This document shows, one piece after another, positions 1 to 32,539 of a stretch of DNA of 32,539 nt; position 1 is the first letter of the stretch; each line of letters starts with the position of its first letter. Origin of the DNA: a virus; IMG/VR virus record IMGVR_UViG_3300045789_000822, positions 1-32,539 of that record. One strand, 5' to 3'. The notes under the pieces were generated by a model. It was given only the letters and a program-made list of their open reading frames with translations, ran no database searches and was not told where the DNA came from. A program made the position numbers and the translations under genes.

Positions 1-2
1 TG

Positions 3-131
3 GATCGTGTAGAAGCTGAGGTCGACGAGCTGCCACACCGCAATGGTACAGCCATAGAACCCCTGCGCCACCACTGCCGCCCAAAGCGCTCACGTAAAAG
101 CGATTTCACGCGGAGGGCGCGTACATGCTAG
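3..131 (+). CDS. 3' end of an upstream early phage gene (partial)
   Basis: This frame is open from the first bases of the window to a TAG at 129-131 and encodes the last 42 residues of a protein with a basic tail (it ends RRARTC). The stop overlaps the next gene's ATG at 125, the tight coupling seen between all early genes here. The start lies outside the window and no domain is recognisable, so the function is unknown. It could be a chance open frame, but the overlap pattern favours a real gene end. Confidence 0.45.
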   Translation, partial: DRVEAEVDELPHRNGTAIEPLRHHCRPKRSRKSDFTRRARTC

Positions 132-349
132 TCGATAACCTAACTCACTTAATGCGTTGTGCCCAAGCCGAGCAACTACCGATGTTGCATTACTCCTGTC
201 CAGATTGTTGCGTGAGTTTGCTCGCACTGCAGCCGCCAGAAGATGGCGAACCTTGGGATTCAGTTGTGACTTGTCCACATTGCTTGGGAATGCATTTCAG
301 ACTAACCAGCTTTGATGGCGAGGTTGAAGTATGGAGCCTAGAGCCATGA
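125..349 (+). CDS. small zinc-ribbon protein of the early operon
   Basis: A 74-residue protein with two CxxC pairs (C25/C28, with a further C29, and C50/C53) about 22 residues apart, the pattern of a structural zinc ribbon that could bind nucleic acid or protein. The ATG at 125 follows a GGAGGG ribosome binding site at 112-117. The gene overlaps its left neighbour by 7 bp and the next gene by an ATGA overlap. No family name is recognised. The role is inferred only from the cysteine pattern and from its place among small early genes of a Mu-like phage. Confidence 0.7.
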   Translation: MLVDNLTHLMRCAQAEQLPMLHYSCPDCCVSLLALQPPEDGEPWDSVVTCPHCLGMHFRLTSFDGEVEVWSLEP

Positions 350-588
350 TTGATAACGACGACAACTATTTAGACAAACTCTGCTTTCAGATCCTCGACG
401 TGTTGAAAGAAAAAGATCGGCCGATGGGTACCACAGCTTTAGCTTTGGAAATGGGTTTGGAATTTGACGCGATTCAGTCTGCTGTCTGCAAGCTGATTGT
501 GCGCGACCAGATCATTATGGTTGGCCGCTGCGAGAACGAACGGCCGGTATATGTACTGCGAGTAAAAGAGCGAGGACAAATGTCATGA
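346..588 (+). CDS. small winged-helix-like early protein
   Basis: An 80-residue protein. Residues from about 10 to 70 read as a helix-turn-helix or winged helix: a helix (LCFQILDVLKEKDRP), a TTALALEMGLEFDAIQSAV turn and recognition region, then a VYVLRV strand at the end. The start at 346 is preferred because it makes an ATGA overlap with the previous stop. An in-frame ATG at 331 would add five residues. It probably binds DNA or another early protein. The exact function is unknown. Its stop overlaps the next ATG at 585. Confidence 0.7.
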   Translation: MIDNDDNYLDKLCFQILDVLKEKDRPMGTTALALEMGLEFDAIQSAVCKLIVRDQIIMVGRCENERPVYVLRVKERGQMS

Positions 589-929
589 GTCAAATCAGCC
601 CTGACCGCGTTTTGCATGTGTTGAGTCGTCATATCGGTGAAGAAAACGGTGTGACCGTGACGAAGCTGGCGCAAGAGATTGCAGATTCAATGCTGGTATC
701 AGCAGGCGATGAGCGCGCTGTTAGGGCTGCTGTTGTAGAGCTACGCAAGGCGGGTCTGCACGTTTGTGCTCACCCAGGCTCTGGCTATTACATGGCAAGT
801 GATGAAGATGAGCTGGTTCGTTGCTGTAAGTATTTATTTGATCGAGCCATGTGCTCGCTAGAACAAGTTGCCGCCATGCGGCGTGAATCATTGCCGGATC
901 TGCGTGGGCAGCTGAGGTTGCCAACATGA
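585..929 (+). CDS. winged-helix DNA-binding protein of Mu-like phages
   Basis: A 114-residue protein with a helix-turn-helix near residues 22-58 (VTVTKLAQEI then AVRAAVVELRKAGLHV). It is followed by a wing of the form H-PGSGYYMA, then DEDELVRCCKYLFDRA, a regularly seen motif in small phage HTH proteins where GYY is followed by an acidic helix. It may regulate early transcription or affect host DNA metabolism, but no target can be named. Both ends are joined to the neighbours by 4-bp ATGA overlaps, so it is translated as part of the early operon. Confidence 0.75.
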   Translation: MSQISPDRVLHVLSRHIGEENGVTVTKLAQEIADSMLVSAGDERAVRAAVVELRKAGLHVCAHPGSGYYMASDEDELVRCCKYLFDRAMCSLEQVAAMRRESLPDLRGQLRLPT

Positions 930-1207
930 AAGTTACTTATGACAGATATGGCCGAATGAATTACCACCCTGAGTATCACCACAAGCATGGCCAACCTTGG
1001 ATTACTTCAGATCAAAAGTATTTGATCGAGTACTACGAAAAGCTGGGACCGGAACAGGTTAGTTTTGCTATTGGCAGAACGATACACACGGTTATGCAAA
1101 GGGCCTCGGATTTACGAAAAGCGGGTTTGATGCCAATGCCTAAAACTCATAGTCGCCACCGCCGAATGCGGCCTACATTTAACGCTGGAGAAAACCATGA
1201 ACACTGA
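926..1207 (+). CDS. small HTH (Myb/SANT-like) DNA-binding protein
   Basis: A 93-residue basic protein. Residues 24-70 have the layout of a Myb/SANT or GcrA-like trihelix: PWITSDQKYLIEYYEKLG, then VSFAIGRTIHTVMQRASDLRKAG, in which the GRT-x-HTVMQRA segment matches the common recognition helix of phage homeodomain-like proteins. The last 20 residues are rich in Arg and His. It is coupled to its left neighbour by an ATGA overlap and overlaps the DUF3164 gene by 11 bp. It is probably a DNA-binding accessory factor. The target is unknown. Confidence 0.65.
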   Translation: MKVTYDRYGRMNYHPEYHHKHGQPWITSDQKYLIEYYEKLGPEQVSFAIGRTIHTVMQRASDLRKAGLMPMPKTHSRHRRMRPTFNAGENHEH

Positions 1208-1814
1208 CACTATCCCAGAAGGCTACCTCCGCAATGCGGCGGGCCATCTTATCCCACTTGCTCAGGTGCGTGAGCACGACAAGTTGCGTGATGACATTGC
1301 ATTTGGACTGGCGCAAGAAGCTGAAAAGCTGCACGACCAAATCAAAGCGTTTAAGTGCAGAGCACTTAACGACATTGCCGATTTGGTTTCTATTGCTGCT
1401 GAGAAATATGACGTAAAGCTTGGTGGTAAAAAAGGCAACGTCAGCATTAGCACTTACGACGGCAGCTACAAAGTCATTCGTACCTATGCTGAGCAGCTGG
1501 CGTTTACCGAAGAGTTGGAAGCGGCCCGCGAGCTAATCAATGACTGCATCATCCGCTGGAGCGAAGGCGCTAACGACAACATTAAAGTTTTGGTTGATCG
1601 GGCTTTTCGCACAAATGGCAAAGGTCAGCTTAAAACCGCTGCGGTATTAGATCTGCTGCGCTTAGAGATTAATGACGAAGGCTGGAAACGTGCGATGGAG
1701 GCCCTTAAAGATTCTATTCAGTCGGTCGGTGCCACGGCCTATGTACGATTTTACAAACGGGTTGGTGACTCCGATCAGTATCGCATTCTCGCGTTGGACA
1801 TTGCAGCGCTATGA
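1197..1814 (+). CDS. DUF3164 family protein
   Basis: A 205-residue protein typical of the early region of Mu-like phages. Family features are the N-terminal P-x-GY-RNAAGHLIP stretch, a central GNVSISTYDGSYKVIR strand region, and the C-terminal helical part with QLKTAAVLDLLRLEI and a closing Y-RFYKR segment. DUF3164 proteins have no established activity, and annotations as a sulfate transporter in this family are spurious. The ATG at 1197 follows a GGAG at about 1185. Family membership is from recognition of the sequence. Confidence 0.88.
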   Translation: MNTDTIPEGYLRNAAGHLIPLAQVREHDKLRDDIAFGLAQEAEKLHDQIKAFKCRALNDIADLVSIAAEKYDVKLGGKKGNVSISTYDGSYKVIRTYAEQLAFTEELEAARELINDCIIRWSEGANDNIKVLVDRAFRTNGKGQLKTAAVLDLLRLEINDEGWKRAMEALKDSIQSVGATAYVRFYKRVGDSDQYRILALDIAAL

Positions 1815-2080
1815 CAGCCGGCGAGCACAACATAGCGATATCGATGCGTTTGTATCAACTGATTCAGCCGCTGTATTCGATGATCAATAAGGCTGGTATC
1901 AAGGTTGAAAAGCTGACGGCCACTGAACACGTGGTCTCGATCCAGCTTCGCTACCACCAACAGTTGAACACGCTTTTCCCGCACGCAGTTTTGCGCACGC
2001 ACAAGGGTAAATCATTCAGCGAGTATTACTACGACACCGACTGCAGGCTGGTGTGGGAGGCAAGCACCAATGAGCATTAG
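1811..2080 (+). CDS. hypothetical early protein, 89 residues
   Basis: An 89-residue protein not recognised as any family. The N-terminal half looks helical (SMRLYQLIQPLYSMINKAG). The second half looks like a beta sheet with alternating hydrophobic residues (VVSIQLRY) and an aromatic EYYYDTDCRLVW end. The ATG makes an ATGA overlap with the DUF3164 stop, and the end overlaps the next ORF by 11 bp, so expression within the early operon is likely. The function is unknown. Confidence 0.65.
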   Translation: MTAGEHNIAISMRLYQLIQPLYSMINKAGIKVEKLTATEHVVSIQLRYHQQLNTLFPHAVLRTHKGKSFSEYYYDTDCRLVWEASTNEH

Positions 2081-2504
2081 TAAAGAACAGTGGGCAGACA
2101 TTGAAGAGCGATTAACACGGCTTTTTGCGCAGGTTAAATTCACTTTAAGCGGGCATCAAATATCGGTGGCTAAAGAGCGTGTAAGCGAAAATGCGTTTGC
2201 ATTGGTGGTTTACATCGACGGCTCCTGGAAAGGCTTGTGGATGACCAGCAACAAAGACCCTGTGTACGATCCCATCGTTAAGCAAGTGTGGCGTCGTCAG
2301 ACACGAGCGGTATACCCCCCAAGCAAGAAAAAGGAGTTGATTAAAACCTTTGGAGTACGTGAAGCGAAGCGTGTTTTTCCGAACATAGATAAAGTTATTG
2401 AATTTTGGAACCCCGATTTCAAAACCGCTGCCAGCTTAGTCCGCCAGTTCAAAAAGATCGACGGTCTAGAGTTAGTGGCCGAGCCGGTGAAAGACAATGG
2501 CTAA
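2070..2504 (+). CDS. hypothetical early protein, 144 residues
   Basis: A 144-residue protein. The ATG at 2070 is preceded by a strong GGGAGG at about 2055. Residues 25-60 look like beta strands (FALVVYIDGSWKGLWM). The middle is strongly basic, with PPSKKKELIKTFGVREAKRVF, and the C-terminus is helical. The basic YPPSKKKELIKTFG region suggests contact with nucleic acid, but this is inference only. No domain is recognised. It overlaps gemA by 8 bp, consistent with translational coupling. Confidence 0.65.
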   Translation: MSISKEQWADIEERLTRLFAQVKFTLSGHQISVAKERVSENAFALVVYIDGSWKGLWMTSNKDPVYDPIVKQVWRRQTRAVYPPSKKKELIKTFGVREAKRVFPNIDKVIEFWNPDFKTAASLVRQFKKIDGLELVAEPVKDNG

Positions 2505-2937
2505 CAAACCCACACGCGATCGTCGCGGCATTGAGCTGGGCAAAATCCATATGGGCGCGAATAAGCTCGGTCTGGATACGAAAGATAAAGACCCAGACAG
2601 CCCATACCGTTCAATGCTATGGGCCGTCGCCCGTGTGCGCAGCGCTGCAAAGCTGGATGCCAGCGGCCGCGCTGCGGTGCTAGATCACATGAGACGTCTT
2701 GGTTTTGAATCGCCAACCTATCGCCCTAATCCCTCTAAAGCGACTGCTGCGCAAATCGCCAAGGTTCGCGCCCAGCTCCACGCGGAAGGCCGCGATGAAG
2801 CATACGGCGATGCACTGGCTAAGCGCATCTGCAAAGTTGAGAAGCTGGTGTGGTGCAAGCCAGATCAGCTCAACCGCATAGTCGCTGCGCTTTGGTACGA
2901 CCAAGAACGCAAAAGAAGGAAGGAATCATGGACCTAA
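2497..2937 (+). CDS. gemA: GemA / Mu gp16 family regulatory protein (DUF1018)
   Basis: A 146-residue protein that matches the Mu gp16/GemA family. The signature segments are SPYRSMLWAVARVRSAAKLD near the N-terminus, where the family has a conserved Y-x-x-M-L region, then AAVLDHMRRLGF, and a C-terminal half made of helices with basic residues (LAKRICKVEKLVWC, RIVAALWYDQERKRRK). In Mu, GemA is an early protein reported to alter host gene expression and DNA supercoiling. Here it lies just before mor, as in other Mu-like phages. The next microgene's ATG at 2928 sits inside its last codons. Confidence 0.85.
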   Translation: MANKPTRDRRGIELGKIHMGANKLGLDTKDKDPDSPYRSMLWAVARVRSAAKLDASGRAAVLDHMRRLGFESPTYRPNPSKATAAQIAKVRAQLHAEGRDEAYGDALAKRICKVEKLVWCKPDQLNRIVAALWYDQERKRRKESWT

Positions 2938-3026
2938 TTTTTGTGCTTTCAGTGGTAGAGATCCTCGGCTGCTTTTTTGCCTGGTCTATTGTGCGCATCA
3001 ATCACGGGGAAGCCAGTGAGGCTTGA
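2928..3026 (+). CDS. 32-residue membrane microprotein overlapping gemA and mor
   Basis: A short frame starting at ATG 2928, directly after a strong ribosome binding site (AAGGAAGGAATC), and ending at TGA 3024-3026. It encodes a predicted single transmembrane helix (LIFVLSVVEILGCFFAWSIV) followed by a short charged tail (RINHGEASEA). It overlaps the last codons of gemA and the first codons of mor. The ribosome binding site is better than that of mor itself, so one role may be to couple mor translation to gemA. Whether the peptide has its own function is unknown. Confidence 0.55.
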   Translation: MDLIFVLSVVEILGCFFAWSIVRINHGEASEA

Positions 3027-3402
3027 TGTTCAACAGCTGCCCGGCAGCCTGAGTGACGTGATCGATGTAATTGGTATCGATGCGACTCTGCGCCTGGTAG
3101 AACATCTTGGCGGTACTCGTCTTTATATCCCCGAAGCTATAACACCCGAACACCCTGTTGTTGCGATGCTAGGTCATCATAATGGCTTTGCGTTAGCAGA
3201 ACGATTTGGTGGCGAGCAGCTGCTATTGCCGCGCTGCATTGCCGCCGTGCGCGCTGTACGAGACGCAAGCATTAGAGCGCAACGCGCTGGTGGTGCGAGT
3301 ACCAAAAAACTGGCTTTGTCGCATGGCTTAACAGAGCGGCAGATTTACGCGATACTTGCATGCGGCGAAGAGGAAGAATCGCCGCAGCAGGATTTGCTAT
3401 AA
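3016..3402 (+). CDS. mor: Mor/C family late transcription activator
   Basis: A 128-residue protein of the Mu Mor/C family. The N-terminal dimerisation part reads LPGSLSDVIDVIGIDATLRLVE followed by HLGGTRLYIP, the family hallmark. The C-terminal helix-turn-helix is TKKLALSHGLTERQIYAIL. In Mu, Mor binds a dyad near -43 and recruits RNA polymerase to the middle promoter, and C does the same for late promoters. Only one member is visible here, so it may drive late genes directly. The GTG at 3016, after GGGGAAG, is preferred because it gives the standard N-terminus. An upstream in-frame start near 2977 would add 13 residues. The candidate target dyads are at 4008 and 13235. Confidence 0.88.
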   Translation: MRLDVQQLPGSLSDVIDVIGIDATLRLVEHLGGTRLYIPEAITPEHPVVAMLGHHNGFALAERFGGEQLLLPRCIAAVRAVRDASIRAQRAGGASTKKLALSHGLTERQIYAILACGEEEESPQQDLL

Positions 3403-3423
3403 ACAAATATGGAGATAAGCGCG

Positions 3424-3924
3424 GTGTTAACTATTCTGGTTGTTCTAGTATTCTTTATGCTTTTGGTGCTGCTGTTTGGGCGAAATATTGTGTTGCGAAT
3501 TATCGGTGGCATTGGCTTGGCACTAGCCACTTTAATTTCCGCAATTATTTTTATCGGCGGCGGTAACAAGGGAGACAAAGGTCAGTTTGATACTTTGCAT
3601 CTTTGTAAGGCTGCTGCAGCTGTGGCAGCTGACGTATCGCTAGAAAGCGTACAGTCAAAGCCAATGAAATCTGGAACGTTGTATTTAATTAATTATTCTA
3701 CGGGACATCAAGATCCGGATATGTACTACAGCTGTTCACTTGATGACTCAAATCATGTGTTGTTAGACCATAAAATAATTTCAATAACAGAACCGAATAG
3801 AGTCTTTAGTTTTAGCGTGAATGGCGACGAGCTAGGCATACAATTTGAAAATGACGGGAAACTCGTGAGAGCCAGAACCTTTAAGCGCAAGCAGTTTAAT
3901 CGTATTGTGAACACGACCAAATAA
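3424..3924 (+). CDS. hypothetical membrane-anchored protein after mor
   Basis: A protein of 166 residues from the GTG at 3424, which has GGAG at 3411-3414. An in-frame ATG at 3409 would give 171 residues but lacks a clear ribosome binding site. The N-terminus holds two adjacent hydrophobic helices (LTILVVLVFFMLLVLLFG and IIGGIGLALATLISAIIFIGG). A soluble domain of about 110 residues follows, with beta-rich stretches and C-terminal basic residues (RARTFKRKQF). The codon use is more AT-rich than in the neighbours, which suggests a later acquisition. No family is recognised. It could modify the envelope or exclude other phages, which is speculation. Confidence 0.6.
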   Translation: MLTILVVLVFFMLLVLLFGRNIVLRIIGGIGLALATLISAIIFIGGGNKGDKGQFDTLHLCKAAAAVAADVSLESVQSKPMKSGTLYLINYSTGHQDPDMYYSCSLDDSNHVLLDHKIISITEPNRVFSFSVNGDELGIQFENDGKLVRARTFKRKQFNRIVNTTK

Positions 3925-3936
3925 TCGCCGTGCAAT

Positions 3937-3959
3937 AGTGGGCCACTTTACGGCCCACT
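3937..3959 (+). terminator. hairpin after the early operon, possible terminator
   Basis: A perfect 8-bp stem (AGTGGGCC with GGCCCACT) around the 7-nt loop ACTTTAC, 13 bp after the stop of the last early-side gene. The stem is strong, but the sequence that follows (CATTCCCC) is not a T tract. It may be a Rho-assisted terminator or RNA stabiliser rather than a classic intrinsic terminator. Confidence 0.45.
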
Positions 3960-4007
3960 CATTCCCCGCTACTATGCCAACCACTCTCCGCAAAACACCC
4001 CAACAGA

Positions 4008-4028
4008 TGAAGCGCTTCACCTGATTTA
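4008..4028 (+). promoter_or_regulatory. candidate Mor/C binding dyad of the lysis-operon late promoter
   Basis: A perfect 12-bp palindrome TGAAGCGCTTCA (4008-4019) followed by CCTGATTTA. A near-identical element lies at 13235-13255 upstream of the capsid protease gene. A TTTAAT at 4043-4048 could be the -10 box, which would place the dyad centre about 41 bp before the start of transcription. Mu Mor and C bind dyads at about that distance. No good -35 box is seen, as expected for an activator-dependent promoter. The assignment is inference from shared sequence and position. Confidence 0.5.
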
Positions 4029-4048
4029 ATCCCTTCTAAATCTTTAAT

Positions 4049-4092
4049 CTCAAGTCTGCATCGTAATCATATTTAACGAATGGAGACTTGAG
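4049..4092 (+). repeat. 9-bp inverted repeat flanking the holin ribosome binding site
   Basis: CTCAAGTCT at 4049-4057 and its exact reverse complement AGACTTGAG at 4084-4092 are separated by 26 bp. The right arm ends directly before the GTG start of the holin and overlaps its GGAG. It could be a translational hairpin that occludes the start, or a DNA operator. Confidence 0.5.
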
Positions 4093-4398
4093 GTGATATC
4101 TCATGTAACTGACAAATTGCGTATTTGGCCTTGGCTGTTTTTGGCTTTGGTTTTTACCTGCATTATTGCCTTTGTTGCGCCATACCAAATAGGCGTGCTG
4201 GTGTGGTCTCTGACTAAGCTGTCGCTAGGTGCTTACCTCGGGTATTGGATTGATAGATCGGTATTCCATTACTGCCGCCCGCACGCATTAATTACCAGCA
4301 CGCTAACGACGTCGCAGGTACATGCCTTAGCGGCGGCAATGATTCGCCGCGCAATTATTATTGCTGCTTCAATCTTGGCGCTGGGGCTTGGCGTATGA
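4093..4398 (+). CDS. putative phage holin
   Basis: A 101-residue membrane protein starting at a GTG after GGAG. Three hydrophobic segments are visible, at about residues 11-30 (IWPWLFLALVFTCIIAFVAP), 33-53 (ending LGAYLGYWID) and 85-100 (RAIIIAASILALGLGV). The RLWPWLF-type start and the LGYWIDR motif are typical of the putative holins found before the endolysin in Mu-like phages. It would form holes or depolarise the inner membrane to release or activate the downstream lysin. It overlaps the endolysin gene by 4 bp. Confidence 0.75.
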   Translation: MISHVTDKLRIWPWLFLALVFTCIIAFVAPYQIGVLVWSLTKLSLGAYLGYWIDRSVFHYCRPHALITSTLTTSQVHALAAAMIRRAIIIAASILALGLGV

Positions 4399-5042
4399 CG
4401 TGGTCGCGGGTTTTTAATATCACGTTTGCCGCGCTAATTATATTAGCTTTATTTTTATGTCTGTCTGCCTATGCGCAAATACCTGAGCGCGCCGATCATT
4501 ACCGACGAGATCTTACCCGCATCAGCCAGCAAGAGATGGGGCTTGCGGCGCCTGTCGCATTATTTGCGGCGCAAATTCATCAAGAAAGTTCTTGGCGTTC
4601 TGATGCTAAAAGTCCTTACGCAGTAGGCTTAACCCAGTTCACTCCTGCCACAGCAAAATGGATTTCTGAAATCTATTCCGATCTTGGCGACGCTACCCCG
4701 TATTCCCCCGTTTGGGCGATGCGGGCAATGGTGCGATATGACCGCCACATTGTTGAGCGTGTGAAGCCGTGGCACGCGAGGGATATTCCTGAGTGTGACA
4801 AGTGGGCGTTTACCTTGAGCGGCTACAACGGTGGCCCAGGGTGGATAACACGCGACCGGCGGCAGGCTGAGAACGCAGGTCATTGTCCTGATGTTTGGTG
4901 GGGTTCCGTGGAGAGCTTTTCTACTCGATCCGCTTCTGCGTTTAAAGAAAACCGTCACTACGTTAATCGTATTTTAAACGACCTTGAGCCGCGCTATATC
5001 GCTGCCGGTTGGCCGGGAGCATCCACATGCTACGCATTATAG
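4395..5042 (+). CDS. lytic transglycosylase endolysin with N-terminal membrane anchor
   Basis: A 215-residue SLT-type muramidase that cleaves peptidoglycan. Residues 9-28 form a hydrophobic segment (TFAALIILALFLCLSAYAQ) that can act as a signal-anchor or signal peptide, so secretion by the Sec system as in SAR endolysins is likely. The catalytic glutamate is E64 in IHQESSW. It is followed by the family motifs AVGLTQFTPAT and SGYNGGPGW, and by a late HYVNRIL segment. It sits between holin and spanins, overlapping the former by 4 bp. The catalytic assignment rests on the lysozyme-fold transglycosylase pattern. Confidence 0.87.
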   Translation: MTWSRVFNITFAALIILALFLCLSAYAQIPERADHYRRDLTRISQQEMGLAAPVALFAAQIHQESSWRSDAKSPYAVGLTQFTPATAKWISEIYSDLGDATPYSPVWAMRAMVRYDRHIVERVKPWHARDIPECDKWAFTLSGYNGGPGWITRDRRQAENAGHCPDVWWGSVESFSTRSASAFKENRHYVNRILNDLEPRYIAAGWPGASTCYAL

Positions 5043-5401
5043 GTGCCGCGCTAGGCAACAGTACCGTGGTTGCTATTTTGTTGGCGCTAGGTGGGCTGCT
5101 TTACCACGGCTGGCGGACTGGTAGTTTGCAGGATCTTGTTCAAGCCAAAGACCAAAAGCTAGGCTCATTAATTGCCGAGCGTGATCAGTGGCGAGACGCC
5201 GCGTTGGCAAATAAGAGCCGCGCCGATCGCTTAGCTGAATTGCAAAAGTCTGCCGACGAATCTGTGCGGCATTTGCAGGCGGTGCTCAATGAGCGCCAAC
5301 GCAGTTACACCCTGCAGCAACAATCCATTAGTGAATCACCAGAATCTGATGATGGCCCTGTTGCGCCGGTGCTCCGAAAGACCTTGGAGTCTTTGCCATG
5401 A
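5027..5401 (+). CDS. Rz-like inner-membrane spanin
   Basis: A 124-residue protein with one N-terminal transmembrane helix (STVVAILLALGGLLYHGW), then a long charged coiled coil (QDLVQAKDQKLGSLIAERDQ and on to about residue 100) and a Pro-rich end. This is the layout of an i-spanin, which spans the periplasm to meet the o-spanin and fuse inner and outer membranes at the last step of lysis. The ATG at 5027 follows GGGAG at 5015. It lies inside the 3' end of the endolysin gene and overlaps the Rz1 gene by 4 bp. Confidence 0.8.
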   Translation: MLRIIGAALGNSTVVAILLALGGLLYHGWRTGSLQDLVQAKDQKLGSLIAERDQWRDAALANKSRADRLAELQKSADESVRHLQAVLNERQRSYTLQQQSISESPESDDGPVAPVLRKTLESLP

Positions 5402-5658
5402 TGCGATTGTTGCTGATTGTGTTAGTTGTGAGTTTGGTCGGCTGTGCTGGCCAAATTGTTCCTGCAGTACAGCCCACGCCAGTGATGTGCCAAGTGCCGG
5501 CAGGTTTGTTGGGTGTAGATGATGCGCCACAGATCCCCTCAGACGAATACAGTCAGGAAGACGTGGCGATGTACATCAGCAAGCTACACCAGTGGGCATG
5601 GAGCGGTTGGCTACGGATTGGCGAGATTGATAAATGGGTAAGCACACACTGTGAATGA
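5398..5658 (+). CDS. Rz1-like outer-membrane spanin lipoprotein
   Basis: An 86-residue lipoprotein. The signal peptide (MMRLLLIVLVVSLVGC) ends in a lipobox L13-V14-G15-C16, so Cys16 would be lipidated and the protein placed in the outer membrane. The mature part begins with a Pro-rich segment (VPAVQPTPV) as in Rz1 proteins. Two tandem ATG codons at 5398 and 5401 are possible starts. The pairing with the upstream coiled-coil Rz-like gene, with a 4-bp overlap, supports the o-spanin call. Confidence 0.8.
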   Translation: MMRLLLIVLVVSLVGCAGQIVPAVQPTPVMCQVPAGLLGVDDAPQIPSDEYSQEDVAMYISKLHQWAWSGWLRIGEIDKWVSTHCE

Positions 5659-5863
5659 AAGCGACTTTGAGAGAGCGGCGCAGTTTGCAGATCGCGAGCG
5701 TGAGAATGCCTTGGCTAAGCATAGACAAAAAATGGCCAGTCAAATTGAAGGTGGCGACACGTGTGAGGATTGCGGCGGGATTATACCGCCAGAGCGACGC
5801 GCTGCGGTGAAAACCGTGTTTTGTGTTGAGTGCCAGGGAATAAACGAAAGGCTGCGATTGTAA
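5651..5863 (+). CDS. TraR/DksA-type C4 zinc finger protein
   Basis: A 70-residue protein with four zinc-ligand cysteines: C38 and C41 in CEDCGGIIPPERR, and C58 and C61 in CVECQGINERLRL. This closely follows TraR of the F plasmid (about 73 residues), which binds in the secondary channel of RNA polymerase and mimics DksA plus ppGpp. The N-terminal helix is short, as in TraR. The start is the GTG at 5651, overlapping the o-spanin stop. A role in shifting host transcription late in infection is inferred from the family. Its location in the lysis/packaging operon is usual for Mu-like phages. Confidence 0.82.
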   Translation: MNESDFERAAQFADRERENALAKHRQKMASQIEGGDTCEDCGGIIPPERRAAVKTVFCVECQGINERLRL

Positions 5864-6276
5864 TGAATGTAAATGATGTGAATTGGGATGCCGTGCGCTT
5901 TGGCTTTGACCTTGGGCAGCTGATCTTTATGGCAGGTGTGGCCATTTATCTTTGGTGGACCAATCGATCTCGCGCAACAAAAGCGTCAATTGAAGAAGTA
6001 GATAAGAAAATTGACCGGGACATTGGCTTGGTAGAAGACACCATTCATATGGTGTCGGAGAAATTTGATCGTCGCACAAACGAATTAGAGCGTCGAGTCG
6101 ATTCATTAGAAAAAGATTTATCGCATTTGCCAGGCCACTCAGAAATGGCGGCAGTGCATGAAAAAGTAAACAGCGTTGCTAATACGATGAGCGCTATGCA
6201 GGGTGAACTGAGTAGCATGAGCCGAAACCTCAATCTGATTCACGAATTCCTTTTAAATAAGGGGAACGATAAATGA
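5863..6276 (+). CDS. DUF2730 family protein (Mu gp25-like)
   Basis: A 137-residue protein with an N-terminal transmembrane segment (GQLIFMAGVAIYLWW), then a long coiled coil (EEVDKKIDRDIGLVEDTI through RRVDSLEKDL) and a second coil near the C-terminus. This architecture and the HLPGHSEMAAVHEKV region are characteristic of DUF2730, encoded next to gp26 and the small terminase in Mu-like phages. The function is not established. The ATG shares bases with the previous stop (TAATG). Confidence 0.8.
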   Translation: MNVNDVNWDAVRFGFDLGQLIFMAGVAIYLWWTNRSRATKASIEEVDKKIDRDIGLVEDTIHMVSEKFDRRTNELERRVDSLEKDLSHLPGHSEMAAVHEKVNSVANTMSAMQGELSSMSRNLNLIHEFLLNKGNDK

Positions 6277-6569
6277 ATTATCAAAAGCACATACAAGAAG
6301 ATCGACGTCTTGTGATTTTGCGCTTGCTTGCTGAGGCGCAAGGCTATGACCTGAATAGTTCGATTATAAAAACAGCGCTGGCGGACTTTGGACATCATCC
6401 TGGTCGCGATCTTATCCATACCGAACTGGCATGGTTAGAAGAGCAAGGCTTGGTCAAAACACATCAAGTTGCAAGTGTAGTGGTTGCCAAACTTACTGGA
6501 CGTGGTGCAGACGTTGCTGCAGGCAATGCGCAAGTGCCGGGTGTTAAGCGCCCTGGGCCGAGTGATTGA
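6273..6569 (+). CDS. Mu gp26-like / VpaChn25_0724 family phage protein
   Basis: A 98-residue protein with a winged-helix pattern. The hallmark EDRRLVILRLLAEAQGYDLN stretch comes first, then ALADFGHHPGRDLIHTELAWLEEQGLV, then a strand pair (ASVVVAKLTGRGADVAAG). It is a small DNA-binding-like protein found in almost all Mu-like late clusters between gp25 and the small terminase. Its role is unknown. It is joined to DUF2730 by an ATGA overlap. Confidence 0.82.
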   Translation: MNYQKHIQEDRRLVILRLLAEAQGYDLNSSIIKTALADFGHHPGRDLIHTELAWLEEQGLVKTHQVASVVVAKLTGRGADVAAGNAQVPGVKRPGPSD

Positions 6570-6570
6570 T

Positions 6571-7134
6571 ATGGCAGACCGTCGCACGCGGGGCCGCCCG
6601 TCTAAAGTTGAAAAGTTGCCTGACAATATTAAGCAGGCGCTGGATAAGTTACTGCGGGATGGCAGTCGTACCCAGCAGGAAATTTTAGACCATATCAATA
6701 AGCTGCTGCCGGAAGACGATCAACTTAGCCGCAGTGGTCTTAACCGCTATAGCACCCGCATGGAATCAGTGGGTGCAAAGCTGCGCGAGACTCGCGAAAT
6801 AGCCAACGCTTGGATGGCGCGTTTTGGTGATGAGCCAACCAGCGACGTCATGCAGCTTGTAACTGAAATGATGCAGGGTGTGCTGTTTAAAATCTCACTT
6901 AAGGCTGCTGAAGCTGCAGACGATGAGTTGATCGATCCTGAAGAAATGAAGGATATCGCTTTGGCTATTCAGCGACTGTCTCGCGCCGCTGAAATGAATG
7001 CGAAACGCGAACAGCAGATCCGCAAAGCCTTTGCCGACCAAGCCGCCACCGAGACAGAAAAGGTGGCCAAAGAAGCTGGCCTCAGTGCTGAAGCCGTACA
7101 GACTATTAAGAATAAGATTCTGGGGATTGCCTAA
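6571..7134 (+). CDS. small terminase subunit, DUF3486 (Mu gp27)
   Basis: A 187-residue protein. The MADRRTRGRPSKVEKLP start is typical of DUF3486, the small terminase of Mu-like phages that recognises the packaging site near the left end and recruits the large subunit. Residues 15-60 form an HTH-like domain, ending SRSGLNRYSTRM. The rest is helical and highly charged. The ATG at 6571 is chosen because it gives the standard N-terminus, while an open frame continues upstream to 6484. The stop TAA overlaps the ATG of the next microgene. Confidence 0.85.
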   Translation: MADRRTRGRPSKVEKLPDNIKQALDKLLRDGSRTQQEILDHINKLLPEDDQLSRSGLNRYSTRMESVGAKLRETREIANAWMARFGDEPTSDVMQLVTEMMQGVLFKISLKAAEAADDELIDPEEMKDIALAIQRLSRAAEMNAKREQQIRKAFADQAATETEKVAKEAGLSAEAVQTIKNKILGIA

Positions 7135-7235
7135 TGGATGAGTTAAGCATTGCGCAGGCAATTGTCGATGGCTGTGGTGATATCGCCGTTGCCATCGTTG
7201 CGGCTGCTTTTATTCGAGGGCTTCTCAATAAATGA
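7134..7235 (+). CDS. 33-residue microprotein between the terminase subunits
   Basis: A short frame from the ATG at 7134 (sharing bases with the small terminase stop, TAATG) to the TGA at 7233-7235, which itself forms an ATGA overlap with terL. The peptide has a hydrophobic core (CGDIAVAIVAAAFIRGLL). Having coupled overlaps on both sides is strong evidence that ribosomes pass through it. It may serve only to couple terL translation, or be a small membrane peptide. No homologue is recognised. Confidence 0.55.
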   Translation: MDELSIAQAIVDGCGDIAVAIVAAAFIRGLLNK

Positions 7236-8803
7236 CTGACATCGGCATTGGCAAAGTCCTTGGCGGCGGCACCGTCAACGACCCGAACTGGTATAAGGAC
7301 TTCGACGCAAACGAAGTCCTTTTGCAATATCAGCGCGACTGGGTTGCAGATCCGTCTCAGCTTAAGATTGCGGAGAAGTCACGACGTACTGGATTGACAT
7401 GGGCCGAAGCGGCCGACGGCACATTGTGTGCCGGCGCATCGCGTGCGGCCGGTGGCTGTAATCACTTCTATGTTGGCTCTAACAAAGAAATGGCCCGCGA
7501 ATTTATCGACGCCGTGGCGATGTGGGCAAAGTTATTTGATCAAGCAGCCGGAGAAATTGAAGAAGAGATCCTGATCGACGAAGACAAAGACATACTGACC
7601 TTTGTCGTTAACTTTGCCAGTGGCTTTAAGGTGCAAGCACTTAGCTCGCGGCCGTCAAACCTGCGTGGTATGCAAGGTAATGTCACTATCGATGAGGCTG
7701 CGTTTCACGAGCAGCTCGCTGAAGTACTCAAGGCCGCGCTGGCACTCACAATGTGGGGTAGTAAAGTCCGTTTAATCAGTACTCATAATGGTGTTGAAAA
7801 CCTCTTTAACGAAATCATCAACGATAGCCGCGCTGGTAAAAAAGACTACAGCGTTCACCGTATAACCTTGGACGACGCGTGCCGGCAAGGTCTGTATAAG
7901 CGGATCTGTCAGATCACCAAAAAGGTATGGTCTGCAGACGCTGAGGCTAAGTGGGTTGCTGGCTTGCTTAAAAACACCGCGAGCGCAGACGATGCCCAAG
8001 AAGAATATTACTGCGTGCCCAAGTCTGGCGGCCGTGCATATCTGTCACGCGCCTTGGTTGAGTCTCGCATGTTTGACGCGCCGGTGTTTCGCTATTCCGG
8101 TACCGCCGAGTTCAATGCATGGCCGGAACACTTACGTTACGCGGAAATTGAAGACTGGTGTAACAAGCATTTACTGCCCGTTTTAATCACGCTTAATCCG
8201 GTGTTACGTCATGCCTTTGGCGAAGACTTTGCCCGCAATGGTGACTTAACCATTATGGCACCAATGGCGATTGAATCAGATTTGATGCGCCGGGTGCCGT
8301 TTATTGTTGAGCTGCAAAATGTGCCGTTTAAGCAGCAAGAACAGATTTTGTATTTCATCTGCGATCGTTTGCCGCGCCTTTGCAAGCTCAAGCTGGATGC
8401 GCGTGGTAATGGCCAGTACTTGGCAGAGCAAGCCAAGTATAAATACGGTGCCGGTCGTACCGACGAAGTGATGCTCTCGCAATCATGGTACCTAGAGAAT
8501 ATGCCACGCTTTAAAGCTGGCTTTGAAGACGATGGTATCCGCATTCCTAAAGACGATGAGATAGCCAGCGATCTACGCGCCATCCAAGTCATTAAGGGTA
8601 TCGCTAAAGTCCCAGATGGCAACACTGGCACGAAAGATAAACAACGTCACGGCGATGCGGCGATCGCACTGGCCTTGGCCTATGCCGCCAGCTTTGAAGA
8701 CGGTGGTGAAATCGCCTGGACACCCGTGCCCAACAAACGCAGCCAATGGGAAGCGATAGACAATGACAGCGATATGCAAATATCAAAAGGAGGTGCGTGG
8801 TGA
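7232..8803 (+). CDS. terL: large terminase subunit (Mu gp28-like)
   Basis: A 523-residue packaging motor ATPase and nuclease. The Walker A-like motif is EKSRRTGLTWAEA near residues 48-60, and Walker B is VTIDEAAFH near 150. A coupling motif (VRLISTHNG) follows, as in terminase_6 proteins. The C-terminal half carries the RNase H-like nuclease, with an acidic LDARGNGQYLAEQA region. For Mu-like phages it cuts host flanking DNA during headful packaging. It overlaps the microgene at 7134 by 4 bp and the portal start by a few bases. Confidence 0.9.
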   Translation: MTDIGIGKVLGGGTVNDPNWYKDFDANEVLLQYQRDWVADPSQLKIAEKSRRTGLTWAEAADGTLCAGASRAAGGCNHFYVGSNKEMAREFIDAVAMWAKLFDQAAGEIEEEILIDEDKDILTFVVNFASGFKVQALSSRPSNLRGMQGNVTIDEAAFHEQLAEVLKAALALTMWGSKVRLISTHNGVENLFNEIINDSRAGKKDYSVHRITLDDACRQGLYKRICQITKKVWSADAEAKWVAGLLKNTASADDAQEEYYCVPKSGGRAYLSRALVESRMFDAPVFRYSGTAEFNAWPEHLRYAEIEDWCNKHLLPVLITLNPVLRHAFGEDFARNGDLTIMAPMAIESDLMRRVPFIVELQNVPFKQQEQILYFICDRLPRLCKLKLDARGNGQYLAEQAKYKYGAGRTDEVMLSQSWYLENMPRFKAGFEDDGIRIPKDDEIASDLRAIQVIKGIAKVPDGNTGTKDKQRHGDAAIALALAYAASFEDGGEIAWTPVPNKRSQWEAIDNDSDMQISKGGAW

Positions 8804-10380
8804 TTAAAGTGAATCGCTCCAGCACAATCGTCGACCAGTACGGCAGGCCGTTTACGGTGCCGGATCTGAATGAGCAGCAAACCGAGCGCAGTGCCTTGGG
8901 GTTTTTAAACCAAACCTTTGCTGGCCATCCTAGCCGTGGCTTAACGCCGTCTAAAGTCGCCCGCATTATGCAAGATGCCGAGCAAGGTAATCTTGTGGAC
9001 CAGTGCGAACTGATGGAAGACATGGAAGAAAAAGACGGCCACATATTTGCTGAAATGGGCAAGCGCCGTCGCTCTTTGATCAATGTGCCGTGGAGTATTG
9101 TGCCGCCCAAAGGGGCTGATGCTAAAGCCACTCGCAATGCGGAATTTGTAGAAGACCTGTTTCAAAACATACCCGATATTGAATCAATTATTTTGGACAT
9201 GGCAGATGCGATCGGCCACGGCTACTCAAACTTAGAGTTGGAGTGGGAGCTGGTTGAAGGGTATCTGGTACCTGTGCGTGTTGAGCACCGGCCATCTAGC
9301 TGGTTTATGACGCCGCAAGATAATCGCAACTCGCTGCGTCTGCGCAACGAGACCGGCATGGGCGAATCGCTGCGGCCTTTTGGTTGGATCTCTCACGTAC
9401 ATAAAGCTAAGCCCGGCTACGTTACCAGAGCGGGCTTGGTGCGCGTGCTGGCGTGGCCTTACCTGTTTAAAAACTACAGCGTGCGGGATCTGGCGGAGTT
9501 CTTGGAAATTTACGGTTTGCCAATGCGGCTGGGTAAATACCCTAGCGGTGCAGGTGAGCAAGAAAAATGGACGCTCATGCAAGCCGTCGTCGGTATTGGT
9601 CACAATGCTGCAGGCATTATTCCAGACGGCATGGACATTGAGTTTACCGAAGCGGCCGAGGGAGCCAGTGGCCCCTTTGAATCGATGATCGCGTTCTGTG
9701 AGCGCACCCAAAGTAAGGCGATTATAGGTCAAACGCTCACCAGTCAGGCCGATGGCAAAAGCAGCACCAACGCACTCGGCAATATCCACAATGAAGTGCG
9801 CATGGATATTCGCGACGGCGATCTAAAGCAAATTGCTGCATCGATTACCCGCGATCTGCTGTATCCGATTGCCGCACTTAACTTGCCTGGCATAAACGGC
9901 ATGCGCAATGCACCGCGCTTTGTGTTTGATACCAGCGAGCCAGACGACATGACGGCCTATTCCGACGCTTTGCCAAAACTGGTAAGCATTGGTGTGCAGG
10001 TTCCGGTCAATTACGCGCACGAGAAGCTGGGCATACCCAAACCCGAAAACGGTGAGGCTATTCTAAAGCCGCCATCGCCGCCTGCAGACCCAGCCGCATT
10101 AAGCACTCGGCAGTATCAATTAGCTGCGCTCAATAGCCGTTTACCGCTGCCTCAAACAGCGCTTGATAGCGTGTTAGATCAGATCCCACCAGAAGTGCAG
10201 CAGCAGCAAGCCGAAGCCATGCTCGCGGCGCTTATTGCCCGTATTAATGGCGGCGATAGTTTAGAAGCGCTGCAGGACGACTTGAGTGATTTGTACCCCG
10301 CCTTAGATACAGGCGGGATTGAAGAGCTGCTGACCAGGTTATTTTTTGTCGCAGAGACGTGGGGACGGTTGAATGTGTAA
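8797..10380 (+). CDS. portal protein, DUF935 family (Mu gp29)
   Basis: A 527-residue protein that forms the dodecameric DNA channel at the capsid vertex. DUF935 landmarks are the LTPSKVARIMQDAEQG stretch near residue 50, DGHIFAEMGKRRRSLINVPW near 80, GHGYSNLELEWE near 140, FKNYSVRDLAEFLEIYGLPM near 230 and GQTLTSQADGKSSTNALGN near 310. It starts at GTG 8797 or GTG 8800, after the strong site AAGGAGGT at 8787-8794. The C-terminal end is helical and Gln-rich. Confidence 0.9.
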   Translation: MVIKVNRSSTIVDQYGRPFTVPDLNEQQTERSALGFLNQTFAGHPSRGLTPSKVARIMQDAEQGNLVDQCELMEDMEEKDGHIFAEMGKRRRSLINVPWSIVPPKGADAKATRNAEFVEDLFQNIPDIESIILDMADAIGHGYSNLELEWELVEGYLVPVRVEHRPSSWFMTPQDNRNSLRLRNETGMGESLRPFGWISHVHKAKPGYVTRAGLVRVLAWPYLFKNYSVRDLAEFLEIYGLPMRLGKYPSGAGEQEKWTLMQAVVGIGHNAAGIIPDGMDIEFTEAAEGASGPFESMIAFCERTQSKAIIGQTLTSQADGKSSTNALGNIHNEVRMDIRDGDLKQIAASITRDLLYPIAALNLPGINGMRNAPRFVFDTSEPDDMTAYSDALPKLVSIGVQVPVNYAHEKLGIPKPENGEAILKPPSPPADPAALSTRQYQLAALNSRLPLPQTALDSVLDQIPPEVQQQQAEAMLAALIARINGGDSLEALQDDLSDLYPALDTGGIEELLTRLFFVAETWGRLNV

Positions 10381-10388
10381 CTCGATGG

Positions 10389-10541
10389 TTACTCTTTCCG
10401 ATCCCGCTCTTGTTTTTTCAGCAATGAATCCCAGTCTACTGAATTGGCAGCCTCGGTGATTTGTGGTTTATGTTCTTCTGGGTCCGGTCTTTTAGGTTTC
10501 TCTTCTGAGCTATTATCTTCAGGGAATCTTCTGTTTGTCAT
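10389..10541 (-). CDS. 50-residue highly charged protein, head-to-head with a membrane protein gene
   Basis: A minus-strand ORF from ATG (10541-10539) to TAA (10391-10389). The protein is disordered-looking and rich in Glu, Lys, Pro and Asp (EDNSSEEKPKRPDPEEHKP), with a possible short helix at the end (VDWDSLLKKQERDRKE). Its AAGGTG ribosome binding site lies in a palindrome shared with the plus-strand gene whose ATG is 12 bp away. It runs against the late operon and fills the gap between portal and membrane protein genes. It is not recognised and might be a partner, antagonist or regulator of its neighbour. No direct evidence exists beyond the ORF, the ribosome binding site and the absence of another explanation for the gap. 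Confidence 0.5.
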   Translation of the reverse strand: MTNRRFPEDNSSEEKPKRPDPEEHKPQITEAANSVDWDSLLKKQERDRKE

Positions 10542-10551
10542 AGGTGCACCT
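10542..10551. promoter_or_regulatory. palindromic double ribosome binding site
   Basis: AGGTGCACCT is a perfect 10-bp palindrome between two divergent ATG codons. Read on the plus strand, AGGTG lies 6 nt before ATG 10553. Read on the minus strand, AAGGTG lies 5 nt before the ATG at 10541. The same bases therefore supply the Shine-Dalgarno of both genes, and neither gene has room for a promoter between them. Confidence 0.55.
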
Positions 10552-10552
10552 T

Positions 10553-11056
10553 ATGAGTGATTTAAATTATCAGCAAGCAACCGTTATGTCGCTAGCTAAG
10601 GAACGGTTAAACAAGCTATACGAATTTAACGAAATGCTGCGTAAAAGAGTAGCAGCTGTTTGCGCGGCGTCCACTGCAATTGTCGGAATTGTATCAGCAG
10701 CTAAGTTTTTACCGCGCCAAAGCTCTGGGCTGGATGTTGAATCTGTTCTTCTTGGGCTAGTTTGCTTATTGTCAGTTTTACTCTATTGGTTTGCAGCAAA
10801 ATCATTGCTACCAGGCTTAGCTGCAATACCAGGCAGCACAAACACCGATGTGCTATTTGATGAGTATCTAGTGAAGGATGTGGAGGTTGCCTTTAACAAT
10901 TTTCTTATTGATATCTGTGCTGCTAGCGATAAAGCGTTGGAACAAAACACCTCAAATGCGGGCATTCTTAAGTCCGTATTAGTTGTGTTTCAGGTTCAAA
11001 TTGCCGTTTTGGCAATCGCCATAGCCTGGTCAGGTATCGCCAAATGGTCTGTTTAA
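10553..11056 (+). CDS. three-helix membrane protein, non-Mu cargo gene between portal and gpF
   Basis: A 167-residue protein. It has a short amphipathic N-terminus (RLNKLYEFNEMLRKRV), two transmembrane helices near residues 32-50 (ending VGIVSAAKF) and 63-88 (VLLGLVCLLSVLLYWFAAKS), a soluble helical linker of about 50 residues (STNTDVLFDEYLVKDVEVAF), and a third helix at the end (VFQVQIAVLAIAIAW). The layout recalls 2TM-plus-linker membrane effectors of the SLATT kind, but this is resemblance in shape only. The gene is absent from the Mu head module, is more AT-rich than its neighbours, and interrupts portal and gpF. It is therefore probably a moron. ATG 10553 is preferred over the upstream GTG at 10544. 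Confidence 0.65.
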   Translation: MSDLNYQQATVMSLAKERLNKLYEFNEMLRKRVAAVCAASTAIVGIVSAAKFLPRQSSGLDVESVLLGLVCLLSVLLYWFAAKSLLPGLAAIPGSTNTDVLFDEYLVKDVEVAFNNFLIDICAASDKALEQNTSNAGILKSVLVVFQVQIAVLAIAIAWSGIAKWSV

Positions 11057-11057
11057 A

Positions 11058-12350
11058 ATGCCTGAACCAGTAGACCTAGGCTACGCCTTCACTTTAGCCC
11101 CCGCCAAAGCCGTGGAGTACTTCCGCAACAAGGGCCATCGCATATCGTGGAACTGGTATGACACATACCAAGAGGCAAACGCCAAGGCATTTACCGTCGC
11201 CAAGGTAGCGCGGCTAGATGTGCTGCAGGATATTCGCGGCGCGGTCGACGGTGCTATTGCCAATGGCACCATCTTTGCCGATTTCAAAAAAGACCTTGAA
11301 CCTACCCTGCGCAATAAGGGCTGGTGGGGCAAGCAGATCGTAGTGGACTCGCAAGGCGTGGCCGAGCAGGTACAGCTTGGCAGCGTCCGTCGATTAAAAA
11401 CCATTTACGGCACCAACCTGCAAACGTCGTATATGGCTGGCCGCTGGAAGGGCATGGATGAGAATGCGAGTGAGCGGCCGTACTGGCAGTACATAGCGAT
11501 TGACGATGCCGCGACCCGCGACAAGCACCGGGCAATGCACAAGCGTGTATTCCGCTGGGATGATCCGATCTGGCAAAGTATGTACCCGCCCAATGACTGG
11601 GGTTGCCGTTGCCGCGTGCGAGCGCTTACTGAAAAACAAGTGAAGCAAAAAGGACTCTCTGTTGAAGCATCTGACGGTAAATTGCGCGAGTCGATGGAGC
11701 TGGTAAGTAAGCGCACCGGCGAAGTACAGCCAGTGACAGGCTACGACCTGGGTGGTGGAGAGACTTTTAAGCCAGGCGCGGGATGGAGCTATAACCCCGG
11801 CGCAGCGCATTGGCAGCCAGACTTAGATAACTACCCTTACGCGACCGCTAAACAATATATTGAAGGCGCAGTAAGCGGCCCACCGTTTGAAGACTTTTAT
11901 CGCCGTATCGACAAGGCGGTAACGCAAACAACAACGCAGCGCCCTGGTCTAAGTAATGCGGTGCTGCTTGATGAGGTTAAGCCGCTGCTGTCTAAAGAGT
12001 GGATGCCGGTGGCCTCGCTTGCTCCCAACCTGCAAGCGGTGATGGCAGTGCAAACGAACCAGGTATTGTTGAGCCAGGACACGCTAGCCAAGCAGCTCAT
12101 TAATCGCGCTGGCCAGCCGGTAAGCTTGGCAAGTTACCGTCAGATTCAGAGCGCCATTAACAACGCGACAGACATTATTCAGACTGCGCGCAATTTGACG
12201 TTTTACCATACCGAAGGCAATCAGTTGTTTAGGTTGGTGTTGAAGCGAACGCAGCCTGGCGAATTGTTTGTGGTGAGCTATCACCCAGTGCGTGACGGTA
12301 CCCGTAAAGCAGATATTAAAAAAGGTGAGGTGTTGCGTGGTGGGAATTAG
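11058..12350 (+). CDS. gpF / SPP1 gp7-type head morphogenesis protein with a C-terminal extra domain
   Basis: A 430-residue protein. Residues 1-195 are the Mu F domain: WNWYDTYQEANAKAFTVAKV, then YGTNLQTSYMAGRW at about 117, YIAIDDAATRDKHRAMHKRVF near 145-165, and the paired cysteines C183 and C185 in NDWGCRCRV. These minor capsid proteins enter the head and may be ejected with DNA. After a linker (about 200-300), residues 300-430 form a separate alpha/beta domain with TFYHTEGNQLFRLVLKRT and a closing ELFVVSYHP-V-DG-R-ADI-KGEVLRGG. This is similar in position and style to the phage Barnase-EndoU-ColicinE5/D-RelE-like nuclease domains often fused to MuF proteins. The nuclease assignment is tentative. 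Confidence 0.87.
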   Translation: MPEPVDLGYAFTLAPAKAVEYFRNKGHRISWNWYDTYQEANAKAFTVAKVARLDVLQDIRGAVDGAIANGTIFADFKKDLEPTLRNKGWWGKQIVVDSQGVAEQVQLGSVRRLKTIYGTNLQTSYMAGRWKGMDENASERPYWQYIAIDDAATRDKHRAMHKRVFRWDDPIWQSMYPPNDWGCRCRVRALTEKQVKQKGLSVEASDGKLRESMELVSKRTGEVQPVTGYDLGGGETFKPGAGWSYNPGAAHWQPDLDNYPYATAKQYIEGAVSGPPFEDFYRRIDKAVTQTTTQRPGLSNAVLLDEVKPLLSKEWMPVASLAPNLQAVMAVQTNQVLLSQDTLAKQLINRAGQPVSLASYRQIQSAINNATDIIQTARNLTFYHTEGNQLFRLVLKRTQPGELFVVSYHPVRDGTRKADIKKGEVLRGGN

Positions 12351-12522
12351 GGGGCTGCGCCTGATAGCCCAATGGTTTCTGCTCGCTAGGCTCGCATCAC
12401 TAGCGTGGTTACACAGCCCTGTCAGGCACAGGGCACACCGGCCTAAGCAGGCACGGCGCGGCATTCGCAGCGAGATTCTTTGCCGCAGAAACTTGCAGAG
12501 GAGTATAAGCCATGAGCGCTGA
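12337..12522 (+). CDS. possible 61-residue basic protein between gpF and gpG
   Basis: A frame starting at GTG 12337 (or 12340) inside the last codons of gpF, after a good AAAGGTGAGG site at 12321-12330, and ending at TGA 12520-12522 just inside gpG. The peptide begins with a hydrophobic helix (LRLIAQWFLLARLASLAW) and ends in an Arg-rich tail. It fills an otherwise empty 160-bp gap. The Arg-rich composition is also what a non-coding GC-rich gap would give by chance, so the call is weak. If real, its place just after the gpF C-terminal domain is where an immunity gene might be looked for. Confidence 0.35.
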   Translation: MVGIRGLRLIAQWFLLARLASLAWLHSPVRHRAHRPKQARRGIRSEILCRRNLQRSISHER

Positions 12523-12973
12523 GATCGCCATTAGCATTGTTGGGGATGATGTTGAGGGGGCATTGCGCCGTCTGCTTGGTCAAATGCAAGACATGACGCC
12601 AGCCATGCGAGCGATATCGGCAACGCTGGCCGATAGTATTGAAGAGAGCTTTGATCAAGAGGCTGACCCCGAAACCGGCGAGGTGTGGCAGCCATTATCT
12701 GATGTGACCGTTGCCCTGCGTATCAAACAAGGGACGTGGCCGGGCAAGATGCTGCAAATTAGCCAGGGAGGATTGGCCGCGAGCTTTGCGCCGAGCTGGT
12801 CTAACCGTCATGCGGTAGCCGCAAGTAATAAACCTTACGCCGCTATTCAACACTTTGGTGGCATGGCGGGTAAAAACCGTAAGGTAAAGATTCCGGCGCG
12901 ACCATATGCCGGACTCACGGCAGATCACCGCGACGAGGTTGTGGATATCATTAAACGCCACCTATCGCTTTGA
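12512..12973 (+). CDS. gpG-like virion morphogenesis protein
   Basis: A 153-residue protein of the phage virion morphogenesis (Mu gpG) family. Recognised features are an N-terminal AISIVGDDVEGALRRLLGQM, then a SIEESFDQEADPETGEVWQPL segment, in which the F-x-x-x-x-P-G-x-W-x-P-L pattern is typical. AAIQHFGG and a closing IPARPYAGLTADHRDEV follow. It acts in tail-tube or head-tail assembly in Mu-like phages. The ATG follows AGAGGAG at about 12497. Confidence 0.85.
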   Translation: MSAEIAISIVGDDVEGALRRLLGQMQDMTPAMRAISATLADSIEESFDQEADPETGEVWQPLSDVTVALRIKQGTWPGKMLQISQGGLAASFAPSWSNRHAVAASNKPYAAIQHFGGMAGKNRKVKIPARPYAGLTADHRDEVVDIIKRHLSL

Positions 12974-13283
12974 GAGCAACGATAGGGAAATCCACCAGCC
13001 AATAATGGCCAAAATGGCCGACTATTGGCAAATCTCCCCCAAGACCAGAACCTAGACCCTGTTTAAAAGGTGTTTAAATTTGCTTGTGCGCGATTTTGGG
13101 GGGTAGCTGGCGGCAACGGTAGCGATGCGCGAGCTAATTTGGCACACAACGCGATTGTGGCGGCAACTTGAAATTGCCAGTTTGACGCCGTTGGGCTACT
13201 CTGTGTTCGCCTTCAGCCCCGCTTGCTCCTCTGCTGAAGTGCTTCACCTTATTTGCCCCCGATGACTCCGCAACAATGGGGTC
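12974..13283. other. 310-bp non-coding region before the capsid operon
   Basis: No gene is seen. It contains a hairpin at 12999-13028 (CCAATA with TATTGG, enclosing GGCC-AAAAT-GGCC), which may be an RNA end signal after gpG. Two copies of TGGCGGCAAC lie near 13107 and 13157. The candidate late-promoter dyad is at 13235. This split between the gpG and protease operons matches the position of the Mu PI promoter. Confidence 0.6.
13235..13255 (+). promoter_or_regulatory. candidate Mor/C binding dyad of the capsid-operon late promoter
   Basis: TGAAGTGCTTCA followed by CCTTATTTG matches the element at 4008-4028 in 18 of 21 positions. The dyad is one transition from a perfect palindrome. AACAAT at 13272-13277 could act as a weak -10, putting the dyad centre near -43, though that would leave almost no leader before the ATG at 13284. 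The position before gene I is that of the Mu PI late promoter. The assignment is by comparison within the window. Confidence 0.5.
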
Positions 13284-14348
13284 ATGAAAAAACACCACCT
13301 CGCCATTGCCGTTTGCTCAACCGCCCTCAAGCTTTCGCTGGCGGTTTGCGCATCTACGGTTGAAATTAACGCTGGATCAGAGATTCAGCTTTTCCCTGCA
13401 GGGGAATTCCGCGCACGTGACGGTCGCCCAGAAGGCATTGGCGCATGGCGCATCGATGCAAATGTGGCGCAACAACTTATTGCTTTGGCTGATGCCCGCA
13501 ATACGCCCTTCGTAATTGACTACAACCACCAAACATTGCACGCCGATAAAAGTGGTACGCCCGCACCTGCTGCAGGCTGGTTCACGGCGCTTGAATGGCG
13601 TGAAGGCGATGGTCTTTATGCGACCGACGTGAAGTGGACACCGAAAGCCGCCGAGTACGTTAAGAATAAAGAATACCGTTTTATCTCGCCGGTCTTTTAT
13701 CACGCCGACAATGGCGACGTTTCTCAGCTGCTCATGGCAGCGATCACCAACTTCCCCGCGTTGGACGGTATGGACGAGATCCTTGCCGCTGCCAGCACTA
13801 TGTTCAATCCATCTAAAAATGTTACCGGAGACGATACCGTCATGAACGAATTACTAAAGAAGCTGCTTGCACGACTCGGCTTGGCTGAAGACGCAACCGA
13901 AGAAGATGCGATGGGCGCTGTTGCCAACTTAATGAGCATGGCAGACAAAGCCGCTGATGCAGAAACCAAAGTCGCGGCTTTATCTACTCAGCTTGCAACT
14001 GCTGCCAAGGTTGACCCAGCCAAGTATGTGCCGGTGTCGGTTGTTGAAGAGCTGAAAACCCAAGTGGCTGCGCTGACTACTTCTATTAATACCGACAAGG
14101 TAACGGAAATGGTTGCTGCAGGTATTGCAGATAAGAAGCTGCTGCCTGCTCAGAAAGAATGGGCAACAGATTTAGGTAATCACAACTTAGCCAGCCTGAG
14201 TACTTACCTAGAAAACGCCCAGTCGATTGCGGCGCTCTCTGGCACCCAAACCAATGGCGAAGAGCGTGGCGATAAAAAAGACGCGCCATCAGATGAGCTG
14301 GCAGCTTGTTGCGCCCAGCTTGGACTTGACCCCGCGACCGTTATTTAA
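13284..14348 (+). CDS. gpI-like capsid protease with C-terminal scaffold
   Basis: A 354-residue protein of the Mu I family. The N-terminal protease part has IQLFPAGEFRARDGRP at about 32-47, the hallmark FVIDYNHQTLHA near 75, and AAGWFTALEWR and AEYVKNKEYRFISPVF further on. The C-terminal half, after about residue 187, is a charged Ala-rich coiled coil that would serve as scaffold. In Mu the protease processes itself and the scaffold during head assembly. Upstream bases (GGGG 2 nt before ATG) give only a poor ribosome binding site, so the start could be a few codons off. Confidence 0.85.
   Translation: MKKHHLAIAVCSTALKLSLAVCASTVEINAGSEIQLFPAGEFRARDGRPEGIGAWRIDANVAQQLIALADARNTPFVIDYNHQTLHADKSGTPAPAAGWFTALEWREGDGLYATDVKWTPKAAEYVKNKEYRFISPVFYHADNGDVSQLLMAAITNFPALDGMDEILAAASTMFNPSKNVTGDDTVMNELLKKLLARLGLAEDATEEDAMGAVANLMSMADKAADAETKVAALSTQLATAAKVDPAKYVPVSVVEELKTQVAALTTSINTDKVTEMVAAGIADKKLLPAQKEWATDLGNHNLASLSTYLENAQSIAALSGTQTNGEERGDKKDAPSDELAACCAQLGLDPATVI
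13842..14348 (+). CDS. nested scaffold protein (Mu gpZ-like) from an internal start
   Basis: An in-frame ATG at 13842 (codon 187 of the protease gene) begins MNELLKKLLARLGLAEDAT. It would give a 168-residue scaffold made of the coiled-coil half alone. A GGAG lies about 11 nt upstream. Mu makes its scaffold gpZ in exactly this way, from within gene I. The internal start is inferred from that precedent and from the clear domain break after a low-complexity linker. Confidence 0.45.
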   Translation: MNELLKKLLARLGLAEDATEEDAMGAVANLMSMADKAADAETKVAALSTQLATAAKVDPAKYVPVSVVEELKTQVAALTTSINTDKVTEMVAAGIADKKLLPAQKEWATDLGNHNLASLSTYLENAQSIAALSGTQTNGEERGDKKDAPSDELAACCAQLGLDPATVI

Positions 14349-14389
14349 ACGCGCCGTAATCACCCATTAATTTTTAGAGGATATTGATC

Positions 14390-14791
14390 ATGGCTTTAAC
14401 AGCTGATCGCAACACACCCACAAAGCTAGGCACATTGTTAGCTTTTCCCGTTGCTGCAAGCGTAGAGATTTTTGCTGGTGCGCTGGTGGCGGCTAATGCC
14501 AATGGCTTCGCTACACCCGGCGCGGCCGCAGCCACCTTAACGTACCTCGGTCGTGCTGAAGAGCATGTTGATAACAGCGCCGGTGCGAATGCTGCCAAGA
14601 CTGTGGTCGTTCGCCGTGGTGTGCCGTTTAAGTTTGCAAACAGCGGCACAGACCCTGTTGTGCAAGCGAGCCTTGGCAAGCCGTGCTACATCGAAGACGA
14701 CGAGACCGTTGCACTCACGGATGACACCGGTTCGCTTTCTGCCGCTGGTATTGTTGTTGGTTTGGACGCTGACGGCGTCTGGGTCGAGTAA
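14390..14791 (+). CDS. putative head decoration protein
   Basis: A 133-residue Ala- and Gly-rich protein with a beta-sheet look (KLGTLLAFPVAAS, ALVAANANGFATPG, LTYLGRAEEHVDNS, TVVVRRGVPFKFANSG). This pattern, with a small protein between protease/scaffold and major capsid, fits DUF2190-like or Mu-like capsid decoration proteins that bind the outer face of the mature head. The ATG at 14390 is preceded by AGAGG at 14376. The family match is by pattern only, so the name is provisional. Confidence 0.65.
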   Translation: MALTADRNTPTKLGTLLAFPVAASVEIFAGALVAANANGFATPGAAAATLTYLGRAEEHVDNSAGANAAKTVVVRRGVPFKFANSGTDPVVQASLGKPCYIEDDETVALTDDTGSLSAAGIVVGLDADGVWVE

Positions 14792-14827
14792 GCCTAAACA
14801 CATTTTTTAGCCCGGAGATTAACACTC

Positions 14828-15733
14828 ATGATTATTAATAAAGCGACATTGGACGCGGTATTCAAAAGCCTGAATACACTCTTCCACAATGCGTTTACCA
14901 AGATCGAACCGCAGTGGCAAAAAATTGCCATGTTGGTGCCGTCTACCACTAAGACCAATGACTATAAATGGTTGGGCAAGATTCCCAAGATGCGCAAGTG
15001 GATTGGGGAGAAGCAAGTTGACTCGCTTTCTGCGCACGGCTACAGCATCACCAATGATGACTTTGAAGTCACCGTTGAAGTAGACCGCAATGATATCGAC
15101 GACGATCAGCTTGGCATTTATAAGCCCCAAGCCGAAATGGCTGGCGAGTCTGCCGCGCAATTGCCCGATGAAATTGTGGCGGATTTAGTGAACGGTGCAT
15201 TTACGCTGACATGCTTTGACGGTCAGTACTTTTGCGATACCGATCACCCCGTTGGTGAAGGTGTCGTGTCTAACAAGATCACCACGGCATTCAGCATCGC
15301 TACCTTAGCGGCCGCAAAGGCAAGTTATGGTGCGGCTCGAACTGCCATGCGCGGATTTAAGGATGAGCACGGCCGTCCACTTGGCATTCGCCCGAATGTA
15401 CTTTGTGTTGGCCCCGCCTTAGAAGATGAAGCCCGCACGCTGATGACAGCCGACCGCTTAGAAGACGGCAAGGTAAACATCTATAAAGGTACTGCTGAAG
15501 TTGTTGTGCTGGATCGGATTGATTCAGCCACCGCGTGGTTTCTTCTTGATACCACCAAACCTGTTAAGCCCTTCATTTATCAGCAACGCAAAGCGCCGGT
15601 ATTTGTTAAGCAGACAGATCCTGAGTCTGACGATGTGTTCTCTCGCAAAACATTCAAGTTTGGTGCAGAAGCGCGCTGTGCAGGTGGCTACGGATTCTGG
15701 CAGCTCTGCATGGGCAGCACTGGCGCAGGCTAA
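14828..15733 (+). CDS. major capsid protein (Mu gpT-like)
   Basis: A 301-residue protein of the Mu gpT major head family. Diagnostic segments are the N-terminal FKSLNTLFHNAFTKIEPQW, then YKWLGKIPKMRKWIGEKQ, the NDDFEVTVEVDRNDIDDDQL strand, GQYFCDTDHPVG near 137, IRPNVLCVGPALEDEARTL, and a C-terminal RKTFKFGAEARCAGGYGFW. It would have the HK97 fold. It is followed by a strong intrinsic terminator. Confidence 0.92.
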   Translation: MIINKATLDAVFKSLNTLFHNAFTKIEPQWQKIAMLVPSTTKTNDYKWLGKIPKMRKWIGEKQVDSLSAHGYSITNDDFEVTVEVDRNDIDDDQLGIYKPQAEMAGESAAQLPDEIVADLVNGAFTLTCFDGQYFCDTDHPVGEGVVSNKITTAFSIATLAAAKASYGAARTAMRGFKDEHGRPLGIRPNVLCVGPALEDEARTLMTADRLEDGKVNIYKGTAEVVVLDRIDSATAWFLLDTTKPVKPFIYQQRKAPVFVKQTDPESDDVFSRKTFKFGAEARCAGGYGFWQLCMGSTGAG

Positions 15734-15754
15734 TAATACCCGCCTGGGACGATT

Positions 15755-15780
15755 GGCCGGGGTTCCCCCGGCCCTTTTTA
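15755..15780 (+). terminator. intrinsic terminator after the major capsid gene
   Basis: An 8-bp GC-only stem (GGCCGGGG with CCCCGGCC, loop TTC) followed by CTTTTTA. It lies 20 bp after the capsid stop and 30 bp before the next gene. It probably ends part of the transcripts so that capsid mRNA exceeds connector and tail mRNA. Genes downstream lack an obvious promoter, so it is likely leaky. Confidence 0.75.
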
Positions 15781-15807
15781 AACCAGTAATGAATGTAGGA
15801 AATTAAC

Positions 15808-16227
15808 ATGGCAGCCAGAAAGAAACCCACCGCAACAGCGGCATCAGTATCAGCACCTGCAGCGGCTAAAACCGCTGGCGCAGAAACCAAAGCTGAAAAG
15901 ATTGAAACCACTGCGCCTGTCACTGGCGATGTGGCCGACAGTAAAGCAACTGAAGACGCTAAATCTGTAGCTGTGGTTGGCGCGGCAAACATCGCGATTA
16001 ATTCTTCACTAGAAACGAAACCGGATAACGGTGAGTCAGGCGAGCAAGTGGAAGTCATTTTTGTACGGTCGCGCCCTAAGCATTTTTACCGTGCCGGTTT
16101 TAAGTTCACTGAAAAAGTTAAAGACATTGCTATTAGTGAGCTAAGCGAGGCGCAGTTAGAGGCGATTCGTCTAGAGCCAAACTTGTTTGTAGAAGATGGC
16201 AGCATTGCGGCCGGAGACGCTGAGTAA
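15808..16227 (+). CDS. FluMu N-terminal domain protein (HI1506-like)
   Basis: A 139-residue protein. The first 75 residues are low-complexity and rich in Ala, Thr and Lys. The C-terminal part holds the conserved domain: VEVIFVRSRPKHFYRAGFKF followed by LSEAQLEAIRLEPNLFVED, characteristic of the Mu-like prophage FluMu family. It is always found just after the major capsid gene and is probably a minor head or head-completion component. Its stop and the next ATG overlap (TAATG). Confidence 0.82.
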   Translation: MAARKKPTATAASVSAPAAAKTAGAETKAEKIETTAPVTGDVADSKATEDAKSVAVVGAANIAINSSLETKPDNGESGEQVEVIFVRSRPKHFYRAGFKFTEKVKDIAISELSEAQLEAIRLEPNLFVEDGSIAAGDAE

Positions 16228-16649
16228 TGTATTGCGCCCAGGCTGATCTTGAACGTCGCTACAGTGTTGCTGAGTTAATCCAGCTTACTGATCGCACCGG
16301 CGCAGATGCAGTGAATGCAGATATCGTCGATGAGGCGATTGCCGATGCCGACGCACTGATAGACAGCTATTTGGAAAAGCGCTACCGCGACCGCATGCCA
16401 TTCGATCCGGTGCCGACTGTGCTTGAACGGGTTGCCTGTGTGATTGCGCGCTACAACCTTTACACCAATCACAAACCCGACGAAGTGCAAAAGCCCTACG
16501 ACGAAGTGCTTAAGTTTTTAGAACACGTTGCCGTGGGCAAAGTTAGCCTGGGCGCTGACAGTGAACAGCCACCCATGACTGGTGGTTTACCGCAAATGGT
16601 ATCTGACGGCCGTACTTTTGGTCGCGCTAACAGCAAGGACTTTATCTGA
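16227..16649 (+). CDS. DUF1320 head-tail connector protein (Mu gp36)
   Basis: A 140-residue protein. The YCAQADLERRYSVAELIQLT start and the IADADALIDSYLEKRYRDRM segment are typical of DUF1320, an adaptor-like fold placed at the neck beneath the portal. The C-terminus contains VSLGADSEQ and a RTFGRANSKDF tail also common in the family. It overlaps both neighbours by 1 bp, as expected for stoichiometric connector genes. Confidence 0.86.
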   Translation: MYCAQADLERRYSVAELIQLTDRTGADAVNADIVDEAIADADALIDSYLEKRYRDRMPFDPVPTVLERVACVIARYNLYTNHKPDEVQKPYDEVLKFLEHVAVGKVSLGADSEQPPMTGGLPQMVSDGRTFGRANSKDFI

Positions 16650-17095
16650 TGCTGAGTAGCGATGTTGAAACAAGGCTTCGCAGTGAGGCCAGCGAATTGA
16701 AAAAGGTATACGGCGCAGCTGGGTTTGCCAACTTGCGCCAGGGAAGTGAGTTGCGAACACCGCCGCAAACGCCATCGGCATTTGTCGTCACGCTAAGAGA
16801 AGTGCCGCAGAAAGATTTGTATGACGTGGGTAACGGTGTTCTGCAAAACGTGGTGTACCACATAGCCGTTATTACCGTGGTGCGCGTTGCCAATGATCGC
16901 ATGGGTGACGAGACCAACTTAAAAATGGACTTGGTGCGCAAGCAGATTAAGGACGCCTTATACGGCTGGAAGCCTGACGGATTTGAAACCCAATTCAAGC
17001 GGGGCCCGTCAGCACTATTTGATTTTGCCGGTGCCGCGCATTGGCACCAAGACGAATTCATTATTGATCGCTACGAGGAACCTAGCAGTGACTAA
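16649..17095 (+). CDS. tail terminator protein (gp37-like)
   Basis: A 148-residue protein located directly after gp36. The pattern VVYHIAVITVVRVANDR then DLVRKQIKDALYGWKPDG and PSALFDF-GAAHWHQDEF matches tail terminator proteins, which cap the tail tube and join it to the head. The YxxxxxVxxxV strand plus the helix containing GW is a general feature of the gpU-like fold. It overlaps the next small gene by 8 bp. Confidence 0.75.
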   Translation: MLSSDVETRLRSEASELKKVYGAAGFANLRQGSELRTPPQTPSAFVVTLREVPQKDLYDVGNGVLQNVVYHIAVITVVRVANDRMGDETNLKMDLVRKQIKDALYGWKPDGFETQFKRGPSALFDFAGAAHWHQDEFIIDRYEEPSSD

Positions 17096-17297
17096 ACAAA
17101 CCGACAAAACAATTGATTCCGTCAGCGCCACCAAAGTTGCAGATGCACCGAAAAAGAAAGTGCGACCTACGGCTGAGCAGCTGCAAAAAGTTACGCGTGG
17201 CGGTCGTTACACGTTTAACCCTGAGACCGGCGCAATGGGTCTGATTCGCCAGCCTACAAAAGCCGCCGTGCCTGGCGCAAACACAGGAGCTAAATAA
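17088..17297 (+). CDS. 69-residue basic protein between tail terminator and tail tube
   Basis: The frame is open from upstream, but the likely start is GTG 17088 with GAGG at about 17075. The product is Lys- and Thr-rich at its N-terminus (APKKKVRPTAEQLQKVTRGG) with a short conserved-looking GRYTFNPETGAMGLI end. Small genes of this kind occupy the same slot (gp38) in many Mu-like phages. The function is unknown. Confidence 0.65.
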   Translation: MTKQTDKTIDSVSATKVADAPKKKVRPTAEQLQKVTRGGRYTFNPETGAMGLIRQPTKAAVPGANTGAK

Positions 17298-17299
17298 TC

Positions 17300-18250
17300 A
17301 TGACGGCAATACTGCTGAGAGAACAAGAGCAAACCATCGCGCTTAAAGTAGAAAGCACCTACGGCACGGAAGAAGCACCCACTGGAGCCAATGCCTTGTT
17401 AGTGCATGACATTACCGTGCGCGCCCTGGAGGGCGATGTTGCAGAGCTGAATAACATGGTCGGGTTTTTGGGCCATCAAGGCAGTGCTCGAATCAACACG
17501 TATTGCAGTGTTGAATTCAGCATCTACTTAAACGCGTCTGGTGAAGCTGGTGTTGCACCTGCATACAGTGCGGTTTACGAGATCAGTTCACACGCCGGTG
17601 TGGTCACGGCGGACACCTCGGTTGATTACACTCTGGCCACTAGTGACCAGGACAGCGGCACTATCTTCTACATGGTTGGTGAACATAAGCACACCTTGCT
17701 TGGGGTGCGCGGATCTATTTCATTCGGATTTAGTAGCACTGGTTTGCCTATGCTGAAGTTCAGCGGCCTTGGTCTGTATAAGGCCCCAGAAAAAGTGATT
17801 GGCGGGCTGACCGGCATTAACTTTGCGGGTGTGCTCAAGCCGCTGCCCTGGACAAAAGCCACGGTGCAAGACTTTACCCTGCATGGTGTTGCTTTGAACG
17901 GTGCGACGTTCGACTTTGCTCAAGCAATGCCAGCGGAGTACTTGGCGCTTATTGGTCAAGAAGAAATAGTGCAGTCCAGCCGCAAATCCACCATGAGCGT
18001 GAAATTCCGTGAGGAAGATGTGGGCGTAGACAACTGGTGGGAAATCGCCCGCGCCAACACCGTTGACGAATTCAGCATGCAGCACGGCATTGATGTGACT
18101 CATGACGGCCGGATCTTCCAGTTTGCGGCTCCTGCAGTTGAGGTGGCAAACGTGGAGCGAGGTTTTGAGAAAGGCATTGCGATGCTGACATTGAGTTGCA
18201 ATGTGATCGCTACGGCAAAAGGTAACGACTACACCTTCGCGCATTTGTAA
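17300..18250 (+). CDS. major tail tube protein (siphovirus type)
   Basis: A 316-residue beta-rich protein. The LLREQEQTIALKVESTYGTE start, the AELNNMVGFLGHQGS and GVRGSISFGFSSTGLPML-F-GLGLY segments, and a closing IAMLTLSCNVIATAKGNDY are the pattern of long phage tail tube proteins. It would polymerise into the flexible non-contractile tube. No sheath protein gene is seen next to it, so the phage is siphovirus-like rather than Mu-like in tail type. Its stop overlaps the next ATG (TAATG). Confidence 0.75.
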   Translation: MTAILLREQEQTIALKVESTYGTEEAPTGANALLVHDITVRALEGDVAELNNMVGFLGHQGSARINTYCSVEFSIYLNASGEAGVAPAYSAVYEISSHAGVVTADTSVDYTLATSDQDSGTIFYMVGEHKHTLLGVRGSISFGFSSTGLPMLKFSGLGLYKAPEKVIGGLTGINFAGVLKPLPWTKATVQDFTLHGVALNGATFDFAQAMPAEYLALIGQEEIVQSSRKSTMSVKFREEDVGVDNWWEIARANTVDEFSMQHGIDVTHDGRIFQFAAPAVEVANVERGFEKGIAMLTLSCNVIATAKGNDYTFAHL

Positions 18251-18456
18251 TGCGGCGTGCAGGCTTGGTTTTAGGGGTGGCACTGATGGCAGCTTCAGCG
18301 CCACCCGCTATTCATTACCGGATGGAGCGTGAACCGCTTTGGTATTACCCGGATCACGCCCGCCGCATACCGATTAGACGTAAACAAAAAGCGAACCGCA
18401 TGGCTAAAGCAGTGCGAAAAGCACAGCGGCAAGCGCGGCGATTAAACAGGCATTAA
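18250..18456 (+). CDS. 68-residue small basic protein, unknown
   Basis: A short protein with an N-terminal hydrophobic stretch (AGLVLGVALMAASAPPA), a short aromatic part (PLWYYPDHARR), and a very basic tail (KANRMAKAVRKAQRQARRLN). The ATG overlaps the tail tube stop, so it is probably translated by coupling. It may be a membrane-anchored or nucleic-acid-binding peptide. No family is recognised. Confidence 0.55.
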   Translation: MRRAGLVLGVALMAASAPPAIHYRMEREPLWYYPDHARRIPIRRKQKANRMAKAVRKAQRQARRLNRH

Positions 18457-18485
18457 CAGCCTGTTAAATTTTAATTGGAGTACTC

Positions 18486-18974
18486 ATGAACAAAGCGAAT
18501 TCAGGTTTTTCGATCAAATTGTTAAAAAGCTATCACTGGCCGGTAGATGTAAAAGTGCCAGTGATGAATGCCGACGGTGAAGGCGAATTTGACACCCATC
18601 GTTTTACTGGTCACTTCAAACATTTGTCTAACGCAGAAGCGAATGCGCTGCTGGCCAAAGCGCAGGAAAAAATAGATCAGTTCAAGGCTGAGTCAGAAAC
18701 AAGTGACGTCTCTGCTTTGCGCACCTCTGAAGTTATTGCCAATCATCAAATCGAATTGTATGCCGACATCTGGCTTGGCTGGGGTGAGGATCTGACCGGT
18801 GAAGACGGACAGCCATTGTCCTATAGCGAAGAGGTGAAGCTGCAGCTGCTCGGCCAGAAGATGATTCGCGAAGCGGTGATGAAAGCCCACCAGGAAAGTC
18901 AGGGAGGTGAAGAAGCACGCCTAAAAAACTCCGCGACCTTGCCCGTGGTTGGGCAAGCGGGTGGCGAGAACTAA
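18486..18974 (+). CDS. tail assembly chaperone (zero-frame product)
   Basis: A 162-residue protein in the gpG position between tail tube and tape measure. It begins SGFSIKLLKSYHWPVDVKVPV, has an FTGHFKHLSNAEANALLAK region and an IWLGWGEDLTGEDGQPL segment typical of tail chaperones. Near its 3' end (18923-18929) is an A AAA AAC slippery site in the right frame for -1 slippage, so some ribosomes make a fusion with the following frame. The short zero-frame tail after the slip is NSATLPVVGQAGGEN. Confidence 0.78.
   Translation: MNKANSGFSIKLLKSYHWPVDVKVPVMNADGEGEFDTHRFTGHFKHLSNAEANALLAKAQEKIDQFKAESETSDVSALRTSEVIANHQIELYADIWLGWGEDLTGEDGQPLSYSEEVKLQLLGQKMIREAVMKAHQESQGGEEARLKNSATLPVVGQAGGEN
18901..18957 (+). 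promoter_or_regulatory. programmed -1 ribosomal frameshift signal
   Basis: Three elements stand in order. The first is an internal Shine-Dalgarno, AGGGAGGTGA at 18901-18910. Twelve nt later comes the heptamer A AAA AAC at 18923-18929, read as CTA AAA AAC in the zero frame. After 8 nt there is a perfect 7-bp hairpin, CTTGCCC (18938-18944) with GGGCAAG (18951-18957) and loop GTGGTT. This is the same order and spacing as in the dnaX frameshift signal. Slippage to -1 continues to 19351 and gives a fusion of about 288 residues. Confidence 0.85.
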
Positions 18975-18991
18975 ATGGCAATTGGCGCACC

Positions 18992-19351
18992 GTGTCTGAC
19001 ACCGGCCGTGTGCGCGAGCAGTACCGAAAATTAGGGGCAAGTGAAGAAGACCTTGCCTGGCTGGATCAGGAGGATGAAGTCGCCAGGGAAGGCATTTTAA
19101 TCATGGAGTGCAACTGGCCGGTGTTTAGTTTGTTCCTTGCTTGCAGTCGGCAATGGGACAGCCTGATTAGCCCGCTAGGCGAAGTGATAAGAATGGGGAT
19201 GCGTTGGGATCAAGTAGAAGTACGCGCACGCCACATGCCGGAATGCCGCGCCCTTGACGAAGAAGATACAGACCAGCTTTGGCGAGACATTACGGTTTTA
19301 CAAAATCATGCCCTGGAAGCATTTGCAGAGTTGAGAGATGAGCAACGTTAA
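18992..19351 (+). CDS. DUF1799-like second tail chaperone segment (-1 frame extension)
   Basis: A 119-residue frame when counted from GTG 18992, but that start has no ribosome binding site, and the frame is open back to 18911. It is most likely expressed as the C-terminal part of a fusion after -1 slippage at 18929. The segment ILIMECNWPVFSLFLACSRQW followed by IRMGMRWDQVEVRAR fits DUF1799, the usual frameshift partner of tail chaperones. The longer fusion would bind the tape measure, as gpGT does in lambda. Its stop overlaps the tape measure ATG at 19338. Confidence 0.78.
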   Translation: MSDTGRVREQYRKLGASEEDLAWLDQEDEVAREGILIMECNWPVFSLFLACSRQWDSLISPLGEVIRMGMRWDQVEVRARHMPECRALDEEDTDQLWRDITVLQNHALEAFAELRDEQR

Positions 19352-22300
19352 ATTTGGACTACAGCTTGAACTCAAAGGCGACCAGCTTGTTGTGCGCGGT
19401 CTGGATGGCACGCGCACTGCTGTTAACAATTTAGAGCGTGATGTAAATAGTAATACCCGTTCATCTGTTGCTGCCTCTCAGACAAATCGCGAGCTTGCTA
19501 CCTCGTTTAATTCTGTAAGCAGTCAGGCGCGGGCATTTGGCGGCGTGCTTGCGGCCATTGGTGTGTACCGAATTGGCAGCGATGCTATTTCTAGCATAGG
19601 CAATTTTGAGTACTCGATTGCTGGTGTGAAAGCGGTGACCGGCGCTACCCGCGACGAGCTTATTGAAATGACGGCCGTTGCAAAAGAGCTTGGCTCAACC
19701 ACTAAATTCAGCGCTAGCCAAGCAGCTGAAGGTATGCGCTTTTTGGGTATGGCTGGATTTGAAACTAATGAAATAATCTTAGCAATGCCGGCAGCGTTAA
19801 ACCTAGCCGCTGCTGCAGGTTTAGAACTGGGTGCTGCAGCTGACATTACCAGTAACATTATGTCGGCATTTAATGTAGAGGCTTCGCGTACTACCGAGAT
19901 TGCCGACGCATTAGCGACCACCGCTGCTAGTGCTAATACTGATATCTCGCAAATGGGCGAGGCCATGAAGTTTGTAGGCCCTGTAGCAGCTGCGCTTGAT
20001 ATCTCAATGCAGGACTCTGCAGCTGCGATCGGCGCTTTGTCTAACGCAGGCATACAAGGTGGCAGCGCCGGTACCGGCCTTCGCCGAGTGCTATCGTCGT
20101 TAGCGAATCCGACGAAAGAAGCGACTGGATTACTGACCTCAATGGGTTTGTCTATTGATGAGCTTAATCCTAAAACCCACAGCATTACCGAGGTGGTTAC
20201 TAAACTTAAAAACGCTAATCTCAGTGCTGCGGATGCGTTAACTATTTTTGGTGATCGCGGTGGCCCAGCAATACTCGCGCTCACAGAACAGATCCCACAG
20301 CTTGAATCCCTCACCCAAAAAATTAACGACAGCGAAGGTGCGGCTAAGCGTATGGCCGATACGCTTTCTGATAATTTGAAAGGCGATTGGCTGGAATTCT
20401 TGTCATCTGTTGAAGGTGTGTTCTTGGCGATCGGCGATGCCGGTGCGTTGGATAATATGCGCGGCGGTGTGCAAGATTTGACGGGCTTGGTCAGAAGCCT
20501 TGGCGATAACCTTGATACTGTCGGTGATGTTACAACGATTGTCGCTGGAGTAATTGGCGGTAGGTTAGTTGCTGCTTTAGTAACTGCTGCGGCAGGGGCT
20601 AATGCAAAGTGGGTAGCTAACAATAAGCTATTAGCGTCTGAAGTAGCCCTGGCTAAATCGGCCCTTCATCGTGCTGTGCAAGATCAGCTCGCCGCCCAGC
20701 GTTCGCTTGCTGTTGCCAGTACCTTTAATCTTCGGGCCGCTGCAGGAACACGTTTGGCTGCAGCTAATATGCGGGTTGTTAGCACCCAAGCCGCTGTCAA
20801 CTCAACGACTGCAGCTTACGCGGGGGCGGCAACGGCCGCTGGTATAGCCGCTCGTGGATTGAATGGTGCTCTTGCTTTAGTTGGTGGCCCAATCGGTTTG
20901 GCAACTTTGGCTGCAGTTGGGATCTACACCCTGCAGGATAACCTTGGTTTAGTCTCGGCCCCGGCGGAGCTGGCGACATCTAATATCAATAAGCTGTCTA
21001 AATCACTTGAAGGCTTGGGTGAAGCGCAATTAGAGCAAACGATTGCATCAATGACCGCCAAGTTAATGGAGCTACAAGACGCATCGGCGGAGGCAGATCG
21101 GCAAGCACAGGAGTCAATAGCAAGCCAGTCAACACTGGATAGGCTGAACCCGTGGAATGACACGATTGATGTCATTAAAGATGCGACATCGGCAACGTCA
21201 GAAGTAACAGATCAAATGAAGCGGCTTAAGGTTGTTGAGCAAGCATTGTTTGATTTGCGCAATAAAAATAATAATAAACCTGTTGGTGGCATCGATGGCG
21301 AATCTGCAGGTGAAATTGATAGCGCCACTGAAGCATTAATACAAAAAATCCAAGTAGTTGCTCAAGAAAATACTCTGTTGGCATTGGGCTACGAACTAGA
21401 AGACGCAAAATTCATCGCCGCATATTCACATGCCGACACGCTGACTCAAGCGCTGATGCGCCAGCAGCGTGAGCAGAAAGGTATTCTTGACGGTTATCAA
21501 TCTGAGGCCGATGTTTTGGCTGATGTAGAAGCGCGGCAGGAAAAGGCATCTGAAAAAGCGATGGCGTTGGCAAAAGCTAATGAAGGCGCAATGGATGCCT
21601 TCTTAAATGCCAGTATTGGCGACGGCCTAGTTGATGGCTTTAACGATGCATCTAAAGCATTGGCTACGTTTGTTGATGGCTTTGGTGAACTGATTAATGT
21701 TCAGGAAATTTATAATAAAGCGCTGCAAGATCCTAAGGCCGATGAAAAGAAACGTGGCGAAGCCGCTATTAAATATCAGACCGCGCAAGTTGGTTTGTAC
21801 GGCGACATGGCCGCATCGAGCAAACAGTTTTTTGATGAGGGTTCTAGCGGCTACAAAAATCTTGAAAAAGCTGAGCAGGTGTTTAGGGCTGCAGAGTTAG
21901 CATTTGCTATTAGCAATTTGGGCGTGAAACTCGGCTTAATTGAAGCCGAGACAGTTGCTCACGTTGCGGCTGACGGTGTTAAAGCCGCCTCGTCTGGCGT
22001 GGCTGCTGCTGTATCGTCGATGGTCGGCTTACCATTCCCTCTTAACATCGCCGCATTAGGTGCCACGATTGCAGCGATCGGCGCTTTAGGCGTCAGTATT
22101 TTTGGCGGCTCTGGTGGCGGTGGCGGCCTATCATCATCTGAGCGGGCTCAGCAAAGTCAAGGCACTGGTGGCGTGCTTGGAGATGCATCAGCGAAATCAG
22201 AAAGTGCGAGCAAAGCATTAGCGCTGATGGAAGATCATCTGTCTCAAGGTTTGCAAGTCAGCACAGGTATGCTCATTGAGCTGCGCACGCTTAATGCAAA

Positions 22301-24179
22301 CATTGCTGGGCTGGGTAATTTGCTTGGACGCCAACTTGATTTCGCTGGTGGCTTAGTCGATGTGCAAACTGGATATTCGCAAGGCGGTGCTGGTGATGCT
22401 GCATATAACGCGGGAATGCTTGGGGTTGGTTTAGGTGGTGTTGGCGCAGTCGGCGTACTTGGTCTTAAGGCGCTGGGCTTAGATGAAGAATTTACTAAAA
22501 TAATTGACGAGATTTCGTTCGGCGCTTTCAGCAGTATTGCATCTGGTATCAGCAGTAAAAAGTCTACTAAAGTTGACGAGGGTTTGCAGATCCTTGGTGG
22601 CAACGTAGCTGACATTATCGATGGCGGTATTGTTGACGCTTTTGCTTACGCAGAGATACGCACCAAAAAACGCAAGCTGGGCAGTGGCACCAAAACTAGT
22701 TACAGCACCAAAACTGAGTCGCTAGGGGCTGAGATATCAGGCCAGTTCGGACAAGTTATCGGTAGCATTTATGAGTCTGTATTTGCGGCCGTTGATCTGC
22801 TAGGAGTTGGAAGTACTGCTGGTCTTAATCAGTTTGCTGGTCTGAGTATTTCAACCAAGGGCTTATCAGCTGAAGACGCGCAGAAAGAAATTGAGTCTGT
22901 ATTAAGTGCCTTTGCTGATGATGTGGCCTTATCTGTTATACCGTCACTCATTAATTTTCAAAATGTTGGCGAGGGCTTGTTTGAAACCTTGGCCCGTGTT
23001 GCCACGCAAACAGTTATTTTTAACGACGCTGCTGCGACATTGGGTTTGTCATTTGCTGGATGGTCTGCTGAGCAAACCTTGGAAATAGCAGATGGCTTAA
23101 CAACTGCTGCGGGTGGGCTTGAACAGTTTGCTAGCAACGTTAGCAGCTTTACTGACTTTATACTCACTGACGCCGAGAAGTTTGCTCAGACCCAAGGCTA
23201 TGTTGCTAGCCTGTTTGACCGACTTGATGTTGCGCTACCGCCAAGTACTCAAGCATTAAAAGATTACGTGGCTGGCTTAGATTTATCTACGCTTGCACAC
23301 CAAGAAGCCTTTACCGCGCTCACTGGTGCCAGCGATCTATTGGATGATTACTACACCCAATTAGAAGACTTTGCTGAATCGGCCTATTCCTTTGATACCG
23401 ATTTAGGCATTGCTGATGGCATGCAGCCATTGCGCGATGCGCTGGCCGCTGTTGGCTTGAATATCGATATCGTTGAGACGGCCGCACAAGGCGGCATTGA
23501 AGCACTGCAGGCGCTGTTTGGCGGCCTGACCGATGTGCAAAAAGCGGGGCTTGAACCATTCACCGATGAACTCTTGGGCATGGTGGACAGCGTTGATGAA
23601 TTGTCTGCGGCCGCTCAACGTCTGCGCGACTTTGCGATCGGCGCTAGCAATGCCTTGCTCTCTCCTGAAAAGCAATTAGCTGCAAGCCAGGCTGATTATC
23701 AACAACTGATTAATTCAATCGTAAACGGCGATTTAAGCCGCGTTAATGACGTGGTGAATGTTGGCCAAAGTGTTATCAGTCAAGCAGCCAATACAGCAGA
23801 AACTGAGCTGGACTATAAACGCATCGTCGCGTCAGTTTCATCAGCTGCGTTTTCAGTTGCCGATTTGATCGATCCCCGATCGGCAATCGATATCGCCGGT
23901 GAGCAGCTCGACGTCCTCAAAGATATTCGCACCCAACTTTCTGGCGGTGCGATCGCCATACCGCAATCACAGATAGATACCTCAGGCGCTGCCCGGATTA
24001 CGTTTGGTAGCGACCCTGAGTTGCTGGGTGTAATGCGCCGTGTTGACGATAAGCTTGCGCAGTTACTCAACGATCAGCGAGATGGACAAAACGCGATCGC
24101 GGGTCACACAGGAAAGATGGCCAATTACTTTGAGCGCTGGAACGGTAACAACGCGATGTACATCAAGGAGCGAGTATGA
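19338..24179 (+). CDS. tail tape measure protein (TP901 type)
   Basis: A 1613-residue protein that sets tail length. The core domain lies at about residues 75-270: AVKAVTGATRDELIEMTAVA, LGSTTKFSASQAAEGMRFLG, SANTDISQMGEAMKFVGP and GIQGGSAGTGLRRVLSSLA. Hydrophobic segments occur near 390-420, 500-530 and 885-930 (ending GVSIFGGSGGGGG), which may form the channel through the inner membrane. The rest is helical. At the usual 0.15 nm per residue the tail would be about 240 nm. It is the largest gene in the window. Confidence 0.9.
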   Translation: MSNVKFGLQLELKGDQLVVRGLDGTRTAVNNLERDVNSNTRSSVAASQTNRELATSFNSVSSQARAFGGVLAAIGVYRIGSDAISSIGNFEYSIAGVKAVTGATRDELIEMTAVAKELGSTTKFSASQAAEGMRFLGMAGFETNEIILAMPAALNLAAAAGLELGAAADITSNIMSAFNVEASRTTEIADALATTAASANTDISQMGEAMKFVGPVAAALDISMQDSAAAIGALSNAGIQGGSAGTGLRRVLSSLANPTKEATGLLTSMGLSIDELNPKTHSITEVVTKLKNANLSAADALTIFGDRGGPAILALTEQIPQLESLTQKINDSEGAAKRMADTLSDNLKGDWLEFLSSVEGVFLAIGDAGALDNMRGGVQDLTGLVRSLGDNLDTVGDVTTIVAGVIGGRLVAALVTAAAGANAKWVANNKLLASEVALAKSALHRAVQDQLAAQRSLAVASTFNLRAAAGTRLAAANMRVVSTQAAVNSTTAAYAGAATAAGIAARGLNGALALVGGPIGLATLAAVGIYTLQDNLGLVSAPAELATSNINKLSKSLEGLGEAQLEQTIASMTAKLMELQDASAEADRQAQESIASQSTLDRLNPWNDTIDVIKDATSATSEVTDQMKRLKVVEQALFDLRNKNNNKPVGGIDGESAGEIDSATEALIQKIQVVAQENTLLALGYELEDAKFIAAYSHADTLTQALMRQQREQKGILDGYQSEADVLADVEARQEKASEKAMALAKANEGAMDAFLNASIGDGLVDGFNDASKALATFVDGFGELINVQEIYNKALQDPKADEKKRGEAAIKYQTAQVGLYGDMAASSKQFFDEGSSGYKNLEKAEQVFRAAELAFAISNLGVKLGLIEAETVAHVAADGVKAASSGVAAAVSSMVGLPFPLNIAALGATIAAIGALGVSIFGGSGGGGGLSSSERAQQSQGTGGVLGDASAKSESASKALALMEDHLSQGLQVSTGMLIELRTLNANIAGLGNLLGRQLDFAGGLVDVQTGYSQGGAGDAAYNAGMLGVGLGGVGAVGVLGLKALGLDEEFTKIIDEISFGAFSSIASGISSKKSTKVDEGLQILGGNVADIIDGGIVDAFAYAEIRTKKRKLGSGTKTSYSTKTESLGAEISGQFGQVIGSIYESVFAAVDLLGVGSTAGLNQFAGLSISTKGLSAEDAQKEIESVLSAFADDVALSVIPSLINFQNVGEGLFETLARVATQTVIFNDAAATLGLSFAGWSAEQTLEIADGLTTAAGGLEQFASNVSSFTDFILTDAEKFAQTQGYVASLFDRLDVALPPSTQALKDYVAGLDLSTLAHQEAFTALTGASDLLDDYYTQLEDFAESAYSFDTDLGIADGMQPLRDALAAVGLNIDIVETAAQGGIEALQALFGGLTDVQKAGLEPFTDELLGMVDSVDELSAAAQRLRDFAIGASNALLSPEKQLAASQADYQQLINSIVNGDLSRVNDVVNVGQSVISQAANTAETELDYKRIVASVSSAAFSVADLIDPRSAIDIAGEQLDVLKDIRTQLSGGAIAIPQSQIDTSGAARITFGSDPELLGVMRRVDDKLAQLLNDQRDGQNAIAGHTGKMANYFERWNGNNAMYIKERV

Positions 24180-25087
24180 GTCAGCTCCCGTTTACCGTTG
24201 TTGAGCGCGTAAAAATCACTGATGCCAAATTGGTGTCGCACGATATCCCCGAAACCGATCACCCTGAATGGGATGTAGAAGAAACCTACGCAGCAAAACA
24301 AAGGGTCATCATTGCCGCGCAACATAAAATTTACGAATCGGTCATTGACGCTAATTTTGAGAATAATCCCATCGAGACGTTGGGCGTTGCCTGGCTAGAA
24401 GTTGGGCCGACGAATCGCTGGGCCGCGTTTGACGACGCTGGCAACACCTCGGTTACCGGACTTGGCCCGATAAGCTTTGTCGTTACTGGAGACAGTATCG
24501 ACACCATCGCACTCACTGAACTCTACGCGACGTCGGTAAGAATCCAGGCTTCCAGCTCTGGCTACGGCACCTACTATGACGAAACGCTCGAGCTTAAAAA
24601 CCGCGCCATAGTCACCGGCTTTTACGATTGGTTCTTCGGTGAAAATCTCTTTGAAACCCAAGTCATAGCCACCGACATCCCGCCAGTAGTTGGCTCAACT
24701 TATACGATCACAGTAAACGGTGGCGCTGTGAGCTGGGGCTACTTTGTTATGGGCCGAAAATCCACATTCGGCTTTGCTCAATACGATGTGCAGATCCGGC
24801 TAATCGATCTGGGTGAGCGTCAGGAAAATCAATTCGGCGTCATCAATTTTGTAAAGCGCGGTTTCCGTCGTCGCATGGAAGTTACGGTAATGATCGACAA
24901 CGCCATCTTTGATTCCGTCTTCATGAAAGCTGCTAGATTCCGTCAAACCCCAGCGCTATGGATTGGTGCCAAAGGCTTGTTTGAAACCATGACCATGTTT
25001 GGTTACTACGACGGATTTTACACAACCATTAAGCGCGGTAAATATTCACAAGCAGTACTTAATATAGAGAGTATGAACGATGCCTGA
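24176..25087 (+). CDS. tail tip protein after the tape measure, unassigned
   Basis: A 303-residue protein joined to the tape measure by a 4-bp overlap. Residues 105-215 look beta-rich (SVRIQASSSGYGTYYDETLEL, VVGSTYTITVNGG). The C-terminal part has FVKRGFRRRMEVTVMIDN and an ALWIGAKGLFETMTMFGYYDGFYTT region. By position it should be a distal tail or adaptor protein. No family is recognised with confidence, but similar proteins follow the tape measure in some Mu-like siphophages. Confidence 0.65.
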   Translation: MSQLPFTVVERVKITDAKLVSHDIPETDHPEWDVEETYAAKQRVIIAAQHKIYESVIDANFENNPIETLGVAWLEVGPTNRWAAFDDAGNTSVTGLGPISFVVTGDSIDTIALTELYATSVRIQASSSGYGTYYDETLELKNRAIVTGFYDWFFGENLFETQVIATDIPPVVGSTYTITVNGGAVSWGYFVMGRKSTFGFAQYDVQIRLIDLGERQENQFGVINFVKRGFRRRMEVTVMIDNAIFDSVFMKAARFRQTPALWIGAKGLFETMTMFGYYDGFYTTIKRGKYSQAVLNIESMNDA

Positions 25088-28000
25088 AGTCCCTGAATTA
25101 ACGACCCCACTGCCATCCAAACAAGATCTCGAAAACTTCGATGAACGCATGGAAACCTTCATGCAAGAGCTGCCCGGCTTCGGTAGCGGGATGAACGGCT
25201 TGCGGGCAGAGATCCTAAACCTATTTCAAAACTTCGGCTTTGCAAGTACTTCGACAACAGAAAACACCGTCGATACGAGTGGGCCTAAAACATTCATCGT
25301 ACAGCCAGACCTTACATTTGCCGCTGGCCAGTTCGTGATAGCGGCGAGCACAGCATCACCAATAAACTACATTGTTGGCCAAGTGAGCAGCTACGACGTG
25401 GAAACCGGCGAGCTTGTTATCTCGGCTGATAAGTCGGCTGGGGCTGGTACCTTCGCTGATTGGTCTTTGTCATTAACGCTTTCTGTTGCGGAGTCAGCGT
25501 TTATTAGTGCTGAGGCGGAACGGGCTGAAACGGCGGCGAGTATCTCTATAGATGCTCGAGAGATTTATCAATCGACAGCAGATGCACTTAGTAATGGTGT
25601 TAAGACTGTAGCGATAATGGCTTCGGGATCTGGCGGTATAGATGGGCAGTACACAGTACCAGTAATTGGCTCGACAGGCTCGAATGGGAAACTGGTGGTT
25701 GTCATTTCGGGCAACGTGCTCACCGAGGCTTATGTCCAATCTTCAGGTAAGAACTATACTGGAGCACTCAGTGCCGATATCGACTCCGTTGCAGGTACTT
25801 CGGGGGCAATAGTTTCATTGACTAGCGCGCCTAACAGAGATGTCGACGGATTTTTCGGTATACCCAGCACGTCTGCTAATGGTGTCTATGATATCTGGCT
25901 TGTAGAAGATGGCCCTGTCGCCACTTTTACTGGTCGCACAGTTGCGGCAGCTGCATTGATCCAAGACTCATTTAATTTAGGCGGAAAACTTAATGCGTCT
26001 AACGCCTATGCTTTAAGTAAGAAAAGTTTGGAAGTCAAAACCTTCGAGGGGGTATTGCCAAGGAAAAACGGTTGGCCTTCCAGCACGGGCTTCAAAGGCT
26101 ATGTTGCAGGCTTTGAGTATTCAGACTACAGCCACGTTGATAAATTGTCTTTTTGGCTTGATGGTTTGGACAACGGTGACACGCTTAGATTACAGCTCTT
26201 TTCGCGTCTGAAGACCAGCACCTACCACGGTGTGCCTGACGTGGCTGAAGGTGACAAATTAATTACAACCATTGATAAGGGGAGCTTACCGGCGTCTCCC
26301 GACGGCACAGCGAAAAGAATTCACATGCTGTTTGACGTCGATTTAGATGTTTCCCCAGATAAATGGTACTTAGCAGAAATTACGCTACTTAACAGTGGCG
26401 TAAAAGTTACGCTTGGCTGTATGTCTAATTCGACTACTGACGCGTCAGCCCAGGAACTGCAGGGTTATTACATCAACATTGCAGGTAATTGGGTGCCGCT
26501 GGATTCAACCAATTCTGGTATTGCTATTGATTGCATCGCTGTTGTAGCGGATACGTTGCAGGATGAGACAGAGATCCACAAGAGTATACTTTCCTCGCTT
26601 GTTACGAGTGCCGGAAATCAGAAGTTGCCCATAGCAGAGGATGCTTTTAGCGGGTTAGTGGAAACTGAGTTTACGTGGAAGGCAACGGACTTCGATGCGT
26701 GGGGTGTGTTCAAGGACTTCACCGACGACGCGTACGTGCACACTATACAGTTCGGCCTCAATAACTATCAAACTCCCGAGACTGTAAAAGTGCGGTATTC
26801 AATTTATGAGGACTTCCCGACTTTTTCTGTTGCTGGGATTTTTAACTGGAAAAAAATCCGCGACGAAATTATTCCGGTAGCATTGAATGATGCAACTACA
26901 GTAGTGGATTTCCCTGTTGGATTTATTGTTGATTCTAGTAAACGCTACTTGTTTACAGTAGAGGGGCTGGACGCATCGGAGCAACAGTCTGGCCTTGGTA
27001 TATGGAGGGCGGAAAATGATAGCTACACTGACACCCAGCGAGGAGTTTTTATCGCGTCCGGAGGTACTGGGTGGGGGTATGTGAGTCCCGGCAGTACAAA
27101 AATCGTTAAAGCCGATTGCGTAGGCTACGCTCCCTCAGTGACCAAAGAGATTTTGGACGGCTTGCTTGAGGCATTCACTGTTGAGGAGTATATAAGACTA
27201 TTCCGCACGTTTACTGGGTCGTATTGGAATACGACAAGTGCGGATTTCTATGGTTGGGCTGTGGGCTTCCGGCCGGTAAATGTGTTCGAGGCTACTACCG
27301 CGGCAATATGGCTACAAGACGGAGCTAGCAATACAAGCATTAAATTCGAGTTTATCCGCCGCCCGTTTTCAGACCCCGAGGCCACTCCCGGCGCTGGTAC
27401 AAACGACGAGTACCTTATACAGACATCGTACACTCCCGCCGATTTGGGATTAACTGAGCCAGACATAAAGAAAGTGCTATTCGATATTAGCACTGCTGGC
27501 ACATTGACGCCGGAATATGTCTATTTCCTCAAAGTCGAAGCTACGGACGGCCTTCTAGGTATAGGTCAGTCAGACAAAACTTTGCCTGAGACGCCGTATT
27601 GGGCGCGCGGCTACTATACATCAAATGGTGGCTCTAGTTATTTTGCGGTTGGCAACCTTTCGGCAATCGCGTACGAAGTGTATGCAGAGCGATACGTTGC
27701 TAACACCGCTCAGGGCAGTGCAAAAGTATTGCAACGTAGTCACGCTGATCCAGATATTTTCCCTGTATCCAGTGTGCTAACCGTTACTGTTCCGGAGACA
27801 ACATACTACGCTTCCGGCATCGGTCAAGTTACTGTGCCGGAGCAGGATGTCTTACTAGCGGCTCCTTCGTCTGGATCGAATTCTGAGAGTGCGAACCTGC
27901 AATATGATATTCAGCCTCGCAATCTGATTAATGTAAACAAGCAGCTGGCTTATCGTTACATCGACAATGTTGTAGTAACCCGTGTCTCTGATTCTCAAGT

Positions 28001-29105
28001 GCTGACTGAGGGTGTGGATTATGAAGTTATCTATGTTGGGGGTAAGGTTTACGGGTTGATTAATACTCCAAACTTTGCTGTAACAATTGATTATACCTAC
28101 AGTCTGGCACGCTATGACCTTATTGAACTTGAGCCTTTCACAGGAGCGGTTTCAGTCGTGCAGGGCACAAACAGAGTCACAGATCCTGAAGAATACCTAC
28201 CGACGCTGACCGGTGGAAAAGTTCCTCTAGCACATGCTTTTGTTTCTGGTCAGCGATCCGAGATCGTCCAGTTGAGTAACTGGCTCTATGGCACGCGCAA
28301 GGGCCATGAGCAGGAGCAACAGAACTTACGTGATTATAACCGTCGGATGTTGCCAAAGAGTATTGCCAAGATGCACAGTGGCGCCGCTGTCACTATTGCA
28401 GCTACTGGAGATTCTATTACCGCAATACAGGCTGGCGGGGTACCGTATGACACGCCCAATGGCGTAACAAGGGATATACCAGATAACTACTTTGCAGCTT
28501 ACCCAGCTGACACCTATAACAGTATCGAGCTTTATGATTTTGATGACGGCGGTGGCCAGATACATACTAAACTAGGCTGGAACTGGAGCTTGGTGAGCCA
28601 CTTTGAGAACCACGGCTGTAATGTAACTTATCTTAACTATGCTATCGGCGGATCCCACTCAGGAAACTACGATAACGGAGGGAATGATAAGGGCGGCACT
28701 AATCCGCTAAGGCTAGCGGCGCTGGCTGGCAGCGGGGCTGATTTAGCGATAATAGCCTTTGGTATGAATGAAATAGCCTCTGGGGCAACTACTGCTAACG
28801 TGATACAAATAGCAGATGCGTGTCAGGCAGTCGGTATGGAGACCATAATCATAGGGTGTCCGCGCATTAATTCTCAAGGCGGGCGTGAATCAGACACTAG
28901 TTGGGCTAAGTGTAACCAGCGCTTATGGTTAGCAGCACAGAAAAGTGGGTCAGCATATATTTCAACACAGTTTATTGAGGAGGCTGGTGCGAATGGCTTC
29001 TCTGGGCTTTCGGCGGAGAGTATGTGTAACGCGAACTTCTACAACCACCCAGGCCCTGCGCAGCTGACAGCGATTGGGAACTGGCTGACCGATATTTTCA
29101 AATAA
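25080..29105 (+). CDS. tail fibre with SGNH/GDSL hydrolase domain
   Basis: A 1341-residue host-recognition protein. The N-terminus (DERMETFMQELPGFGSGMNGLRAEI, about 20-45) matches the attachment domain of many tail fibres. Three similar beta-rich modules follow at about 318-490, 525-685 and 704-870. The last 230 residues are an SGNH hydrolase: GDSIT with Ser1112, AIGGS with Gly1190, GMNE with Asn1230, and NHPGP with His1323. It would remove acyl groups from surface polysaccharide. The usual Asp three residues before His1323 is Phe here. It overlaps the previous gene by 8 bp. Confidence 0.83.
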   Translation: MPEVPELTTPLPSKQDLENFDERMETFMQELPGFGSGMNGLRAEILNLFQNFGFASTSTTENTVDTSGPKTFIVQPDLTFAAGQFVIAASTASPINYIVGQVSSYDVETGELVISADKSAGAGTFADWSLSLTLSVAESAFISAEAERAETAASISIDAREIYQSTADALSNGVKTVAIMASGSGGIDGQYTVPVIGSTGSNGKLVVVISGNVLTEAYVQSSGKNYTGALSADIDSVAGTSGAIVSLTSAPNRDVDGFFGIPSTSANGVYDIWLVEDGPVATFTGRTVAAAALIQDSFNLGGKLNASNAYALSKKSLEVKTFEGVLPRKNGWPSSTGFKGYVAGFEYSDYSHVDKLSFWLDGLDNGDTLRLQLFSRLKTSTYHGVPDVAEGDKLITTIDKGSLPASPDGTAKRIHMLFDVDLDVSPDKWYLAEITLLNSGVKVTLGCMSNSTTDASAQELQGYYINIAGNWVPLDSTNSGIAIDCIAVVADTLQDETEIHKSILSSLVTSAGNQKLPIAEDAFSGLVETEFTWKATDFDAWGVFKDFTDDAYVHTIQFGLNNYQTPETVKVRYSIYEDFPTFSVAGIFNWKKIRDEIIPVALNDATTVVDFPVGFIVDSSKRYLFTVEGLDASEQQSGLGIWRAENDSYTDTQRGVFIASGGTGWGYVSPGSTKIVKADCVGYAPSVTKEILDGLLEAFTVEEYIRLFRTFTGSYWNTTSADFYGWAVGFRPVNVFEATTAAIWLQDGASNTSIKFEFIRRPFSDPEATPGAGTNDEYLIQTSYTPADLGLTEPDIKKVLFDISTAGTLTPEYVYFLKVEATDGLLGIGQSDKTLPETPYWARGYYTSNGGSSYFAVGNLSAIAYEVYAERYVANTAQGSAKVLQRSHADPDIFPVSSVLTVTVPETTYYASGIGQVTVPEQDVLLAAPSSGSNSESANLQYDIQPRNLINVNKQLAYRYIDNVVVTRVSDSQVLTEGVDYEVIYVGGKVYGLINTPNFAVTIDYTYSLARYDLIELEPFTGAVSVVQGTNRVTDPEEYLPTLTGGKVPLAHAFVSGQRSEIVQLSNWLYGTRKGHEQEQQNLRDYNRRMLPKSIAKMHSGAAVTIAATGDSITAIQAGGVPYDTPNGVTRDIPDNYFAAYPADTYNSIELYDFDDGGGQIHTKLGWNWSLVSHFENHGCNVTYLNYAIGGSHSGNYDNGGNDKGGTNPLRLAALAGSGADLAIIAFGMNEIASGATTANVIQIADACQAVGMETIIIGCPRINSQGGRESDTSWAKCNQRLWLAAQKSGSAYISTQFIEEAGANGFSGLSAESMCNANFYNHPGPAQLTAIGNWLTDIFK

Positions 29106-29152
29106 CCCGCACTAAACGCCATATTAGAAAAGGAAAAGACCCGTGACTGTGC

Positions 29153-29305
29153 TTAATCCTCGGCAACCAAGGTCGGCTCAATCGTAATGACCTTTTCGGT
29201 GTCGACCCTTAGCACAGCTTCGCCGGTCAGCTTTGCGATTAAAGTGATAGTTGTGTCATCGCCGATGTAGACGCTTTCGCCAGTTCGTACGGAAAGTATA
29301 AGCAT
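29153..29305 (-). CDS. csrA: short CsrA-like RNA-binding regulator
   Basis: A 50-residue minus-strand protein. MLILSVRTGESVYIGDD matches the start of CsrA almost residue for residue, and TITLIAKLTGEAVLRVD continues the five-strand pattern. The ATG at 29305-29303 follows GGAGG, while a longer upstream frame has no support. CsrA dimers bind GGA motifs in mRNA leaders. Here the segment equivalent to VHREE (with Arg44 that contacts RNA) reads TIEPT, the first of the two N-terminal arginines is Val, and the C-terminal helix is missing. It may thus bind differently or act against host CsrA. It is transcribed against the tail operon. Confidence 0.78.
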   Translation of the reverse strand: MLILSVRTGESVYIGDDTTITLIAKLTGEAVLRVDTEKVITIEPTLVAED

Positions 29306-29356
29306 GTGATCCTCCGTGATCATGGTGCTTAAAAGTAAAGAGACAGCGAGTGGCAC

Positions 29357-29464
29357 GGTGCGCTAACACCGAACCGCCCGCCCACAGTAGCAAGCACTGT
29401 GAGCCAAGGCTGCCCCGCTCGACGTCGAGCAAAGGGAGCCTACCAGATTTTAGTGGAGGTTCAC
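29357..29464. promoter_or_regulatory. divergent control region between csrA-like gene and com
   Basis: A 108-bp region holding a small hairpin (CGGTG-CGCTAA-CACCG, 29356-29371) and a perfect 14-bp palindrome GCTCGACGTCGAGC (29417-29430), 25 bp before the com ribosome binding site (GGAGG 29455-29459). The palindrome is a candidate operator for com and the methyltransferase. Two GATC sites 10 bp apart (29308 and 29318) lie just upstream, over the start of the csrA-like gene. Confidence 0.4.
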
Positions 29465-29674
29465 ATGCAGGAAATACGATGTAGCCGGTGTAATCGGTTG
29501 CTTGTAAAAGCGATATTTACCGTCATTGAGGCCAAGTGCCCTCGGTGCAAGTTCTTTAACAATATGAGTGCCACGAGCACCGCGAGCGCCCAGAGCGCCA
29601 CGGAAGGTGCCCGTCATGTTCAAATTACACAACAGGGACTGTCTGGCCGTATTGGCCGAGATGGAATCAAATAG
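29465..29674 (+). CDS. com: Com-like zinc-binding translational regulator
   Basis: A 69-residue protein. MQEIRCSRCNRLLVKAIF and IEAKCPRCKFFN carry the four zinc cysteines C6, C9, C25 and C28 of the Mu Com family. In Mu, Com binds mom mRNA and opens its ribosome binding site. Here the methyltransferase ATG at 29616 lies inside com, 59 bp before its stop, so the same kind of control is likely. The ATG at 29465 follows GGAGG by 5 nt. The frame is also open upstream to 29399, but that part looks non-coding. Confidence 0.85.
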   Translation: MQEIRCSRCNRLLVKAIFTVIEAKCPRCKFFNNMSATSTASAQSATEGARHVQITQQGLSGRIGRDGIK

Positions 29675-30566
29675 CGTCGATCTGGTAGCGACAGACCCGC
29701 CTTACTTCCGAGTGAAAGCTGATGCGTGGGATAATCAGTGGGCAAGTCAGGAAGATTTTTTAGACTGGCTTGAATCGGTGGTCATCGAGTGCGTTCGCGT
29801 TCTTAAGCCAACCGGCGGTCTTTATATGTTTATGGGGCCAAAAATGGCTGCCAGTGTCGAGCGAATGATTGCAAAGCACATGGTGGTCGAAAATCACATT
29901 GTGTGGATCAAGCCCACAGGCATGCATAAGAGGCAACATCGTGCCAGCCTACGACGTTACTTCCCCGCCACCGAGCGCATTATATTTGCGACCCAGCGGG
30001 AGTACTCCGAAGCCAAAGCGCAGCATGCGGCAATAGCTGAGGCTTGCGAGCCGGTGATTATCTACTTGAGGGATGCGCTCGCGGAAAGCGGTTTAAGTCA
30101 GTCAGACGTAGATCGAGCGCTAGGTGTTCAAATGGCAGGACACTGGTTTGGTCGATCGCAGTGGCGGCTGCCAACTGAGGCGCAATATGAGCAGCTTCAA
30201 CAGTTGTTTAACGGCGGTTTAAATCGGTCTTATTCAGAGGTTAAGGCCCAGTGTGATGCCCTCATAAATGATGCGACCAAACCGGCCAAGCGGTATTTTG
30301 ACCTAGACGGCCGTGATTGGTTTACTGATGCGTGGGTATGCCAGCCGGTGCAATTCTATCCAGGCAAACACCCGTGCGAAAAGCCCCTTGCGATGATGGA
30401 GCATATAGTTACCGCCAGCACGCGGAAGGGCGAATTGGTACTAGATCCGTTTATGGGCGGCGGGACGACTGGTGTGGCATCGATCAGGACTGGCAGAAGC
30501 TTCATTGGTTGCGAGATGGAAAAGGCTAATTTCGATACTGCAGAAGCGAGGTTGGAGGCTGTTTAG
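29616..30566 (+). CDS. beta-class site-specific DNA methyltransferase
   Basis: A 316-residue methylase. Catalytic motif IV is DPPY at residues 27-30, and the S-adenosylmethionine site DPFMGGGTTG is near the end (277-286). This motif order marks the beta class, which makes N6-methyladenine or N4-methylcytosine. The middle (about 125-215) is the likely target recognition part, including SDVDRALGVQMAGHWFGRSQ. The ATG at 29616 has GGAAGG 8 nt upstream. It takes the place of mom at the phage right end, probably protecting phage DNA from host restriction. It ends 50 bp before the predicted phage terminus. Confidence 0.88.
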   Translation: MFKLHNRDCLAVLAEMESNSVDLVATDPPYFRVKADAWDNQWASQEDFLDWLESVVIECVRVLKPTGGLYMFMGPKMAASVERMIAKHMVVENHIVWIKPTGMHKRQHRASLRRYFPATERIIFATQREYSEAKAQHAAIAEACEPVIIYLRDALAESGLSQSDVDRALGVQMAGHWFGRSQWRLPTEAQYEQLQQLFNGGLNRSYSEVKAQCDALINDATKPAKRYFDLDGRDWFTDAWVCQPVQFYPGKHPCEKPLAMMEHIVTASTRKGELVLDPFMGGGTTGVASIRTGRSFIGCEMEKANFDTAEARLEAV

Positions 30567-30616
30567 GTGGTTGTGTAGTATTTGGCGCGCTGTCGCGATT
30601 TTTTCGGCGCGCTACA
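30567..30616. mobile_element. prophage right end with two transposase-site-like repeats (attR)
   Basis: GGCGCGCT occurs at 30584-30591 and 30606-30613, exactly 22 bp apart, and the second copy is followed by ACA at 30614-30616. Read inward from the end the sequence begins TGTAGCGCGCC, then a second AGCGCGCC 22 bp on. Mu R1 and R2 transposase sites are 22-bp units in tandem, and Mu-like ends begin with TG. The host sequence is proposed to start at 30617. The left end and the 5-bp target duplication (predicted GGGAT) are outside the window. Confidence 0.6.
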
Positions 30617-30681
30617 GGGATGAGGTCTACAAAGAGATCTTTGAGCAGGCTGAGAATTTTAAGAAGTACCAAACAATGTGA
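30617..30681 (+). pseudogene. 3' remnant of a host gene interrupted by the prophage
   Basis: Right after the predicted phage end the frame GAT GAG GTC TAC and on encodes DEVYKEIFEQAENFKKYQTM and a TGA at 30679-30681. The segment is a plausible amphipathic C-terminal helix. The frame runs back through the phage end without meaning. The rest of the gene would lie left of the prophage. Host gene identity cannot be given from 20 residues. Confidence 0.45.
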
Positions 30682-30690
30682 CGGGTGGGG

Positions 30691-30746
30691 GCTCTTCATC
30701 ATTAACGGGGTTTGATGAGTGCCATCCCCCGTTAATTGGGTAGAGC
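30691..30746 (+). repeat. long hairpin after the host gene remnant
   Basis: ATTAACGGGG (30701-30710) pairs with CCCCGTTAAT (30727-30736), and outside it GCTCT (30691-30695) pairs with AGAGC (30742-30746) across a symmetrical 5/5 internal loop. CATCA/TGATG at 30697-30715 offers a competing small stem. There is no T tract, so it is an RNA-structure or end-processing element rather than a clear terminator. Confidence 0.5.
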
Positions 30747-30804
30747 CGGGTAGGGGCCTAAATTTGACGGTTTCATTGGCTGTTTTGGTAAATTCGAGAT
30801 ACAA

Positions 30805-30830
30805 AAAAGCCCTGTAAAAACAGGGCTTTT
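30805..30830 (-). terminator. intrinsic terminator of the tRNA-Ser transcript (bidirectional)
   Basis: AAAAGCCCTG and CAGGGCTTTT form a 10-bp stem around a 6-nt loop, with A and T runs on both sides, so it can work on both strands. It lies 10 bp past the CCA end of the minus-strand tRNA, as expected for its terminator. Confidence 0.8.
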
Positions 30831-30840
30831 GAGTTGATAA

Positions 30841-30930
30841 TGGCGGTGAGGGAGGGATTCGAACCCTCGAACAGTTTGACCCGTTACACACTTTCCAGGC
30901 GTGCTCCTTCAGCCACTCGGACACCTCACC
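30841..30930 (-). tRNA. tRNA-Ser (GGA anticodon)
   Basis: The minus strand reads GGTGAGGTGTCCGAGTGGCT at the 5' end, an anticodon arm CACGCCTGGAAAGTGTG with GGA, a long variable arm, the T arm GAGGGTTCGAATCCCTC and an encoded CCA. The 90-nt length and long variable arm are normal for tRNA-Ser. GGTGAGG pairs with CCTCACC for the acceptor stem. It reads UCC and UCU codons. The tRNA is intact and is not itself the phage attachment site, which is about 220 bp away. Confidence 0.96.
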
Positions 30931-31190
30931 AAAATCGTTTCTTGTGCATTTTTAGATGGTTTTACGAGCGTCAGGGTCACACGCCTGCGTGCTCGTTATC
31001 GTCCTGCGGACGCTTTCTCCGGCGAAGCCTCCGAAACAGCCACTCGGACACCTCACCAAAATCGTTTCTTGTGCACTTTTAGATGGTTTTACGAGCGTCA
31101 GGACCGCACGCCTGCGTGCTCGTTATTGTCCTGCGGACGCTTTCTCCGGCAAAGCCTTAGAAACAGCCATTCGGGCAGCTTCCTAAAACT
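30911..31190 (-). repeat. 127-bp tandem repeat carrying copies of the tRNA-Ser 5' end
   Basis: Units start at 30911, 31038 and (partial, diverged) 31165, exactly 127 bp apart. Each unit holds the first 20 nt of the tRNA (minus strand) and about 107 bp of upstream sequence, including a hairpin built from ACGAGC and GCTCGT. The second unit is over 90% identical to the first, while the third is decayed after about 25 bp. The repeat therefore duplicates the tRNA promoter region together with a truncated tRNA head. Confidence 0.8.
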
Positions 31191-31434
31191 TACTCAACGA
31201 CCTATACAGCGCGTTTTGAGGGCGGCTACTCTAACCAATATCCTTCGTAATGGCAATTGCCACGTAAATTGATTTCGGCTTTGAGCTCCAATGTGGTGCG
31301 CTCATTTTTTATCGCTCATTATTGGTGCAGTAATTTCCGGTGCTGCCTTGTAAGTCCTTATGTCCTCTAGAGATTATGATCTGGAATAGTTATTGCTTTG
31401 TAGCAAACCGTAGTATGCTTTTTGGGAGTGCTCG
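31191..31434. other. non-coding region between tRNA repeats and the next gene
   Basis: No ORF is convincing. A perfect 12-bp palindrome TGGCAATTGCCA lies at 31251-31262, between the minus-strand tRNA unit and the plus-strand gene, and might be an operator. The stretch before the gene is AT-rich (TATTGCTTTG to TATGCT), which may hold a promoter, but the spacing between boxes is not good enough for a firm call. Confidence 0.4.
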
Positions 31435-31845
31435 ATGCCGCTTGCACAGAGCTTCAATAATGTGAGAAGGAGTCCTATGGTGTATTCTTCGGAAATGGTG
31501 ACGCTGTTGCAGCAATTGCGGGCTCGTGTTTTCGCTGAGTTTGGGACAAGGATACGGCTAGCCGATCCAGAGCTGCTAACCAGTTTGGGTGATTTAGGTA
31601 AGCGCAGTCGTGATCCCTTTACCCGCAAAACCGTGGTTGAGATTATGTCGCTAGCAGGTATTCCTTTTCAGTTAGAGTCAGTCGTCAAATCCGCGACCAC
31701 TAATGTAATGGAGCGGCAGGTAACGGAGGTCACCTACAGGGGGACCAAAGTTTACCGTGACAAGGAGCTTCCTCCACATAGCCAGGTTCCCGCCGAGCGC
31801 CAGCAGTCTCGTCAAATGTATCGCGGGCAGGTCGTCTACAAGTAA
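31435..31845 (+). CDS. host hypothetical protein, 136 residues
   Basis: Two starts are possible: ATG 31435 after GGGAG, or ATG 31477 after GAAGGAG (122 residues). The body is helical with ARVFAEFGTRIRLADPELL and SRDPFTRKTVVEIMSLAG, then a Thr- and Val-rich strand part (VTEVTYRGTKVYRDKE) and a basic, Gln-rich end. YRGTKVYR and YRGQVVYK near the end form a short repeat. No family is recognised. It is on the host side and not linked to the phage. Confidence 0.65.
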   Translation: MPLAQSFNNVRRSPMVYSSEMVTLLQQLRARVFAEFGTRIRLADPELLTSLGDLGKRSRDPFTRKTVVEIMSLAGIPFQLESVVKSATTNVMERQVTEVTYRGTKVYRDKELPPHSQVPAERQQSRQMYRGQVVYK

Positions 31846-32013
31846 GCAAATACTGGGTGAGTTTTTTGCCTACGGTGTTTCGTTGCTATGTTTTGCCAAT
31901 ACTCCCTATTGGCTTTGTTCTCTCCTATCACCACTCATAATTTACCGCGACGCTGTTAAGTTCATGCCTGACTGCTTATCATTGGGCTTTGACTCTAAGA
32001 ATTGCGACAAGTT
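31846..32013. other. 168-bp intergenic region before the metallo-hydrolase gene
   Basis: No supported gene is seen. A short overlapping frame here shows Cys/Leu-rich sequence without a ribosome binding site. The region probably contains the promoter of the downstream gene, but no clear -35/-10 pair was identified. Confidence 0.4.
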
Positions 32014-32539
32014 ATGACGATAAAGTGCACGATTGTGCCGGTAACGGCCTACCAACAAAATTGCTCAGTAATGGTCTGTGAAGAAACCGGCAAAGCGGCA
32101 ATTTTCGATCCCGGTGGCGATATAGAAAATATTGAGGCCGCCATCGCTCAGTTAGGTGGCACTCTGGATGTGATTTATTTGACCCACGGTCACATGGATC
32201 ACTGCGCAGCAGCGGATGTGATGCGCAAAAAATACGGCGTTAAAATTATCGGCCCACAGAAAGAAGACGCATTCTGGATCGATAAATTACCTGAGTGGTG
32301 CAAAATGACGGGTTTTCCGCATGCCGACCCGTTTACGCCGGATGAATGGTTAGATGACGAAGACTTGGTCAGTTTTGGTAAGCAAACTTTGGCGGTGAAG
32401 TTTTGCCCTGGACATACTCCGGGCCATGTGGTGTTTTTCCACGAAGCGGCACGTCTCGCGATTGTGGGTGATGTCATATTCCAAGGTTCTATTGGCCGTA
32501 CCGATTTCCCCAAGGGCGATTTTGATACTCTGGTGAATT
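32014..32539 (+). CDS. MBL-fold metallo-hydrolase, YcbL/glyoxalase II-like (partial, 3' end outside)
   Basis: The first 175 residues of a metallo-beta-lactamase-fold hydrolase. Metal ligands are in THGHMDH (H58, H60, D62, H63), H134 in CPGHTPGHV and D153 in VGDVIFQGSIGRTDFP. The GRTDFP motif and short length point to the YcbL group, type II glyoxalase-like enzymes that hydrolyse S-lactoylglutathione or related thioesters. The frame runs off the end of the window without a stop. The ATG at 32014 has only a weak ribosome binding site. This is ordinary host chromosome. Confidence 0.88.
   Translation, partial: MTIKCTIVPVTAYQQNCSVMVCEETGKAAIFDPGGDIENIEAAIAQLGGTLDVIYLTHGHMDHCAAADVMRKKYGVKIIGPQKEDAFWIDKLPEWCKMTGFPHADPFTPDEWLDDEDLVSFGKQTLAVKFCPGHTPGHVVFFHEAARLAIVGDVIFQGSIGRTDFPKGDFDTLVN

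Follow-up and report, generated by a model that had tools for sequence, protein, structure and literature searches.

Does the overlapping gene pair in the tail module of this virus encode a fusion protein made by a programmed -1 ribosomal frameshift, and which of the sequences around the putative slip site contribute to it? The window, that is the whole stretch of DNA analysed, comprises 32,539 bases (positions 1 to 32,539 of IMG/VR virus record IMGVR_UViG_3300045789_000822) and represents a Mu-like transposable phage whose tail module is of the siphophage type. Among its head genes, portal, F, protease I, gp27 and gp36 are Mu-like; the major head protein shares 65-66 % identity with its counterpart in D3112-type Pseudomonas phages. 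A DNA methylase gene of the N6_N4_Mtase family (29568-30566) lies near the right end, downstream of the tail genes.

Overlapping G and T frames in the tail module

The tail region starts with the terminator gene at 16649, followed by the tail tube gene (17300-18250), an ORF of 68 amino acids without a PHROG match in the interval between tail tube and chaperone (18250-18456), the overlapping chaperone frames G and T, and the tape measure gene (19338-24179) as the next gene after the chaperone. The G/T pair thus sits between the tail tube and tape measure genes. The G part is a plus-strand zero-frame ORF of 162 amino acids (18486-18974, with its stop codon at 18972-18974) that matches phrog_569 (E 1.5e-11) and, weakly and under the cutoff, Phage_TAC_4. 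The T part, in the -1 frame of the same strand (18929-19351, 140 codons plus stop), matches phrog_680 (E 2.7e-9) and DUF1799, the latter at E 1.6e-4 and 22.3 bits, just under the Pfam cutoff of 26 bits. By profile, both parts therefore belong to the phrog_569/phrog_680 (DUF1799) chaperone family. PHROGs 569 and 680 both carry the label 'tail length tape measure protein', although their matches here are the chaperone G and T parts. A search with the T frame of an annotated phage collection returned no match, solved structures yielded no useful match by sequence, and Rfam none at all.

Three elements of a dnaX-like signal had been predicted from the sequence and all are present at the predicted places and in the predicted frame: the Shine-Dalgarno (SD)-like run AGGGAGGTGA (18901-18910), the heptamer A AAA AAC (18923-18929), read in the zero frame as CTA AAA AAC, and a 7-bp stem (18938-18957). 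The -1 frame was likewise correctly described as lacking a usable start and being open from just before the slip. It opens at 18911, directly after the TGA that ends the SD-like run, and continues to a stop at 19349-19351; its earliest common start is a GTG at 18992, 63 nt beyond the heptamer and without a Shine-Dalgarno sequence. The predicted products have the lengths previously given, 162 amino acids for the zero frame and 288 for the fusion via the -1 frame, with G residues 1-148 common to both.

It is very probable that the tail assembly chaperone gene of this Mu-like transposable phage carries a programmed -1 ribosomal frameshift of the G/GT type, joining the G part to the T part as the original prediction had proposed from the sequence. 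Most ribosomes would stay in the zero frame through A AAA AAC, reach the stop at 18972-18974 and release the 162-amino acid G protein, while a minority would slip back by one base at the heptamer and translate on to 19351, yielding a 288-amino acid GT fusion. By analogy with lambda, many copies of G and few of GT may then cover the tape measure protein and bring in the tail tube protein. The sequence comparisons show the site, its frame, its family-wide conservation and, within the window's own clade, that of the SD-like element; slippage itself, its frequency and the functions of G and GT are inferred.

Conservation of the slip site

The heptamer is strongly supported. Its two main types in the family, A AAA AAC and G GGA AAC, together occur six times in any frame within the whole 32.5-kb window. 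Three distinct close relatives (L002, L006 and L037, with G proteins 88, 68 and 49 % identical to that of the window) show G homology ending and T homology starting at the same base, at the heptamer, and with the same -1 offset. A AAA AAC is kept in L002 and L006, while L037, the most distant of the three, has G GGA AAC, another valid slip site, at the same position. Homology of the T part starts at the first codon past the heptamer, 21 codons upstream of any common start codon: LRDLARGWASGWRE, immediately past the slip, lies ahead of every common start and is nevertheless conserved in the -1 frame, whereas the zero-frame tail over the same bases shows no conservation.

Scans of viral and genome collections with single proteins and small alignments gave only a handful of close relatives, so we searched whole genomes with the phrog_680 profile, which knows the T part only. 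Together with the window clade and named phages, the survey yielded 68 T proteins, which at 60 % identity group into 49 clusters. A heptamer of the form X XXY YYZ, conserved in homologues, was found in frame in the overlap: 61 of 62 loci had an in-frame heptamer at the junction, with the upstream open frame in the +1 relation (A AAA AAC in 48, G GGA AAC in 12 and A AAA AAG in one). The single locus without it, L061, is rearranged, and no G part can be recognised ahead of its T part. An in-frame heptamer is also present in VarioGold, Rhodobacter RC1 and Rhodovulum RS1 and in Synechococcus S-CBS1, that is, in all named family phages checked. Related phages lacking the heptamer would have spoken against the original prediction, and this search did not refute it.

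The zero-frame stop is flush with the heptamer in 48 of the 61 loci and one codon later in 7 more, an excess over the 3 in 16 expected if the next base is T (p ~1e-24, uncorrected for kinship or codon preference). None of the window clade, consisting of the window, L002, L006 and L037, has a flush stop; their zero-frame stops lie 42 or 63 nt further on, and the clade has lost the flush stop. It is likewise absent from L095 and L117, the nearest surveyed relatives of the clade. Among head-gene relatives of the window (L009, L011-L014, L017-L019) we also observed, downstream, a probable further chaperone frameshift: an in-frame A AAA AAG after which the zero frame stops within 39-45 nt and the -1 frame spans about 75 amino acids.

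Could T instead be a separate gene, with its own start or translationally coupled to G, and no fusion be made? Public records do present it in this way: the VarioGold chaperone and DUF1799 genes (L123, OP296522) are annotated apart, with T starting 26 nt past the G stop, and the genes of RC1 (L041) and RS1 (L044) adjoin, while in the window the GTG at 18992 is available. However this GTG, besides having no Shine-Dalgarno sequence, is not matched in position in L006 or L037, and protein conservation begins 21 codons upstream of it. In RC1 and RS1 the annotated T start is a CTG where the heptamer itself ends, and between the two VarioGold genes lies an in-frame A AAA AAC TAA that is left unused; all three phages carry an in-frame slip heptamer immediately before the G stop. 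Nor would a separate gene give any reason for 61 of 62 loci to carry the heptamer in frame. On the relatives' junctions, the conservation upstream of candidate starts and the heptamer count we reject an independent start of T, which we consider highly improbable. Even less credible is that the fusion arises through slippage of RNA polymerase on the A run rather than of the ribosome. The window does have six consecutive A residues, and A AAA AAC recurs in many relatives, but a run of six A is short for polymerase slippage. L037 and 12 of 61 family loci have G GGA AAC in this position and frame; as this heptamer lacks a long homopolymer, it argues against transcriptional slippage, which we reject on this ground.

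Sequences flanking the heptamer

With ribosomal frameshifting at the heptamer as the preferred reading, the remaining question is whether its flanking sequences matter. AGGGAGGTGA ends 12 nt before the heptamer and forms a predicted anti-SD duplex of -16.5 kcal/mol; GGAGGTGA has a single occurrence in the 32.5 kb. The pairing is equally strong in L002 and L037, -12.6 kcal/mol in L006 and -6.9 kcal/mol in dnaX, and the element outscores all other 26-nt windows of its own gene within the clade as well as all other family members. In the window the element is not followed by a start codon at initiation distance and so is no ordinary ribosome-binding site, and the 11-12 nt that separate the pairing run from the heptamer fall within the 9-14 nt described for SD elements stimulating -1 shifts (PMC5009743). 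CAGGGAGG[TC]GAAG is present in all four clade members. The rare glycine codon GGA, which accounts for 10 % of glycines in pooled genes, is invariant in all four phages, and synonymous identity reaches 5/8 in the last eight informative G codons against 6/46 elsewhere (p 0.006; four phages, the stretch having been picked post hoc from the motif). Since the protein sequence SQGGE is itself conserved, the element owes some of its conservation to the protein. An SD-like stimulator is well supported in the window's own four-phage clade only, where it probably increases slippage on a weak heptamer.

Downstream of the heptamer, after a spacer of 8 nt, CTTGCCC (18938-18944) and GGGCAAG (18951-18957) form on the plus strand a perfect 7-bp stem with a 6-nt loop, which lies within a longer fold extending to about 18969 (-22.5 kcal/mol for 18930-18990). 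A perfect 7-bp stem at the same spacing occurs at 0.6 % of window positions and in 8 % of T frames with synonymously shuffled codons. The stem pairs exactly in the window, contains one G-U pair in L002 and is broken by two mismatches in L006 and one in L037, with no covariation of its pairs across these four phages; as a stimulator it is weakly supported. For the wider fold of the window, z is -0.94 relative to dinucleotide shuffles and about -2 relative to synonymous ones. Family-wide, the downstream folds exceed synonymous shuffles in average stability, with a mean z of -1.12 (standard error 0.19, kinship uncorrected), and very strong folds directly past the heptamer were found in L111, L113, L115 and L121 (z -4.6 to -6.2 against synonymous shuffles). 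A stimulating structure downstream of the heptamer is possible, and it may add to slippage.

A frameshift that is real and in which the heptamer alone matters, the SD-like element and hairpin being irrelevant, strikes us as unlikely but worth serious consideration. Certain tailed-phage shifts have been described without stimulators (PMC5009743), the hairpin is unconserved, and the SD-like signal is ordinary in the rest of the family: flush-stop members have a mean anti-SD pairing of -4.6 kcal/mol, and for them a median of 37 % of windows in their own gene pair as well. Against this, the SD-like element of the clade is far beyond the family range, GGA is retained in all four phages despite its rarity, and the family's downstream folds on average exceed those of synonymous shuffles in stability, with kinship uncorrected. 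We tentatively suggest, as a doubtful proposal, that the family ancestrally combined a weak heptamer with a flush stop and that the window clade swapped this stop for a strong SD-like stimulator, the G:GT ratio being held by exchangeable stimulators. The association between an absent flush stop and a stronger SD-like element comes mostly from the window clade (p 0.047 without the clade, kinship uncorrected).

Slippage rate and relation to known systems

High efficiency had been expected of the site on account of its three elements, but this is unsupported, since A AAA AAC slips poorly in E. coli (PMC4066793) and published tail-chaperone frameshifting is low, with a product ratio of about 30:1 in lambda and 6-7 % frameshifting in HK97-like cases (PMC5009743, PMC3711429). 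Slip sites of the AAC type, though poor in E. coli, are probably used by IS elements (PMC4066793). The slippage rate in the window could be very low; the tRNAs of the window's host may differ from those of E. coli.

A close parallel is lambda G/GT and its relatives (Xu, Hendrix and Duda 2004, cited in PMC5009743), which resemble the window in position between tail tube and tape measure genes, in a -1 slip on X XXY YYZ and in a short and a long product. The window differs from lambda in its A AAA AAC heptamer and upstream SD-like element, and Pfam, PHROG and PDB searches detected no sequence kinship of its G and T parts to lambda G or T. For gp18/gp19 of Burkholderia phage KL1 a G GGA AAC directly before a TGA stop has been predicted (PMC3483164); likened by site layout, this heptamer flush with the stop is the commonest arrangement in the surveyed family, whereas the window clade has no stop directly after the heptamer. 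The D3112/PaMx73-type Mu-like Pseudomonas phages share Mu-like head genes, a siphophage tail and a -1 chaperone frameshift with the window, but belong to another chaperone family and use a T TTT TTC slip site (PMC4378225), also encountered in the present analysis, which lies 43 codons from the zero-frame stop. E. coli dnaX, in which the frameshift serves to make two polymerase subunits, has no homology to the window genes. Both sites have an SD-like element, an A-rich heptamer and a stem in the same order and even the same upstream CAGGGAG run, so the dnaX-like order of the original prediction stands; the spacing does not, the shared AGGGAG lying 16 nt from the heptamer here and 10 nt in dnaX, 6 nt longer in the window. 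The heptamer differs too, the window having A AAA AAC in place of the highly slippery A AAA AAG of dnaX.

On this sequence evidence we take the window site to be a real and ordinary G/GT frameshift with an unusual putative upstream stimulator. Tail-chaperone -1 frameshifting is itself a textbook mechanism; within the literature searched, whose journal coverage is incomplete, we found no description of DUF1799 as a frameshifted T part. The family offers a case in which phages that have diverged widely retain one slip site amid changing surroundings. Nearly all of the loci use heptamers ending in AAC, which are poor in E. coli, and this fits a need to keep the ratio of the two products low and steady. 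The survey also aids annotation, since some such T genes are annotated separately with doubtful starts.
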